NCBI RefSeq assembly: GCF_000967915.1
Contig: NC_022549.1
Location: forward strand, 310,001-374,000
DNA: 64,000 nt
Reading direction: 5' to 3'
From: Paracholeplasma brassicae
GTDB taxonomy: Bacteria; Bacillota_I; Bacilli_A; Acholeplasmatales; UBA5453
Made by a program: the position numbers and the translations under genes. Below, one piece after another: positions 1 through 64,000 of this stretch; the first letter of the stretch is position 1, and each line of letters opens with the position of its first letter. A model generated the notes under the pieces. That model had not been told where the DNA came from and made no database searches. It saw only the letters and a list, made by a program, of their open reading frames with translations.

Positions 1-1
1 A

Positions 2-3000
2 GCCACCTTAACCCTTAACTCAGTGACAAAAGAAAAAGTATTTAATGCCATAGTCTTAGCATTACCTGATGTGACGGAAGCCCCACTGTTAATTGATGAA
101 ACATTCGATTACACCAATGGGTTAATCCAAGAGTCAGTCACCCCATGGGCGCCAGTGTCTGGTAAAACAGGGACGTCGTTATATACGGTGGTTGATTCAA
201 TTCCAGGGGTCATGCTACCTGAGGGATCAAAAGCATTAAAAGTAGAAGCATTAACCGAAACTCAATTAGAAGCCTCAATTACACACAGTTATGCTGTCGT
301 TGTGGTTGAAATGGACGTGATGCAAACAGCCGCATCTAACGGTTCAGCCGTACACATTCAAACGTCTGCCTCATCACCAGCCATTGGGTTTGGGATTGAT
401 GGTAGAGATATTTATTATCGAGTGGATAACGTCCAACACAAAATATACCAAGTTGAACTAAATACATGGCATACGCTTCGCTTAGAAGTCGATCTAGTCA
501 ATCAAACTTTTGAAGTGTTCTATTATAGTCTAGAAGGTCAACTTGTCCAAGTAACACCAGGGAAAGTTTCTTATACTACAGTTACTTCGATGACGCAATT
601 GTTCTTAAGAACTGGATCATCAACGACTACTGAATTAAGAGCACCTGCTTACGTAACTAATATTAGAGCTAATCGTATCGAATCGATGCCTAGACCTGAA
701 GAACTAGTTTTCTTAGGTGAAGTTGAAGGTATTGAGTCAAGTGTATCGATTGAACAAGATCAACCATTTACACCAAGCATTCCTAAGGTATATAACTTAT
801 TTGGTGAACAACGATTACTTGTTTTAGATACAGACTACAGTTTAGTCGTAACAAATCCAGTGAACACAGCAATCGCTGGTGAATACAATGTCGTATATAC
901 ATTTACAAACAAGTCAAATGAAGCTGACGTCGTAGAAGTAACACAAGTAGTGACCGTTTATTCGAAAGCTCAACCAAACGAAATTACTGAGGTCACAATG
1001 GAAGAAATTCCTTACAAAGAATCGCTAACGACGGTAACGGTGAACTTGTTACAACCGAATGGGACACTTTATTATCTATTTAGCGACAATGAAGTCGAAT
1101 CAATTGAGACGATTAAGACAGGTAGTTCCGTTGAAGTCACTTCATTAACTGTTACATTAGAAGAAATAAATCCGAATGCCATGGACTATATTCATGTCTA
1201 TGTTAGTTTAAATGGGGATTCGAATGTGGTATCACAAGTGGTAAACTACGAAGAAGTCGTATACCTTTCAACGCCGCAAGAATTCTATGATATTACAACC
1301 TCTACCGGTGATCAACCAACCTACGTGTTATTAAATGACATTGATTTTGAAGGATTCACTTGGACGGCGGTTAATGGCTCATTTAAAGGAAAACTGTATG
1401 GTGAAGGTTTCGTTATTCGAAATGTCTCAATCACAATTTCAGGTAACTCCATTTATGGTGGTATCTTCTCAAGAACTAACGGGGCAACCATAAAAGACCT
1501 TGTGTTAGATCACATCACAATCAGTGGTTCAACCACACGTAGTGGTCTACTAACGGGACGAAATGAAAATACCGCTTCTGTATTTGAAAATATCACCATT
1601 AAAAACTCAAGTTTAATTGGTGGGGATTCGAACGGTGTCGGTGGATTGGTTGGTTTAGTTTCTAAAGACCTAATGATTTCAAACATCGCAATCATTAACA
1701 CAACCGTTCATGCAGAAGCAGTTAAGAACGTGGGTGCAGTGGTTGGACGTGTGGATGGTGCAACTCTAAGCGCCTCAGATATTTTTGTTGATGGTGTGAC
1801 GGTTAGCTCAAATGCAACTGGCGGCGATGTGGCTGTTGGTGGTGTGGTTGGCTACATTAGAGATTCAGCCACAAGCATTGCAAACTTAGACCGTGTGGTG
1901 GTGTTAAACACAATCCTAGATGGACAAGTCGCAGGTGCAGCCATCGGTTACGTTAGAGCGGCAGGTTCTGCAACAGCAGAAAATCTATACTTAGAAGTTG
2001 AATTTAGAAATGCCGTTGGTGCTGGCTTACTTGGCCGTATCAACGATGAAGTATCTAAATTAACGCAAACAACAATTTATGGGTCATTAACGAATGCAAT
2101 GACAGGCACAGCGGTACAAGATTTAGCAAACACCGTCATTCCAACATCGGATTCATGGTGGACTGAAAACTTATCTGCGTTTACAACAAGTGATTTATGG
2201 ACAGTTAACCCAGATGGATCAATTATTCTTAATCTTGTGATTGTTGAAGAAAAAGTGTTCGTTGAGGTTTCGTTTGAAAACGACGTGACAATCAGCCCAA
2301 TCTCAGTTGAGGTTGGAAACACATTGATATTACCTGAGGAACCAACCAAAGATGGATTTACATTTGAAGGTTGGTTTACAGACGTTCAATTGTTAACGCC
2401 ATTTGAAGAAACTACCCCAATTTTACAAGCAACCATTCTATACGCAAAATGGACAGAAATACAAGCACCTATCTATATCGTGACGTTTGAAGTCAACGAA
2501 GGTAGCAGCGTTGATCCTCAACAAGTGATTGAAAATGAATTAGCAGTCATTCCAAGTGAACCGTCGAAACCTCTGTTTGTTTTTGGTGGTTGGTATCTTG
2601 ATGTTTCACTTGAAAATCCATTTGATTTTCAAACAGAAATAACTGCTTCAATCACACTATACGCTAAATGGATTGAAGAAATGACGGTTAGTTTTGTTAC
2701 TGAAGGCTCAAGCGTCACTGATGTCAAAGTAGCTAAAGGTCTTACAATTGATTCACCAACCACTTCAAAAGGCTTTTATGATTTTGTGGGTTGGTATTTA
2801 GAAGATAGCTTTACAACAGAGTTTTCATTTGATACAGAGATTACAACAAACTTAACATTATATGCTAAATTTGTTGAACAAACACCTACTGTTATATTAA
2901 CAGCACAAGCGTTTGTCGATATGCTTAATTCGCCTGAGGAAAGAGAATATCATCTCGGTGCTGATCTTGATTTAACAGGCTTATCACATACACCTACTGT

Positions 3001-3835
3001 ATTTAAGGGGATCTTAGATGGTAAAGGCTTTACAATCAGCAATTTCACTTTTAATGGCGAAGGCCGTGGTGGGTTATTTACTTACTTTAGAGGTAGCGCA
3101 ATGAATCTTGTGTTTGATAACGCACAAGTCACATCTTTAAATGATCGCGCAGGTATTATTGGTGGTGAAGTTGACGCACTTGGTGTGGTCGTTGAAAACA
3201 TAAAAATCATCAATTCGTCTGTTAATGCCAACCATGATAACGGTGCTGGTGGCCTCTTTGGATTAGTTACAGACGGCAAAGGTGAATTAACTGCAAGAAA
3301 TATCGAGATTATTGATTTGACTGTCACTAATTTAAAGAAGAATTCGGGTGGACTAGTTGGTTATGTTAGAGGTATTGGTGATACAATCGTAGAAGACATC
3401 TATTTAAATAATGTCACAATTACTGCAACAGAAGGTGCTGGTGGGCTCTTTGGTTATGTTAATAATCCGAAATCTGCAGTTGTAAATCGTGCATTGCTGA
3501 TTGATTTATCTGTGACTGTTTCACCAAACTATGGCGCATTTATTTCAGGTAGAGTACCAGATTCAAACATACTGTCAGTTACTGATGTTGTCATATTAAA
3601 TTCATCAGTTACAGGTACACGTTATTTAGGTGAAGTAAATGGTAGATACACAAAGACGATTCAAACCAATGTGTTTGCACAAAACAGTACGTTGACTGGT
3701 CGTGCAGACGAAGGTCAACAAGCAACTTTGATTGACTTAGAAACAGTGGTTGACATTGCTTGGTTTAACACGAATGTTCCAAACTTTGGTTTAAATGGTT
3801 GGGATATGACGGGTTTTTTACCGGTATTAAACTAA
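2..3835 (+). CDS. Modular surface protein with InlB-type (Listeria-Bacteroides) and GLUG-like repeats, 5'-partial
   Basis: The reading frame is open to the left window edge (a GTG at 23 is only an internal candidate), so the N-terminus and any signal peptide are missing. Visible modules in order: a laminin-G/concanavalin-like region (about 90-690), a bacterial Ig-like stretch (about 715-960), a first GLUG-like beta-helix region (about 1260-2100, repeats of the GGLVG/GGVVGY kind), three InlB B-repeats (about 2260-2460, 2480-2675 and 2680-2880, each ending in LYAKW/LYAKF), and a second GLUG-like region (2890-3835). This architecture is typical of secreted or surface-attached adhesin-like proteins of Firmicutes and Mollicutes. 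No LPXTG motif or C-terminal membrane segment is seen, so the anchor must lie in the missing part or not exist. Binding partner unknown. Confidence 0.8.
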   Translation, partial: ATLTLNSVTKEKVFNAIVLALPDVTEAPLLIDETFDYTNGLIQESVTPWAPVSGKTGTSLYTVVDSIPGVMLPEGSKALKVEALTETQLEASITHSYAVVVVEMDVMQTAASNGSAVHIQTSASSPAIGFGIDGRDIYYRVDNVQHKIYQVELNTWHTLRLEVDLVNQTFEVFYYSLEGQLVQVTPGKVSYTTVTSMTQLFLRTGSSTTTELRAPAYVTNIRANRIESMPRPEELVFLGEVEGIESSVSIEQDQPFTPSIPKVYNLFGEQRLLVLDTDYSLVVTNPVNTAIAGEYNVVYTFTNKSNEADVVEVTQVVTVYSKAQPNEITEVTMEEIPYKESLTTVTVNLLQPNGTLYYLFSDNEVESIETIKTGSSVEVTSLTVTLEEINPNAMDYIHVYVSLNGDSNVVSQVVNYEEVVYLSTPQEFYDITTSTGDQPTYVLLNDIDFEGFTWTAVNGSFKGKLYGEGFVIRNVSITISGNSIYGGIFSRTNGATIKDLVLDHITISGSTTRSGLLTGRNENTASVFENITIKNSSLIGGDSNGVGGLVGLVSKDLMISNIAIINTTVHAEAVKNVGAVVGRVDGATLSASDIFVDGVTVSSNATGGDVAVGGVVGYIRDSATSIANLDRVVVLNTILDGQVAGAAIGYVRAAGSATAENLYLEVEFRNAVGAGLLGRINDEVSKLTQTTIYGSLTNAMTGTAVQDLANTVIPTSDSWWTENLSAFTTSDLWTVNPDGSIILNLVIVEEKVFVEVSFENDVTISPISVEVGNTLILPEEPTKDGFTFEGWFTDVQLLTPFEETTPILQATILYAKWTEIQAPIYIVTFEVNEGSSVDPQQVIENELAVIPSEPSKPLFVFGGWYLDVSLENPFDFQTEITASITLYAKWIEEMTVSFVTEGSSVTDVKVAKGLTIDSPTTSKGFYDFVGWYLEDSFTTEFSFDTEITTNLTLYAKFVEQTPTVILTAQAFVDMLNSPEEREYHLGADLDLTGLSHTPTVFKGILDGKGFTISNFTFNGEGRGGLFTYFRGSAMNLVFDNAQVTSLNDRAGIIGGEVDALGVVVENIKIINSSVNANHDNGAGGLFGLVTDGKGELTARNIEIIDLTVTNLKKNSGGLVGYVRGIGDTIVEDIYLNNVTITATEGAGGLFGYVNNPKSAVVNRALLIDLSVTVSPNYGAFISGRVPDSNILSVTDVVILNSSVTGTRYLGEVNGRYTKTIQTNVFAQNSTLTGRADEGQQATLIDLETVVDIAWFNTNVPNFGLNGWDMTGFLPVLN

Positions 3836-3859
3836 GTGTTTTAATAATTAAATGATCAA

Positions 3860-3886
3860 AGGGCATCCAACAGGGTGCCTTTTTCA
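3860..3886 (+). terminator. Intrinsic terminator of the surface protein gene
   Basis: Arms GGGCATCC and GGGTGCC (one T-G pair) around the loop AACA, followed by TTTTT. Confidence 0.8.
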
Positions 3887-3968
3887 CGTTCTTAAAAGGC
3901 TCTAAAAGGTGATTGAATCGAGTAAATGATCGCAATTATCGAAAATATCGTGAAAATCCCTTTTATTA

Positions 3969-3997
3969 TTGTTAAAATAGTCAATATAGCGTATAAT
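3969..3997 (+). promoter_or_regulatory. Sigma-A-type promoter of gltX
   Basis: TTGTTA at 3969-3974, 17-bp spacer, TATAAT at 3992-3997; it lies about 30 bp upstream of the gltX start. No T-box leader fits in this short gap. Confidence 0.7.
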
Positions 3998-4025
3998 ATA
4001 ACATGCACGTAAGGAAGTGGATTTT

Positions 4026-5372
4026 ATGACAAAAGTAAGAGTAAGATATGCACCAAGCCCAACGGGGTTACTACACATCGGAAATGCGAGAACAGCCATA
4101 TTTAATTACCTGTTTTCAAAACATCTAGGTGGGGATTTTATTATCCGTATTGAAGACACTGACGTAAAAAGAAACGTCGTTGGTGGCGAAAAATCTCAAT
4201 TAGACAATTTAAAATGGCTAGGTCTTGACTGGGAAGAATCACCAGATAAAGGTGGCAATTATGGCCCTTATCGTCAATTAGAACGATTAGACATCTATCA
4301 AAAATACGCAAATGAACTACTTGAACGTGGTCTTGCTTATAAAGAGTACAAGGAAGATTCGGACGCTTATGCGATTCGTTTCAAAGTACCAAAGGATAAA
4401 ACCTATGCCTTTGATGACTTGGTTCGAGGGACGTTGAAGTTTGAATCAAAAGAAGTTGAAGACTGGATTATGATCAAAGATAATGGTATACCAACGTATA
4501 ACTTTGCTGTGGTCATTGACGATCATTTGATGGAGATCACTCATGTATTACGTGGGGAAGAACACATCACAAACACACCAAAACAAATGATGGTTTATGA
4601 AGCATTCGGTTGGGAAATACCACGCTTTGGACACATGACAATCATTGTTAACGAACAAAAGAAAAAGTTATCAAAACGCGATCACTCAATTGTACAATTT
4701 ATTGGACAATACAGAGAAATGGGCTACCTACCAGAAGCACTATTTAACTTCATCACACTGTTAGGCTGGAGCCCATCGATTAACGAAGAAATATTAACCA
4801 AAGAACAGATCATCGAACTATTTGAATCAAAGCGTTTATCTAAAGCGCCTGCTATGTTTGATGTGGTGAAACTTCAGTACATCAACCACCAATACATGAA
4901 AAAACTGTCACCTGAGGCATTTGCGTCTTTTGTCAAACCTTTCTTGGTTGAAGCAAAAATTGACATCAAATCCGATGAATGGTTAGAAAATTTATGTTCT
5001 TTACTTCATGACCGCACAAGTTATGGTAAAGAAATCGTCTCTTTATACAACGAATTTTTTAGTGATGAATTTGAAATTGAAGCAGAAGCAATGGCCTTCT
5101 TAAAAGAAAATGAAACGACACTTCAAACGATTAAATCATTTAAATCGATATTAGAACAATCAAGTTTCTTACCAGACGCGATTAAAGAAGAAATTAAAGC
5201 GGTTGGAAAAGACGTCGGGGTCAAAGGTAAACTCTTGTTCATGCCGGTGCGAATTGCATCAACCGGCGTCATGCATGGGCCTGAATTACCAATGGCATTA
5301 TCACTATTAGGCAAAGAAAAAGTACTAAACCGTATTACACAAACCATTAACCTACTGGAGGCTAATCAATGA
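4026..5372 (+). CDS. gltX: Glutamate--tRNA ligase
   Basis: Charges tRNA-Glu with glutamate in the cytoplasm (class I aminoacyl-tRNA synthetase). The HIGH-type signature appears as HIGN near the N-terminus after RYAPSPTG, and the KMSKS-type loop as KLSKR about residue 220. At 448 residues it is slightly shorter than many bacterial GluRS (about 470-490). A GTG lies at 4017 in frame, but the Shine-Dalgarno AAGGAAG at 4011-4017 places the start at ATG 4026. In Gram-positive bacteria lacking GlnRS this enzyme usually also charges tRNA-Gln for GatCAB; that cannot be checked here. The stop TGA overlaps the ATG of the next gene (ATGA). Confidence 0.96.
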   Translation: MTKVRVRYAPSPTGLLHIGNARTAIFNYLFSKHLGGDFIIRIEDTDVKRNVVGGEKSQLDNLKWLGLDWEESPDKGGNYGPYRQLERLDIYQKYANELLERGLAYKEYKEDSDAYAIRFKVPKDKTYAFDDLVRGTLKFESKEVEDWIMIKDNGIPTYNFAVVIDDHLMEITHVLRGEEHITNTPKQMMVYEAFGWEIPRFGHMTIIVNEQKKKLSKRDHSIVQFIGQYREMGYLPEALFNFITLLGWSPSINEEILTKEQIIELFESKRLSKAPAMFDVVKLQYINHQYMKKLSPEAFASFVKPFLVEAKIDIKSDEWLENLCSLLHDRTSYGKEIVSLYNEFFSDEFEIEAEAMAFLKENETTLQTIKSFKSILEQSSFLPDAIKEEIKAVGKDVGVKGKLLFMPVRIASTGVMHGPELPMALSLLGKEKVLNRITQTINLLEANQ

Positions 5373-7009
5373 AACGTATTTTAGGATTATTTAGCGTTGC
5401 ACTACTGTTATTTTTAGTTTCTGCATGTTCAGAAAAATTTGATGTAGCAATTACAATTGAAAATATGGAACCAGCAAGAACGTCTGTTTATTTAGAACTT
5501 GATGTTCATGACCCATACAACAACATTGTTGATAAGAGCATTTACGTTGTTGTCTATGAAGGTAAAACGGAAGTTAACCGCAAGACGGCAACTAAAACGG
5601 ATGACGTCACGTCGGTTGAGTTTACAGGCTTAGCGGTAGGGAAAACCTATAACCTATCGGTTTTTGCCACTTACGATAAAAAAACACACGTTATGACAAA
5701 ATCAAGTTTTACAACCTCTGAGGTTGGTGGGTCTGAAACAAACCCGAAACTGATTAGCACAACCGAAGATTTCTATCAAATGAAGCTTGACCCAAATGCC
5801 TATTATCGCTTAGAAAACGATCTTGATTTTAATAACGAATCATTTAATAACATCTTTTTCTCAACGACGTTTACAGGGTCATTTGATGGCAATAATAAAG
5901 AAATCAAAAACGTTAAACTAGATCAGGTTAATACATACCTAGGAATATTTGGATATAACAAAGGAAACATCAAAGATTTAACGGTTCGTAATGTTGAAAT
6001 GGTGGTTGAAAAATCAACACAGTACATTGGAATCTTAGCAGGGCGTAACACCGGTATCATTGAAAATGTCAACATCGTTGATTCATCAATCTCATTAAAT
6101 TATTCTCGAACTGGGCAAATTTACGTGGGTGGAATGGTTGGGTTATTAGAAAACCCATCATCGGTCAAAAATTCAAGTGTTTCTAATGTAACAATTGAAC
6201 TTGCAATGACCGGCCGCAGTGAACCATTTGTTGGACTTCTAGCTGGTCGTATGCAAGCAGGTCAATTAAACGATGTATCAGCGACTGGTGAAATTAAATC
6301 ACTCACGAAAGACATTTCGTATTATGGTGGTTTGGTTGGTGTTGTTGAAAACGTCGGTAACGTCGTTGCAAGAATCACAAACGCAAAATCAGACGTCTCA
6401 ATGAACCTTTCATTAGACGTAACCTCAACGCTTTCTACAGACGCATTGATGGCTCTTTATGCGGGTGGTTTGGTTGGTGGTAACTTTGGTGGAAACATCC
6501 AAAGTGTCTATTCAAACGGAACAATCGACGTTGAAAAAGCATCAAACACAGCAAGTTATAACAAAGACAATGACCGTCTGGTTATCGGTGGTTTAATTGG
6601 TTTTAGTAATGGCACAATTAACGAAGCTTTAGCAAGTGTCGATTTAATCCTAGGTCGTAGTGAAGAAGTTAGCTTCTTATCAATCGAACAATTATTTGTT
6701 GGTGGTTTAGTCGGCCAACAAGTGGGAGACAAAACCACGAATTCACTTGCACTTGAAGCTGTGATTAATGTCTATTTAGATAACACGATGAGTGCGTTCT
6801 TAAGTAGTGTCGTAGGTAGTGACTTTGAGAATTCAAACGCATTTAAAGATGTCGTAATCACATATGACGGGATACCTTACACAGCAGTAACCGTTGTAAG
6901 AACTACAACCGATGACATTGATTTTGTGGACTTGGTTGCCCTTGAAACAAGCGTGAGTGATTATTTCACCTCAGCTTACATCAAAGCAATTCTTGAAGAA
7001 TCCGTTTAA
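5369..7009 (+). CDS. GLUG-motif lipoprotein
   Basis: Begins with a lipoprotein signal peptide ending in the lipobox VSAC (Cys20), so the protein is predicted to be exported and lipid-anchored on the outer face of the membrane. After it come a fibronectin-III-like beta domain (about residues 25-115) and a long region of GLUG-like repeats (GGMVG, GGLVG, GGLIGF), probably a beta-helix. The start overlaps the gltX stop (ATGA) and has a GGAGG site, so translation is coupled to gltX. The GLUG part resembles the repeat regions of the protein at the left window edge, suggesting a family of surface proteins. Precise function unknown; no catalytic motif seen. Confidence 0.8.
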   Translation: MKRILGLFSVALLLFLVSACSEKFDVAITIENMEPARTSVYLELDVHDPYNNIVDKSIYVVVYEGKTEVNRKTATKTDDVTSVEFTGLAVGKTYNLSVFATYDKKTHVMTKSSFTTSEVGGSETNPKLISTTEDFYQMKLDPNAYYRLENDLDFNNESFNNIFFSTTFTGSFDGNNKEIKNVKLDQVNTYLGIFGYNKGNIKDLTVRNVEMVVEKSTQYIGILAGRNTGIIENVNIVDSSISLNYSRTGQIYVGGMVGLLENPSSVKNSSVSNVTIELAMTGRSEPFVGLLAGRMQAGQLNDVSATGEIKSLTKDISYYGGLVGVVENVGNVVARITNAKSDVSMNLSLDVTSTLSTDALMALYAGGLVGGNFGGNIQSVYSNGTIDVEKASNTASYNKDNDRLVIGGLIGFSNGTINEALASVDLILGRSEEVSFLSIEQLFVGGLVGQQVGDKTTNSLALEAVINVYLDNTMSAFLSSVVGSDFENSNAFKDVVITYDGIPYTAVTVVRTTTDDIDFVDLVALETSVSDYFTSAYIKAILEESV

Positions 7010-7024
7010 TTAAAGAAAACCTTT

Positions 7025-7053
7025 AGGGTGTTGACGTAAAGTCCACCCTTTAT
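7025..7053 (+). terminator. Probable terminator of the gltX-lipoprotein unit
   Basis: AGGGTG pairs with CACCCT, with an inner GAC/GTC pairing around GTAAA. The tail TTTATTTCTTATTT is only moderately T-rich. Confidence 0.55.
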
Positions 7054-7066
7054 TTCTTATTTATAC

Positions 7067-7095
7067 TGTTAAACAAAGCCTATTTTTGATAAAAT
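7067..7095 (+). promoter_or_regulatory. Promoter of the DUF2779 gene, extended -10
   Basis: TGA-TAAAAT with TAAAAT at 7090-7095. The -35 at 17-bp spacing is weak (TGTTAA). Confidence 0.5.
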
Positions 7096-7118
7096 AGAAG
7101 ACAAGAGGAGGCGGTTTT

Positions 7119-8951
7119 ATGAAAATTTCAAAAACGGGGTTTTTAAACCTAACGAGATGTGACCGTTACGCCGCTTTAGAAGAAATCTATCGACAAAAAG
7201 GCGAAGCAATTGTGACTTTTTCAGAAGATTTAAGTGATTTGATGAATGAAGAACGCATTCAAAAACAACGCTTGCTTATTGATCAAATGTATGACGAGGA
7301 AGACAACGACTTAATTAGTGAGGAAGATGAGCAGCTAAAAGTGATGATGCCTTACTACAATCAAATTGAAGGCTTAACCGCGACCGTGGTTAAAGATACG
7401 TTTGATGGGAAGTTAGTTTTCGATATGTTTGATACGTACAAACAACAACGATTTGAAGCACAAATCGATGGCTATTATTTCTATTGTTTTTTGGATGGCT
7501 ACCTAACGGATAATGAGGTATTTCGTGTCTTTGAAACCAAAGCAACCACGACAAAGAAATTTCTTGACTTGAAGGTGAAGGGCGAATCAATCTTTATTGA
7601 AAACGACAAAGGTATCTATCAGTTATTAAACGATTATGGGATAGAAACGGACGATAAATACGATAAAAAAGAAGCGCAACTCTTAGATAAATACCACAGC
7701 GCAGGCCGCTACGTCTATGACCTAGCGTTTCAACGATTTGTGATTGAAAACCGCGCTGATTTTGATTCAAGGAAAAGCGGTAAATATTACCTAGCGGTAC
7801 TCAATAGCGATTACGTTTTTGATGGCAAAGTGTCAAGTTCAAATGAACCGATCTATTCGAATGACATCATTAAACTAATCGATTTGACAAGCGTAACAGA
7901 ACGTTATCAAGAAACAATCAAAAATGACATCAAACAAGTCATCAAACGCTTAAACCACATGGACGCTAGAGAAGTAAAACTAGGTAAACACTGTCAAAAA
8001 GGCGACCGAAGAGAATGCCCATTTTATGAGGTTTGTTTTAGCAAAGTACCAAAGGAAAATAGCCTTTTCACCTACATTGGCTCTCATTATGGATTTAAAG
8101 ATCCTTATGGCATTAAGCACGACCGGTTTGACTTGATTAACGAAGGTAAAACAAAACTATTAGACATTCCCTACGAATGGTTAGAAAGAGACAATAACCA
8201 AATACAGCATCAGGTCGTCTCTTCAAATAGAACGTTTTTTGATGAGGGTAAAATTTTGGCCGGTTTAGGTGAATTACGCTACCCGATTTATCATTTAGAC
8301 TTTGAAACATTTCCTTGTCCATTACCAAGATTCAAAGGGGAAAAGTGTTATAGTCAATCGCTATTTCAATACTCGATTCACATTGAGAAATCACCAGCGT
8401 CTTGTGATAAAGAAAACGATCACTATGGCTTTTTAGCCAAAGACACAAACGATCACAGAGAAGAATTGATTACTTCGATGCTTGATGTGATTAAAGAAGA
8501 TGGTGGGACAATACTGGTTTATAATATTGCCTTTGAAAAGACGAGAATTGCTGAACTAGCAGAACTTTTTCCAAAATACAAAGATCGGCTTTATGACTTA
8601 AAAGATCGCTTATTTGACTTGATGGATATTGTAAAAACCAATTCGAAGTTTTACATAGACCTAGGCTATGATGAAAAACACGCCAAACGCGTCAATTTTT
8701 ACGCGGATGCGCTCAATGGGTCTTATTCCATTAAAAAAGTACTTCCAATTTTTACGTCACTATCGTATCAAGACTTAAATGTCTCAAACGGGACCGAAGC
8801 ACTAGTGACCTACGCAAGTTTTCCATCGATGGATCAATTAACCTACCAAAGACGTTACAAAGATTTAATTGACTATTGTAAACAAGACACATGGGCAATG
8901 GTAGAAATATTAAATGCCTTAAGAAAACAAGTCAATCAAACGAATAATTAA
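7119..8951 (+). CDS. DUF2779-type protein: Fe-S PD-(D/E)xK nuclease joined to a DEDD exonuclease-like domain
   Basis: A 610-residue protein preceded by AGAGGAGG. The N-terminal half (about 1-310) carries the Cas4/AddB-like signature: a lone Cys near the N-terminus (Cys14), a D/E-x-K motif E139-T-K141, and a C-terminal Cys trio (Cys292, Cys300, Cys306) that would complete a 4Fe-4S staple. The C-terminal part (about 385-610) has an RNase H/DnaQ-like pattern: D394-F-E396, a YNIAFEK motif, and YCKQDT near the end, as in DUF2779 proteins. Inference: a DNA- or RNA-processing nuclease with two active centres. Substrate unknown; no CRISPR array or helicase partner is nearby. The nuclease reading rests on motifs only. 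Confidence 0.75.
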   Translation: MKISKTGFLNLTRCDRYAALEEIYRQKGEAIVTFSEDLSDLMNEERIQKQRLLIDQMYDEEDNDLISEEDEQLKVMMPYYNQIEGLTATVVKDTFDGKLVFDMFDTYKQQRFEAQIDGYYFYCFLDGYLTDNEVFRVFETKATTTKKFLDLKVKGESIFIENDKGIYQLLNDYGIETDDKYDKKEAQLLDKYHSAGRYVYDLAFQRFVIENRADFDSRKSGKYYLAVLNSDYVFDGKVSSSNEPIYSNDIIKLIDLTSVTERYQETIKNDIKQVIKRLNHMDAREVKLGKHCQKGDRRECPFYEVCFSKVPKENSLFTYIGSHYGFKDPYGIKHDRFDLINEGKTKLLDIPYEWLERDNNQIQHQVVSSNRTFFDEGKILAGLGELRYPIYHLDFETFPCPLPRFKGEKCYSQSLFQYSIHIEKSPASCDKENDHYGFLAKDTNDHREELITSMLDVIKEDGGTILVYNIAFEKTRIAELAELFPKYKDRLYDLKDRLFDLMDIVKTNSKFYIDLGYDEKHAKRVNFYADALNGSYSIKKVLPIFTSLSYQDLNVSNGTEALVTYASFPSMDQLTYQRRYKDLIDYCKQDTWAMVEILNALRKQVNQTNN

Positions 8952-8969
8952 TAGGCGATGGGTGTTTAC

Positions 8970-8998
8970 TTGTATTTTCCTATTGAATTAATTATAAT
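8970..8998 (+). promoter_or_regulatory. Promoter of cysS
   Basis: TTGTAT at 8970-8975, 17-bp spacer, TATAAT at 8993-8998, 25 bp before the cysS start. Confidence 0.7.
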
Positions 8999-9022
8999 TA
9001 ATACAACATTAGAGGTGAATTT

Positions 9023-10336
9023 ATGAAGCTTTACAACTCCTTAAGCAATCAAATCGAACCATTTAACCCGGTAACAGAAAAGAAATTAAACATGTATGTT
9101 TGCGGGCCAACGGTTTATAATTATATCCACATCGGAAATGCCAGACCGGTCATTTTCTTTGACGTCGTAAAACGCTTATTTTCATACCTTGGCTATCAAG
9201 TCAACTACGTATCAAATATTACAGACGTGGATGATAAAATTATCCAAGAAGCTAAGAAATTAGGCATTGAAGAACAAAAGCTAACGGCGTATTTCGTTAA
9301 AGCCTTTAAAGAAGACGTGACTGCCTTAGGTTCAGATTTACCCAATCAAATGCCTCACGCAACCAACTACATCAATGAAATGGTGTTCTATATTAACGAC
9401 TTGATTGAAAAAGACGCGGCCTACTTTAAGGGGGATACGGTTTATTTTAGAGTGAATCAATCAAAAGATTATGGTCGTTTATCAAACCAAATTCTGGAAA
9501 ACTTAAACGTCGGTGCACGAATCGAACAAGATCAAAACAAAGAATACCCGTTTGATTTTACCCTTTGGAAACAAACCACAGAAGGCATCAGTTTTGATTC
9601 ACCGTGGGGGAAAGGTAGACCTGGTTGGCATACCGAATGTGCGGTCATGAATCATGAAATATTTAAAGACGTGATTGATATTCATGGTGGTGGCTCGGAC
9701 TTGAAGTTTCCACACCATGAAAATGAAATGGCACAAAGTTGTGCTCATGATAACCATCACTTAGCTAATTATTGGATGCACGTCGGTAGACTTGACTTTA
9801 AAGATGAAAAAATGAGTAAATCACTGGGTAACATTATTCTAGTAAAAGATTTATTAGAGGCATACGACTATCAAGCGTTTCGTCTTTTAGTGTTATCGCA
9901 TCATTACAGACAGCCAATCAATTATTCCGATGCGTTAATGAAACAGTTCGATAATGAATGGCAACGAATCAAACGTGCGTTAAAACAAGCGTTTGTTGAA
10001 ATTAGCATTAAACATTTCCAATTAACGGATAAAAATGAGGACGCAATCAACTTATTTGTCGATCACATGTGTGATGACTTTAATATCTCTAATTCAATGA
10101 CCGTACTATACGATCAATTAAAAGCGTTAAATCGTTCGAAAGACATTAAAGAGATCGCTCGACTATTCAACACAATCATAACTATGTTGGAGTTACTTGG
10201 TATCAAAATGGATTTAGTCCCATTAACGAACAATCAAATTGAACTTTATAACGCTTGGCAATTAGCACGAAATGAAAAAAGATACCAAGACGCGGATGTG
10301 ATTAGAAATCGATTATCAGAAGAAGGTATTCTATGA
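9023..10336 (+). CDS. cysS: Cysteine--tRNA ligase
   Basis: Class I synthetase that charges tRNA-Cys. Signatures: CGPTVYNYIHIGN (HIGH motif plus first zinc Cys), the zinc-binding GWHTECAV and HHENE segments, and KMSKS. At 437 residues it is a little shorter than the usual 460-470, with a compact C-terminus. It opens a run of tightly packed genes (mrnC, P-type ATPase, rlmB, sigma factor); its stop overlaps the mrnC start by ATGA. In Bacillus cysS and mrnC are likewise adjacent, but the usual preceding cysE is absent here. No T-box leader is present. Confidence 0.96.
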   Translation: MKLYNSLSNQIEPFNPVTEKKLNMYVCGPTVYNYIHIGNARPVIFFDVVKRLFSYLGYQVNYVSNITDVDDKIIQEAKKLGIEEQKLTAYFVKAFKEDVTALGSDLPNQMPHATNYINEMVFYINDLIEKDAAYFKGDTVYFRVNQSKDYGRLSNQILENLNVGARIEQDQNKEYPFDFTLWKQTTEGISFDSPWGKGRPGWHTECAVMNHEIFKDVIDIHGGGSDLKFPHHENEMAQSCAHDNHHLANYWMHVGRLDFKDEKMSKSLGNIILVKDLLEAYDYQAFRLLVLSHHYRQPINYSDALMKQFDNEWQRIKRALKQAFVEISIKHFQLTDKNEDAINLFVDHMCDDFNISNSMTVLYDQLKALNRSKDIKEIARLFNTIITMLELLGIKMDLVPLTNNQIELYNAWQLARNEKRYQDADVIRNRLSEEGIL

Positions 10337-10731
10337 TTGAAGCCAGACTTTTAAATGGGGTGGCTTTAGCCTACATTGGTGATTCTTATTACGAGTTATC
10401 AATCAGAAAATACTTATTGTCTTTGGGTCTTACGAAGGTAAATGAGTTACATAAAAAAGCGATTAAATATACCTCTGGTAGTAATCAATCTGAAATCATT
10501 CTAAAGATGATGGAAACAAACTATTTAAGTGAAGATGAAATTCTATATTATAAAAAAGGGCGCAACGCAAGTGGTCCTGGTAGAAAAAACATTGACATGC
10601 AAACCTATCATAATTCGACGGGTTTTGAAGCGATGATCGGCTATTTATATTTAGAAAATAGTCAAAGAGCCGATGAGGTCATCAAAAAAGCCATTGAACT
10701 GGTGAACGAAAAGGAGGGTCTCTATGTCTAA
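10333..10731 (+). CDS. mrnC: Mini-ribonuclease III
   Basis: A 132-residue RNase III catalytic domain without the double-stranded-RNA-binding domain. The family enzyme matures the 23S rRNA ends. The RNase III-like signature starts in GVALAYIGDSYYEL, and the conserved EAMIGYLYLE helix is present near the C-terminus. It overlaps both neighbours (ATGA with cysS; 8 bp with the ATPase gene), so it belongs to the cysS operon. The cysS-mrnC-rlmB order is as in Bacillus, with the ATPase gene inserted. Confidence 0.93.
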   Translation: MIEARLLNGVALAYIGDSYYELSIRKYLLSLGLTKVNELHKKAIKYTSGSNQSEIILKMMETNYLSEDEILYYKKGRNASGPGRKNIDMQTYHNSTGFEAMIGYLYLENSQRADEVIKKAIELVNEKEGLYV

Positions 10732-13183
10732 AGAAGACGATTTAAAACAAGAAGTCAAACAATTAAAACGTGAAACCGACATAAACGCTGGCCTTTCGAC
10801 ACTAGATGTGGAAAAACGTATCACCGATGGGCTTGTAAACCGGACAAATCAAGGTAGTACAAAGACAATTAAATCGATCATTCTATCAAACTTAATTACG
10901 TTTTTCAACCTATTGAATTTCGCAATCGCAGGGTGGTTGTTATCGGTTGGTGCTTATAAAGATATTGTCTTTATGGCGATTGTTTCAGCCAACATTACCA
11001 TTGGGATTATTCAAGAAATTAAAGCGAAAAAGACCATTGATAAATTGTCTCTTTTATCCGCGCCTACTGCCGTGGTATTAAGAGATTCTGAACTACAAGA
11101 AATCATGATCAGCGATTTGGTGATGGACGATATTCTAAAACTATCGGTCGGTAAACAAATCAGTGCGGATGGGATTGTAAGAAGTGGATCGATTGAAGTC
11201 AATGAATCATTATTAACGGGTGAATCAGATCCAATCATAAAACGACCTGGGGATGAATTGTTCTCCGGAAGCTTTGTTGTCTCAGGGAACTGTTTGGCTC
11301 AGGTTTCAGCTGTAGGTAAAGACGTGTTTGTTGAAAAACTGACGAAACAAGCTAAAAAATACAAACGTCCAAAGTCGGACTTATTAAAATCGTTAAAACT
11401 GGTTATTACTGTCGTGGCAATCATCATTTTACCGATTGGTTTTTCACTCTTTTACATGCAAATGAATAACCTAGATGGTCAAGCGCATTTGTACGAACAG
11501 GTGGTTCGTGGGACCGCAGGCGCAATGATCGGGATGATTCCCTCAGGGCTATTCTTATTAACCTCTGTGACACTAGCGGTTGGTGTATTAAGGTTAGCTC
11601 AAAACAACACACTGGTTCAAGAACTTTACTGTATCGAGATGCTTGCGCGTGTGGACACCTTATGTTTAGATAAAACAGGGACGATTACCGATGGCACGAT
11701 GAGTGTTAAAAACACAATCGAGTACGTTAATCCAAGCGGCATGCAAGTTAAACGAGCAATCTCTGTGATTCTAGCGACCCTAGAGGATAAAAACTTAACC
11801 TCAGAAGCCTTAGAAGAGAAGTTTGGGATTGCACAGAAGAAAATCAAAACCAACGCCATCATTCCTTTTTCTTCTTCAAGAAAATTCTCTGCCGTTGAGT
11901 TTGATAAATATGGGACGTTTGCCCTTGGTGCACCCGAGTTTGTCTTAAAAAAAGAAGCGTTAGATAAAATATCGGATGACGTGGATAAAAACGCTAAAGA
12001 AGGCTACCGTGTACTGGTTCTAGCGCACTCTAAAGATCCAATTGATAAAGATAAAGCGCCAAATAACCTTGAAGCGATTGCCTTGATTGTGATTGAAGAC
12101 ACCATAAGACCAGACGCAATTCTGACAATTGAGTACTTCAAGAATCATGGGGTTGACGTGAAAGTCATTTCAGGGGATAACCCGATGACCGTGTCACACA
12201 TTTCAAAAAGAGCTGGTATCGTTGATGCCGAAAGATATATTTCACTGGATGGTTTATCCGATAAGGAAGTTGCGAAAATAGCGGATAAATACACCGTGTT
12301 TGGTCGTGTTAGTCCATCACAAAAGAAGATTTTAGTACAATCTCTTAAATCAAGTGGTCGTACGGTCGCGATGACGGGTGATGGCGTTAATGATATTTTA
12401 GCGTTAAAAGAAGCCGACACCTCAATCGCGATGGCCTCTGGTAGTGAAGCCGCAAGAAACGTGTCACATTTAGTGCTTCTTGATTCAAACTTCTCATCCA
12501 TGCCAAAAGTGGTTAGTGAAGGTAGACGAGTCATCAATAACGTTCAACGAGTAGCGGTATTGTTTTTAACAAAAACCATTTTCTCATTCATGCTTGCGAT
12601 GATCGCCTTACTATCAAAAGGGAGTTACCCAATTACACCTTCTCAGTTGTTTATGATTGATTTCTTAGTCATTGGGATTCCATCATTCATTTTAGCACTT
12701 GAACCAAATAATAACCTAGTCAAAGGTAAATTCTTATTTAACGTTTTAAGAAGGGCTTTGCCTGGGGCAATTGTGGTGACATTAAACACCGTGATTATTT
12801 TTAATATGAAAAAATTGATCGCGATGACGGATCAACAAGCATCCACCATCATCGTTATTTGTGCAACCTTCACATCCATGATGGTCTTGTATCGGGTATT
12901 AAGACCGTTTAATGGGTTACGTCGGTTGTTATTTGCAATCATGTTTACAATCTTTGTTGTGGCTGTGATTGTTTTCCCGGGGTTCTTTGAGTTTAACTCG
13001 TTATGGCAAGATTATTATAATCAAGACACTGGGGCACTTGTGCCTAGACTACCAATTGCACACCTTTTGTTAATGATTGTGTTAATTCAAGCAAGTTTAC
13101 CATTAATGAGTATTGTTTCTAGTATTCCATCGATGATTCGAAAAGGTGTTCGATTCATTTTAATCAAACTATCCAACATCTAA
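10724..13183 (+). CDS. Cation-translocating P-type ATPase
   Basis: An 819-residue integral membrane pump with all core motifs: actuator T165-G-E-S168, phosphorylation site Asp316 in DKTGT, and hinge TGDGVND at 551-557. Membrane segments lie at about 50-90, 225-290 and in the C-terminal third (about 615-815). The M4 ion-site motif reads IPSGL where P2A calcium pumps have PEGL. The same variant is, from memory, typical of a Firmicutes/Mollicutes group of uncharacterised or calcium-linked pumps (Exp7-like). Ion specificity is therefore unassigned. Its placement between mrnC and rlmB is a difference from Bacillus. Confidence 0.92.
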   Translation: MSKEDDLKQEVKQLKRETDINAGLSTLDVEKRITDGLVNRTNQGSTKTIKSIILSNLITFFNLLNFAIAGWLLSVGAYKDIVFMAIVSANITIGIIQEIKAKKTIDKLSLLSAPTAVVLRDSELQEIMISDLVMDDILKLSVGKQISADGIVRSGSIEVNESLLTGESDPIIKRPGDELFSGSFVVSGNCLAQVSAVGKDVFVEKLTKQAKKYKRPKSDLLKSLKLVITVVAIIILPIGFSLFYMQMNNLDGQAHLYEQVVRGTAGAMIGMIPSGLFLLTSVTLAVGVLRLAQNNTLVQELYCIEMLARVDTLCLDKTGTITDGTMSVKNTIEYVNPSGMQVKRAISVILATLEDKNLTSEALEEKFGIAQKKIKTNAIIPFSSSRKFSAVEFDKYGTFALGAPEFVLKKEALDKISDDVDKNAKEGYRVLVLAHSKDPIDKDKAPNNLEAIALIVIEDTIRPDAILTIEYFKNHGVDVKVISGDNPMTVSHISKRAGIVDAERYISLDGLSDKEVAKIADKYTVFGRVSPSQKKILVQSLKSSGRTVAMTGDGVNDILALKEADTSIAMASGSEAARNVSHLVLLDSNFSSMPKVVSEGRRVINNVQRVAVLFLTKTIFSFMLAMIALLSKGSYPITPSQLFMIDFLVIGIPSFILALEPNNNLVKGKFLFNVLRRALPGAIVVTLNTVIIFNMKKLIAMTDQQASTIIVICATFTSMMVLYRVLRPFNGLRRLLFAIMFTIFVVAVIVFPGFFEFNSLWQDYYNQDTGALVPRLPIAHLLLMIVLIQASLPLMSIVSSIPSMIRKGVRFILIKLSNI

Positions 13184-13194
13184 GGAGAACTACA

Positions 13195-13890
13195 ATGATC
13201 ATATACGGAAAAAACACCGTCAAAGAAGCGGTGCTAGCCAAACGAAAATTTCATAAGTTATGGCTGGATGAAAAAAACACAGATGCCAAAGTAAAACAAT
13301 TTTTTGATTACAACACAATCAATTATCGAATGACTTCAAAACATGAGCTCAACCTCATGACAAAAGATCAAAATCATCAAGGGATGGTTGCGGAAGTTGA
13401 AGATTATCTTTATACCCCATTAGAAAGCCTTTTTGATGGGACAATTAAACAGGTATTAATCCTAGATCAAGTGGAAGACCCACATAACCTAGGTGCAATC
13501 ATAAGAAGTGCTGAGGCGGTTAAGATTGATGCGATTATCATTGCGAAAAATCGTAGCGCTGAAATCAATCCAACCGTGGCTAAAATCGCCGTTGGCGCAT
13601 TAGAATACGTTAAAGTGATCCAAGTGGGTAATCTTGTACAAACCATCAAGAAATTAAAAGACAATGGCTTTTGGGTGGTTGGTACGGATTTGGATACCGA
13701 TAAAACGTATCATGAGTTAGACCCTAACGTAAGTCAAGCCGTCATCATCGGAAACGAGGGAACTGGCATGTCTAGGTTAGTCAAACTGTCTTGTGATTAT
13801 TTAGTGAAGATCCCAATGGTAGGGAAAGTCAATTCACTAAACGCAAGCGTTGCTGCCGCATTGTTGATGTATCAAATGAAAAAATTATAG
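13195..13890 (+). CDS. rlmB: 23S rRNA 2'-O-methyltransferase, RlmB/TrmH family
   Basis: A SPOUT-fold methyltransferase of 231 residues with an N-terminal L30e-like substrate domain and C-terminal knot. The family motifs are present: LDQVEDPHNLGAIIRSAEA, NEGTGMS, and IPMVGKVNSLNASVAAALL. The likely product is Gm2251 of 23S rRNA, by family and synteny. The Shine-Dalgarno AAGGAGAA precedes the ATG. It sits 11 bp after the ATPase gene and 8 bp before the sigma-factor gene. Confidence 0.9.
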   Translation: MIIYGKNTVKEAVLAKRKFHKLWLDEKNTDAKVKQFFDYNTINYRMTSKHELNLMTKDQNHQGMVAEVEDYLYTPLESLFDGTIKQVLILDQVEDPHNLGAIIRSAEAVKIDAIIIAKNRSAEINPTVAKIAVGALEYVKVIQVGNLVQTIKKLKDNGFWVVGTDLDTDKTYHELDPNVSQAVIIGNEGTGMSRLVKLSCDYLVKIPMVGKVNSLNASVAAALLMYQMKKL

Positions 13891-13898
13891 GAGGAATT

Positions 13899-14438
13899 AT
13901 GTCGTACTACTACGCACACAACGATTATGAACTAATCTATTTGGTTCAAGATCAACAGGACATGGTGGCGTTAGATGTGATATTTGCTAAATACGACCGA
14001 TTCATCTATAAAAAGATTTTATCGTTTCACATATACGGTTCAGAACAAGACGATTTTCACCAAGAGGGGTTAATTGTACTGCACAGAGCCGTTATGACAT
14101 TTAAACCGGAATATAACAAGACATTCATGCGGTATTTTGAGGTGTTACTCGAACGAAAGTTTATCAATTTAACCAAAGCGAGAAAACGAAAATACGAGTG
14201 CGAGTCTTATTTAATTCAAGAAGAAATGACAAAACCAAAGTATTTGTTTTTTGAAGAACCGGTTGAGTACGTCATCCCAAAAATAAGTTTTAAGTCAGAT
14301 ATCGAACAACAAATTTATGAGGCGTATTATCAAAAGGGTTCTAAAATCGAAGAGATTGCTGGTGAATTAGACCTAAATACCAAACAAGTATATAATGCCA
14401 TTTATCGAATTAAGAAAAAACTAACACAAATGGTTTGA
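13899..14438 (+). CDS. SigH-like sigma-70 family factor
   Basis: A 179-residue small sigma factor. The region 2 core appears as QDDFHQEGLIVLHRAVMTF, and region 4 as a helix-turn-helix, IEEIAGELDLNTKQVYNAIYRIKKK. It lies directly before rpmG-secE-nusG, exactly where sigH lies in Bacillus, which supports SigH ancestry. In Bacillus SigH serves sporulation and competence; what it would drive in a wall-less bacterium is unknown. The helix-turn-helix is clear, but the -10 recognition helix cannot be matched to a promoter in this window, where visible promoters are all of the SigA type. Confidence 0.8.
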   Translation: MSYYYAHNDYELIYLVQDQQDMVALDVIFAKYDRFIYKKILSFHIYGSEQDDFHQEGLIVLHRAVMTFKPEYNKTFMRYFEVLLERKFINLTKARKRKYECESYLIQEEMTKPKYLFFEEPVEYVIPKISFKSDIEQQIYEAYYQKGSKIEEIAGELDLNTKQVYNAIYRIKKKLTQMV

Positions 14439-14454
14439 TTTATAGTATAATATA

Positions 14455-14483
14455 TTGACGAAGTCACTTGTAAATGTTAAAAT
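14455..14483 (+). promoter_or_regulatory. Promoter of rpmG-secE-nusG
   Basis: TTGACG at 14455-14460, 17-bp spacer, TAAAAT at 14478-14483; the rpmG start is about 34 bp downstream. Confidence 0.75.
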
Positions 14484-14493
14484 ACATTTGCAA
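14468..14493 (+). promoter_or_regulatory. Operator-like inverted repeat centred on the -10 box
   Basis: TTGTAAATGT (14468-14477) and ACATTTGCAA (14484-14493) pair with one mismatch, and the 6-bp spacer is exactly the -10 hexamer TAAAAT. A second palindrome, CATTTGCAAATG, overlaps at 14485-14496. A dimeric repressor bound here would block the promoter. No regulator is identified. Confidence 0.45.
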
Positions 14494-14516
14494 ATGACCA
14501 CAAAGGTGGTTTTTTT

Positions 14517-14666
14517 ATGCGAGAAAAAGTAATATTAATTTGTGAAGAATGCTTAAGCAGAAACTACACAACAACGAAGAACAAACAAACGAATAAAGAT
14601 CGTTTGGAAGTAAAAAAGTTTTGTGTGAAATGCAATAAGCATACAATGCACAAAGAAAGTAAATAG
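14517..14666 (+). CDS. rpmG: 50S ribosomal protein L33
   Basis: A 49-residue protein starting [12 protein letters not shown] with Cys9-x2-Cys12 and Cys36-x2-Cys39, i.e. the zinc-binding (C+) form of L33. AAAGGTGG precedes the ATG. It lies 10 bp before secE, the same position as in Bacillus. Confidence 0.93.
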
Positions 14667-14676
14667 GAGGCTTTTT

Positions 14677-15084
14677 ATGGCAATCAAAGCAAAAAACGTT
14701 GAGAGCAAAAGCAAATTGGTTGAAATTTTAACAACAGAATACAAGTGGGAAAATTTACTTTTAGGTATTTTGGCAACTTTATCAACCGCATTCTCAATCA
14801 TGATTTTAGGTGGTATTTTAGTTGTTAATGACACGTTTCCTGTGATTGGTGACTACCCAATGGTATTTGCGGGTATTCTACTTGGAATTTCAATCCTTGG
14901 TTTACTATTAGTCATTTACCCGTTTTTCATCCCTGCAGTGCCAGAATTAAAGAAAATGTCTTGGGCAAATTGGCCAACGATGTTAGATGCAAGCGCAAGA
15001 GTTATTATCTTCGTTTTAGCATTCGCATTGATTTTCTTTGGTTTTGACTTATTAATCCAATTAATTATGGGGTACATTCTCTAA
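14677..15084 (+). CDS. secE: Preprotein translocase subunit SecE (long form)
   Basis: A membrane subunit of the SecYEG channel. The conserved SecE part is at the C-terminus: amphipathic ELKKMSWANWPTM (about residues 88-105) and a final membrane helix (about 108-133). Two further hydrophobic segments (about 28-50 and 63-85) make it 135 residues, in contrast to the roughly 60-residue single-span SecE of Bacillus and closer to the three-span E. coli type. Identification rests on the C-terminal motif and on position between rpmG and nusG. The stop TAA shares its last A with the nusG ATG. Confidence 0.88.
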   Translation: MAIKAKNVESKSKLVEILTTEYKWENLLLGILATLSTAFSIMILGGILVVNDTFPVIGDYPMVFAGILLGISILGLLLVIYPFFIPAVPELKKMSWANWPTMLDASARVIIFVLAFALIFFGFDLLIQLIMGYIL

Positions 15085-15623
15085 TGTCAGATATGCCTCG
15101 TTGGTATATTGTTCAGACGTACTCAGGTTTTGAAACGTCTGTCAAAGAAGACCTTGAGCGTCGTATTGAAAGCATGGGGATGCAAAACTTGATTCACCGT
15201 GTTGTATTACCAGAAGAAACTTATCAAGAAAAAAAAGCGGACGGTACGTTAAAAGAAAAAGTACGTAAAATGTTTCCAGGTTATGTATTTGTTGAGATGA
15301 TCATCACTGATGAATCTTGGCACGTGATTAGAAATACACCGAAAGTTACAGGCTTCTTGGGTTCAAGTGGTAATAGAACAAAACCAGTGCCAATTCCAAC
15401 CGAAGAAATCAACCAAATTTTACTTAAGGTTGGTATCATTGAGAAACCAAGATTTAAATACGATATTGGTGAAAAAGTGGAAATTGTTACAGGTCCATTT
15501 GCCGGTCAAACTGGTGAAGTGATTTCATTTGATAATGACAAAGAAACGTGCGTGATTAACATTGAAATGTTTGGTCGCGGTACGCCAACTGAATTTTCTT
15601 TCTCAAATATCAAAGAACGATAA
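15084..15623 (+). CDS. nusG: Transcription termination/antitermination factor NusG
   Basis: A 179-residue two-domain protein: NGN domain (about 1-115, beginning WYIVQTYSGFE and containing FPGYVFVEM) and KOW domain (about 125-179, GEKVEIVTGPFAGQTGEV). It binds RNA polymerase and modulates pausing, termination and coupling to ribosomes. It is translationally coupled to secE. Confidence 0.97.
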   Translation: MSDMPRWYIVQTYSGFETSVKEDLERRIESMGMQNLIHRVVLPEETYQEKKADGTLKEKVRKMFPGYVFVEMIITDESWHVIRNTPKVTGFLGSSGNRTKPVPIPTEEINQILLKVGIIEKPRFKYDIGEKVEIVTGPFAGQTGEVISFDNDKETCVINIEMFGRGTPTEFSFSNIKER

Positions 15624-15636
15624 CTAAAACAAGCGT

Positions 15637-15666
15637 AGAGTTAATTCAGGCATCTGGATTAACTCT
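15637..15666 (+). terminator. Hairpin after nusG, probable weak terminator or attenuator
   Basis: AGAGTTAATTCAG pairs with CTGGATTAACTCT over 13 bp with one T-G pair and a GCAT loop. The downstream tail TTTACCATTTT is not a clean T-run, so partial read-through into the next gene is likely. Confidence 0.6.
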
Positions 15667-15691
15667 TTACCATTTTAGAGAAGAGGTTTTT

Positions 15692-16090
15692 ATGAAAGTT
15701 AATGAATTGATTGATCAAATCAAACAAACAAGTGATTATTCAGGTAACAAACCGACCTACATCGGGATACTTCCAAACGATGGCGGTATTATCAATACGT
15801 TTCCACAGGCGATTTTGACATTTGATGAAACAACATTCAACGTTTATTTGTTTGATGGTTTAATTCGATTGAAATATGCCGGGGAAAACTATCGTTTTTC
15901 ATTTAGTGATTTAAGAGAAATTGAACTTGGAAAATACAATTTCAAAGAAAGATATATTAAATTGGTTTTTAGTGATACACGTTTTATTGCGTTTAATTAT
16001 CGTCTAAAAGTTAAGGACTTCGACGTTCAAAAAGAGAATATCGAAGCATTTATAGATAAGTTGGAACAAATTTCAACATCTTCAAATTAA
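15692..16090 (+). CDS. Hypothetical protein, PH-domain-like length
   Basis: 132 residues, cytoplasmic, not recognised. It has a short N-terminal helix (MKVNELIDQIKQ), then alternating beta-strand-like segments and a C-terminal amphipathic helix, a layout that would suit a pleckstrin-like fold. No catalytic motif, signal peptide or membrane segment. AGAAGAGG precedes the ATG. It is inserted between nusG and rplK, which are adjacent in most Firmicutes. Confidence 0.65.
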   Translation: MKVNELIDQIKQTSDYSGNKPTYIGILPNDGGIINTFPQAILTFDETTFNVYLFDGLIRLKYAGENYRFSFSDLREIELGKYNFKERYIKLVFSDTRFIAFNYRLKVKDFDVQKENIEAFIDKLEQISTSSN

Positions 16091-16094
16091 AGTG

Positions 16095-16123
16095 TTGACA
16101 ATTCATGTCTCTAATGATAAAAT
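16095..16123 (+). promoter_or_regulatory. Promoter of the rplK-rplA-rplJ-rplL operon
   Basis: Consensus TTGACA at 16095-16100, 17-bp spacer, TAAAAT at 16118-16123, followed by an 80-nt structured leader. Confidence 0.85.
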
Positions 16124-16131
16124 CATAAGGC

Positions 16132-16182
16132 GTGTATGGATACACCGTAGTGGAAGGACAACTTAGGTTTTCCGTTGACCAC
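16132..16182 (+). promoter_or_regulatory. Structured leader of rplK, candidate L1 autoregulatory site
   Basis: A short perfect hairpin (GTGTAT/ATACAC, 16132-16145) is followed by GTGG-AAGGA-CAAC (16150-16162) pairing with GTTG-A-CCAC (16174-16182), i.e. two helices split by an asymmetric internal loop. L1 is known to repress rplK-rplA by binding a comparable mRNA shape. The assignment to L1 is inference; a similar element recurs between rplK and rplA. Confidence 0.45.
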
Positions 16183-16212
16183 ATACTCGTAAACTAAAGG
16201 AGGTTGTGTCGC

Positions 16213-16638
16213 ATGGCTAAAAAGCTCGTTAAGGTAGTTAAATTACAAATTGCAGCAGGGAAAGCAAACCCAGCGCCACCAGTTGGTCCAGCGTTAGGGC
16301 AAGCAGGCGTAAACATTCCATCGTTTTGTTCTCAATTCAATGAAGCAACAAAAGACAAGATGGGTTATATGATTCCTGTTTTAATTAGTGTATATGATGA
16401 TCGTTCATTTACATTTGTAACAAAAACACCACCAGCAAGTGACTTAATTAAGAAGGCAGCTAACATTCAAAGTGGATCAAGCAATGCTAAAAAAACTAAA
16501 GTTGCTAAGATCACACGTGAGCAATTACGTGCAGTCGCTGAAATGAAAATGCCAGATTTAAACGCTTATACTGTTGAAGCAGCAATGAATATTGTTGAAG
16601 GAACAGCTAGAAACATGGGCGTAGTCGTCGAAGACTAA
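16213..16638 (+). CDS. rplK: 50S ribosomal protein L11
   Basis: A 141-residue protein with the L11 hallmarks near the N-terminus ([20 protein letters not shown]) and TARNMGV at the end. It binds the GTPase centre of 23S rRNA. An upstream in-frame TTG at 16204 is rejected because AAAGGAGG (ending 16203) is spaced correctly for ATG 16213. Confidence 0.97.
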
Positions 16639-16653
16639 AACAGAATTACATTA

Positions 16654-16702
16654 ATTTAGATAACTAGCATCTAAATTGTGGGAGGATATCCCGCTAGACC
16701 AC
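16654..16702 (+). promoter_or_regulatory. rplK-rplA intergenic RNA structure
   Basis: A perfect hairpin ATTTAGAT/ATCTAAAT (16654-16676) is followed by GTGG-GAGGA (16678-16686) with GACCAC at 16697-16702. The GTGG-RAGGA...GACCAC frame is shared with the rplK leader, so this may be a second L1 binding site. There is no T-run, so it is not a terminator. Confidence 0.4.
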
Positions 16703-16720
16703 ATTTTAGGAGGAAATAAC

Positions 16721-17413
16721 ATGAAAAGAGGAAAAAAATACGTTGAAGCGGCTAAACTTGTCAATAAAGACAAACGTTATAGCACGTCTGAAGCGTTCGA
16801 CTTAGTTGCAAAAACATCAACTACGAAGTTTGATGCAACAGTTGAAATTGCTTTTCGCTTAAACATTGACCCACGTAAGGCTGAACAAAATCTTCGTGGC
16901 GCAATCGTTTTACCTCATGGAACCGGAAAGACACAACGCGTTGCAGTAATTGCACGTGGTGATAAAGCAAAAGAAGCTACTCAAGCTGGCGCTGACTATG
17001 TTGGTGATTCAGACTTGATCGCTAAAATTGCTGGTGGATTCTTTGATTTTGATGTCATGGTAGCAACACCAGACATGATGGCTGAACTAGGTAAACTAGG
17101 TAGAGTTTTAGGTCCAAAAGGCCTAATGCCAAACCCTAAGACTGGTACAGTTACAATGGACGTAGCAAAAGCAGTTCATGAAATCAAAAACGGTAAAATT
17201 GAGTACCGCGTTGACAAAGTTGGTAACATCCAAGCACCGATTGGTAAAGTATCATTCGGCGCTGAGAAATTGGCTGACAATGCAAAAGCAATTTATCAAA
17301 CAATGAATCGTCTAAAACCAACGACCGTTAAGGGTGTATACATGAAAAACATCACTGTATCATCAACAATGGGACCTGGTATCCGTCTTGATGAAGAATC
17401 ATTAAAAGGATAA
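16721..17413 (+). CDS. rplA: 50S ribosomal protein L1
   Basis: 230 residues, with the typical [13 protein letters not shown] start and the [19 protein letters not shown] signature. It forms the L1 stalk near the ribosomal E site and usually represses its own operon. The frame is open upstream to a GTG at 16676, but the Shine-Dalgarno AGGAGG at 16709-16714 points to ATG 16721. Confidence 0.97.
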
Positions 17414-17423
17414 TTAACAAAAT

Positions 17424-17526
17424 CTAATTTGCCAAAGACAGCAAGTGCGTAAGCTTAATTTCTTGCCGAGGACTAAAAATGACTATTTTTAACCCTCTTT
17501 TGTCTTGGCTTAAGAGGGTTTTAATT
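17424..17526 (+). ncRNA. L10 leader (rplJ-rplL autoregulatory RNA)
   Basis: The stretch contains the L10-leader core, GCCAAAGACAGCAAGTG at 17431 onward and CTTGCCGAGGAC at 17463 onward. A late GTCTTGGC (17502-17509) can pair back with GCCAAAGAC, and this excludes the terminator hairpin that contains it. L10(L12)4 binding the leader is the known mechanism in Firmicutes. Confidence 0.85.
17491..17526 (+). terminator. Terminator/attenuator of the L10 leader
   Basis: AACCCTCTT (17491-17499) pairs with AAGAGGGTT (17512-17520), followed by TTAATTTT. It is mutually exclusive with the GCCAAAGAC-GTCTTGGC pairing. Confidence 0.8.
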
Positions 17527-17551
17527 TTAAATCACATAAGGAGGAAGCCAA

Positions 17552-18049
17552 ATGAAAAGTTCTATCTTAGAACAAAAACAAAGTCAAGTGGCAGCTCTTG
17601 TCGAAAGAATCAATTCTGCAAAGACGATCGTTGCGTTTGATTACCTAGGACTAAGCGTTGCAGCATTTACTAAATTACGTAACGAATTACGTAAAGAAGG
17701 ATGTGATGTTGCCGTATTCAAAAACAACATCGCACGTCGTGCAGTAACTGATTTAGGAATGGAATCTCTTGCAGAGGCATTAGTTGGAGGTAAAGCATTA
17801 GCGTTCGGTTACACAGACGTTATCGCACCAGCTCGTGTGGTATACACATTTGCAAAAGACAATCCAAAAGTTAAAATGAGCGTAGGTATCATTGAAGGCA
17901 AAGCAGCAACGGCTGAAGAAATTACAGCGTTAGCAACATTACCATCATACGAAACATTATTAACACAATTAGCAGCAGGTCTATTAATGCCATTACGCGA
18001 ATTAGCGATTGGATTAAACATGATCTCAAGCGAACAAGAAGCAGCCTAA
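17552..18049 (+). CDS. rplJ: 50S ribosomal protein L10
   Basis: 165 residues. The N-terminal RNA-binding domain includes FDYLGLSVAAFTKLRNELR and the VFKNNIARRA segment; the C-terminal helix would dock L7/L12 dimers. It follows the L10 leader and AAGGAGG, and lies 49 bp before rplL. Confidence 0.96.
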   Translation: MKSSILEQKQSQVAALVERINSAKTIVAFDYLGLSVAAFTKLRNELRKEGCDVAVFKNNIARRAVTDLGMESLAEALVGGKALAFGYTDVIAPARVVYTFAKDNPKVKMSVGIIEGKAATAEEITALATLPSYETLLTQLAAGLLMPLRELAIGLNMISSEQEAA

Positions 18050-18098
18050 CCAATTTTTAAAAACAATACACTACAAACTTAAAGGAGAATAAATTAAC

Positions 18099-18467
18099 AT
18101 GGCTAAATTAACAAAAGCAGCTTTTATTGAAGCATTAAAAGAAATGACTATTCTTGAAATCAAAGAATTAGTTGACGGACTAAAAGAAGAATTCGGTATT
18201 GACCCATCTGCAGTATCAGCAGCTCCAGCAGCAGCTGCAGCAGTAGTTGAAGAACAAACAGAATTCAATGTAATCTTAAAATCATTCGGTGCTAACAAGA
18301 TTGCAGTTATCAAAGTAGTAAGAGAATTAACAGGTCTTGGACTTGCTGACGCTAAGAAAGTAGCAGAAACTGCTGACGCTGTTGTCAAAGAAAACGTTAA
18401 GAAAGAAGACGCTGAAGCGGCTAAAGCAGCTTTAATGGAAGCTGGCGCAACTGTTGAAATTAAATAA
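18099..18467 (+). CDS. rplL: 50S ribosomal protein L7/L12
   Basis: 122 residues: N-terminal dimerisation helices, an Ala-rich hinge (about residues 38-50), and a C-terminal factor-binding domain with [20 protein letters not shown]. It recruits and stimulates translational GTPases. A strong terminator follows. Confidence 0.97.
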
Positions 18468-18482
18468 TTAACAACATCGAAT

Positions 18483-18507
18483 AAACCTGAGTACACCTCA
18501 GGTTTTT
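18483..18507 (+). terminator. Terminator after rplL
   Basis: AAACCTGAG/CTCAGGTTT, a perfect 9-bp stem with loop TACAC, followed by a T-run. Confidence 0.88.
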
Positions 18508-18528
18508 CGCTTTATACTGAGGTAACAT

Positions 18529-19125
18529 ATGAGTGGACATTATTTTAAGAATAATCCAGCGTTAAAACATGCTTACCAGTCGTACACAATTGAACTTAAC
18601 GGTCATCAGTACCGTTTTTTGACTGATGCAGGCGTCTTCTCAAAAACGTACTTAGATTTTGGGACAAGAAGTTTGTTAGACGTACTTGAAATTGATGATC
18701 AGGCACAAACATTCTTAGACTTGGGTTGCGGGTATGGACCGATTGGCATCTACGTGAAAAAGAACCATCCGAATCTAGAAGTCTATTCAAGTGATGTGAA
18801 TGATCGCGCTGTTTTGCTGGCACAAAAGAATGCAACAGAAAACCAAGTCGTCCTAACAACCATTGTGAGTGACGGATTTAATCATCTAAAAAACACGTTT
18901 GACGTGATTACTTTAAATCCGCCAATCAGAGCGGGAAAAGAAGTCATTTTTAGATTGTACGACGAATCGTTTGAACATTTAACGATTGGTGGCAAACTTT
19001 GGATTGTGATTCAAAAAAAACAAGGGGCAGAATCAACCGTAAAATACTTAACAAATTTATTTGGTAATTGTATGGTTGTTGATAAAAATAAAGGGTATTA
19101 CATCCTGGTTTCAAAAAAGAGCTAG
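18529..19125 (+). CDS. RsmC-like class I methyltransferase
   Basis: A 198-residue Rossmann-fold methyltransferase with SAM motif LDLGCGYGPIGI and the N-base catalytic motif NPPI, as in RsmC-type 16S rRNA guanine-N2 methyltransferases. The position between rplL and rpoB matches ybxB of Bacillus. It is single-domain, so shorter than E. coli RsmC. The target base is not proven. It starts 22 bp after the rplL terminator and would be expressed by read-through; no separate promoter was found. Confidence 0.85.
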   Translation: MSGHYFKNNPALKHAYQSYTIELNGHQYRFLTDAGVFSKTYLDFGTRSLLDVLEIDDQAQTFLDLGCGYGPIGIYVKKNHPNLEVYSSDVNDRAVLLAQKNATENQVVLTTIVSDGFNHLKNTFDVITLNPPIRAGKEVIFRLYDESFEHLTIGGKLWIVIQKKQGAESTVKYLTNLFGNCMVVDKNKGYYILVSKKS

Positions 19126-19133
19126 ATTTTACC

Positions 19134-19162
19134 TTGACATCTAGTGTTAGTTGTGATAACAT
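19134..19162 (+). promoter_or_regulatory. Promoter of rpoB-rpoC
   Basis: TTGACA at 19134-19139, 17-bp spacer, TAACAT at 19157-19162 with an upstream TGA (extended -10). An 80-nt leader follows. Confidence 0.75.
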
Positions 19163-19241
19163 AGTAAAATGCATAAAGATGCAAAACTTTATATAAATAT
19201 ATAAATGTCAAACCCAAGAAAAATGATAGGAGAGTGGCTAT

Positions 19242-22200
19242 ATGGGATATCGCACCGTACAATACGGGAAGAAAGCAGTTAGACGCAACTACTCAAAAAT
19301 GCGTCACGAGATTGAGTTGCCAGACTTAGTAGAAATTCAAACGAGTTCGTTTGAATGGTTTGTCAACGAGGGGTTAAAAAACTTATTTGACGATTTATCT
19401 CCAATCGAATCTTATAACGGCGATTTTAAACTGTATTTCACGAACCACCGTTTCGAAGAGCCAAAGTATGGCATTACTGATTGTAAAATTAGGGATATTA
19501 ACTATTCCAAACCACTTTTTGTCACTGTAAGACTAGAAAATATTCTTTCTGGTGCGATCATTGAAAAGCAACTTTTCATGGGAGACTTCCCATTCATGAC
19601 GCCAGTTGGAACGTTCATCATTAACGGTGCAGAACGTGTTGTTGTATCTCAAATTGTTCGTTCATCAGGCGTATACTTCACGGGTGATTTTGACAAAAAG
19701 ACCAATACACAACGCTATCTATCTCAAGTCATTCCGACAAGAGGTGCTTGGTTAGAATACGAAATGGGCGCTAAGAACATTTTTTATGGTAAACTAGACC
19801 GCTCTAAGAAAGTTAGCTTCACTTCAATGGTTCAAGCGTTCGGCTTTGACGGAATTGATGAAGTTAAACGTATTTTCCCAACTTACAAGAAAACGTTAGA
19901 AGAAACCTTCAAGAAAGATGAAAAAGAAGGTATTTTAGGCGTCGATGCAGCGATTAATGACTTGTATGCTAAGTTAAGACAAGGTGAAAAAATTCCTGTT
20001 GAAGCTGCTAAAGACTTCATTCGTTTACGTTTATTCGATCCAAGAAGATATGATTTAGAAGACGTTGGTCGTTACAAATTCAATCTTAAATTGGACGTGG
20101 CTTCACGTTTGATGAGTATTGCACAAGGTGTACCTTACCACAACAATCCAGTGGTCTATAAGTATGCTCAAGACGTCATCAATCCAATGACAAGAGAAGT
20201 CATCATTAAAAAAGATCAAGTCATCGATTATGATTCAATTCAATTACTTAAAAATAACAAAGATGCGATTAGAAAAGTATTACTTCCAAAAGAAAAGAGC
20301 CTTCAAAACGAAACGGAAACTGAAATTTTCGCCGTTAAGACCTCAGACTTATTTGAACAATACATTCATGAGACCATCTATACCATTCCAACCGATGAAA
20401 AAGAGCCTTATGTGTTAGTGAAGAAGGGTGCTAAAGTAACACCTGAACTTCGTAACCAACTCTACAAAAATAGAAATAACATCGTCTTTGAAAAGAATGA
20501 TGGCAACACCACTTACTTTGAAAAAGACGCGCAACGCACTAAGTTAATCCTTGACCTATATGGCAAAATCGATAACGTCGAACCACTCGAATATCAAAAA
20601 GACATGACAGTTACTTCAAACATCGTTAACCTATTAACTGGTGAAATCGTTGTTGAAGCTGGCACGCCAGTGACCGCTGAGGTAAGACAGTTACTCTTAA
20701 TGAACCGTGTTGGTTTAACTTATGAAGGACTTAAATATTTAAGAACATTCATCGACAAAGATATCTTACTAGCGGATGAAACCGTCTTATTCGAAGAAGG
20801 TACGTTAGTAACGGATGAAGTTTACTATCAAATTTACAAGCATATGAATTCGCTAAAAGATCTTAATGATTTAAGATATGCGACGGTTTATGCGAAATTT
20901 GATGTCGATATTCTAGATGATTACCGCAGACATGAAACAGCGGAACAAAAACTAGAACACAAACCACTTATCTTTGCTGGTCAAGAAATCACCGAAGATG
21001 ATTTATTAGAACTTCAAAGACATCGTAATAAATTAGACGAACAAGTCATTAAATACTTCTTAGTCGTTGGTAAGAAAAACGAATTCTACCGCAAAGAATC
21101 ACAAAGAAGAGATGTGTTTGTTGAAACCATCTTAGTGAAACCTGCAAAAGAAAAAGAAGATCCAAAAGAAATCATCGAAATTCTAGGTAACGATTCAAGA
21201 GAAGAACGTAACCACGTGACGGTTTCTGATATTATTGCCACAATGAGCTATTACTTGAATCTTTACGATAACGTTGGTGACTTAGATGACATCGACCACT
21301 TATCAAACCGCCGTCTACGTTTAATTGGTGAACTGTTAAAGAACCAATTTAGAATCGGTCTTGCTAAGCTTGAAAAGAACATTAAAGATAAGATGTCAAC
21401 GGCAGACGCTAGAGAAACGACACCACAATCGTTAATCAATATCAAGCCATTAACGGCATCATTAAAAGAATTCTTCGGTAGTTCACAGTTGTCTCAGTTC
21501 ATGGATCAAATCAATCCACTGGCTGAATTAACACAAAAACGTAGAGTTTCTGCTTTAGGTACGGGTGGTCTTGCAAGAGACAGAGCCGGTGTTGAAGTGC
21601 GTGACGTTCACGAATCGCACTACGGTCGTATTTGTCCAATTGAAACACCAGAAGGTCCATCAATCGGGTTAATTAGCTCACTTGCTTCTTACGCGAAGGT
21701 TGACCGTTATGGCTTTATTCAAACCCCATACTTAACCGTCGATTTTACGGATCCAAATAACCCAACCGTTTCAAATGAATACATTTACCTAACGGCTGGT
21801 GAAGAAGAAAAATTCGTTATCGCTTCTGCAAACTCCCCATTAGACGAACAAGGTCATTTCATTAATGATACCGTCATTGGACGTTTGAATGGTGCAACCA
21901 ACGAATTTAAAATTACCGATGTACACTACATGGACGTCTCACCTAAACAAATTGTTTCGGTTGCGACATCAACCATTCCATTCCTAGAACACGATGACGC
22001 ATCACGTGCCCTAATGGGTGCCAACATGCAACGTCAAGCCGTGCCTCTACTAGTACCAGATTCACCAATCGTTGGTACAGGGGTTGAATACCGTGCAGCA
22101 AAAGACTCAGGTAGTGCACTTGTTTCTTCAGTTGATGGCGTCGTCACTTACGCGGATGGTAAGAAAATTATCATCGCTGTGAAACCTGAGGCAAGCATTA

Positions 22201-23696
22201 AAACCCCAAGAGGAAAAGTGGTTTATGACCACAATGAAGAATTCAACTGGGAAGCTTATGACCTATTAAGACAAGCGAAAATGACTGACTTATTGGTATT
22301 TAAGAACTATGAGTTAACGCAATTCTTGCGTTCAAACCAAGACACAGCTATCCTTCAAAAACCAATCGTTGAGATCGGTGAAAACATCAAGAAGGGTGAT
22401 GTGATTGCGGATGGTCCATCCATTAGTAATGGGGAATTAGCACTTGGAAGAAACGTTACCGTGGCATTCATGACATGGGAAGGCTATAACTATGAAGATG
22501 CCGTCATCATGAGTGAAGACCTAGTAAAATACGACGTGTATACCTCAATTCACATTGATGAACACCAAGTCGAATCAAGAGATACTAAATTAGGTAAAGA
22601 AGAAATCACTAGAGAAATCCCTAACGCCTCACTCGATGCGCTTAAATACTTAGATGACCGTGGGATTATCATTCCAGGTACCGAAGTTAAAGAAGGCGAT
22701 ATCTTAGTTGGTAAGATCACACCTAAAGGATTAAGCGAACCAACACCAGAAGAAAAACTACTACAAGCCATCTTTAATGAGAAGGCAAGAGAAGTTAGAG
22801 ATACGTCATTAAAAGTACCTCACGGTGGTGGCGGTATCGTTCATTCAATCCAATATTTCTCAAAATCAAACGGCGATGAATTAGCACCTGGTGTTAATGA
22901 AGTTATCCGTGTCTATATTGTTAAGAAACGTAAAATTAACGAAGGGGACAAAATGGCTGGACGACATGGTAATAAAGGGGTTATCTCCAAAATATTACCA
23001 AGAGAAGACATGCCATACATGGCGGATGGGACACCAGTCGACATCATGCTTAACCCACTAGGGGTTCCTTCTCGTATGAACATCGGACAAGTACTTGAAA
23101 TTCACTTAGGTATGGCAGCTAAAAAGCTTGGCTTAAAAGTTGCAACACCTGTGTTTGACGGTCTTGAACAAAACGATTTAAATGATATCTTAAAAGAAGC
23201 TGGTATGGCACCTGATGGTAAGCAAGTCTTATACGACGGACGTACTGGTGAACCATACGAAAATAGAATTTCAGTTGGTATCATGTACATGATCAAACTA
23301 AGCCACATGGTCGACGACAAACTTCACGCTAGAAGCGTTGGGCCATACACACTTGTTACGCAACAACCAATGGGTGGTAAAGCTCAAAATGGTGGACAAC
23401 GTTTCGGGGAAATGGAAGTTTGGGCATTGTATGCGTATGGAGCTGCTCATACCTTAAAAGAAATTCTAACCGTTAAGTCTGATGACATCATTGGACGTAA
23501 CAAAGTTTATCGTGCGATTACTGATGGTAAACCAATTCCAGAATCACACATCCCTGAATCATTTAGAGTATTAACAAGAGAATTACAATCCCTTGGCTTA
23601 TACGTTGAATTAATTGATGCAGAGACCGGTGAAAACGAAGTGAATAAATCACTAGTCGATCAAACGAACCCATTTGATAGAAGAGGGGGCTTTTAA
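19242..23696 (+). CDS. rpoB: DNA-directed RNA polymerase subunit beta
   Basis: A 1484-residue beta subunit, longer than the usual 1180-1290 of Firmicutes. Conserved signatures are present: the rifampicin pocket [27 protein letters not shown], the [17 protein letters not shown] segment, and the C-terminal [13 protein letters not shown]. Extra length lies mainly at about residues 300-600, where a short module of the type GE-x2-V-x3-G-x2-VT-x-EV recurs about five times. The residue equal to E. coli His526 is Gln (codon 765, 21534-21536), which predicts low rifampicin sensitivity. TAGGAGA precedes the ATG. Confidence 0.97.
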
Positions 23697-23698
23697 AC

Positions 23699-26600
23699 AT
23701 GGCGAAAGATAAGAAAAATATATCGATCAAAGAGTTAAAATTATCACAAGCAACCACGGATAACTTAAACCTATCTGGGATTGATTATTTGGATGATTTA
23801 AACACATTTACGCTAAAAGAATTAAAATTAATCTTAAAAACAGATCAATCATTTGAAGAAATGGTGCCTGTGTTAAGAAAATACGTGTTACCAGTTTTAA
23901 TTTCAAATCTCGCCCTATCTTCAGAGCTTGAAGAAAGCTTAGAACAAAAAGGCATTACAAAGTTAGAAGACCTATTAGCAATAACAGAACCTGTGCTTTC
24001 TGAAGTGATCGCACAGGACGGTCTGCTTTACGATGAGTTAAACGACTTATTTGAGCTTTATGGCCATAAATTACCTGAAAAGACAAATATCGTTTCTGTC
24101 ACGGAAAAAGCAGAAGAAATCGTTGATAATACGCCAATTAGTGTGGATGCTTATGTCAAAGCACAACAAGCCAACCCAAGATCAAAGGCGTATGGGTCTA
24201 CGGACTATTCACACCTTAAGATTCGTCTAGCCTCACCACAAGAAATCAGAGCATGGAGCTATGGGGAAGTCTTAAAACACGAAACCATCAACTACCGTAC
24301 ACTAAAACCAGAAGAAGGTGGGCTATTCTGTGAGAGAATCTTCGGTCCAACCAAAGATTATCAGTGCGCTTGTGGTAAGAAACGTAACCTTGATAAAGGC
24401 CAAGTTTGTGACAAGTGCGGTGTTGAAATTACCGAATCTAAAGTTAGACGTGAACGTATGGGTCACATTGAACTTGAAGCACCAGTTGTTCATACGTGGT
24501 ACTTAAAGAACTCACCATCACGCCTTGCGTTATTATTAGATATTAAAGCCAAAGACTTAGAAGAAGTGGTTTACTTAGCGTCTTATATCGTGGTAGATCC
24601 AGGCGATACTGGCCTAGCTAAAAAACAAATTTTAAGTGAAATGGAATATAACCAAAAATACGAAGAATTTGGCAACAAATTTAGAGCAATGACCGGGGCA
24701 GAAGCCGTTAAAAAGCTTTTACAAGACATTGATTTAGATAAGGAAGTTAAAACACTTCGTAAAAAACTCAAATCCCCTTCAAAACAAAAACGTGATCGTA
24801 TCATTAAACGTCTTGAAGTGGTGGAAGCATTTAATAATTCAGACAACAAACCAGAATGGATGGTCCTTGATGTCCTTCCTGTGATTCCACCTGACATTCG
24901 TCCGATGGTTGCACTAGACGGTGGACGTTTCGCAACCACAGACCTTAATGACTTGTATCGTCGTATTCTAAACCGTAATAATCGTTTAAAACGTCAAAAA
25001 GAACAAATGGCACCACGTCTAATCATGAAAAATGAAAAACGTATGCTACAAGAAGCCGTTGATGCGTTAATCGATAATGCGAAACGTGGTAAAAAAGCGG
25101 TTGTTGAAAGAAACAGACACTTAAAATCACTTTCGGATATGTTACGTGGTAAACAAGGTCGTTTCCGTCAAAACTTACTTGGTAAGCGTGTGGACTTCTC
25201 AGGTCGTTCGGTTATTATCGTCGGACCAGACTTAGAGATGTACCAATGTGGTATTCCAAGAGAAATGGCAATCACCTTATTTAAACCATTTGTTTTAAAA
25301 GAATTAACCGATGCGTTAGGGTCAATTCAAGCAGCGAAACGTGCGTATGAAGAATTAAATGATGACGCATGGAGTGCCCTTGAAAAAGTCGTGATTGAGC
25401 ACCCGGTATTACTAAACCGTGCCCCAACACTACACAGACTTGGTATCCAAGCGTTCGAACCAAAATTAATTGAAGGTAAAGCAATTCGCTTGCACCCACT
25501 TGTAACACCTGCGTTTAACGCGGACTTTGATGGTGACCAAATGGCGGTCCACGTCCCACTATCACACGAAGCTCAAGCAGAAGCTAGATTATTGATGCTA
25601 GCCTCAAATAACATTCTTAACCCGAAAGACGGTAAGCCAGTTGTTACCCCTTCACAGGATATGGTTTTAGGTAACTATTACTTAACAATCACCCGTAAAG
25701 GCGAGAAAAACGAAGGTCACTTCTATACCGGGTATAATGAAGCATACATGGCTTATAAGAATGGTGAAATTACCCTTCATACACAAATCGTATTTGATCC
25801 AAAAACCATTGGACATGCGTTTACTGAACAACAATTAAACCAATATTTAGTAACAACTTTAGGTAAGGTTATCTTCAACCGAATCTTACCAGAAAGTTTC
25901 CCATACATTAATGAACCAAGTGATGAGAACTTGTATGAAAAAACCCCAGATAAATTCTTCTTTAACAAAGGAACAAATGCCATCGAGTTTATTAATAACT
26001 TAGCAGAGGCTAATCCTTTTGGTAAGAAGTATTTAGGTAAAATCATTGCCCAAGTATTTAAAGAATTCCAAATCACTGATACATCTAGAATGCTAGACCG
26101 CTTAAAAGATTTAGGATTCCAATACTCAACGGTTGCTGGTATTACCGTATCTGCTTCAGACATGAACATCTACTCTCATAAAAAAGAACGTATTGATCAA
26201 GCAGAAACGAAGATTTCACAACTTGAAGAATACTTTGAAGATGGTGTGTTAACCGATCAAGAACGCTACAAACTCGTTGTTGACGAATGGAAGACTGCTC
26301 GTGATGACATCGAAGCTGGTGTTATGAAAGAGTTCGACCACAATAACCACATCTACATGATGTATGATTCAGGTGCGCGTGGATCGAAATCGAACTTCGC
26401 ACAGTTACTTGGTATGCGTGGACTGATGAACAACCCAACCGGGGAAGTCATCGAAATTCCAGTTAAAGCGTCCTTTAGAGAAGGCTTGACCGTATCCGAA
26501 TTCTTTATCTCAACCCATGGTGCGAGAAAAGGGTCAACCGATACCGCGTTAAAAACGGCGGAATCAGGTTACTTAACTAGACGTCTCGTTGACGTTTCAC

Positions 26601-27796
26601 AAGACGTGATCATTGATCAAGAGGATTGTGGCTCATATAAAGGGGTAGTTATGGAAGCCGTTAAGGGTGAGGATGACAAAGAAGTGGTACCTCTATACGA
26701 CCGTATCATCGGACGTTATACGTCTCAACCAGTCTTTGACCCAAGATCTAAGGAACTCATTATTGATAAAAACAAACTGATTTCAAATGAAATTGGTGAA
26801 GACATTATTAAAGCAGGCATTGAATCCGTTGAAATTAGAAGCGTTCTAACCTGTGACTCTGAAAATGGGGTATGTAAACACTGTTATGGTAGAAACCTTG
26901 CAACGAATAAATCCGTTGAAGTAGGGGAAGCCGTCGGGGTAGTTGCTGCGCAATCGATTGGTGAACCTGGTACACAGTTAACCATGCGTACATTCCATAC
27001 CGGTGGGGTGGCATCTGCTGCCGATATCACCGCGGGTCTTCCACGTATTCAAGAATTATTTGAAGCAAGAAAACCTAAAGGACAAGCAACCATTTCAGAA
27101 GTTAGTGGTAAAGTTAGACAAATCGAAACAAAACAAGCTGGTTCAATCGTAACCATCTTAGGCGATTCACAAAACGGTGAAGAACCTAAAGAATACAAAT
27201 ACCAATTAGACGCAAATGCTCAAATACTTGTGAAAAAAGGCCAACAAATTGAAGCGGGCGAAAAACTAAACAAGGGTTCAATTCATCCAAAAGAATTGAT
27301 TCGTGTGTCATCATCTGAAGCCGTGGAAAAATACATCGTCGAAGAAGTGCAAAAAGTTTATCGTTCTCAAGGGGTTGAAATTTCTGACAAACACGTTGAA
27401 ATCATTGTTCGTCAAATGATTCGTAAGATTACCATCATTTATGAAGGTGATACGACATTACTACCTGGATCAAAAGTATCGATTGCTGAATTCAAACGTG
27501 CAAACTTTGAAGCATTCAAAAATCGTGTAAGACCTGCGGTAGGTCAACCAGAATTACTTGGTATTACTAGAGCATCGCTACAATCAGATTCATTCTTATC
27601 AGCGGCTTCCTTCCAAGAAACGACGCGTATCTTAACCGATGCAGCGATTAGAGGAAAAGTCGATGAACTTCATGGCTTAAAAGAAAACGTCATCATTGGT
27701 GGATTAATTCCAGCGGGTACCGGAATCTTGAAAGACAAATTCTTCCATTATGAAAAAGCAGAAGAGTTTGATGAAGAAGACGAATTAGATTTATAA
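23699..27796 (+). CDS. rpoC: DNA-directed RNA polymerase subunit beta'
   Basis: A 1365-residue beta-prime subunit starting 2 bp after rpoB. Catalytic [12 protein letters not shown] lies near residue 606, the first zinc finger CACGKK...CDKCG near 222-242, and the second Cys cluster ([11 protein letters not shown]) near 1050. The canonical start of the family ([13 protein letters not shown]) only appears near residue 178. The preceding region holds two tandem segments (about 8-66 and 67-126) with the pattern I-x-EL-x-LS...L-x3-GI-x2-L-x-DL, closely resembling the alpha-subunit CTD. Role inferred: an extra DNA- or regulator-binding arm on the polymerase. Confidence 0.97.
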
Positions 27797-27812
27797 TATT
27801 TAAATTAGGATG

Positions 27813-27847
27813 GATGCCTCAATAAAAATTGGGGCATCTATTTTTTT
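27813..27847 (+). terminator. Terminator after rpoC
   Basis: GATGCCTCAAT/ATTGGGGCATC, 11 bp with one T-G pair, loop of A residues, then TATTTTTTT. Confidence 0.88.
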
Positions 27848-27891
27848 AAATGAAGAGTTAAACAAATAATATTTTTTCTTGATTAAAAGTA

Positions 27892-27920
27892 TTGACATTA
27901 AGAATCAAAAACGATATAAT
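27892..27920 (+). promoter_or_regulatory. Promoter of rpsL-rpsG-fusA
   Basis: Perfect consensus: TTGACA at 27892-27897, 17-bp spacer, TATAAT at 27915-27920. Confidence 0.9.
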
Positions 27921-27940
27921 TAAAACGCTGTAAAAATGTT

Positions 27941-28020
27941 ATGTCTAAAGGACAGTTTTGGCTAGTTACTACGCCAAAATATATTTTTTGAAAGAAAAAA
28001 GGAACACACGGATATGTGTT
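27941..28020 (+). promoter_or_regulatory. Structured rpsL leader with possible attenuator
   Basis: Hairpin TTTTGGC/GCCAAAA (27956-27979) is followed by TATATTTTTT, which looks like an intrinsic terminator inside the leader. A second hairpin, GAACACA/TGTGTTC (28001-28020), stands just before the Shine-Dalgarno. A 16-codon frame ATG 27941 to TGA 27991 runs across the first hairpin but has no good ribosome site. Regulation by S7 or S12 is possible but not shown. Confidence 0.45.
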
Positions 28021-28043
28021 CTAGAAAGAAAGGAGATCAAATT

Positions 28044-28478
28044 ATGCCTACTATTGCACAATTAGTTAGAAACGGAAGACAAGACAAAGTTACGAAATCT
28101 AAATCACCTTACCTTGGGATTGGATATAATAGCTTACAAAAGAAGGAAACTTCTTTAAACTCACCACAAAAACGTGGGGTTTGTGTCCGTGTTACAACCA
28201 TGACACCAAAGAAACCTAACTCAGCACTACGTAAATACGCTCGTGTTAGATTATCAAACGGTATCGAAGTTAATGCGTACATTCCTGGTGTAGGTCACTC
28301 ATTACAAGAACACAGCGTTGTTTTAATTCGCGGTGGACGTGTAAAAGACTTGCCAGGGGTAAGATATCATATCGTACGTGGTACCCTAGATACATCCGGT
28401 GTTGCTAACCGTAAACAAGCTCGTTCTAAATATGGCGCTAAGCGTCCAAAAGCTGGAAAAGCACCAGTTAAAAAATAA
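28044..28478 (+). CDS. rpsL: 30S ribosomal protein S12
   Basis: 144 residues starting [12 protein letters not shown], with the decoding-centre segments [19 protein letters not shown] and [22 protein letters not shown] places the start at ATG 28044, not at the GTG 28014 in the same frame. The streptomycin-contact Lys of the PKKPNS loop is intact. Confidence 0.97.
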
Positions 28479-28527
28479 AAACTAATAAAAATCATATAGA
28501 TTAATAATCTGAAAGGAGGATGTAAAT

Positions 28528-28998
28528 ATGCCAAGAAAAGGACATATTGCAAAACGTGACGTATTACCTGACCCAATTTACAATTCAAAATTAGTAACTA
28601 GAGTTATCAATACAATCATGTTAGACGGTAAAAAAGGTACTGCTCAAAGTATTCTTTATGGTGCGTTCGATCGCATTAAAGAAGAAACAGGAAGAGACCC
28701 AATCGAAGTATTTAATGAAGCAATGAAAAATATTATGCCAATCCTTGAAGTACGTTCTAGACGTATCGGGGGACAAAACTACCAAGTACCAGTTGAGGTG
28801 CGTCAAGAGCGTAAACAAACGCTTGGATTAAGATGGCTAATCAACTACGCTAGACTACGCCATGAAAAAACAATGGAAGAAAAACTAGCGAAAGAAATTA
28901 TGGACGCTGCTAACGGTACAGGTGCAGCTGTCAAAAAACGTGAAGATACCCATCGTATGGCTGAAGCAAATAAAGCATTTGCTCACTATCGTTGGTAA
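28528..28998 (+). CDS. rpsG: 30S ribosomal protein S7
   Basis: 156 residues starting [23 protein letters not shown], with the typical [12 protein letters not shown] and ALRWLI-like helices and a C-terminal [15 protein letters not shown]. It nucleates assembly of the 30S head. AAAGGAGG precedes the ATG; 15 bp separate it from fusA. Confidence 0.97.
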
Positions 28999-29013
28999 GA
29001 AGGAGTATAAGTT

Positions 29014-31083
29014 ATGTCTCGTGAATTCCCATTAAACAAAACGCGTAACATTGGGATTATGGCCCATATTGACGCGGGAAAAACTACAACTACAGAACGC
29101 ATCTTATACCACACTGGGAAAATTCACAAAATTGGTGAAACGCACGATGGTGCGTCTCAAATGGACTGGATGGAACAAGAACAAGAACGCGGTATTACCA
29201 TCACATCAGCAGCAACCACTGCTTTTTGGAAAGAACACCGCATCAACGTAATTGACACCCCAGGCCACGTGGACTTCACAGTAGAAGTTTCACGTTCCCT
29301 ACGTGTATTAGACGGTGCCGTAACCGTACTTGACGCTCAAGCTGGTGTAGAGCCACAAACAGAAACTGTTTGGCGTCAAGCAACTGAATATAAAGTACCT
29401 CGTATTGTTTTCATTAACAAAATGGACAAAACAGGTGCGGACTTCGAATACTCAGTTAAATCAATTAGCAATCGTTTAGGAGTTAAAGCAAACCCTATCC
29501 AATGGCCAATTGGTGCAGAGACTCAATTCGAAGGTATGATCGACTTAATTACAATGAAAGCTTACTACTATGATGGTAACGCCGATGAAAATTCTGTCGA
29601 AAAAGAAATCCCAGCGCATTTATTAGATGTTGCTACTGAAAAACGCAATGACTTAATCGAAGCGGTTGCTGATTTTGATGAAGAAATTATGATGAATTAC
29701 CTTGAAGGTGAAGAAGTCACTAACGAACAAATCAAACGTGCAATCCGTAAGGGAACCCTTGCAGTTGAATTCTTCCCAGTGATCTGTGGATCTGCATTCA
29801 AAAACAAAGGTGTTAAGAAAATGCTTGATGCAGTAGTTGACTACTTGCCTGCACCAACCGATATCGAATCGGTTATTGGTCATGACGAATACGGCGCTGA
29901 GGTAGTAAGACATGCTTCTGATGACGAACCATTTACCGCTTTAGCATTTAAAGTAATGACTGACCCATTCGTGGGACGTTTAACGTTCTTCCGTATTTAT
30001 GCGGGTAGCGTACAATCAGGTTCATATATTTTAAATACAACCAAAGGTAAGAAAGAACGTCTAGGACGCTTACTACAAATGCATGCGAACCACAGAGTAG
30101 AAATTAAAGAAGCTTACGCTGGGGACATCGCAGCTGCGATTGGTTTAAAAGACACAACTACGGGTGATACACTTGCTGGTGAAAAAGATACAATCATTCT
30201 TGAAAGTATGAAATTCCCTGAGCCTGTTATCTCAGTAGCAATTGAACCAAAAACCAAAAATGACCAAGACAAGATGTCAAACGCTCTTGTTAAATTATCA
30301 GAAGAAGATCCAACATTCAGAACTTATACAGACCAAGAAACAGGACAAACCATCATCTCAGGTATGGGTGAACTTCACCTTGACATCTTAGTTGATCGTA
30401 TGAAACGTGAATTTAAAGTAGAAGCGAACGTTGGTGCACCTCAAGTATCTTACAGAGAAACCATTGGTGGAACTGCAGATATTGAAGGTAAGTTCATTCG
30501 TCAATCAGGTGGTCGTGGACAATACGGTCACGTTTGGATTAAGTTTGAACCAAATCCTGGTAAAGGCTTTGAATTCGTTGACGCAATTGTTGGTGGTACT
30601 GTACCTAGAGAATACATCGGTGTGGTACAAAAAGGACTTGAAGAAGCATTGCCAAATGGGATTGTTGCAGGTTACCCTGTAATGGACATTAAAGCAACGC
30701 TATTTGACGGTTCATACCATGACGTTGACTCCTCTGAAATGGCTTATAAGATTGCGGCTTCAATCGCACTTAAAGCAACTAAGGAAAAATGTCAACCAGC
30801 ACTTCTTGAACCAATCATGGTTGTGGAAGTTGTTTCACCTGAGGATTATGTAGGTAACGTTATTGGTGATATTACATCAAGACGTGGACGCCTTGAGTCA
30901 CAAGAAAATAGAGGAAACGCCATCTCAATTAAAGCGATGGTACCACTATCAGAAATGTTTGGTTATGCAACCTCACTTCGTTCAAACTCTCAAGGACGTG
31001 CAACATTCGTAATGCAATTTGACCACTACGAAAAAGCACCGAAGTCAATCACTGAAGAAATCATTAAGAAGCGCAACGCGTAG
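29014..31083 (+). CDS. fusA: Elongation factor G
   Basis: 689 residues; translocase GTPase. G motifs: [15 protein letters not shown] (P-loop), [13 protein letters not shown] and NKMD. Domains II-V follow, with the IV-domain loop ending in [16 protein letters not shown] precedes the ATG. Last gene of the rpsL unit; tuf has its own promoter. Confidence 0.98.
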
Positions 31084-31087
31084 ACGC

Positions 31088-31116
31088 TTGCAAAATATAT
31101 AAATTTGAGTTAAAAT
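31088..31116 (+). promoter_or_regulatory. Promoter of tuf
   Basis: TTGCAA at 31088-31093, 17-bp spacer, TAAAAT at 31111-31116. This gives tuf a transcript separate from fusA. Confidence 0.7.
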
Positions 31117-31170
31117 ATAACTTGGATTAGAAAATAAATATAAATACAAATTATAAAGGAGAATATTAAA

Positions 31171-32355
31171 ATGGCAAAACAAAAATTTGAACGTACAAAA
31201 CCACACGTTAACGTTGGAACCATCGGTCACGTTGACCACGGTAAAACAACATTAACAGCTGCAATTTCAACAGTTTTAGCTAAAAAAGGTTTCGCAGAAA
31301 TGAGAGACTATGCTTCAATTGACTCAGCTCCAGAAGAAAAAGAACGTGGTATTACAATTAATACATCACACGTTGAATACCAAACTGAAAAACGTCACTA
31401 TGCACACGTTGACTGCCCAGGTCACGCCGACTATGTTAAAAACATGATCACAGGTGCTGCTCAAATGGATGGTGGTATCTTAGTTGTATCAGCTGCAGAC
31501 GGCCCAATGCCACAAACACGTGAACACATCTTGTTATCACGTCAAGTTGGTGTGCCTAAACTAGTTGTATTCTTAAACAAATGCGACATGGTTGATGATG
31601 AAGAATTAATCGACTTAGTTGAAATGGAAGTTCGTGAATTACTTTCAGAATATGATTTCCCAGGTGATGACGTTCCTGTTATCCGTGGTTCAGCTCTTAG
31701 AGCGCTTGAAGGCGACGAAAAATGGGCTGCAAAAATTGACGAATTAATGGAAGCTGTTGATACTTACATCGACAACCCAGTTCGTGAAACTGACAAGCCA
31801 TTCTTAATGCCAGTAGAAGACGTATTCACAATCACAGGTCGTGGTACAGTTGCTACAGGTAGAGTAGAACGTGGAACAATCGTAGTCAATACAGAAATTG
31901 AAATCATCGGTATCACTGACACTCAAAAATCAGTTGTTACAGGTGTTGAAATGTTCCGTAAATTATTAGACAGAGCAGAAGCTGGAGACAACATTGGTGC
32001 TTTATTACGTGGTGTTACACGTGACAAAATCCAAAGAGGTCAAGTATTAGCTAAACCAGGTTCAGTTAAACCTCATAGCAAGTTTGAAGCACAAGTATAC
32101 GTTCTTTCTAAAGAAGAAGGTGGACGTCATACAGCGTTCTTCTCAAACTACCGTCCTCAATTCTATTTCCGTACAACTGACATTACAGGTGTTATTACAC
32201 TTCAAGAAGGTACAGAAATGGTTATGCCAGGCGACAACACGGTTATGATCGTTGAACTTATCCACCCAATCGCTATCGAAGATGGTACTAAGTTCTCAAT
32301 CCGTGAAGGCGGACGTACCGTAGGCGCTGGTTCAGTTACTAAGATTTTAGAATAG
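31171..32355 (+). CDS. tuf: Elongation factor Tu
   Basis: 394 residues. P-loop [10 protein letters not shown], switch segment [24 protein letters not shown] and the domain II/III signatures are all present. It delivers aminoacyl-tRNA to the ribosome. Codon use looks more restricted than in neighbouring non-ribosomal genes, consistent with very high expression. A strong terminator follows. Confidence 0.98.
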
Positions 32356-32378
32356 TAACCACCAAAACTTAAATGGAT

Positions 32379-32408
32379 AAACCACAAGCAAAAGCTTGTG
32401 GTTTTTTT
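32379..32408 (+). terminator. Terminator after tuf
   Basis: AAACCACAAGC/GCTTGTGGTTT, a perfect 11-bp stem with loop AAAA and seven T. Confidence 0.93.
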
Positions 32409-32458
32409 GTTACCACGAGTAAGTCTAATCTTTATTAATATTAATCAATGTTTCTTAG

Positions 32459-32487
32459 TTAAAAATCAAGTCGAATCGTGGTAAAAT
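32459..32487 (+). promoter_or_regulatory. Promoter of tatD
   Basis: TTAAAA at 32459-32464, 17-bp spacer, TAAAAT at 32482-32487 with an upstream TGG (extended -10). Confidence 0.55.
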
Positions 32488-32547
32488 AGTAATACGTATC
32501 ATAAAGATTAGGATTAACAGTTAAAGAAAATAGGAGTATAATATAAG

Positions 32548-33309
32548 ATGATTGACACACACGCACATTTGAATATCGAAGCGTTTGAAGATGAGTTAGA
32601 AGACGTCATCAACCGTGCAAAACGAGCAAGTGTTGATGAAATTATCGTTGTTGGTATGTACGAAGAAGCAAACCAAAAGGCACTAACGTTAACTAAACAG
32701 TACCATAACCTGTACGCAAGCGTTGGACTACACCCATCGTATGTGGATGAAGGTATTGATTTTTCTCTACTTGAGGCGCAGTTACAAGATGAGAAAGTGG
32801 TTGCACTTGGTGAAATTGGCATCGATCTTTACTGGGTAAAAGACAATCTTGATAAACAAATTAGGTACTTTAAAAAACAAATAGAACTTGCCATCAAACA
32901 CAAGTTACCAATCATTGTCCACAGCAGAAATTCAAGCAGTGAAATCTATGAGGTTCTAAAAGAATATCAAGGAAGAATCACGGGTGTGATGCACTGCTTT
33001 TCTGATGATATGTCCTGGGCTAATCAATTTCTAAATCTCGGGTTTTACATTGGTATTGGTGGGGTTGTGACATTTAAAAATGCTAAAGAAGTCAAAGAAG
33101 TGGCTAAAAACGTGCCACTAGAAAGGCTTTTAGTTGAAACGGATAGTCCTTATTTGGCGCCAACGCCACATAGAGGAAAGAAAAATGAGCCGGCGTATAC
33201 CGCTTACGTGCTAGAAGCGATTGCACAGTTAAGACAAATGACAAAAGAAGATCTTAATGACATTACGACAAAAAACGCTAAGCGTTTATTTAATAAAATG
33301 GAGGGATAA
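32548..33309 (+). CDS. tatD: TatD family metal-dependent DNase
   Basis: A 253-residue TIM-barrel hydrolase. Metal ligands and signatures: DTHAHL at the N-terminus, GEIGIDLY, VHSRN, MHCFS and ETDSPYLAP. TatD proteins are 3'-5' DNases or nucleases with quality-control roles. The stop lies just before the lipoprotein protease gene, with which it probably shares a transcript. Confidence 0.93.
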   Translation: MIDTHAHLNIEAFEDELEDVINRAKRASVDEIIVVGMYEEANQKALTLTKQYHNLYASVGLHPSYVDEGIDFSLLEAQLQDEKVVALGEIGIDLYWVKDNLDKQIRYFKKQIELAIKHKLPIIVHSRNSSSEIYEVLKEYQGRITGVMHCFSDDMSWANQFLNLGFYIGIGGVVTFKNAKEVKEVAKNVPLERLLVETDSPYLAPTPHRGKKNEPAYTAYVLEAIAQLRQMTKEDLNDITTKNAKRLFNKMEG

Positions 33310-33310
33310 C

Positions 33311-34375
33311 ATGAAGAAAATAGTAACTTTCTTATTAATTATTTTAAGTTTTTCAATTTTAACTGGTTGTTTTAACACAGAAACCACAACCTTTACATTA
33401 GAAGATGTCCAAGGCCAGATTGTGGATGTTTATGACGAGGTCAGCCCATTTACAGTCGCGGTTGTTTCCTATTTAGAAGATTATCAAACTTACGCAGGGC
33501 ACGGTTCAGGCCTACTTTACGATAAGATTGAAACCACCACAGGCTTTAAATACTTTGTGATAACGAATTACCACGTCGTTGAATCTCAGGCGTATCTAAA
33601 AATATACATGGGCAAAAATACCTATTATGAAGCAATGCCTCACGCCGTTCATGAGAATAAAGATTTAGCGATTGTTTCATTTGAAACGACGGCGGATTTA
33701 GAAGTTTATGGCACAGAACAATTCACAGGCTCTACGTTTGTTTCACCAAAAGTGGGTTCGTTTGTGATTGCCGTAGGTACCCCGCTTGATCTTGATTATT
33801 TTAATACCGCAACCTTAGGGATTGTTGGTGTGACGACCAATCTAGGCGTGATTCAACACGACGCAGCCATTAACCCAGGTAATAGTGGTGGCCCACTATT
33901 TGATCTAAATGGCAATCTACTCGGTTTTAACACATGGAAACGTGCCGAAACCACCACGAGTGATGGCACCATCTCCGTTGAGGGCATTGGTATGGCAATT
34001 TCGATGTTTATTGCAGTACCTGAGGTCAACAACCTAAGAGCTGGCAATTCTACATTTGCACAACCTAAACTTGGTGTAACGGTGATTGATGTAGCAAAAG
34101 TGATTGATGAAGTATATGAGGGTGTAAGACCTGAGTTTATTGAAAGCACTCAAACTGATGGTGTGTTTGTCAGTAGTGTTGTGCCACTAAGACCTTCATA
34201 TGGTGTCATTCTTTCAAAAGATATAATCATTGAGGTTAATGGTATCGCGATTTCAACCACTGAGGATTTAATTCCTCTTGTGTCACAAGCAAACTATGGT
34301 GATACATTTACGATTAAACTCAGACGCTTTGTGGATAATCAGTTTAAAACAATCGAAGTTACAATTATAATGTAG
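33311..34375 (+). CDS. HtrA/DegP-like serine protease lipoprotein
   Basis: 354 residues. A lipoprotein signal with lipobox LTGC (Cys20) puts the protease outside the membrane. The trypsin-like catalytic triad is visible: His88 in TNYHVV, Asp118 in ENKDLAIV, Ser192 in NPGNSGGPL. A C-terminal PDZ domain follows (about 255-350, with VNGIAIST). HtrA family members degrade or refold damaged exported proteins. The frame is open upstream, but GGAGG before ATG 33311 and the signal peptide fix the start. Lipid anchoring instead of a membrane helix is less usual for HtrA. Confidence 0.88.
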   Translation: MKKIVTFLLIILSFSILTGCFNTETTTFTLEDVQGQIVDVYDEVSPFTVAVVSYLEDYQTYAGHGSGLLYDKIETTTGFKYFVITNYHVVESQAYLKIYMGKNTYYEAMPHAVHENKDLAIVSFETTADLEVYGTEQFTGSTFVSPKVGSFVIAVGTPLDLDYFNTATLGIVGVTTNLGVIQHDAAINPGNSGGPLFDLNGNLLGFNTWKRAETTTSDGTISVEGIGMAISMFIAVPEVNNLRAGNSTFAQPKLGVTVIDVAKVIDEVYEGVRPEFIESTQTDGVFVSSVVPLRPSYGVILSKDIIIEVNGIAISTTEDLIPLVSQANYGDTFTIKLRRFVDNQFKTIEVTIIM

Positions 34376-34386
34376 GGAGTGGTTAT

Positions 34387-35163
34387 ATGATGTTAAGAGG
34401 TTTGTTATTAAAAATTGAAACAGGACAGCCTTTAAGTGAAAAGCAAGAAAAGAAATTAGCCTCTAGATTATATTTAATCCCATCGTTTTCAAGAGCCCTA
34501 ATGAATTTGTTTTTTGGCGTATTAATCCTAATATTGGTTTTAATGGCCTATACAAATACCATTAAAGAAGTCGAACCAGCCATTCTTTACTTGGCGAGTT
34601 TTGTGGTGTTTCTAGTTTATTTGTATGTCACAATTTTTCCAAAAAGAAAAAATATTATGAAGTATCTTCAAGCGGTGGAAAAGTTTTATGAGACCAAGTT
34701 TGAAGGACTTGATCATTTTGATCTATACTACATAGGTCAACATAAATCACCACACATTAGAAGCTTAAGATCTTCAAAGATTTACTTATTATCTGATGGG
34801 TTTCACATTCTATTTATTGACGACTATTTTAAAGATACTGCGTATCAGTTACCAAGCTATTTATCTAATGGGCAAACAATCTATATGCGTGTCATAGATA
34901 AAGATAAAAACGATCAATCGCGTATATTACTTGATGTCAGTATGATTGAAAATTTCCGCTTATCGAATGACGATTATCCAGTTGATAAAAAAGTAAAAAT
35001 CAAGAAATATGAAACCTACTTTAAGAATTTTTTAGATCAAAATCAGTATATGACAGACAGACATTATGTCACATTAAAACTAAATAATGGTACCGTCTTT
35101 CGCTTAAGTTACAAGAGTTATGACTGTCTTAAAAAATCACTACCTCTTAGGGAGGTGGTGTAG
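34387..35163 (+). CDS. Membrane protein of unknown function
   Basis: 258 residues, not recognised. Two hydrophobic helices (about residues 38-57 and 64-84) near the N-terminus are followed by a soluble, basic and beta-rich domain. No catalytic motif. GGGAGTGG precedes ATG 34387 (a second ATG follows directly). Its stop TAG shares the G with the GTG of the next gene, so the two are translationally coupled. Confidence 0.7.
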   Translation: MMLRGLLLKIETGQPLSEKQEKKLASRLYLIPSFSRALMNLFFGVLILILVLMAYTNTIKEVEPAILYLASFVVFLVYLYVTIFPKRKNIMKYLQAVEKFYETKFEGLDHFDLYYIGQHKSPHIRSLRSSKIYLLSDGFHILFIDDYFKDTAYQLPSYLSNGQTIYMRVIDKDKNDQSRILLDVSMIENFRLSNDDYPVDKKVKIKKYETYFKNFLDQNQYMTDRHYVTLKLNNGTVFRLSYKSYDCLKKSLPLREVV

Positions 35164-35636
35164 TGACTAATTACTCAAAGGATGTATTTTTACAACTACT
35201 GAAATACAACTACACGATTGCGTTTGCAGAAAGCATGACCGGTGGGGCACTTGCCTCTAACCTGGTGTTAAATCCAGGGGCATCTGATGTCATTGGCTAT
35301 TCGGTCGTCACTTATAGTGATCAAGTAAAAATCAAACACTTAAACATCAATCCAATGCTGATTGATATTCATGGTGTTGTTTCTAATGTGATTGCCATGG
35401 AAATGGCAAAGTCAGTTAGACAAATTGCAGAATCAAATATTGGGGTTGGTATCACTGGAAATGCTGGTCCAACAGCCACAGGAAACGCTCAGGTAGGCGA
35501 AGTTTGGGTCGCAGTAGACTACTTAGGTGAGGTGTATTCTTATCATCTACAGCTCAAACAATTAAGTAGAGAAGAAGTCATTGAGCAAACCGTTAAAGTG
35601 GTCTATTCAATGCTCAATCAGTTGTTAAAAAAATAG
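35163..35636 (+). CDS. CinA C-terminal domain amidohydrolase (PncC-type)
   Basis: 157 residues, with AESMTGGALAS near the N-terminus and GITGNAGPT in the middle, the hallmarks of the CinA_C family. Characterised members deamidate nicotinamide mononucleotide. The N-terminal MoaB-like domain of full CinA is absent. Starts with GTG overlapping the stop of the preceding gene, after GGGAGGTGG. Confidence 0.85.
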   Translation: MTNYSKDVFLQLLKYNYTIAFAESMTGGALASNLVLNPGASDVIGYSVVTYSDQVKIKHLNINPMLIDIHGVVSNVIAMEMAKSVRQIAESNIGVGITGNAGPTATGNAQVGEVWVAVDYLGEVYSYHLQLKQLSREEVIEQTVKVVYSMLNQLLKK

Positions 35637-35637
35637 T

Positions 35638-35666
35638 TTGTATTCCAAGGAAACTTGTGATATAAT
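35638..35666 (+). promoter_or_regulatory. Promoter of rpsF-ssb-rpsR
   Basis: TTGTAT at 35638-35643, 17-bp spacer, TATAAT at 35661-35666 with TGA in front (extended -10). Confidence 0.8.
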
Positions 35667-35675
35667 ATCAAAGCG

Positions 35676-35725
35676 TGGTTTATATTATATATAACCATCC
35701 TTGTCTTATCTTCGAATAAGACCAA
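35676..35725 (+). promoter_or_regulatory. Structured rpsF leader, possible S6:S18 site
   Basis: Two hairpins: an AT-rich one around TGGTTTATA/TATAACCA (35678-35699, imperfect) and GTCTTAT/ATAAGAC (35703-35722) with loop CTTCGA. The position just before rpsF-ssb-rpsR fits the known S6:S18 autoregulatory leader, but the diagnostic motif was not confirmed. Confidence 0.35.
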
Positions 35726-35747
35726 TAGACCAAAAGGAGGTATGAAG

Positions 35748-36035
35748 ATGAAGAAATACGAAATTATGTACATCATTCGTCCGAACTTAGAAAGTGAAGA
35801 AACCAAAGCAGTGATTGCGAACTTAAGTAACATTTTTACTGAAAGACAATCACAAGTTTTAGAACTTAAAGAAATCGGATTGAAAGACTTGGCATATGAA
35901 ATCGACCATCTTAAAAAGGGTTACTATGTGTGGACACTAGTTAACGCTAATAACGAAGCGATCGATGAGTTTAACCGTGTGATTCGCATTACTGAATCAG
36001 TGATTCGTTACATCGTTGTAAAAGACGGCGAATAA
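35748..36035 (+). CDS. rpsF: 30S ribosomal protein S6
   Basis: 95 residues starting MKKYEIMYIIRPNLE. S6 forms a heterodimer with S18 on the 30S platform. Two in-frame ATGs exist (35742, 35748); AAAAGGAGG ends at 35740, giving 1 bp to the first and 7 bp to the second, so 35748 is the start. Confidence 0.95.
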   Translation: MKKYEIMYIIRPNLESEETKAVIANLSNIFTERQSQVLELKEIGLKDLAYEIDHLKKGYYVWTLVNANNEAIDEFNRVIRITESVIRYIVVKDGE

Positions 36036-36047
36036 GGAGGGTTAATT

Positions 36048-36479
36048 ATGCTTAATCGAGTGATTTTAGTAGGGAGAATAACCAAAGACCCGGAATTAAA
36101 AAGAACTCAAACGAATATTGCAGTGGTATCATTTACGTTGGCGATTGATCGTCAATTTACGAATGAACAAGGCGAAAGACAAGCAGATTTTATCCAATGT
36201 GTTGTATGGCGTAAACAAGCTGAGAACGTGGCCCAATTTGTAAGAAAAGGGGCATTACTCGGGATTGATGGACGCATACAAACCAGAACTTATGAAGGTC
36301 CTAACGGTGATACTCGTTACGTAACTGAAGTGTTGTGCGACTCTGTTCAATTCTTAGAATCTAAGAAATCACAAGAACAAACCAGCCCGCAAGATTTTGA
36401 AAGTAACACTTACCAAGAAGAAGACCCATTTGTTTCAACAGGAAAGAGTCTAGCTGCAGAAGAAGATTTACCATTCTAA
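36048..36479 (+). CDS. ssb: Single-stranded DNA-binding protein
   Basis: 143 residues: an OB-fold domain from [17 protein letters not shown] to about residue 105, a short Gln/Ser-rich linker, and the acidic tip EEDLPF that recruits replication and repair partners. It lies between rpsF and rpsR, the widespread Firmicutes arrangement. Confidence 0.97.
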
Positions 36480-36491
36480 AGGAGGCTAACT

Positions 36492-36722
36492 ATGCAACAA
36501 AGAGGCGGATTCAAAAGACGTCGTAAAGTATGCTATTTTACACAAAATAAAGCAACTCACATCGATTTTAAAGATGTTGAACTATTAAAGCGTTTCATCT
36601 CAGACAGAGGTAAGATTTTACCACGTCGTGTGACTGGAACATCAGCTAAATGGCAACGTCCATTAGCGGTTGCGATTAAACGTGCAAGACACATGGCATT
36701 AATACCATACGTAAAAGAATAA
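36492..36722 (+). CDS. rpsR: 30S ribosomal protein S18
   Basis: 76 residues, with [22 protein letters not shown] and the basic [19 protein letters not shown] tail. Partner of S6. AAAGGAGG precedes the ATG, 12 bp after ssb. A terminator follows. Confidence 0.96.
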
Positions 36723-36732
36723 TTTTGACTAT

Positions 36733-36760
36733 AAAAGACTTTATTATAAAGTCTTTTTTT
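36733..36760 (+). terminator. Terminator after rpsR
   Basis: AAAAGACTT/AAGTCTTTT with loop TATTATA, then a T-run. Confidence 0.85.
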
Positions 36761-36761
36761 G

Positions 36762-36790
36762 TTGTTTAAAGACGCTATTCTTGGTATAAT
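36762..36790 (+). promoter_or_regulatory. Promoter of gdpP-rplI-dnaB
   Basis: TTGTTT at 36762-36767, 17-bp spacer, TATAAT at 36785-36790 with TGG in front (extended -10). Confidence 0.7.
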
Positions 36791-36810
36791 ACAAGAAAGA
36801 AGGTGAATAC

Positions 36811-39243
36811 ATGAAACGAGTAATCAGCCTAATTGTTTCAGTTTTTGGTTTGGTATCAGTCATCATTATTGGTGTAAGAAGAGATATTTTTAGCGATTAT
36901 AGCGATAGGGTATTTTACGGTCTAATTATCGCTTTTTTAACGCTTTTTATTACCACAATTATGATTATTATCAATTTTCAAAGACAACAAAAAATCAAAT
37001 CATTGGAAAATAGACTTACCGCTTGGAGTAGTCTTTCTTATCACGTAAAACAGATTGGTGATGAGGCATTTAATGAACTTGAAATTGGTATTATTCTTTA
37101 TGATAAAAATAACATGCAAGTCAAATGGAGTAACCCGTTTGCAAATAAAATATTCAATAAAAACCTTGAAAATTTAGCACTAAGTCAATTACATGATGAG
37201 CTCTTAACGCTTGTAACGGATGATTTAGATAGTTTAACGGTTTCAATATTAGATCGTAAATACGATGCGAAAAGTCATAAAAACAATCAAGTCATCTATT
37301 TGTTTGATGTGACTGCGAGAGAAGAAATCAGACAAAAATACAAAAATCGTTCAACCGCACTTGGTATTCTCTACCTTGATAACGTTGAAGAAGCGCTTCA
37401 AGGATTTGATATTTACGAACGTTCGAACATCCGTGGGGAATACCTTGGTGTAATCACCGACTGGATTAATGAACATGATGGGTATTTAAAGCTTTACATG
37501 GAAGACCGTATGGTCATTGCGATGCACTATGAAGAACTTCAAAAAGTAATCGGCAATAAGTTCGATATTTTAAACAAGATTCGTGAAATTTCAACCAAGC
37601 ACCACGTGAGAGTGTCGGCATCGATCGGGATTGCCTCATGGGATGTCTCATTTGAAGAACTTGGTGCACTCGCACAAAATGCGATTGAACTAGCTGAAAA
37701 ACGTGGGGGGGACCAAGCGGTTGTCAACATTCAAAATGAGAAAATTGCTTACTTTGGAGGAAAATCAAACGCCTCTGAAAAGAGCTCAAGAGTTCAAGTT
37801 CGCGTTCAATCTCAAACATTCAGAGAATTAATAGAAAATTCAAAGAACGTGGTTATTATGGGACATAAGCAATCGGATATCGATGCCTTTGGGGCGATGA
37901 TTGGTATTTTCCGTATGTGTCGTGCCTCTGACATACCAGCTAGAATCGTTTACGATCCGACTGAAATCGATCAAACGGTAAGTAAGATTCTACCACTTGT
38001 CGAAGTCGAATCCAAAGACTTATTCGAATCATTAACCGCACCAAACGAAATCATACGTTTAATGGATGAAGAGACCTTACTTGTGGTGGTTGATACACAA
38101 TCGCCAAACATTGTATCTAATGCAGAGGTCCTAAGACAGTCGAAGAAGCTCGCGGTCATCGACCATCACAGACATGGCGATGTAACCTTTGAAGGGATCT
38201 TTATGTACGTTGAACCTTACGCCTCAAGTAGCGTTGAGTTAATTGCTGAAATGATGGAATTCTATCAACGTGACATCGATTTAAGACCAATTGAAGCAAG
38301 TATCATGTATGGCGGTATTATCGTTGACACCAATGAGTTTACGTATCGTACAGGGATGAGAACCTTCGGTGCTGCCGCGTATTTAAAAGAACACGAGGCA
38401 AGCTCAATTCGGGTTAAAGAATGGTTAAGACTTGATTTAAGTCGTACGTTACTACTAAATGAATTATTAAAAGACGTTATTGTCTTAAAGTCTGGGTTTG
38501 CTGCGGTCATTGACACCTCAGGTGAAATAAGGGACCGTGTGTTATTGGCTCAAGTATCATCAAAAATTCTTGAAGTCGATGGCATTCAAGCCGGCTTTAC
38601 AGTGGCTCTTGTTGGCGATGGGCTAGTGGGTATTTCAGCCAGAAGTTATGATTCAGTCAACGTTCAAATCATTATGGAAGAAATGGGTGGTGGTGGTCAC
38701 TTAAACAGTGCCGCAACCCAAATTAAACATCAAACGGTCCAAACCGTGTTTGAAGATTTAAAACAAATTTTATTAAGAGACGATGAAGGTGGAGAAAAGA
38801 TGAAAGTAATATTAACAGAAGACGTTAAAGGAAAAGGTAAGAAAGATGATGTGATTGAAGTAGCCAATGGTTATGGTCAATTCTTATTATCAAACAATAA
38901 AGCCATTGTGGCTTCAGACGATAACGTCAAAGAACTAGAAAGACAACACAAAGAGTTAATTGAAAGAGAAAAACAACACTTAGCGTTAATGACTAAGCTA
39001 AAACAAGAAATCGAGTCTAAGAGCGTCAACGTATTCATTAACATCGGAGCAGACGGTAAGTTGTTTGGTAGTGTAACAACCAAACAAATTGTTGAAGCCT
39101 ATGAAGAACAAACCGGTATTCGATTGGATAAAAAGAAAGTTGAGTTAACCTCAGAAATTAATTCAGTTGGTATTTATACCGCAACCGTGACACTACATAA
39201 GGATGTTAAAGCACAATTCGAAATTAACGTTCTAGAGAAATAA
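36811..39243 (+). CDS. gdpP: GdpP cyclic-di-AMP phosphodiesterase fused to ribosomal protein L9
   Basis: One uninterrupted 810-residue frame. Residues 1-663 form a full GdpP: two membrane helices (about 5-25, 30-52), a PAS-like segment, a degenerate GGDEF domain (about 175-310), a DHH domain (GHKQSDIDAFG, DTQS, and DHH at 451-453) and DHHA1 with GGGGHLNSAATQ. It hydrolyses cyclic-di-AMP at the membrane. Residues 664-810 are a complete L9, starting MKVILTEDVKGKGKK. There is no stop between them, but ATG 38800 has its own GGTGGAG site. Bacillus has separate genes in this order; fused versions are, from memory, annotated in Acholeplasmataceae. Whether free L9 is also made is open. Confidence 0.93.
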   Translation: MKRVISLIVSVFGLVSVIIIGVRRDIFSDYSDRVFYGLIIAFLTLFITTIMIIINFQRQQKIKSLENRLTAWSSLSYHVKQIGDEAFNELEIGIILYDKNNMQVKWSNPFANKIFNKNLENLALSQLHDELLTLVTDDLDSLTVSILDRKYDAKSHKNNQVIYLFDVTAREEIRQKYKNRSTALGILYLDNVEEALQGFDIYERSNIRGEYLGVITDWINEHDGYLKLYMEDRMVIAMHYEELQKVIGNKFDILNKIREISTKHHVRVSASIGIASWDVSFEELGALAQNAIELAEKRGGDQAVVNIQNEKIAYFGGKSNASEKSSRVQVRVQSQTFRELIENSKNVVIMGHKQSDIDAFGAMIGIFRMCRASDIPARIVYDPTEIDQTVSKILPLVEVESKDLFESLTAPNEIIRLMDEETLLVVVDTQSPNIVSNAEVLRQSKKLAVIDHHRHGDVTFEGIFMYVEPYASSSVELIAEMMEFYQRDIDLRPIEASIMYGGIIVDTNEFTYRTGMRTFGAAAYLKEHEASSIRVKEWLRLDLSRTLLLNELLKDVIVLKSGFAAVIDTSGEIRDRVLLAQVSSKILEVDGIQAGFTVALVGDGLVGISARSYDSVNVQIIMEEMGGGGHLNSAATQIKHQTVQTVFEDLKQILLRDDEGGEKMKVILTEDVKGKGKKDDVIEVANGYGQFLLSNNKAIVASDDNVKELERQHKELIEREKQHLALMTKLKQEIESKSVNVFINIGADGKLFGSVTTKQIVEAYEEQTGIRLDKKKVELTSEINSVGIYTATVTLHKDVKAQFEINVLEK
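38800..39243 (+). CDS. rplI: 50S ribosomal protein L9, nested in-frame start within the gdpP fusion
   Basis: 147 residues from ATG 38800, exactly a full L9 with an N-terminal rRNA-binding domain, a long connecting helix (about residues 40-75) and a C-terminal domain. AAGGTGGAG stands 5-6 bp upstream of this ATG, as would be expected for an independent start. L9 binds 23S rRNA at the L1-stalk base and supports frame fidelity. It may be made free by internal initiation, released by proteolysis, or only as the fusion; the sequence favours at least some internal initiation. Confidence 0.6.
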   Translation: MKVILTEDVKGKGKKDDVIEVANGYGQFLLSNNKAIVASDDNVKELERQHKELIEREKQHLALMTKLKQEIESKSVNVFINIGADGKLFGSVTTKQIVEAYEEQTGIRLDKKKVELTSEINSVGIYTATVTLHKDVKAQFEINVLEK

Positions 39244-39252
39244 GGTGAGTTT

Positions 39253-40596
39253 ATGAGTCGAGTAATGCCATTTAATTTAGAGGCGGAACAATCGGTTTTA
39301 GGTGCAGCGTTTCTAAATCCAAATGTCTTAATCGCAATTATTGATAAACTGAATCAAGAAGACTTTTTTGATCAACGCAATCAAAAAATATATGAGGCAA
39401 TGCGTCAGATTTTTCAACGTAGTGAAAAAATAGACTACACGACCGTTTCAACGGAACTTGCTCAAATGGGTGCGATGAAATCCATTGGTGTGGCGTATTT
39501 ATCCGAACTCACTGACTTCGTACCGACAACGGCTAACTTAGATGCCTATATCGACATCGTTAGGGATTATTCCTTAAAACGTATGGTGATTGAAACCGCA
39601 GGTAAAATTCTAGAGGACGGTTATAACGAAGGTATTCGTGCGACTGAATACATTGATGACGCAGAAGAAAAAATCTTTGATTTGGTCAGACGTCGTAAAG
39701 CCACTGAGTTCTTAAAAATCGACAAAGTGGTTCAAGAAGTCAGAGAAAAAGCAGAAAGCCGTAAACACCAAGGTGCAATCACCGGTCTTAAGACTGGGTT
39801 TGCCATCTTAGACAATCTAACCGCAGGCTTTCAACCAGAAGAACTATTGATTTTAGCTGCGAGACCCTCAATGGGTAAATCGGCGTTTGCGATGAACTTA
39901 GCACTTAATGCCGCAAAGTTTAATCATGGTGGTAAGGCAGGTGTGGCCGTATTCTCGCTTGAAATGTCAAACGAACAATTGGTTGGACGTATGTTATCAA
40001 GTGAAGCACGCGTTGAAAATAAAAAAATCAAAACGGGGGAATTGACCTCAAAAGATTGGCAGTTTATCGATACGGCGTCACTTTCACTGGCGAATTTGAA
40101 TATCTTTTTTGATGATTCAAGTGCGGTGACGGTTCAAGAAATTCGTTCAAAATGTCGTAAGTTAAAACAAGAAGGTCGTCTAGACTTTGTGGTGATTGAC
40201 TACTTACAGTTAATCAAAGGTGATGAACGCGGTGGATCCAATCGTCAAGAAGAAGTGGCAAAAATCTCAAGAAGCCTAAAACAAATGGCAAGAGAATTAA
40301 AGATCCCAGTCATGGCGCTATCACAGTTATCTCGTGGCGTAGAAAAACGTGACGATAAACGACCGGTGCTGGCTGACTTAAGAGAGTCCGGTTCAATTGA
40401 ACAGGACGCCGACATCGTTATGTTCTTATACCGTGGTGAATACTATAGCCATGGGCAAGAAGATAATGGTGAAACGGAAGTATCGATTGCGAAAAACCGT
40501 CAAGGCTCGGTTGGTAACGTATTAAACTTTATTTTCGAAAAACAATACTCTCGTTTTATTCCAATTGCGGAAAGAGACGACGAACCTCAAAATTAA
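39253..40596 (+). CDS. dnaB: Replicative DNA helicase
   Basis: 447 residues of the DnaB/DnaC(Bsu) family. The N-terminal collar domain starts MPFNLEAEQSVLG. The RecA-like ATPase has Walker A RPSMGKSAFA (near residue 207), Walker B FVVIDYLQL, and the DnaB signature SLKQMARELKIPVMALSQLSR. It lies 9 bp after the L9 stop, as in the Bacillus gdpP-rplI-dnaC order. No intein or insertion. Confidence 0.97.
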   Translation: MSRVMPFNLEAEQSVLGAAFLNPNVLIAIIDKLNQEDFFDQRNQKIYEAMRQIFQRSEKIDYTTVSTELAQMGAMKSIGVAYLSELTDFVPTTANLDAYIDIVRDYSLKRMVIETAGKILEDGYNEGIRATEYIDDAEEKIFDLVRRRKATEFLKIDKVVQEVREKAESRKHQGAITGLKTGFAILDNLTAGFQPEELLILAARPSMGKSAFAMNLALNAAKFNHGGKAGVAVFSLEMSNEQLVGRMLSSEARVENKKIKTGELTSKDWQFIDTASLSLANLNIFFDDSSAVTVQEIRSKCRKLKQEGRLDFVVIDYLQLIKGDERGGSNRQEEVAKISRSLKQMARELKIPVMALSQLSRGVEKRDDKRPVLADLRESGSIEQDADIVMFLYRGEYYSHGQEDNGETEVSIAKNRQGSVGNVLNFIFEKQYSRFIPIAERDDEPQN

Positions 40597-40601
40597 TAGT
40601 T

Positions 40602-40657
40602 AAGGGAAACTTCAAAAACATGTTTTGACTTGTTTATCGAAGTTCCCTTTTTATTTT
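40602..40657 (+). terminator. Terminator after dnaB
   Basis: AAGGGAAACTTC pairs with GAAGTTCCCTT (one bulged A) around a long loop, followed by TTTTTATTTTT. Confidence 0.75.
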
Positions 40658-40708
40658 TCAAAAAGTGTCTCGTTTTGGTATATTTTTATAGCGATTTTTA
40701 ACGATTTA

Positions 40709-40717
40709 TGATATGAT
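40709..40717 (+). promoter_or_regulatory. Extended -10 promoter of prfA
   Basis: TG-A-TATGAT at 40709-40717; no convincing -35 at the proper distance. Confidence 0.45.
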
Positions 40718-40740
40718 AGTTAAGGCTTAGGAGTGATAAT

Positions 40741-41808
40741 ATGTTTGATAGATTAATATTAATAGAAAAAAGATACGATGAAATCAGTGAGCTTTTAATG
40801 CAGTCTGAAATCGTCACAGATGTCAAAAGAATGACGACGTTGTTAAAAGAACAACGTGGGTTAGAAAAAACGGTAGAAACATTTAGAGCATTTAAAGATG
40901 CAAAAAATCAAATTGAAGAACTTGAGTTGTTAAGTGAAGATAAAGATAAAGAGATCAGTGAAATGGCAACGTTAGAGCTGGATGTACTTTATCCAAAAGT
41001 AGAAGAATTAGAAGAAGCGTTAAAGATTTTATTATTACCAAAAGATCCGAACGACGATAAGAACGTTATCGTTGAAATCAAAGGGGCTGCTGGTGGTGAT
41101 GAAGGTAACATTTTTGCTGGAGACTTATTTAGAATGTACGCCAAATACGCAGAAACTCGTCATTGGAAAATTGAAATTCTAAACGCCATGGAAGGCGCTA
41201 TGGGTGGGTTTACCTCACTTGAATTCATGATCAGTGGGGATTTGGTTTATTCGACAATGAAATACGAATCGGGGGTTCATCGTGTTCAACGTGTTCCTGA
41301 AACAGAGTCACAAGGTCGAATTCATACCTCAACGGCTACGGTGCTTGTGATGCCTGAAGCGGAAGAAGTTGAAATCAATATTTCCTGGAATGACATTCGT
41401 TTTGATACATTTAACTCCTCAGGACCTGGTGGACAAAGTGTCAACACAACTTATTCGGCTGTTCGACTAACGCACATTCCGACGGGGATTGCTGTGGCGT
41501 GTCAAGAAGGTAAGAGCCAACATGAAAACAAAGACAAAGCCTTTCGTTTGTTAAAGTCAAGAATTTACGACAACATGATTCAAGAGCAACTTGAAAAAGA
41601 AGGCGAACAACGTCGTTCATTGGTTGGTAGAGGCGATCGTAGTGAAAAAATTAGAACGTACAACTACCCACAAAACCGAGTGTCAGATCACCGAATTAAC
41701 TTAACCATTCAGCGTCTTGATGCCGTGATGGAAGGCCGTCTTGATTTGGTCCTTGAACCACTAATTAATGAGTTCCAAAAACGACAATTAGCTGGGACGA
41801 ACGAATAA
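40741..41808 (+). CDS. prfA: Peptide chain release factor 1
   Basis: 355 residues. The GGQ catalytic loop is in SSGPGGQSVNTTYSAVRLTHIP, and RVPETESQGRIHTSTATV is present. RF1 reads UAA and UAG. Its presence together with TGA stops in this window means RF2 should be encoded elsewhere. It overlaps prmC (TAATG), the enzyme that methylates the GGQ glutamine. Confidence 0.95.
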   Translation: MFDRLILIEKRYDEISELLMQSEIVTDVKRMTTLLKEQRGLEKTVETFRAFKDAKNQIEELELLSEDKDKEISEMATLELDVLYPKVEELEEALKILLLPKDPNDDKNVIVEIKGAAGGDEGNIFAGDLFRMYAKYAETRHWKIEILNAMEGAMGGFTSLEFMISGDLVYSTMKYESGVHRVQRVPETESQGRIHTSTATVLVMPEAEEVEINISWNDIRFDTFNSSGPGGQSVNTTYSAVRLTHIPTGIAVACQEGKSQHENKDKAFRLLKSRIYDNMIQEQLEKEGEQRRSLVGRGDRSEKIRTYNYPQNRVSDHRINLTIQRLDAVMEGRLDLVLEPLINEFQKRQLAGTNE

Positions 41809-42650
41809 TGACTTATAAAAAATTAATGAACTTAGGGATTAAAAAAATTGAAACTAATGAATCCTTAGAAATTGAAGTCGCTAAGCTCTTGTTGATGCAT
41901 TATTCAACGATGAGTCCAACACAGTTCTACCTTAATTTTGACAAAGAGGTCAGTGCTGATGTTGAAGCAATTTATTTAAAAGCGATTGATCAATACGTTT
42001 TAGAACTAATTCCAATGCAACATATCTTGGGGTTTGCGCCATTTTTTGGTTATGATTTTATCGTTAATGAACACGTTTTAATTCCAAGAAGAGAAACCGA
42101 ATTATTAGCAGAACATGCACTTTATGTCTACGACACAAAATTTAGTGGAAAAACCATTGATGTTTGTGACATCGGTACGGGTTCAGGGTGTATTGCGATT
42201 ACGCTATCATTAGAAGAAGCAAACATGAACGTGGTTGCCTCTGATATTAGTGAGGAAGCTTTAAAGGTTGCCAAACGAAACAACGAAGCACTTGGTGGGT
42301 CGGTCAAGTTTTATCAAGGCGATTTACTTGAACCACTCAAGGGACTTAAATTTGATATGATTGTCTCAAATCCACCGTACATCCCAAAAAACGAAGACGT
42401 CATGGACTTGGTTAAAAAGAATGAGCCTAGTGTGGCGTTATTTGGCGGCGATTCGGGATTGGTTTTTTATGACCGTATTCTAAAAGAAAGCCTAAATTAC
42501 TTAAAACCAAATGGTGTGATTTTATTTGAACATGCTTACGATAAGAAAGAAGAAATGAAGGCCTTGTGTTTGCATTATTATAAAGACGCAACCATTGAAC
42601 AACTCAAAGATTTAAGTCAAAAAGATCGTATGACGATTATATACACTTAG
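41808..42650 (+). CDS. prmC: Release factor glutamine methyltransferase
   Basis: 280 residues. N-terminal helical domain, then a SAM-binding DIGTGSGCIAI and the catalytic NPPYIP motif that binds the target glutamine. It modifies the GGQ of RF1/RF2 to raise termination efficiency. Start ATG shares bases with the prfA stop. Confidence 0.95.
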   Translation: MTYKKLMNLGIKKIETNESLEIEVAKLLLMHYSTMSPTQFYLNFDKEVSADVEAIYLKAIDQYVLELIPMQHILGFAPFFGYDFIVNEHVLIPRRETELLAEHALYVYDTKFSGKTIDVCDIGTGSGCIAITLSLEEANMNVVASDISEEALKVAKRNNEALGGSVKFYQGDLLEPLKGLKFDMIVSNPPYIPKNEDVMDLVKKNEPSVALFGGDSGLVFYDRILKESLNYLKPNGVILFEHAYDKKEEMKALCLHYYKDATIEQLKDLSQKDRMTIIYT

Positions 42651-42660
42651 GAGGCTAACC

Positions 42661-43257
42661 ATGATTGAAGATTATTCATTTGAAGATGGATTTATGAATG
42701 ATGGATCGGTGGTCATTTTTCCAACCGACACGGTATTTGGTCTGGCTTGTCGTCTTTATGATGACGAAGCGATTGATAAAATACATCAAATTAAAAAAGA
42801 TGATCCCAATCACTATTACGCAGTTTTATGTGATACCGTCGTATCAGTAAATGATTTGGCTGTCATTGATCAACGTGCTCGGGCACTCATGCTAACGTTT
42901 TGGCCGGGACCACTAACCTTAATCTTAAATAGTACACTGGCACACAAAGAACGTTCTGGGTTTGATAAGATTGGTGTTCGAATTCCAAATCATGAAGCGG
43001 CACTGGATCTGATTAAGAAAAACGGGCCTTTAATTACAACCTCATTAAACATCGATGGGAGCTCTGAAGTCTTAGGTATCGATGAAATCAAAGAACAATT
43101 TACTGGGGTTGTTGATTATATCTACGAAGAATACAATGCGTTTTATTTGAATATCACCTCAACCACAGTGGATTTAACTGGTAGTGAGATTAAGTACTTA
43201 CGTATTGGATCAATCACACAAGAACAGATTGAACAAGCCATCAAAGACGAATCTTAA
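42661..43257 (+). CDS. tsaC: L-threonylcarbamoyladenylate synthase (Sua5/YrdC family)
   Basis: 198 residues of the YrdC fold with FPTDTVFGLACR and the basic RIPNH segment. It makes the activated intermediate for t6A37 in ANN-decoding tRNAs. It lacks the Sua5 C-terminal domain, so TsaC-like. prfA-prmC-tsaC order is widely conserved. TAGGAGG precedes the ATG. Its terminator has been split by an insertion sequence. Confidence 0.92.
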   Translation: MIEDYSFEDGFMNDGSVVIFPTDTVFGLACRLYDDEAIDKIHQIKKDDPNHYYAVLCDTVVSVNDLAVIDQRARALMLTFWPGPLTLILNSTLAHKERSGFDKIGVRIPNHEAALDLIKKNGPLITTSLNIDGSSEVLGIDEIKEQFTGVVDYIYEEYNAFYLNITSTTVDLTGSEIKYLRIGSITQEQIEQAIKDES

Positions 43258-43268
43258 ACCGCTGATTT
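43256..43268 (+). terminator. Left half of the split tsaC terminator, plus TTT target site
   Basis: AAACCGCT (43256-43263) and loop bases GATTT lead directly into the insertion sequence. The matching arm AGCGGTTT is at 44965-44972, on the other side. TTT at 43266-43268 is repeated at 44961-44963. Confidence 0.75.
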
Positions 43269-43303
43269 TGAACCGCCCCCTGTCAAGTAGACAGTGGAAA
43301 TAA

Positions 43304-44233
43304 TTAAATAACTGATTCAATTTTTAAGGCTTGATTCCGAAATTCCATCGGAGTTAAGCCTTTTAGTTTTTCTTGGTACCTTTGTTTATTATAAAACTGG
43401 ATGTATTGATCAATCGCTACTTTGAGTTGATTGATGTCGTGAAACTGGGTTAAATAGTACATTTCTGATTTAAGTGTACCCCAAAAACTCTCCATCGGTC
43501 CATTATCAATACACCTACCAACTCTAGACATACTGACTGTCATGCTTCTAGAAGTGAGCTTCTTTTGAAACACTTTATTCGTATATTGATACCCGCGGTC
43601 ACTGTGTACCATCGGTTTGGCTTCCGGATTAAGTTGGAATGCTTTCTCGAAGGTTTCATTTACCAGTTGGTTATTATTCGATATACCCATTTTGTAACTG
43701 ATAATACTGGTATCACACAGATCGATGATGGCACTTAAGTATAACTTAGTATTCGATCCAATCACCTTGAACTCGGTAACGTCTGTTAACCATTTCTCAT
43801 TGGGATTATTAGCCTCAAATTGTCTGTTTAAGACATTCTCTGCTGTGATCTCTGGTCTTACTTTAATATACCCCTTACGCACTCTACGGATAACCGACGA
43901 TACACCTAATTTCTTCATCAATCGTCTGATGCGTTTTACATTATAGTTCGTTTGATTCCGCTTATTAATCCATAAAGTCATCCGTCTATAGCCTAAGATA
44001 CCTTTAAACTCATCATGATATTCAAGAATCAATTGAGATAACTCATGATTAATCTTTTCTTCATTTGTTTCTTCATGTTTTAACCACTTATAATAGCTGC
44101 TACGAACAATCAAAAGGATTTCACATAACACCAAAATAGGATAGTTTTTTGCCTCATGAAGCCCTTTTATCGTTTTGTATTTGGCTTCTTGGCGGATCTT
44201 GCTAAAATATCCCTCCTTTCGATCTCCTGGAAT
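43304..44233 (-). CDS. IS3-family transposase OrfB (catalytic part, made by -1 frameshift)
   Basis: An rve/DDE integrase domain with the catalytic residues visible in WLTDVTEF, VHSDRGYQY and the Glu of DNGPMESFWGTLKSE, the last two about 35 residues apart. The frame has no start codon at its natural beginning and is open from the A7 tract; it carries the conserved K-x3-YK-x-I-x-GLHEAKNYPI lead-in. So the active transposase is the OrfA-OrfB fusion formed at 44239-44233. A TTG at 44134 could at most start a shorter product. Confidence 0.88.
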   Translation of the reverse strand: MPGDRKEGYFSKIRQEAKYKTIKGLHEAKNYPILVLCEILLIVRSSYYKWLKHEETNEEKINHELSQLILEYHDEFKGILGYRRMTLWINKRNQTNYNVKRIRRLMKKLGVSSVIRRVRKGYIKVRPEITAENVLNRQFEANNPNEKWLTDVTEFKVIGSNTKLYLSAIIDLCDTSIISYKMGISNNNQLVNETFEKAFQLNPEAKPMVHSDRGYQYTNKVFQKKLTSRSMTVSMSRVGRCIDNGPMESFWGTLKSEMYYLTQFHDINQLKVAIDQYIQFYNKQRYQEKLKGLTPMEFRNQALKIESVI

Positions 44234-44886
44234 TTTTTTATGACTTCAGCCTCCATCTCCAGACGTTCATTCTTCCGTCTTAGAAGCTCAACTTCACGTT
44301 TTAGTTTCTCAATTTCACTTAGATTCTCTACAGGCTTTCTCTTGCCTCGTTCGTCCTTTAAACCAGCTTCACCTTCTACGTTGTATTTTCTGACCCAGTT
44401 ATACACTTGTGAGTAGGCTGTCTCAAACTTCTCCGCTGCGAGTTTATATTCAAAGTTATGTTCAATCGTCCATTTCACTATATCTAACTTTTCTTCATAA
44501 CTCACTTTTCTTGATTTCGCCATATAAACATACCCCTTTGGATCATACGCTTTGATCTCGTTATGTCTATTATACTTGGAAACCCAACTCTTAATCATTG
44601 AGTCTGATGTTATTTGATATTGTTTGGCCAGTTCTGCGTATGATCCTTTGCCATCGTGGTAAGCTTTAATCACCTCTAATTTGAATGATTTCATATAACT
44701 TTGGTTTCTTGGTTTATCCTCAAATGCCATACTTCCCATCGATTCATAGTTCCTGACCCATTGTTTAACACTGGATACGTCACATCCTAATTCACATGCG
44801 ATTTCTAACATTGACTTGATTCCTGTTTGATATGCTTTGATTGCTTTGATTTTTGTTTCTTTACTGAATCTTGGTGTTCTTGACAT
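44167..44886 (-). CDS. IS3-family transposase OrfA (DNA-binding part)
   Basis: 239 residues. Three helix-turn-helix units are visible (about residues 10-45, 55-95 and 125-170), followed by a leucine-zipper-like coiled coil (about 185-215) for dimerisation. It binds the terminal repeats. The track-length frame opens with GTG at 44910, but GAGAGGGG before ATG 44886 suits that start. Larger than E. coli IS150 OrfA because of an extra helix-turn-helix. The A7 slip heptamer lies at codons 217-218. Confidence 0.88.
   Translation of the reverse strand: MSRTPRFSKETKIKAIKAYQTGIKSMLEIACELGCDVSSVKQWVRNYESMGSMAFEDKPRNQSYMKSFKLEVIKAYHDGKGSYAELAKQYQITSDSMIKSWVSKYNRHNEIKAYDPKGYVYMAKSRKVSYEEKLDIVKWTIEHNFEYKLAAEKFETAYSQVYNWVRKYNVEGEAGLKDERGKRKPVENLSEIEKLKREVELLRRKNERLEMEAEVIKKFQEIERRDILARSAKKPNTKR
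44233..44239 (-). other. Programmed -1 frameshift heptamer A-AAA-AAA
   Basis: On the minus strand the orfA frame reads ATA AAA AAA TTC. A -1 slip rereads the last A and continues ATT CCA GGA into the orfB frame, which is open all the way to its stop at 43304. Confidence 0.8.
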
Positions 44887-44960
44887 AAGAAAAATCCCCT
44901 CTCTGTACACTTCTACAAACTTTAATTATTTGTAGTGTCTACTTTAAGGGGATCATATCA

Positions 44961-44974
44961 TTTTAGCGGTTTTT
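44961..44974 (+). terminator. Right half of the split tsaC terminator, plus TTT target site
   Basis: TTT-T-AGCGGTTTTT. Removing the element and one TTT rebuilds AAACCGCT-GATTTT-AGCGGTTT followed by T: an 8-bp stem with a 6-nt loop. Confidence 0.75.
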
Positions 44975-45083
44975 ATGTTTTTTTGATCCAATTGGTATGT
45001 TTTGATTATTTTATCGTAGAAACCATTGATTTTTACCTATCTTTTTAAATAATAGATTTACAGCGTTCATCGTGGGGGAAATT

Positions 45084-46319
45084 ATGAAGAATAAAAAACT
45101 GATTACGTTTGATATGAATAAAAAACCGGTAAGACAGCGTATCTATTTGACACCACTGACGTGGTTGTTAAGCTTTCCAAGTGTCATCAAACATCGGTTA
45201 AAAATAAATAAGGTCAATATGGAAGGCTTAAAAAAACCTTACATTCTTTTATGTACACATCATTCGTTTATGGACTTCAAAGTCACCACGAAAGCAACAT
45301 TTCCTAGTCGACTTAATTACGTTGTTGCGATTGACGGGTTTATCAAACGCGAATGGTTATTAAGAAACGCTGGTGGGATTTGTAAAAGAAAGTTCACCAA
45401 CGATACGAGATTAATCAAGCACATGAAATACATACTTAATGAAAAAAAAGGCATTGTGGCGATTTACCCTGAGGCGAGGTATTCGCTCATCGGAACTAAT
45501 GCCATCTTACCTGAATCCTTAGGTAAACTCATTAAGCTGTTTAAACACCCCGTGGTTGTTTTAAACATGCATGGGGACTATTTGATGCAACCTGTGTGGA
45601 ATTTAGATAAAAGAAATGTGAAGCTTGCTGCTGATATGACTCAAATCATTAAAAAAGAAGAAATTGAGACCTTGTCGGTAGAACAAATAAACGCTAGAAT
45701 CAATCAAGCTTTTCGATATGACGAGTATCAATATCAGTTCGATAACCAGATTAAGATCGACTTTAAAAACCGTTTAAAAGGGATATCTCGTGTGTTATAT
45801 CAATGCCCACACTGTTTAAAAGAACACGTCATGGCTTCGGATAAAAATGAATTATGGTGTGAAGCTTGTGGCGAAAAATACGTCCAAGACATTTATGGTC
45901 AAATCAAAAACACCAAGGGCAATTCGATCTTTACACATTTGCCAGATTGGTATGAGTTTCAAAGAGAACAAGTAAGAAAGCAAATCGAGGATGGCACTTA
46001 CTATTTTGAGGATGAAGTCAGCGTTGAGTCATTACCAAACTCAAAAGGTTATGTTGACTTGGGTATCATGAAGTTAGTGCATAACAACGAGGGCTTTTGC
46101 TTGTATAAAAAAGATGGCTCATTTGAGCTGAAAAAAGAAGTGCTCAGTATGTATGGTCTTCACATCGAATACAATTACATGAACAAAGGGGATTGCTTAG
46201 ATCTTTCAACCCTAGAAAACACTTACTACATTTACCCGCTTAATTATAAAAACGTTGTAACGAAACTGCATTTTGCAGTAGAAGAACTCTACAAAATCCA
46301 TAAGAGTGAGATAAAATAG
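45084..46319 (+). CDS. PlsC-type acyltransferase with zinc ribbon
   Basis: 411 residues. The acyltransferase signature H-x4-D appears in THHSFMD near residue 58, and motif III as IYPEARYS near 125, as in 1-acyl-glycerol-3-phosphate acyltransferases. A Cys4 zinc ribbon (CPHC...CEAC) lies near residues 245-270, followed by a beta-rich C-terminal domain. Inference: a membrane-lipid acyltransferase whose acyl donor and acceptor are unknown. The start ATG 45084 follows GTGGGGG; an upstream GTG (45072) is less likely. It shares layout with the gene at 50378 but without the ribbon there. Confidence 0.75.
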   Translation: MKNKKLITFDMNKKPVRQRIYLTPLTWLLSFPSVIKHRLKINKVNMEGLKKPYILLCTHHSFMDFKVTTKATFPSRLNYVVAIDGFIKREWLLRNAGGICKRKFTNDTRLIKHMKYILNEKKGIVAIYPEARYSLIGTNAILPESLGKLIKLFKHPVVVLNMHGDYLMQPVWNLDKRNVKLAADMTQIIKKEEIETLSVEQINARINQAFRYDEYQYQFDNQIKIDFKNRLKGISRVLYQCPHCLKEHVMASDKNELWCEACGEKYVQDIYGQIKNTKGNSIFTHLPDWYEFQREQVRKQIEDGTYYFEDEVSVESLPNSKGYVDLGIMKLVHNNEGFCLYKKDGSFELKKEVLSMYGLHIEYNYMNKGDCLDLSTLENTYYIYPLNYKNVVTKLHFAVEELYKIHKSEIK

Positions 46320-46339
46320 ATGAAAAACCATCTATTTTT
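46313..46339 (+). terminator. Terminator overlapping the acyltransferase stop codon
   Basis: AAAATAGATG/CATCTATTTT with loop AAAAAC, then T residues; the TAG stop lies in the left arm. Confidence 0.75.
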
Positions 46340-46410
46340 CTTTATTTTTGGAATGTAACCATTTTTATTGTCGGAATTATTTAAAAAAAATAAGTAATTT
46401 AGATAGAGTG

Positions 46411-46419
46411 TGATATAAT
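46411..46419 (+). promoter_or_regulatory. Extended -10 promoter of typA
   Basis: TG-A-TATAAT with TATAAT at 46414-46419; the -35 at 17 bp (TAAGTA) is weak. Confidence 0.55.
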
Positions 46420-46448
46420 TATTAAGGTTTTTAGAAAAGAGTGAATAT

Positions 46449-48257
46449 ATGGATATTAGAAACATAGCAATTATTGCCCACGTAGACCACGGTAAAACGA
46501 CTCTTGTGGATGAATTATTAAAACAATCAGAAAAAAAGAACGCACACGAAGCAATTCAAGAACGTGCAATGGATTCAAATGACATTGAACGTGAACGTGG
46601 CATTACGATTCTTGCGAAAAACACAGCAATCGAATACAAAGGTGTTCGAATCAATATATTAGACACCCCAGGGCATGCCGATTTTGGTGGTGAGGTTGAA
46701 CGTATCATGAAAATGGTTGATGCGGTTGTTTTAGTCGTTGATGCTTATGAAGGCTCAATGCCTCAAACACGTTTCGTTTTGAAAAAAGCATTAGAATCTG
46801 GTTTAAAACCAATTGTGGTTATTAATAAGATTGACCGTGCGTTTGCAAGACCAACCGAAGCAGTAAATGAAGTTTTCGACTTGTTTATTGAATTAGAAGC
46901 GAACGAAGCACAGTTGGATTTTCCCATCATTTATGCATCGGGAATTAAGGGCTTAGCCTCATACAATAAAGAATTTGATGATGCCGTTGACATGAAACCA
47001 TTACTTGACACCATCATTGAATACGTACCAGCACCTGGACAAGATGTACAAGCTAGTCTTCAATTTCAACCAGCGTTACTCGACTATAACGAATACGTCG
47101 GACGTATTGGTATTGGTAAAATCATTCGTGGGACCATTAAGATGAATCAAATGGTTTCTTGTGTGAGACTTGACGGCACAATCAAACAATTTAGAGTTCA
47201 AAAACTCTTCTCATATATTGGCCTAGACCGTATTGAAGTCGCTGAAGCCTACGCCGGTGACATTGTTGCCATTGCTGGTTTACCTGACATTTATGTCGGT
47301 GAAACCGTCTGTGAAATTGGTCAAGAAGAAGCACTACCAATCCTTCATATTGATGAACCAACCGTTCAGATGACTTTTGGTACTAATACTTCACCATTTG
47401 CTGGTAAAGAAGGTAAGTATGTCACTGCTTCAAAGATTGAAGAACGTTTATATAAAGAAACACAAAAAGACGTTTCACTACGTGTTGAACGACTTTCTGG
47501 TAAAGAAGAATGGGTCGTTTCAGGTCGTGGTGAATTACACCTTGGTATCTTGATTGAAAACATGAGAAGAGAAGGCTTTGAATTCCAAGTCTCTCGTCCT
47601 CAAGTCATCATGATTGAAACAGAAGGCGTTAAAATGGAACCATACGAGTTTGTACAAGTAGACTGTCCAAACGAAGTCATGGGGACGGTCATTGAAATGC
47701 TAGGTTCTAGAAAAGGCACCATGGAGTCAATGACGAACCATTTAAACCAATCAAGATTAACCTACACCATGCCATCAAGAGGCTTAATTGGCTTTATGAC
47801 TGATTTTATGACCGCAACCAAAGGTTATGGGATTATTAATCACTCATATATGGAGTATCGTCCGGTTGAAGCTGTTGAAGTTGGTAATCGTCCTAATGGG
47901 TCACTTGTGTCTCTACTTGAAGGGATGACAACCTCTTATGCCATCGGAAGACTAGAAGACCGTGGGGTTATGTTTATTGAACCACGTCAAAAAGTATACG
48001 AAGGTATGATTGTTGGTGAGGCAAATAAAGAGTTTGATTTAGCGGTTAACGTGACTCAAGAAAAACAATTAACAAATATGCGTTCAAGTTCAAAAGACTC
48101 AACGGTTGTGTTAAAACGCCCAAGAGAAATGAGCTTAGAAGCTTGTCTAGAATTCATTAATGACGATGAGTTGGTTGAAATTACACCACAAACGATTCGT
48201 TTAAGAAAACGTATCTTAAAAACGAACGAACGTAAAAAATACGATAACTATAAATAA
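46449..48257 (+). CDS. typA: Ribosome-associated GTPase TypA/BipA
   Basis: 602 residues. The GTPase domain carries [34 protein letters not shown] and NKID; elongation-factor domains II, III and V follow, and then the BipA-specific C-terminal domain. It assists ribosome assembly and translation under stress or cold. Monocistronic: own promoter and terminator. Confidence 0.96.
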
Positions 48258-48263
48258 CTATTA

Positions 48264-48292
48264 AACATCAAGTTAAACGCTTGGTGTTTTTT
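48264..48292 (+). terminator. Terminator after typA
   Basis: AACATCAAG/CTTGGTGTT with one T-G pair and a run of T. Confidence 0.8.
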
Positions 48293-48334
48293 CTACTATT
48301 TTTGAAATAATTGATTCTACTTAATCGCAAAAAG

Positions 48335-48343
48335 TGTTATACT
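48335..48343 (+). promoter_or_regulatory. Extended -10 promoter of rpiB-upp
   Basis: TG-T-TATACT with TATACT at 48338-48343, about 25 bp before rpiB. Confidence 0.5.
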
Positions 48344-48368
48344 TATACTAATGAAGAGGAGTGAGTAA

Positions 48369-48812
48369 ATGATAGCAATTGGCAGTGACCATGCAGGTTA
48401 CGAACTTAAAGAAGAATTAAAGAAATACTTACAAGAAAAAGGGTTAAAGACAAAAGACTTAGGCACAAATGACCTAAGCTCAGTTGATTACCCAGATTTC
48501 GGACGTAAGGTGGGCGAAGCTGTCATTAATGACAAGTTAGATTTCGGTATTGTCGTTTGTGGCACGGGCATTGGGATTAGCATTGCAGCAAACAAGGTTA
48601 AAGGCATTCGTGCGGCACTTGTCTATGATGAAGAAACCGCAAGCCTGGCTAAAATGCATAATAATGCAAACGTCATCGCATTAGGTGGTAGAAAAACATC
48701 AATCGAAGAAGCGAAAAAAATCGTTGATGCCTATTTGTCATCTAAATTTGAAGAAAGACATCAAAAGAGATTAGACAAAATAAGTGTCTATGAAGGTGAA
48801 CATCATGAGTAA
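48369..48812 (+). CDS. rpiB: Ribose-5-phosphate isomerase B
   Basis: 147 residues of the RpiB/LacAB family: [14 protein letters not shown] at the N-terminus and [21 protein letters not shown] with the catalytic Cys. It interconverts ribose-5-phosphate and ribulose-5-phosphate in the pentose phosphate pathway. The stop overlaps the upp start (ATGAGTAA). Pairing with upp links ribose-5-phosphate, the PRPP precursor, to uracil salvage. Confidence 0.93.
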
Positions 48813-49431
48813 AGTTGTGGTATTAGATCACCCATTGATCGATCATAAAATGGCAAAACTAAGAGATAAACATACCGGCACGAAGGAATTTAGAGAAACC
48901 GTATCAGAGGTTGGCATGTTGATCACTTATGAAATCTCAAGGGATTTTGAAACCGTCGAAAAAGAAGTAGAAACGCCAATTCAAATAACAAAAGCTTATG
49001 AGCTTAAAAAACCAGTGGTTATCGTACCGATTTTAAGAGCAGGTTTAGGGATGGTTGAAGGGATTCACAACATCATTCCAACCGCACGTATTGGTCATGT
49101 CGGGGTTTATCGTGACGAAGAAACCTTAGAACCACATGAATATTTTGCGAAATTCCCTATCGATATTAAAGATGCTGCGGTACTAGTCGTCGATCCAATG
49201 CTTGCAACCGGTGGTTCTGCCTCAGCTGCGATCACAATGGTTAAAAAACGCGGTGTCACCGACATTCGTTTTGTTGGCTTAGTCGGCTGCCCTGAGGGTG
49301 TTAAACGTCTACAAGAAGATCACCCAGATGTGGATATTTTTCTTGCAGCCATGGATGAATATTTAAACGAAAAAGGCTACATCGTTCCAGGACTTGGCGA
49401 TTGTGGCGATCGCTTATTTGGTACAAAATAA
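48805..49431 (+). CDS. upp: Uracil phosphoribosyltransferase
   Basis: 208 residues starting [21 protein letters not shown]. The PRPP-binding loop is [14 protein letters not shown], and the uracil-binding end [12 protein letters not shown] is intact. Converts uracil plus PRPP to UMP (salvage). The start chosen is ATG 48805, which fits the family N-terminus; an upstream GTG at 48784 would add seven residues without homology. Confidence 0.95.
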
Positions 49432-49437
49432 TAAAAA

Positions 49438-49471
49438 AACACGGGTATACTCATTAGAATATAGCCGTGTT
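49438..49471 (+). terminator. Terminator after upp
   Basis: AACACGG/CCGTGTT with additional TATA/TATA pairing inside; followed by TTCTTGTTTCTT. Confidence 0.6.
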
Positions 49472-49472
49472 C

Positions 49473-49500
49473 TTGTTTCTTATTGGATTTATTATAAAAT
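49473..49500 (+). promoter_or_regulatory. Possible promoter of the DUF1146 gene
   Basis: TTGTTT at 49473-49478, 16-bp spacer, TAAAAT at 49495-49500. Confidence 0.4.
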
Positions 49501-49543
49501 ACTATGAACATCAAACTAAATTTGATAGAATAGGAGGTGCACG

Positions 49544-49738
49544 ATGGATAGCGTCGTCTATTTAACCGCACTAGTTGCGAGTGCTTATTGGATTATACAC
49601 ATTTTAAATGCGAGTCATTTAGAAAAATTATTTAAACCGAATCACATTTGGCAAATACGTTCGAGTTATGTTGTAATTGCACTTGGATTTGGTCACTTAT
49701 TGGCCCAAATGGTTGTGCAAATATTCAATTTATTTTAA
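49544..49738 (+). CDS. DUF1146 small membrane protein (YwzB-like)
   Basis: 64 residues with two hydrophobic helices (about 2-24 and 43-62) and the family core LEKLFKPNHIWQIR between them. Function unknown; in Bacillus the homologue lies near the ATP synthase and murAA genes. AGGAGG precedes the ATG. Its end overlaps by 9 bp the 3' end of the convergent next gene. Confidence 0.75.
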   Translation: MDSVVYLTALVASAYWIIHILNASHLEKLFKPNHIWQIRSSYVVIALGFGHLLAQMVVQIFNLF

Positions 49739-50335
49739 AGGTTCGAGTACCTCAATGATCTCTTTTTCAATGTAATCAAGTTTTCCATTGAAATGGTTAT
49801 TAAGCTCGACAATAGATGAATCATTAAAGTAAAGTCTCACGGTTATGTTTTCGGCAAAGATTTGGTCTAATAGGGTCACTTTATCTCTTGTTTGGTATAA
49901 AAATGTGTCATAAGACGCATAAGATATCGTTATTTCATAGACTTGCCTTTGGTGTTTAATTGCGATTTGTCCAAACGATAAGGCGTTTGTTACGGCGTTA
50001 GTATAAGCCCTTACTAACCCGCCGGCACCTAATTTAATCCCGCCAAAATACCTTGTAACAATCACAAGGACATCGGTTAAATCGTGATGTTTTAAAACCT
50101 CTAACATGGGAATGCCCGCGGTTTTTTGAGGTTCTCCGTCATCGGATGCTTTCATTAGTCGCTTTCTATCATAAATATAAGCATAGCAATTATGATTTGC
50201 CTCACGATGCTTTTTACGAGTCGATGCGAGGATTGCCTCAATTTCTTCTAATGAGTTTACTGGATGTAATTGACAAATAAATCTCGATTTATCAATCACA
50301 ATTTCTTTTTCAATTGAATCTAATAAATAGTACAT
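49730..50335 (-). CDS. IMPACT/YigZ family protein
   Basis: 201 residues. The UPF0029/IMPACT core shows DKSRFICQLHPV, SDDGEPQKTAGIPML and TRYFGGIKLGAGGLVRAY. Members are linked to translation regulation or proline-peptide metabolism; no enzymatic role is firmly assigned. The start is set at ATG 50335 (MYYLLDS); upstream codons lack homology. It is divergent from the acyltransferase gene, with a 42-bp gap. Confidence 0.88.
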   Translation of the reverse strand: MYYLLDSIEKEIVIDKSRFICQLHPVNSLEEIEAILASTRKKHREANHNCYAYIYDRKRLMKASDDGEPQKTAGIPMLEVLKHHDLTDVLVIVTRYFGGIKLGAGGLVRAYTNAVTNALSFGQIAIKHQRQVYEITISYASYDTFLYQTRDKVTLLDQIFAENITVRLYFNDSSIVELNNHFNGKLDYIEKEIIEVLEPLK

Positions 50336-50377
50336 AGTATCACCAAACGTATTATAACATAGAATAGGAACATGTTT

Positions 50378-51571
50378 ATGAAGACAAAATTTAGACATAA
50401 AGTCGTTTTTAAACTCTTAACACCGATAGTGGCACTTATTTTCCGTATTAAATATCGGTTTTATGGCGTAAAATTTAAATCAAATGAAGTCAAAGGGCCA
50501 TATTTGATTTTTGGTAATCACACACAAGCACTTGACCCATTATTCTTAGCAACCAGTTTTAATGAACCAATCTATTTCGTGGCAAGTGATATGATTTTTA
50601 CAAAACCAATCTTATCGAAAATCATGTCTTACCTGGTTTCTCCAATCCCAAAAGCAAAATACAGAGCAGATAGTGACACGGTAAAGAACATCATTAAAAT
50701 TGCGAAATCAGGGGGATCCATTGGGTTGTTTCCAGAAGGGAACACCACCTTTTTTGGTGATTTAATGGAGGTGCCTTATTCGACGGCTAAATTAGTTAAA
50801 CACTTGAAATTACCCGTTCTTTTTTATCACATTGAAGGTGGTTATCTAACCAAACCGAGATGGGCCAAAGAAAAAAGAAAAGGTAAAATGCGAGGTATGG
50901 TGACTAAAGTATGGCAGAAAGAAGAATATGAATCACTTTCTCTTGATGAAATCTACAAGCAATTAGTTTCATATCTTCGCTTTAATGATTACCTTTCAAA
51001 CGAAACAAAAAAACAAACGTTTAAATCTAAGAATAAAGCGCACTACATTGAAACTGCCTTTTTTGTTTCACCTGAAACAAGAGCATTTAATACCATTTAT
51101 TCCGATAAAAATGATGTGTTTGATCGCTCATCGGATCTTCATCTAAGAATTGATTCTTATGGTAAGTTTCACCGATTGGGTGAGACAGTCCAAATAGAAG
51201 ATACCATTGCATGGCATAAAATACAAATAGAAGAAGTTAATAAAGTCATTGAGTCTAGAGAAATCAAGTTAATCATGGAAGAAGAACTTGAAATGAACCT
51301 ATTAACAAAAAAGAAAACAACGGCCCTAGGGAAAGTCAAGCTCCTTCTTTATACCAATCGTGTTGAAATAAAAAGAGAATCTGGCGTTGAAGTAATCGAC
51401 TTTAAGGACATCAGTTGTCACGTTCAATACACAAACACGCTAATCATTCATAGCTTTTTAACGGGTGTGACCTATCACTTTACACCGACGCCTCGATTTA
51501 ACGCATATAAGTATGTCATATTTTCAAAAATTTATCAGAAGAAGGTGTTAAATAATGATAACGAATTATGA
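50378..51571 (+). CDS. PlsC-type acyltransferase, second copy
   Basis: 397 residues. The acyltransferase signature is NHTQALDP near residue 47 and FPEGNTTF near 119. A hydrophobic N-terminal helix (about 10-25) suggests membrane association. The C-terminal half (about 200-395) is soluble and beta-rich, not recognised. AGGAA ends at 50370, so ATG 50378 (7-bp gap) is preferred over ATG 50372 (1 bp). The stop region overlaps the next gene by 17 bp. Likely a lipid acyltransferase; substrates unknown. Confidence 0.78.
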   Translation: MKTKFRHKVVFKLLTPIVALIFRIKYRFYGVKFKSNEVKGPYLIFGNHTQALDPLFLATSFNEPIYFVASDMIFTKPILSKIMSYLVSPIPKAKYRADSDTVKNIIKIAKSGGSIGLFPEGNTTFFGDLMEVPYSTAKLVKHLKLPVLFYHIEGGYLTKPRWAKEKRKGKMRGMVTKVWQKEEYESLSLDEIYKQLVSYLRFNDYLSNETKKQTFKSKNKAHYIETAFFVSPETRAFNTIYSDKNDVFDRSSDLHLRIDSYGKFHRLGETVQIEDTIAWHKIQIEEVNKVIESREIKLIMEEELEMNLLTKKKTTALGKVKLLLYTNRVEIKRESGVEVIDFKDISCHVQYTNTLIIHSFLTGVTYHFTPTPRFNAYKYVIFSKIYQKKVLNNDNEL

Positions 51572-52970
51572 GTCTGGCATTGTTTGGATTGGTGTCGTAT
51601 TTGTTTTTATTCTTGCTGCATTATTACTTGCAGGCAATGTGATTAGACGAAAAGTCAGTTTTTTTAGAAAATCACTTCTACCAACAGCGGTTATTGCTGG
51701 GATACTTGGGTTATTATTAAAAGAGTTTTTATTTAGACCTTTGGCAACAAATGGCATATTAGTTACGCTAGAAGAAATTGAATCGTTCAATAAATTTTTA
51801 AATGTGATTACTTACCATGCACTCGCTTTAGGTTTTATTGCAATGGGACTTAAAGTCAATGAAAAGTTAGAGATTAAGACCAATCGCTCACATAGTTATT
51901 ACAATGGGCTATTGATTGTAGCAAGCTATATCTTACAAGGTTTAATTGGGATTGGATTAACGTTTATTTTTGCTTACACACTATTTCCGCAATTTAAAAC
52001 AGGACCAGGACTTGCTACTGGGTTATTATTGCCATTTGGTTTTGGTCAAGGACCAGGACAAGCAAATAACTTCGGGATTATCTATGAACAAGCGGGTTTC
52101 ATAGGTGGGCAGTCCTATGGGCTTGCGATTGCATCCATGGGGTTTATCTGGGCAGCGGTTGGGGGCGTATTCTACCTAAATCGTCATTATAAAAAGCCAG
52201 ATAATCAAGGCAGTATACTCACTGAGTTGACCTCAGTTCAAGAAATTGAAACACCAGACGAGATCCCTGTGGCAGAATCGATCGATAAGTTCACGATTCA
52301 AATCTCGTTAGTTCTGATGGTTTATGGTGCAACGCTGTTTGCGATGTTTATAACTTCTAAAGCAGTTAGCTTGATTCCTGGGCTAGGAGGTACAATAAAC
52401 TCACTGGTTTGGGGGTTTAACTTCATCTTCGGTATGATTTTGGCGATTGTATTTAAACGCATTTTCCTGCTTTTTAGAAAGACAGGTTTAATGACTAGAC
52501 AATACCCAAATAATTTCATGTTAAACCGGATTAGTGGAATTGTGTTTGATTTTATGGTTGTATCAAGTATTACAGCGATTAACGTTGAAGATTTAACCGA
52601 TAAATGGATTCCATTTATTGTTGTCACTATGTTTGGTGGGATTGGTACGATGATTTACCTTCATTTCTTAACGAAGCGAATCTACAAGGAATACCCGATT
52701 GAAGGCTTTGCGGGTATGTTTGGTATGTTAACAGGGACTGCATCAACTGGTGTGGCTTTACTAAGAGAAGTTGACCCGAATTTTAAAACACCTGCGGCAA
52801 CCGATTTAGTGACTGGGTCAACAACCGCCGTGTTATTTGGATTACCAATTTTGCTAATTGCAGGATTTGCACCAACCTCTATCACAAATGCCGTCATTTC
52901 TTTTGTTGTATTAATTGCCCTATTTCTATTATTTACGACAATCTTACTAAAAACGCATAAAAAGGATTAA
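51555..52970 (+). CDS. GltS-like sodium/glutamate symporter
   Basis: 471 residues with 10-12 hydrophobic helices. The segment FGFGQGPGQANNFGI (about 155-170) and the later GMFGMLTGTASTGVALLR (about 388-405) match the paired re-entrant motifs of the glutamate:sodium symporter fold. The middle loop (about 215-245) is charged. Substrate could be glutamate or another anion; not determined. Translationally coupled to the acyltransferase through a 17-bp overlap. Confidence 0.75.
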   Translation: MITNYESGIVWIGVVFVFILAALLLAGNVIRRKVSFFRKSLLPTAVIAGILGLLLKEFLFRPLATNGILVTLEEIESFNKFLNVITYHALALGFIAMGLKVNEKLEIKTNRSHSYYNGLLIVASYILQGLIGIGLTFIFAYTLFPQFKTGPGLATGLLLPFGFGQGPGQANNFGIIYEQAGFIGGQSYGLAIASMGFIWAAVGGVFYLNRHYKKPDNQGSILTELTSVQEIETPDEIPVAESIDKFTIQISLVLMVYGATLFAMFITSKAVSLIPGLGGTINSLVWGFNFIFGMILAIVFKRIFLLFRKTGLMTRQYPNNFMLNRISGIVFDFMVVSSITAINVEDLTDKWIPFIVVTMFGGIGTMIYLHFLTKRIYKEYPIEGFAGMFGMLTGTASTGVALLREVDPNFKTPAATDLVTGSTTAVLFGLPILLIAGFAPTSITNAVISFVVLIALFLLFTTILLKTHKKD

Positions 52971-53002
52971 AGCGTTCACATTCTTTAGAAACTTAAATTG
53001 GC

Positions 53003-53031
53003 TTTACTTTTTAACTACGATTTGATAAAAT
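53003..53031 (+). promoter_or_regulatory. Promoter of the riboswitch-antiporter unit
   Basis: TTTACT at 53003-53008, 17-bp spacer, TAAAAT at 53026-53031 with TGA in front (extended -10). Confidence 0.65.
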
Positions 53032-53042
53032 GAACATGATAT

Positions 53043-53151
53043 CTCCGAACTTCATTTTTACAAGATGGGGGAACCAATTTTTTGGGGTGAATCTTCTTAA
53101 CTGAAGAAGGGCGATTTGGGCGCCCTAATCCGTCAGCTAACCTCACAGGAG
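53043..53151 (+). ncRNA. ydaO-type cyclic-di-AMP riboswitch
   Basis: The aptamer core is recognisable: GATGGGGGAACC, then TTGGGGTGAATC, and CCGTCAGCTAACCTC near the 3' end, as in the ydaO/yuaA class. Outer helix CTCC (53043-53046) with GGAG (53148-53151). It lies between an extended -10 promoter and a terminator hairpin, ahead of a cation antiporter gene, matching the known control of K+/osmolyte transporters by c-di-AMP (OFF switch). Confidence 0.88.
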
Positions 53152-53157
53152 TACACC

Positions 53158-53186
53158 AAAGCGTATGACATTAGTTATGCGCTTTT
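53158..53186 (+). terminator. Riboswitch-controlled terminator
   Basis: AAAGCGTATGAC pairs with GTTATGCGCTTT over 12 bp (two G-T pairs), loop ATTA, followed by T residues; 70 bp before the antiporter start. Confidence 0.75.
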
Positions 53187-53256
53187 CGTATTTATTTTTA
53201 TAAATATAAAAGCATCAACTATTGTCGTTAATCATTAATGACAAGGAGAGAGAAGA

Positions 53257-54489
53257 ATGGAAGTATTATTGAAACTGGCAATTGTTGTCGTAGTAGGCAT
53301 GATTGGCGGTAAAATCGCAACAAAGTTTAAATTACCAAGTGTGTCAGGTTACTTAGTTGCAGGGTTATTTTTAGGGCCATCATTTTTTGATTTGGTGACC
53401 AAAACAGACAGTGTGAATTTTGAAATTATTAGTGAACTTGCTTTATCATTTATTGCCTTCTCAATTGGCAGTGAGTTTGTGTATAGTGAGATTAAAAAAA
53501 TGGGAAAAAACGTGGTAGTCATTACTTTACTTGAAGTTATTGGGGCGATCGGTGTTGTTTTTTCTGTGATGTACTTTGTTTTTAATCAAGACTTTGCTTT
53601 ATCAATTGTGATTGCCTCTATGTCTGCAGCGACAGCGCCAGCGGCTACTTTAATGGTAATGAAGCAATACCGTGCTCATGGACCAGTAACTAAAACATTG
53701 TTACCGGTTGTTGCATTAGATGATGTGTTTGGTATTATTGCTTTTGGTATTGCGTTAGCGGTTGCTAAAATGTCATTAAATACCTCAGGTTCATCCGGTG
53801 TAATGATGTTTTTTGAGCCAGTGATTGAAATTGTCGGTTCAATCGGTTTAGGGGTTTTGATTGGAGTGGTTCTTGCAGTTGTTGCTAAGAAACAACAAAC
53901 CAAAGATGACCTTCAAATTGTATCAATTACAGCAATCGCACTAGCCACAGGACTTTCAAATTGGCTTGGACTATCGTCACTACTCACAAACATTGTGGTA
54001 GGTACTGTTTTAGTTAACTTGTTAAAACATTCAGGAAGAGTGTTTGGGTCAGTCAATGATTTTGTACCAATATTTTATGTCTTATTCTTTACGCTTGCAG
54101 GTGCAAGTTTGGATTTAAGTATCCTCGTATCGGTAGGGTCTATGGGTATCGCCTACATCTTTGCAAGAGGTATTGGTAAATACTTAGGCGCATTTATGGG
54201 TGCCTCAATCGTAAAAGCACCAGATACCGTAAGGAAATATTTAGGGTTTGCACTCTTACCTCAAGGTGGTATTTCGATTGGTTTATCCGTCATTGTAAGG
54301 CAACAATTACCGCAGTACGCAACCATGATTACGACAATCATCATGTTTAGCGTTTTAGTCTATGAAACCTCAGGTCCTATTTTTGCAAAAATTGCGATTT
54401 CAAAAGCAAAAGAAATTAATGGACTTGATCGAATGGTTGATGAAAGTTTAAGTGAACCAATCATTAAACAAGAATTTGTAATGGAGTAG
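53257..54489 (+). CDS. Cation:proton antiporter, CPA2 family
   Basis: 410 residues, nearly all in about 12 hydrophobic helices; the N-terminal SVSGYLVAGLFLGP and the LVALDDVFG-like ALDDVFGIIAFG (about 150-160) match the CPA2/Kef-type exchanger fold with its conserved DD. No C-terminal TrkA-N domain, so ligand control must come from elsewhere. Controlled by the c-di-AMP riboswitch and followed by a PII-like gene. Inference: K+ or Na+ exchange for pH and osmotic balance. Confidence 0.88.
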   Translation: MEVLLKLAIVVVVGMIGGKIATKFKLPSVSGYLVAGLFLGPSFFDLVTKTDSVNFEIISELALSFIAFSIGSEFVYSEIKKMGKNVVVITLLEVIGAIGVVFSVMYFVFNQDFALSIVIASMSAATAPAATLMVMKQYRAHGPVTKTLLPVVALDDVFGIIAFGIALAVAKMSLNTSGSSGVMMFFEPVIEIVGSIGLGVLIGVVLAVVAKKQQTKDDLQIVSITAIALATGLSNWLGLSSLLTNIVVGTVLVNLLKHSGRVFGSVNDFVPIFYVLFFTLAGASLDLSILVSVGSMGIAYIFARGIGKYLGAFMGASIVKAPDTVRKYLGFALLPQGGISIGLSVIVRQQLPQYATMITTIIMFSVLVYETSGPIFAKIAISKAKEINGLDRMVDESLSEPIIKQEFVME

Positions 54490-54495
54490 AAAACT

Positions 54496-54846
54496 ATGAA
54501 AAACGCATTAGTCATCGTCTTAAATGACGTGAAATATTTAGATGATATCCTCTCGTCATTCATTGAATTAGGTGTCGGTGGGGCAACAATCATTGATTCA
54601 CAAGGGATGGCAAGTGCCATCGTGAATGGCAAAGCTCAAAATGTGCCACTCTTTGGTTCGCTAAAGAAATTATTAGAGGGTTCACATCCCTATAATAAGA
54701 CGTTGTTTGCCGTAATTGAAGGCACAGAGCTATTAGAAAAAACAATTAAAGAAATTCAAGAAATCCTTTTTGATCACAAAGGTCCAGGCGCAGGATTCAT
54801 GTTTACGATACCTGTGGGTAATATCATGAAGTTAGGAAATAATTAA
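54496..54846 (+). CDS. PII-like protein associated with the antiporter
   Basis: 116 residues, with a beta-alpha-beta layout: start MKNALVIVLNDVKYLDDIL, core GVGGATIIDSQGM, and C-terminal GPGAGFMFTIPVGN. The pattern suits the ferredoxin-like PII/DarA superfamily; the usual long T-loop position holds SAIVNGKAQNVPLFG. Located 7 bp after the antiporter, so it may gate the transporter by binding a nucleotide (c-di-AMP, AMP or ADP). The ligand is not known and the assignment is by fold pattern. Confidence 0.65.
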   Translation: MKNALVIVLNDVKYLDDILSSFIELGVGGATIIDSQGMASAIVNGKAQNVPLFGSLKKLLEGSHPYNKTLFAVIEGTELLEKTIKEIQEILFDHKGPGAGFMFTIPVGNIMKLGNN

Positions 54847-54853
54847 ACCAAAG

Positions 54854-54889
54854 AAAAGGAATAATGCGTTAAACGTGTTATTTCTTTTT
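54854..54889 (+). terminator. Terminator after the PII-like gene
   Basis: AAAAGGAATAATGCGTT pairs with AACGTGTTATTTCTTTT over 17 positions with G-T pairs; the right arm runs into TTTT. Confidence 0.8.
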
Positions 54890-54917
54890 ATATGTTAAGC
54901 AAAGAACGCAAATATTT

Positions 54918-54946
54918 TTGACTTTTTAACCAAAAAGTGATATAAT
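54918..54946 (+). promoter_or_regulatory. Promoter of the CNNM/CBS gene
   Basis: TTGACT at 54918-54923, 17-bp spacer, TATAAT at 54941-54946 with TGA in front. Confidence 0.82.
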
Positions 54947-54978
54947 TTCTCTCAAAGAAATGAGGAAGAATATATATT

Positions 54979-56319
54979 ATGGAACTCCCGCTGATAATCT
55001 TATTATTGGTTGTATTAACGTTCACAAACGCTTTTTTTGCTGCATCAATGACAGCAATCGAGTTTGCGAATAAAAACAAATTAAAGCTGTTGGTTTCTGA
55101 AGGTCAAAAAAATGCAAGTGACGTACTAAAATATCAAAACGAAACGTCCGATTTTTTACCTACGATCCAATTTGGTATCATTCTAAGTGGCTTTTTCTCA
55201 AGTGCCGTTGCTGCTCGTTATCTGGTTGATGACATTAGTAAAGAGTTAGCAAACGTGGATTTTATTGCACACTCAATCAGCAGTGCACTTGCGTTTGTGA
55301 TTGTGACATTTGTGCTTTCATTCTTTACCGTCGTCTTTGGCGTGTTAGTCCCAAGACGCATTGGGTTGAAGCACTCAGAAAAAATTGCCTTTGGTACCAT
55401 TGGCGTCGTTAAGTTTTTCATGGTGTTCTTTAAGCCATCGGTTAAACTTTTAAGGATGACAACAAATTTAGTGTTAAGGCTTTTTAAGATTAACCCAAAT
55501 GAAGAGATTGAAAAAGTTTCTGAAGAAGAAATTATCTCAATGATAGAATCTGGTACGGAACATGGTACGATTAATGAAGAAGAATCTGAAATGATATCAT
55601 CGATTTTCGAGTTTAATGACATCACTGCTCAAGAAATTATGACCCCAAGAACTGAGGTATACATGATAGACATTAATGAGTTTTCTGAGGACACAATCGA
55701 TGAAATGATCAACGAAAACTACTCAAGAGTCCCTGTTTATAACGATTCACCGGACGATATTGTAGGTATAATTTATATTAAAAATGTACTTAGAGAAGCC
55801 AGAAGCGTTGGTTTTGATCAAGTCAAATTAGAAAATATCATGAGTAAGCCTTATTTTATCCCATCAAGAAAAAAAATTAACGAAGTCTTTAGAGAGCTTC
55901 AAGCCTCAAAGAATTATATGGCAATTTTAGTGGATGAGTATGGTGGATTTCAAGGCATCGTTACCATTGAAGATTTGATTGAAGAAATTTTCGGTGACAT
56001 TTATGATGAGTATGACGAAGAAGAAACAGACGTTCGACAAGTCGAACCAAATAAATACGTCATTAATGGCTTAATTTCGATTGAGGAATTAAACGAAGAA
56101 TTGAATTTAGACATTCCGATTCATGATGATTATGACACAATCGCAGGCTATATATTGAGTCATATTGGTTATATTCCTGAAAAAGAGGATAAAATTGTTG
56201 TGAAATATCAAAACCTGACGTTTGAAGTGATTCAAATGGATGAGAAGCGAATTGATGAAATCATGTTGACCATTGATGAAATAGCGAATGAAGCAACCGA
56301 AGACGAGACTGAGATTTAG
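54979..56319 (+). CDS. CNNM/CBS-domain transporter-like protein (CorC/HlyC type)
   Basis: 446 residues: a DUF21/CNNM membrane domain of about four helices (residues 1-165), a CBS pair (about 210-340, with MTPRTEVYMID and VDEYGGFQGIVTIEDLIEEIFGDI) and a C-terminal CorC_HlyC domain (about 350-430). Bacterial CNNM proteins export Mg2+ or Co2+. Annotations as hemolysin are historical. Own promoter and terminator. Confidence 0.88.
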   Translation: MELPLIILLLVVLTFTNAFFAASMTAIEFANKNKLKLLVSEGQKNASDVLKYQNETSDFLPTIQFGIILSGFFSSAVAARYLVDDISKELANVDFIAHSISSALAFVIVTFVLSFFTVVFGVLVPRRIGLKHSEKIAFGTIGVVKFFMVFFKPSVKLLRMTTNLVLRLFKINPNEEIEKVSEEEIISMIESGTEHGTINEEESEMISSIFEFNDITAQEIMTPRTEVYMIDINEFSEDTIDEMINENYSRVPVYNDSPDDIVGIIYIKNVLREARSVGFDQVKLENIMSKPYFIPSRKKINEVFRELQASKNYMAILVDEYGGFQGIVTIEDLIEEIFGDIYDEYDEEETDVRQVEPNKYVINGLISIEELNEELNLDIPIHDDYDTIAGYILSHIGYIPEKEDKIVVKYQNLTFEVIQMDEKRIDEIMLTIDEIANEATEDETEI

Positions 56320-56340
56320 ATAACTAAATCTCTTTTTTTT
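56311..56340 (+). terminator. Terminator overlapping the CNNM stop codon
   Basis: GAGATTTAG/CTAAATCTC, perfect 9-bp stem, loop ATAA, followed by a T-run. Confidence 0.9.
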
Positions 56341-56381
56341 GATGAAAAATGCGGGTTTTCTACGAAGTAAAAGTGATTTTA

Positions 56382-56390
56382 TGATATAAT
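56382..56390 (+). promoter_or_regulatory. Extended -10 promoter of the cca gene
   Basis: TG-A-TATAAT, with TATAAT at 56385-56390; no good -35. Confidence 0.5.
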
Positions 56391-56406
56391 AAATGAGGTG
56401 ATAATG

Positions 56407-57558
56407 ATGAGACAGCTTAAACAAGCTTTATTTGTAATAAGAACATTAAAACAAAATGGGTTTGAGGCCTATTTTGTTGGAGGATGTGTAAGAGATTACC
56501 TCTTAAGAAAAGAAACCAATGACATTGATATAACAACCAACGCTTCACCATCTAAAGTGATGAAGCTTTTTGGTGCGAAACCAACTGGGATTAAATATGG
56601 TACGGTTAGTTTTACAAAAAATGACATTAACATAGAAATAACGACCTATCGAATTGATGGACCTTATTTGGATAATAGACATCCAGAAGAAGTGATTGAA
56701 GCACCTTCGGTGGAAGAAGACATCAAACGTAGGGATTTCACAATTAACGGTTTAATCATGAATGATTCGTTTATTGTCATTGATCACGTTGGTGGAAAAG
56801 AAGACTTGAAATTCAAAATGATTCGTTCCATTGGTGATCCAGAAACTAGGTTTAAAGAAGATAGCTTACGCATTTTACGTGCGGTCTATTTTCAATCAAA
56901 ACTTGGCTTTCAAATTGAAAGAAATACAAGAGAACAAATGAGTATCCACAGGGATTTACTTGAAAACTTACCAAATGAACGTATTTTAAATGAAACGTTA
57001 AAAATTCTAAAAGGCGATTTCCAATTAAGAGCTTTAAAAACGCTTGAAACATCCAAAATTTCAAGTAAGCTGCCAGGCTTAGAAAAAGGAATTCAGTTTA
57101 TTAATGAGCATATGAAAGAAAGTGTTTATACGGATGCTTTTTTTGCCTTATGTTTTTCTCTTAACAAACGAGTGCCTAGCGAATGGAAGTTCTCAAATGT
57201 GATTCGTAATAAATACGAAACGGTGGTTGATCTGGTTAATTCCAATCAAGAAATTGATGCGTTAATGCTTTACACGTATGGTATTGAGATTTGTTTATTA
57301 ACCAACAAGGTCAGTTTCTTACTTGGTCGTTCACCATTTCAAAAGAGTAAGATTGAACAAATGTTTGAAAACTTGCCATTAAAGAGTGTGGTTGATCTTA
57401 AGTTTAAAGCGAAAGATTTACTCGAATTAACAGGGAAAAAACAAGGCGCTTGGGTTTCTAAGTTACTTGATGAATTAGTAAAAGAAGTGTTACTAGAACA
57501 CGTGAATAACACGCATGAGGATTTAAAATCCTATGTAATAAAAAAAGAAGGTATATAA
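56407..57558 (+). CDS. cca: CCA tRNA nucleotidyltransferase
   Basis: 383 residues; class II nucleotidyltransferase with FVGGCVRDYLL and the metal-binding NDIDI, RRDFTINGL, and an EDSLRILRAVYF neck helix. Adds or repairs the 3' CCA end of tRNAs. The GAGGTG site ends at 56400, making ATG 56407 the better of the two consecutive ATGs; the GTG at 56398 lies within the site. Two bases separate it from pulA. Confidence 0.9.
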   Translation: MRQLKQALFVIRTLKQNGFEAYFVGGCVRDYLLRKETNDIDITTNASPSKVMKLFGAKPTGIKYGTVSFTKNDINIEITTYRIDGPYLDNRHPEEVIEAPSVEEDIKRRDFTINGLIMNDSFIVIDHVGGKEDLKFKMIRSIGDPETRFKEDSLRILRAVYFQSKLGFQIERNTREQMSIHRDLLENLPNERILNETLKILKGDFQLRALKTLETSKISSKLPGLEKGIQFINEHMKESVYTDAFFALCFSLNKRVPSEWKFSNVIRNKYETVVDLVNSNQEIDALMLYTYGIEICLLTNKVSFLLGRSPFQKSKIEQMFENLPLKSVVDLKFKAKDLLELTGKKQGAWVSKLLDELVKEVLLEHVNNTHEDLKSYVIKKEGI

Positions 57559-57559
57559 A

Positions 57560-59653
57560 ATGAAAAGTGACTTTTTTTCCTACTTAGATGGCTTTAATTT
57601 GATCACCATCTTAGTACCGGCACAAACCGATCATACAAAAAAAACATTCACACTAGAAAGTGAATATCAAAAAATACAATTATCGATTAAAGAAGTAGAG
57701 TCCCTAGGACATGAAATTAAATTTACTTGTGAGATTGATGAGTCAATCACTTTGAACACGGACTATATGGTGTTTGATGAAAGACGTAACCAATCCTTTT
57801 TACGCACAGGTAAGATTGTACGTACCGAATTATTTGAAATGATGTTTGAATACACCGGTGATGATTTAGGGGTATCTTACTCAAATGAGAAAACCACCTT
57901 TAAAGTGTGGAGCCCAGTGGCCAAAGAGATTGAACTTGAACTGATTGATTTGGCTGGCATTAGACAATTTATTGATTTTACCTATGACGCATTTGGCGTT
58001 TGGGCACTAACCGTTTTTGGTAACCTAGACGGCTTTAAATATCGATTTAGAGTCCGCGTTAATGAGTCATTTAAGACAACGAAAGACCCTTATGCAATCG
58101 CATCGAATGCCAATGGGGAATATAACTATGTGGTTGATCCATCAAAGTTTTACCCATTTCAAAATGAAAAACCAGCGTTTTCAGGCAAGAAGACCGACGC
58201 GGTTATTTATGAGCTACACGTCAGAGACTTTACCGTTTCAAACACGTCTAAGGCCGTAAATAAGGGGTTATTTGAAGGGTTGATGGAAGACTTACCTAAT
58301 GAGGGGTTAAACCACGTTAAAGACCTGGGAATCACGCACATTCAACTCTTACCAGTTTATGATTTTGAAGGTACCGATGAAATTAATAAAGACATCGAGT
58401 ACAATTGGGGCTACAACCCAAGCCAATATAACGTCGTTGAAGGTTGGTACTCGAAGGACCCTGAATCACCTTACGAACGAATCAATGAGTTTAGACGTTT
58501 GGTCGATCACGTTCACGCCTTAGGCATGAGAATTAACATGGATGTGGTGTATAATCACGTCTTCGATATGGGAACATTTCCATTTGAAACCCTAGTTCCT
58601 GGGTATTATTACCGATTTGACCAACGAGGGATGCGTACTGAAGTCTCAGGCTGTGGGAACGATTTAGCGACTGAACGTGTGATGATGAAGAAGTTTATTT
58701 TAAACTCAATCAAGCATTGGATGACGACTTATGGTATTTCTGGATTCAGATTTGACTTGATGGGGTTACTTGATATTGAAACAATGAATAAAGTTGCTCA
58801 ATTGGTATCCTCAATCGATGAAAAGGGCTTTGTCTATGGGGAAGGATGGGTAATGGAAAATACCTTGCCTAACCGTTTAAGAAGCCACATGGCGAATCAC
58901 CAATACATGCCTCAAATTAGTCATTTTAATGATCAATTTAGGGATAAAATCAAAGGTGGGACGTTTACGAACACACCTGGGTTTGCCTTAGGTGGCAAAA
59001 TCAGTTCTTCTGATTTATTCTATTTGTTTACAGGCAGTTCCCTAGATAAGTTTTTATTTTTTAACCCAACACAAACGATAAACTACGTTGAATGTCACGA
59101 CAACCACACGTTTTATGATCGTGCAAAAGTCTTAAGACCAGAGTTAAAAGAAGAACAGCTAAAAGACTATTCGGCACTTGCCTTATCGTTTGTTATTCTT
59201 AGTTCTGGGGTGCCATTCATACACGCAGGACAAGAATTTCTTAGAAGTAAGAATGGTGTTGAGAACTCCTATAAGTCTAGTGATGAAATCAATCAAATTG
59301 ATTGGACACTTAGAGAAAAACATGCCGATATCGTTCAAATGACAAAGGATTTAATTTCACTCAGAAAAAAATACAAAGTATTTCGTTTTCAACAAGTTTC
59401 TGCGATTAAACAATTCATTCGATTTATCGAGTCAAATCCAGTGACTAAAACGACTGAGTTCAAATTAAATAGTTTTGATGGTACGTTTAGAGTCTTCTTC
59501 AAAAATGACTATCAAGAAGAATTATTGAAAGTTGGGAAAGGGTATCAAACCATATTTGATGGCAGAAAACTTGTCAATGAAAATAGTGACAATTACCTTG
59601 TAAAAAAACCAGGGGCTTACATCTTTTTTAAGGAGAGTTCAGATGAAGTTTAA
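57560..59653 (+). CDS. pulA: Pullulanase, type I (glycogen debranching)
   Basis: 697 residues. N-terminal beta domains (about 1-110), CBM48-like region (about 110-200), then a GH13 barrel with the pullulanase signature YNWGYNPSQYN. Catalytic residues: nucleophile Asp399 (GFRFDLMG), acid Glu428 (YGEGW), and Asp514 (ECHDNH); region I is MDVVYNHVF. No signal peptide, so it works inside the cell on alpha-1,6 branches of glycogen or maltodextrins. It is oddly placed between cca and an exoribonuclease gene; no other carbohydrate genes are nearby. Confidence 0.93.
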   Translation: MKSDFFSYLDGFNLITILVPAQTDHTKKTFTLESEYQKIQLSIKEVESLGHEIKFTCEIDESITLNTDYMVFDERRNQSFLRTGKIVRTELFEMMFEYTGDDLGVSYSNEKTTFKVWSPVAKEIELELIDLAGIRQFIDFTYDAFGVWALTVFGNLDGFKYRFRVRVNESFKTTKDPYAIASNANGEYNYVVDPSKFYPFQNEKPAFSGKKTDAVIYELHVRDFTVSNTSKAVNKGLFEGLMEDLPNEGLNHVKDLGITHIQLLPVYDFEGTDEINKDIEYNWGYNPSQYNVVEGWYSKDPESPYERINEFRRLVDHVHALGMRINMDVVYNHVFDMGTFPFETLVPGYYYRFDQRGMRTEVSGCGNDLATERVMMKKFILNSIKHWMTTYGISGFRFDLMGLLDIETMNKVAQLVSSIDEKGFVYGEGWVMENTLPNRLRSHMANHQYMPQISHFNDQFRDKIKGGTFTNTPGFALGGKISSSDLFYLFTGSSLDKFLFFNPTQTINYVECHDNHTFYDRAKVLRPELKEEQLKDYSALALSFVILSSGVPFIHAGQEFLRSKNGVENSYKSSDEINQIDWTLREKHADIVQMTKDLISLRKKYKVFRFQQVSAIKQFIRFIESNPVTKTTEFKLNSFDGTFRVFFKNDYQEELLKVGKGYQTIFDGRKLVNENSDNYLVKKPGAYIFFKESSDEV

Positions 59654-60542
59654 TGCAAAAGTAGATAACATGAATGTTGGAAATGACTTTCAAAATGTAA
59701 ATGTCATTTTATCAACTGGCGAAAAAAGAAATGTTAAACTTGATGAATCTCAAGTCAAATTAATTGAACTAGGTAAAACTTACCATTTTGAAGTTGAAAT
59801 TGTTGTTAATAATGAGAAAGAACAATTAAAACTCATTCACTTAGAATCATTATTTGATCACATTGATGACCCATACGAGTTAAAAGATGAACTGACTAAG
59901 TTTTATCAATATGCACCCGTAGACATCAAGGAATTAAAAGAGAGTATTGAAACTTATCTTGAATCTATTTCTAATCCAGTCATTAAGAAGATTACAAAAC
60001 ACATTTATAATAAATACGAAAAAGCTTTTTACATGTATCCAGCAGCGGTTCGTTTTCATCATGCCTACATTGGTGGTCTTGCTTACCATACAAAAACAAT
60101 GCTAGACATCGCAAAACGATTTAGTGAAGTTTATACGTACTTGAATATGGATTATTTATATAGTGGTATTTTATTACACGATGTGTGCAAAATTAAAGAG
60201 TTAAGTGGTTTTGAAGGTGGCGAATATACCGTTGAAGGTCAGTTAATCGGCCATTTAGTAATGGGTGCCATTGAGGTTGATCGTGCGGTAAAGACACTTG
60301 AGTTAGAATCATCAGAAGAAGCGCTTATTTTAAAACACATTCTGATATCGCATCACGGTTTACCGAATTTTGGAGCCGCTAAAAAACCAGCAACGGCAGA
60401 AGCGATGCTAATTTGGTATATTGATACGATTGATTCAAAGTTCACCGTATTGGGTGAAGAGTTGGAAAAAACTAATCCTGGTGAATTCACACAAAACATT
60501 GCAGTTCTTGATAAACAACGCTTTTTCAAACCGAACAAATAA
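59643..60542 (+). CDS. 3'-5' exoribonuclease, YhaM family
   Basis: 299 residues: an N-terminal OB-like domain (about 1-90), then an HD-domain phosphohydrolase fold with HHAYIGGLAYHT, LLHDVCKIKEL and ISHHGLPNFG. YhaM-type enzymes degrade RNA (and DNA) from the 3' end. Overlaps the pulA end by 11 bp. Slightly shorter than Bacillus YhaM. Confidence 0.88.
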   Translation: MKFNAKVDNMNVGNDFQNVNVILSTGEKRNVKLDESQVKLIELGKTYHFEVEIVVNNEKEQLKLIHLESLFDHIDDPYELKDELTKFYQYAPVDIKELKESIETYLESISNPVIKKITKHIYNKYEKAFYMYPAAVRFHHAYIGGLAYHTKTMLDIAKRFSEVYTYLNMDYLYSGILLHDVCKIKELSGFEGGEYTVEGQLIGHLVMGAIEVDRAVKTLELESSEEALILKHILISHHGLPNFGAAKKPATAEAMLIWYIDTIDSKFTVLGEELEKTNPGEFTQNIAVLDKQRFFKPNK

Positions 60543-60550
60543 AACGAATG

Positions 60551-60582
60551 CTCGACCTTGATATATTGGTCGAGTTTTTTTT
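60551..60582 (+). terminator. Terminator after the YhaM-like gene
   Basis: CTCGACC/GGTCGAG around TTGATATATT, then eight T. Confidence 0.85.
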
Positions 60583-60596
60583 ATATGTATGAATGT

Positions 60597-60629
60597 AAAA
60601 AAAGTACCTAGGCATTAGCCTAAGTACTT
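60597..60629 (-). terminator. Terminator of the minus-strand lipoprotein gene
   Basis: Read on the minus strand, AAGTACTTAGGC pairs with GCCTAGGTACTT (one T-G pair, loop TAAT) and is followed by TTTTTT. Two opposed terminators stand back to back here. Confidence 0.85.
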
Positions 60630-60643
60630 AATTCATGTTTTGA

Positions 60644-63475
60644 TTAGTTAAAAGTTGTAAACCAATCACTATAGATTTCATCAAATGCTTCATTTTCAGT
60701 ATAGCTGAAGAATTGACGTTTGTTGATTTCTACTAATTCTTGTGCTTTAGCGTTATTTTCAGCAGAAGCAAACGTGTAGTTTGTTGTTGCTAATAACTTG
60801 TAAAGTAAGTTTAATTGAGTGTATGAGTTGGTGTATTTTTCATATACTGGTTGTAAGTAAGCATTGGTTGCGTTCTTAACTGAAGTAGGTAGGTTTTCAA
60901 CACCATATTCAGAATTAACTTCATTTAAGAAGATTTGTACTTGGTTTGCAGAGATTGCGTCTGTATCGCTATAAGCATTTACAGTTACTTTTGTACCATC
61001 TTTCTTAGTTAATTCGATGTTTTCGTAAATCTTAAACTTGTCATCATCTTTTGCATGTTCATCGTCTTGTAAAGTGAATTTAGCTGATGTGAATGATGCA
61101 CCACCAGTGGCAAGAATTAAATGCCAACCGAATGAAGTTTCTAAGACATCCGCGTAATCACTTGGACGTGTATCTAAGTGTTGTGATGGGAATTTCTTAT
61201 CTACGTCATAGAATTCAGCTTTAATTTCTTCGTATAGGCTGACCGCTCTATCGTAGAAATCAACGTCTAATGATGATTGTTGACCAGGTAAGTTTGTTGA
61301 GTTTGTAATAGTTGACAAGGATTGGAACATGACGTTTAATCCAAGTTTTTTGTATTTAGCCCATGTGCATTCAGGAGTCACATCAAGTGGTTCTGTTGTG
61401 CATGAATCAGGAGCAATACGTCCAGCAGATTTGTATTCATCAACGATTGCAGTTAAACCAGTAGAGAATGAAGAGTACTTGACTGCTTTATCATAAATTA
61501 ATTGCATTAATTCAGTGACGTTTGCTTTTAAATCAGCAACTTCTTGAGCGTCTAGTGTTTCGAAGTATTCTCTTGGATCATCTGGTGAATCGTCTTCGTC
61601 CATATCAACAAAGATTAATGCATGAGAAGCAGCAAGTGAGAAGAATTGGTTTTGAAGACGGTTTGCATAAGTAGCGATATCTTCATAAACAGTTTCACCA
61701 TAATGTGCTTCAAAATCATTTAAGTATAATTTTTCAAGTTCAGCAGAAACATAGACGTTTTCGATTGCTTCATCAATTGAACTTGCTCTAAATGCCAACA
61801 TTAAGAAGTTTTTTCTACCCATTGTTGCAGGGTATCCAGACGTTTCATAGTAACCTTGACCAAATTGTTTGATGATGGTTTCCATGTTTGTCTTATATTC
61901 TTTCATTTGAGCTGCTGTAATTTGATCTTGGTAGTCAGAAGCTTTTAATACTTCTCTTAAGGCCATATCAATGGCAACTGAAACACCTAATCTTGATTCT
62001 AGTTCAGCAAAGAAGGTATCCACGCTAACTTCGAAATCACCCATTTTAGCAACTAATGACTTGCTTGATTTTTTAGCAAGTGCATAAGCATCACTGTTTT
62101 GGTTTAAGTATAAGTGTAATAATGAATCATAAATGGTTACTTTTGCATCTTCTAAACGTTCAGAAGCTTTACTTGCAATGTAGGTTTGAGTTAATTTAGA
62201 TTCAACAATCTTATCAAAGTATTCTTGAGCTGTTGCAGTTAAGTCTTTCTTAGTATCGTCAGTGTAGATGATTAATTTGTCATCTTCATCAACTAATTCT
62301 TGTTGATCTTCATCGTGTGATTTTAACTTAAATGCTAGGTAGTAGTTGTTGCCATAGCTACGTGGAGCTGCGGTAAATCTAGTACCTGATTCTTCTGTAC
62401 TTAATGTGCTATATACGTAAGATCTCAAGCTTGTATTTGAGAAATCAGCGTAAGCTTTAGTAAATGGTAAGTTATCTAAGTCAGCAATTGCGCCATCGAC
62501 TGTTGTAACACCAGTTACTGCATCTTTGTAAGAATAAATATAGTTGTAAATGTCAATGAACATAGCTAAGACTTGGTCATTGTCTAATTGAACGTCTAGT
62601 TCATCAGCAGGTCTTTGTGCAGTTACAGAAGTAACGACGCTATAACGGTCATAATATTTTTGATAATCAGACTCACTGATTGCACCTGTGTTTTCAATAC
62701 CTAAGTCTGAAAGAACAGTTGCTGCATAACCTGTAACGACTTCATTTCTTGGATCTTGTAGAACAACCCAAGCATTACGGTATGCTTTTAAGTTGAAGTG
62801 ACGTAGTGTTGCGTTTGCTTCGCTTTGGTTAACAAAACGAATTAGAACTAAGCTTAAGTCGAATTGGTTTTCAACGTTAGTTTCGTAATACTTTTGAATG
62901 TCTTCTTCAATCTTAATGAAGTTGGTTGAATCTTCATCCACAACTTCTTTTGCTAATTCTTCTTTAGCATAAATCTTTTTAGCAACAGATAATGTGTAAT
63001 AATCAAGAACCGTTTGACTGTGGTCTGTGAAATTCACAATATCAATGTCTGCTGCAGTGATGGTTTTACCTACCATATAGAAAGTATCGATAAATGAGTC
63101 AACGTAAGTTTGCACTTGGTCTGCTTTCATTTCTTTTAGGGTATCGATATCGGTAGTTCCAGAGAAGATGCCACGGTTAGCCGCTTCAACTAGATCATCT
63201 TTATATGCTTCAGGTGTAGCTGCGATTTTTGCTAATTCATCTTTAAATAGTTGTCTTTCTAAGATTTCAACTAAGACTGAACTGCCATTTAAACGCATTT
63301 CTTCGTAAAGTTCTTTTTCAGTGATTTCGTATCCGGTACCACTTAAATAAACTTCGTCACTTACACTACCATAAGGTGTTGAAAGTGTCTTCTCACCGCA
63401 AGCGGCAAGCATTAGAGCACCGGATGTTAACATCACTAATGCAGCTAATTTTTTCATGAGATTCGCTTTATTCAT
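60644..63475 (-). CDS. Large parvulin-like (PrsA/SurA-type) lipoprotein
   Basis: 943 residues. The signal peptide ends in the lipobox LAAC (Cys26), predicting a lipid-anchored protein outside the membrane. Helix-rich, acidic body. A parvulin-like opening (AASHALIFVD, about residue 614) and a parvulin-like end (VLETSFGWHLIL, about residue 779) are split by about 160 residues, against roughly 90 in ordinary parvulins. Inference: a foldase/chaperone for exported proteins, although the isomerase site could be degenerate. GAGGAG precedes ATG 63475; the frame also offers a GTG at 63484. Size is far above usual PrsA (about 300). Confidence 0.7.
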   Translation of the reverse strand: MNKANLMKKLAALVMLTSGALMLAACGEKTLSTPYGSVSDEVYLSGTGYEITEKELYEEMRLNGSSVLVEILERQLFKDELAKIAATPEAYKDDLVEAANRGIFSGTTDIDTLKEMKADQVQTYVDSFIDTFYMVGKTITAADIDIVNFTDHSQTVLDYYTLSVAKKIYAKEELAKEVVDEDSTNFIKIEEDIQKYYETNVENQFDLSLVLIRFVNQSEANATLRHFNLKAYRNAWVVLQDPRNEVVTGYAATVLSDLGIENTGAISESDYQKYYDRYSVVTSVTAQRPADELDVQLDNDQVLAMFIDIYNYIYSYKDAVTGVTTVDGAIADLDNLPFTKAYADFSNTSLRSYVYSTLSTEESGTRFTAAPRSYGNNYYLAFKLKSHDEDQQELVDEDDKLIIYTDDTKKDLTATAQEYFDKIVESKLTQTYIASKASERLEDAKVTIYDSLLHLYLNQNSDAYALAKKSSKSLVAKMGDFEVSVDTFFAELESRLGVSVAIDMALREVLKASDYQDQITAAQMKEYKTNMETIIKQFGQGYYETSGYPATMGRKNFLMLAFRASSIDEAIENVYVSAELEKLYLNDFEAHYGETVYEDIATYANRLQNQFFSLAASHALIFVDMDEDDSPDDPREYFETLDAQEVADLKANVTELMQLIYDKAVKYSSFSTGLTAIVDEYKSAGRIAPDSCTTEPLDVTPECTWAKYKKLGLNVMFQSLSTITNSTNLPGQQSSLDVDFYDRAVSLYEEIKAEFYDVDKKFPSQHLDTRPSDYADVLETSFGWHLILATGGASFTSAKFTLQDDEHAKDDDKFKIYENIELTKKDGTKVTVNAYSDTDAISANQVQIFLNEVNSEYGVENLPTSVKNATNAYLQPVYEKYTNSYTQLNLLYKLLATTNYTFASAENNAKAQELVEINKRQFFSYTENEAFDEIYSDWFTTFN

Positions 63476-63513
63476 AATTTCCACTCCTCGAATTTTTAAT
63501 CACAAGCAAATAT

Positions 63514-63543
63514 AATATAACACACATAACAAGGCCATTGCAA
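63514..63543 (-). promoter_or_regulatory. Promoter of the minus-strand lipoprotein gene
   Basis: Minus strand TTGCAA (63543-63538), 18-bp spacer, TATATT (63519-63514) with TGT in front. Confidence 0.6.
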
Positions 63544-63617
63544 CGATTTTTAAAACGTTTCCATAATATCACACAATAAAGTTAATATATATATTAATAC
63601 CAGAAGGTATAAACTCG

Positions 63618-63626
63618 TGTTAAAAT
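63618..63626 (+). promoter_or_regulatory. Extended -10 promoter of the MBL-fold gene
   Basis: TG-T-TAAAAT with TAAAAT at 63621-63626; no clear -35. Confidence 0.45.
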
Positions 63627-63642
63627 AGAGTAGGTGATTAAT

Positions 63643-64000
63643 TTGAAGTTTTATAACATGGCAAGTGGCTCCAAAGGAAATGCCACTTATATTGAACATA
63701 ACCAAACAAAAATACTCATAGATGCGGGTATTTCTTTTAAGCGTATGAAAGAAGCAATGCAGGACGCTGGATTTGATATTTATCAAGTGACGCATGTGTT
63801 TATAACACACGAACACGTTGATCACATCAAAGGCATGGATACCTTATACAAAAACATCAATGCACCAATTTATACGAGCGCTGGAACAGCAAAGGCGATG
63901 TCATATTATCAATCGACTGTCTATCAAACGAAAATTAGGATTGTAGAGCCATTAGAAGAGTTTTATTTAGATGACTTGACGATTATTCCGTTTCCGTTGT
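63643..64000 (+). CDS. WalJ/YycJ-like metallo-beta-lactamase-fold hydrolase, 3'-partial
   Basis: The first 119 codons are present; the gene runs off the window. It starts with TTG after AGGTGA (5-bp gap); the encoded start KFYNMASGSKGNATYIE matches the family N-terminus (FSVLASGSKGN). The metal-binding THEHVDH motif and the early DAG motif are intact. Members are linked to the WalKR two-component system and to DNA 5'-end processing. The end of the gene and its neighbours cannot be seen. Confidence 0.85.
   Translation, partial: MKFYNMASGSKGNATYIEHNQTKILIDAGISFKRMKEAMQDAGFDIYQVTHVFITHEHVDHIKGMDTLYKNINAPIYTSAGTAKAMSYYQSTVYQTKIRIVEPLEEFYLDDLTIIPFPL

Follow-up and report, generated by a model that had tools for sequence, protein, structure and literature searches.

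A gdpP gene fused in frame to the gene of ribosomal protein L9 probably yields both a GdpP-L9 protein and free L9 in Paracholeplasma brassicae and its relatives

In the single-contig 1.878-Mb genome of Paracholeplasma brassicae, the sole gene for ribosomal protein L9 (bL9, rplI) forms the last part of an open reading frame that begins as gdpP, the gene of a c-di-AMP phosphodiesterase (Table 1). How, then, is L9 made from such a gene: as a fusion to GdpP, as a free protein, or as both? These three outcomes were already named in a first-pass annotation of the window (the whole stretch of DNA that was analyzed, 64,000 nucleotides of contig NC_022549.1, positions 310,001 to 374,000 of the forward strand). 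The conservation and decay of an internal start codon and its Shine-Dalgarno (SD) sequence, together with a hinge that is free of stops, point to both products. We propose, with a probability of about 0.78, that this is a dual-output gene. Initiation at position 36811 would produce GdpP-L9, a membrane c-di-AMP phosphodiesterase that carries L9 as its C-terminal domain, and initiation at the internal SD and ATG 38800 of the same mRNA would produce the free L9 that supplies the ribosome.

The frame is open throughout, as the first-pass annotation had recognized, and its counts of 663 and 147 codons for the two parts were exact; the interval that it gave, 38700-39243, took in the junction and L9, and the full unit extends over 36811-39243. 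The encoded protein matches the Pfam families PAS_GdpP, GGDEF_GdpP, DHH, DHHA1, L9_N (664-709) and L9_C (728-808), all above cut-off, and the NCBIfam model NF011110/PRK14538 (868 bits, cut-off of 707, with positions 60-835 of the 838 in the model covered). In the bL9 part, the helix that connects the two L9 domains is also present, as judged from Pfam and the structure model. Two hydrophobic helices (2-22 and 27-~60) are predicted at the N-terminus of GdpP from both the sequence and the model. The catalytic residues of GdpP (H352, D356, D358, D428, DHH 451-453, D506 and GGGGH) are invariant among 12 diverse fused proteins, including one from a phytoplasma, and by these motif residues the GdpP of the fusion looks catalytically active. 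This genome encodes a DAC-type cyclase, and so do 139 of the 160 genomes in the order. We rejected the idea that phytoplasmas lost c-di-AMP signaling and keep the gene for L9 alone, because the cyclase is encoded in nearly all small genomes and the catalytic residues are intact. The AlphaFold model of the fused protein shows normal GdpP and L9 folds on either side of a low-confidence joint (658-661), whose codons are those that overlap the internal SD; with a pTM of 0.38, the model gives no confident packing of L9 against GdpP.

Table 1. Features of the gdpP-rplI locus, with positions counted from the first nucleotide of the window
Feature	Position	Strand	Description and basis
Fused open reading frame GdpP-L9	36811..39243	+	810 codons and stop, uninterrupted; Pfam and NCBIfam matches
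GdpP part	36811..38799	+	663 codons: 2 transmembrane helices, PAS, degenerate GGDEF, DHH-DHHA1
bL9 (rplI) nested in the fused frame	38800..39243	+	147 codons and stop; Pfam and NCBIfam
Internal Shine-Dalgarno AAGGTGGAG, putative, for free L9	38786..38794	+	Duplex -7.7 kcal/mol; clade-wide comparison
Internal start codon ATG of free L9, putative	38800..38802	+	Start codon conserved in 196/196 genomes where the fusion is the sole L9
Hinge codons 658-661 (DEGG) between the GdpP C-terminal helix and L9 strand 1	38782..38793	+	AlphaFold2 pLDDT < 50
Hairpin and T-run AAAGACTTTA-TTA-TAAAGTCTTT-TTTT, closing the upstream rpsF-ssb-rpsR	36734..36760	+	Read from the sequence
Extended -10 element TGG-TATAAT upstream of gdpP, inferred	36785..36790	+	Read from the sequence
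Shine-Dalgarno AAGGTG of gdpP	36800..36805	+	Sequence; duplex -6.3 kcal/mol
Replicative DNA helicase gene (dnaB/dnaC type)	39253..40596	+	Follows rplI in the operon, an order shared with other Bacillota

A single mRNA is probably translated into both products, given that the hairpin and the extended -10 element precede the unit and that nothing promoter-like is seen just ahead of 38800. The stem of the hairpin is AT-rich, and the hairpin is therefore absent from the list of the terminator scan. The -35 element of the gdpP promoter candidate (TTGTTT, 36762-36767) is weak, and the promoter scan does not list this candidate. Because the scan also gave no sigma-70-like site on the + strand just upstream of 38800, an internal promoter for L9 was rejected. 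An RNA element at the locus was likewise rejected, as Rfam gave no match.

The fusion extends far beyond P. brassicae. The fused frame is present in every L9-bearing genome of the family (12) and of the order (153) and in 90 more genomes from five neighboring families; about 243 fused genomes from ten families were seen in total. Apparent short frames within the order, as in G032, G051, G072, G074, G094, G095 and G096, are found close to contig ends in every case except G107 and G118 (see below). The remark in the first-pass annotation that such fusions are annotated in Acholeplasmataceae was right and proved too narrow, since the clade also takes in Anaeroplasmataceae, phytoplasmas, Izemoplasma-like bacteria and uncultured gut Bacilli. 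We infer that Haploplasma modicum, "Ca. Phytoplasma mali", Anaeroplasmataceae and "Ca. Izimaplasma" belong to the fused clade and that Turicibacter, Haloplasmataceae and "Ca. Bathyoplasma" fall outside it. Of the best 80 named records, 60 have separate gdpP and rplI genes, which often abut or share an ATGA overlap. On a tree of GdpP and L9 (90 rows, hinge columns left out), the fused and unfused states require a single change, and by this tree the fusion has one origin, through one gain. Rows of families f11, f17, f21, f22 and f7 that carried one stop inside the frame could have been taken for recurrent fusion; at the DNA level they show adjacent in-frame gdpP and rplI genes with a stop between them. 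No reversion to the unfused state was found in the about 243 genomes.

In other Bacillota, gdpP is co-transcribed with rpl9 (PMC3711813), and co-transcription of gdpP, L9 and dnaC has also been reported for other species (PMC5575661). We propose that the ancestral gdpP and rplI abutted or overlapped by a few bases, as they do in many relatives, with the SD of rplI lying within the end of gdpP, its usual place in other Bacillota. Loss of one stop codon would then have fused the two frames and left the SD and the start codon of rplI intact.

Two genomes of genus g89 in family f9 (G238, 97% complete, and G444, 65% complete) are without L9 or a convincing GdpP and may have lost the gdpP-rplI pair altogether; other members of the same genus duplicated L9. 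One phytoplasma-size genome (G067, for which 7% contamination is reported) holds two copies of the fused gene (C1:328029 and C1:454421) with equal scores and frame lengths, either through duplication or as an assembly effect.

The first-pass annotation had also pointed out that ATG 38800 has an SD of its own, and the sequence bears this out (Table 1). Across the 196 genomes that have the fusion as their sole L9, codon 1 of L9 is ATG, GTG (19 genomes) or TTG (1 genome), and where it encodes valine, it is always GTG and no other valine codon. Given that a need for the fusion alone would let this residue drift to isoleucine, leucine or the other valine codons, its conservation supports internal initiation. 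GTG is the start throughout one group of family f2 (genera g13 and g14; e.g., L060, L064 and L065), and the TTG start occurs in one genome (L252 of G271). At the junction of another gene (L217 of G070), a one-codon insertion has placed AAA at codon 1 of L9, and ATG now lies one codon upstream; by its sequence, the start is kept through the indel.

The SD in front of this codon is conserved as well. Its duplex has a mean of -8.9 kcal/mol, against -9.0 for stand-alone rplI genes and -1.4 kcal/mol for the 3,871 other in-frame ATG or GTG codons of the fused genes. It exceeds the gdpP SD in strength in 69 of 83 genes, which fits a requirement for L9 in larger amounts. Across most of the order, the internal SD is read as GGA-GGA (Gly-Gly), and in f24, f9 and most of f16, it is shifted by one base and read as GAG-GAA (Glu-Glu). 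Because the SD lies in different codon frames in different families, it is the nucleotides that are conserved and not the amino acids. The choice among synonymous codons goes along with the SD, with a GGA fraction of 0.66 in the SD zone versus 0.27 elsewhere and a GAG fraction of 0.54 versus 0.18 elsewhere. Some phytoplasma-size genomes (e.g., those of L043-L045 and others of f2 g15) have a weak internal SD, with duplexes of -1.0 kcal/mol in G083, G086 and G087 and -2.8 kcal/mol in G068. In the single pair L049/L050 (G017 and G018), synonymous divergence is 0.12 in the hinge and 0.18 in L9 versus 0.52 in GdpP, perhaps because of the overlapping start signals.

The strongest evidence that the internal site would make free L9 comes from genomes that have another source of it. 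Five genomes from two lineages (G107 and G118 of family f3; G408, G414 and G420 of one genus of family f9) carry a stand-alone second rplI with its own SD directly downstream of the fused gene. In exactly these five, the internal start is dead: codon 1 is AAG, AAG and ACT in three of them and an ATG without SD in the other two, and the mean duplex at the internal site is -0.9. Among the 201 fused genes that were read at the DNA level, none outside these five genomes lacks a start codon. In the L9 tree, each extra rplI clusters with the fused L9 from its genomes (88 and 90). The extra copies therefore look like two separate local duplications, and a horizontal origin was rejected on the same grounds. 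That the internal site decayed exactly where a separate rplI exists suggests that its job is the making of free L9.

The same lineages bear on what the fused L9 does. Once duplicated, the fused copies still appear to be under purifying selection, with dN/dS values of 0.12 (G107-G118) and 0.33 (G414-G420) from two close pairs only. They have nonetheless lost two near-invariant residues, Gly24 and Gly90, in all five genomes, whereas both are absent in none of the 193 other fused copies; the stand-alone L9 copies of the five genomes stay much closer to the L9 consensus. We conclude that the conserved L9 residues become dispensable once free L9 has a gene of its own and that the tail itself does not. 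This finding weighs against the idea, raised by the first-pass annotation, of a GdpP tethered to the ribosome, in which the fused L9 would dock GdpP on ribosomes at the membrane and couple c-di-AMP breakdown to translation. Its appeal lies in an ancient fusion that was never lost, in a hinge that is flexible in the AlphaFold model and in the canonical L9 residues, which are all kept in the 193 aligned single-L9 fusions. The last point loses its force because the same codons must also encode the ribosomal L9, so that their conservation says nothing of the fusion, and in all five genomes with a separate rplI, a fused L9 stripped of both glycines still remains in frame. The tether is thus not supported, and we regard it as unlikely, if the best placed of the alternatives. 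A more elaborate form of it strikes us as somewhat less probable still: that in single-copy-L9 lineages, the fused L9 docks membrane GdpP on translating ribosomes or 50S precursors, with c-di-AMP turnover sensing ribosome supply and the two starts on one mRNA determining the proportion of fused and free L9. We think it more likely than ribosome docking that the L9 domain has a structural or partner-binding role as the tail of GdpP.

Alternatively, the fusion may be harmless: after a single loss of a stop codon, L9 on GdpP would have been carried along passively, and only GdpP activity and free L9 would matter. One lost stop would indeed be enough, as the two genes lie end to end or overlap in relatives. 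In addition, L9 begins 33-36 residues past GGGGH, and unfused GdpPs end after 26-46 residues, so that the hinge matches an ordinary GdpP C-terminus in length and is not an added linker. If the fused product did not matter, however, stops should recur in the hinge. Parsimony on a tree with 55 of the fused genes assigns 212 to 651 base changes to the final 5 to 15 codons of the hinge. With mutation bias left out of the calculation, 15 to 50 of these changes would be expected to produce stops without selection; we saw none. Because a stop here would leave whole ancestral GdpP and L9, the absence of stops suggests that the fused product is selected for, although stops just before the L9 start could instead be disfavored by translation control. 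The absence of reversion in about 243 genomes and the constraint on fused L9 where free L9 has its own gene also speak against passive carriage, to which we attach a low probability. The evolutionary evidence argues strongly for the dual output, with an internal start that would be used and a fused polypeptide that would be made and selected for.

Very unlikely, in our judgment, is a route in which only GdpP-L9 is translated and a protease cut near residue 663 frees L9. The exposed, low-confidence hinge of the model would suit such a cut, but this route leaves unexplained the conserved start codons, the SD conserved in nucleotides and not in frame, and the decay of both beside a separate rplI, and it would force GdpP and L9 to be equal in copy number. 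An assembly or sequencing error that hides a stop or frameshift at the junction, for which the first-pass annotation had advised a check, can be dismissed, as the same open frame recurs in about 243 independent L9-bearing genomes of ten families and no point in favor of an error was found.

Throughout this clade, including the plant-pathogenic phytoplasmas, the sole gene of a ribosomal protein thus lies inside a second-messenger enzyme. Databases therefore assign to the clade an "L9" of ~90 kDa and no L9 of normal size. As an instance of two translation starts in one gene, GdpP-L9 is clean and testable, and the two lineages with a separate rplI and a decayed internal start are its natural controls. 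For c-di-AMP signaling, it poses the question of why GdpP has carried L9 as a tail ever since the clade arose.

The closest known entity is the database family NF011110/PRK14538, "putative bifunctional signaling protein/50S ribosomal protein L9," which is the same fused protein. Its name describes one bifunctional protein and is silent on a second product or an internal start. In the literature searched, we found no papers that discuss the GdpP-L9 fusion, which is catalogued as this family; as far as that literature shows, the dual-output reading is undescribed, as are the size of the clade and its single origin, the pair of natural controls and the case against a simple tether. With the GdpP (YybT) c-di-AMP phosphodiesterases of Bacillota, the fused protein shares domain order, catalytic motifs and a place in the operon before rplI and dnaC/dnaB, but other GdpPs end before rplI, whereas here L9 is the C-terminal domain. 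The unfused gdpP-rplI pairs of Bacillus, Paenibacillus, Lactobacillus, Turicibacter and Haloplasmataceae have the same order and close spacing, often with a 4-nt ATGA overlap, and differ in the stop between the genes.

A likeness in output is found in the cas10d and cas8b genes, which also yield Cas11 through an internal in-frame start (McBride et al. 2020, as cited in PMC11899642). As far as that citation describes them, those genes likewise yield two proteins: a large one translated from the first start, and a small C-terminal one, needed in its own right, from an internal SD and start. In GdpP-L9, the signs of internal initiation are a start codon kept in 196/196 genomes and an SD kept as nucleotides, if weak in some phytoplasmas. 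Unlike the cas10d and cas8b genes as described there, the gdpP-rplI arrangement arose from the fusion of two neighboring genes. The two Cas products belong to one complex, whereas here a membrane signaling enzyme and a ribosomal protein would share a gene.
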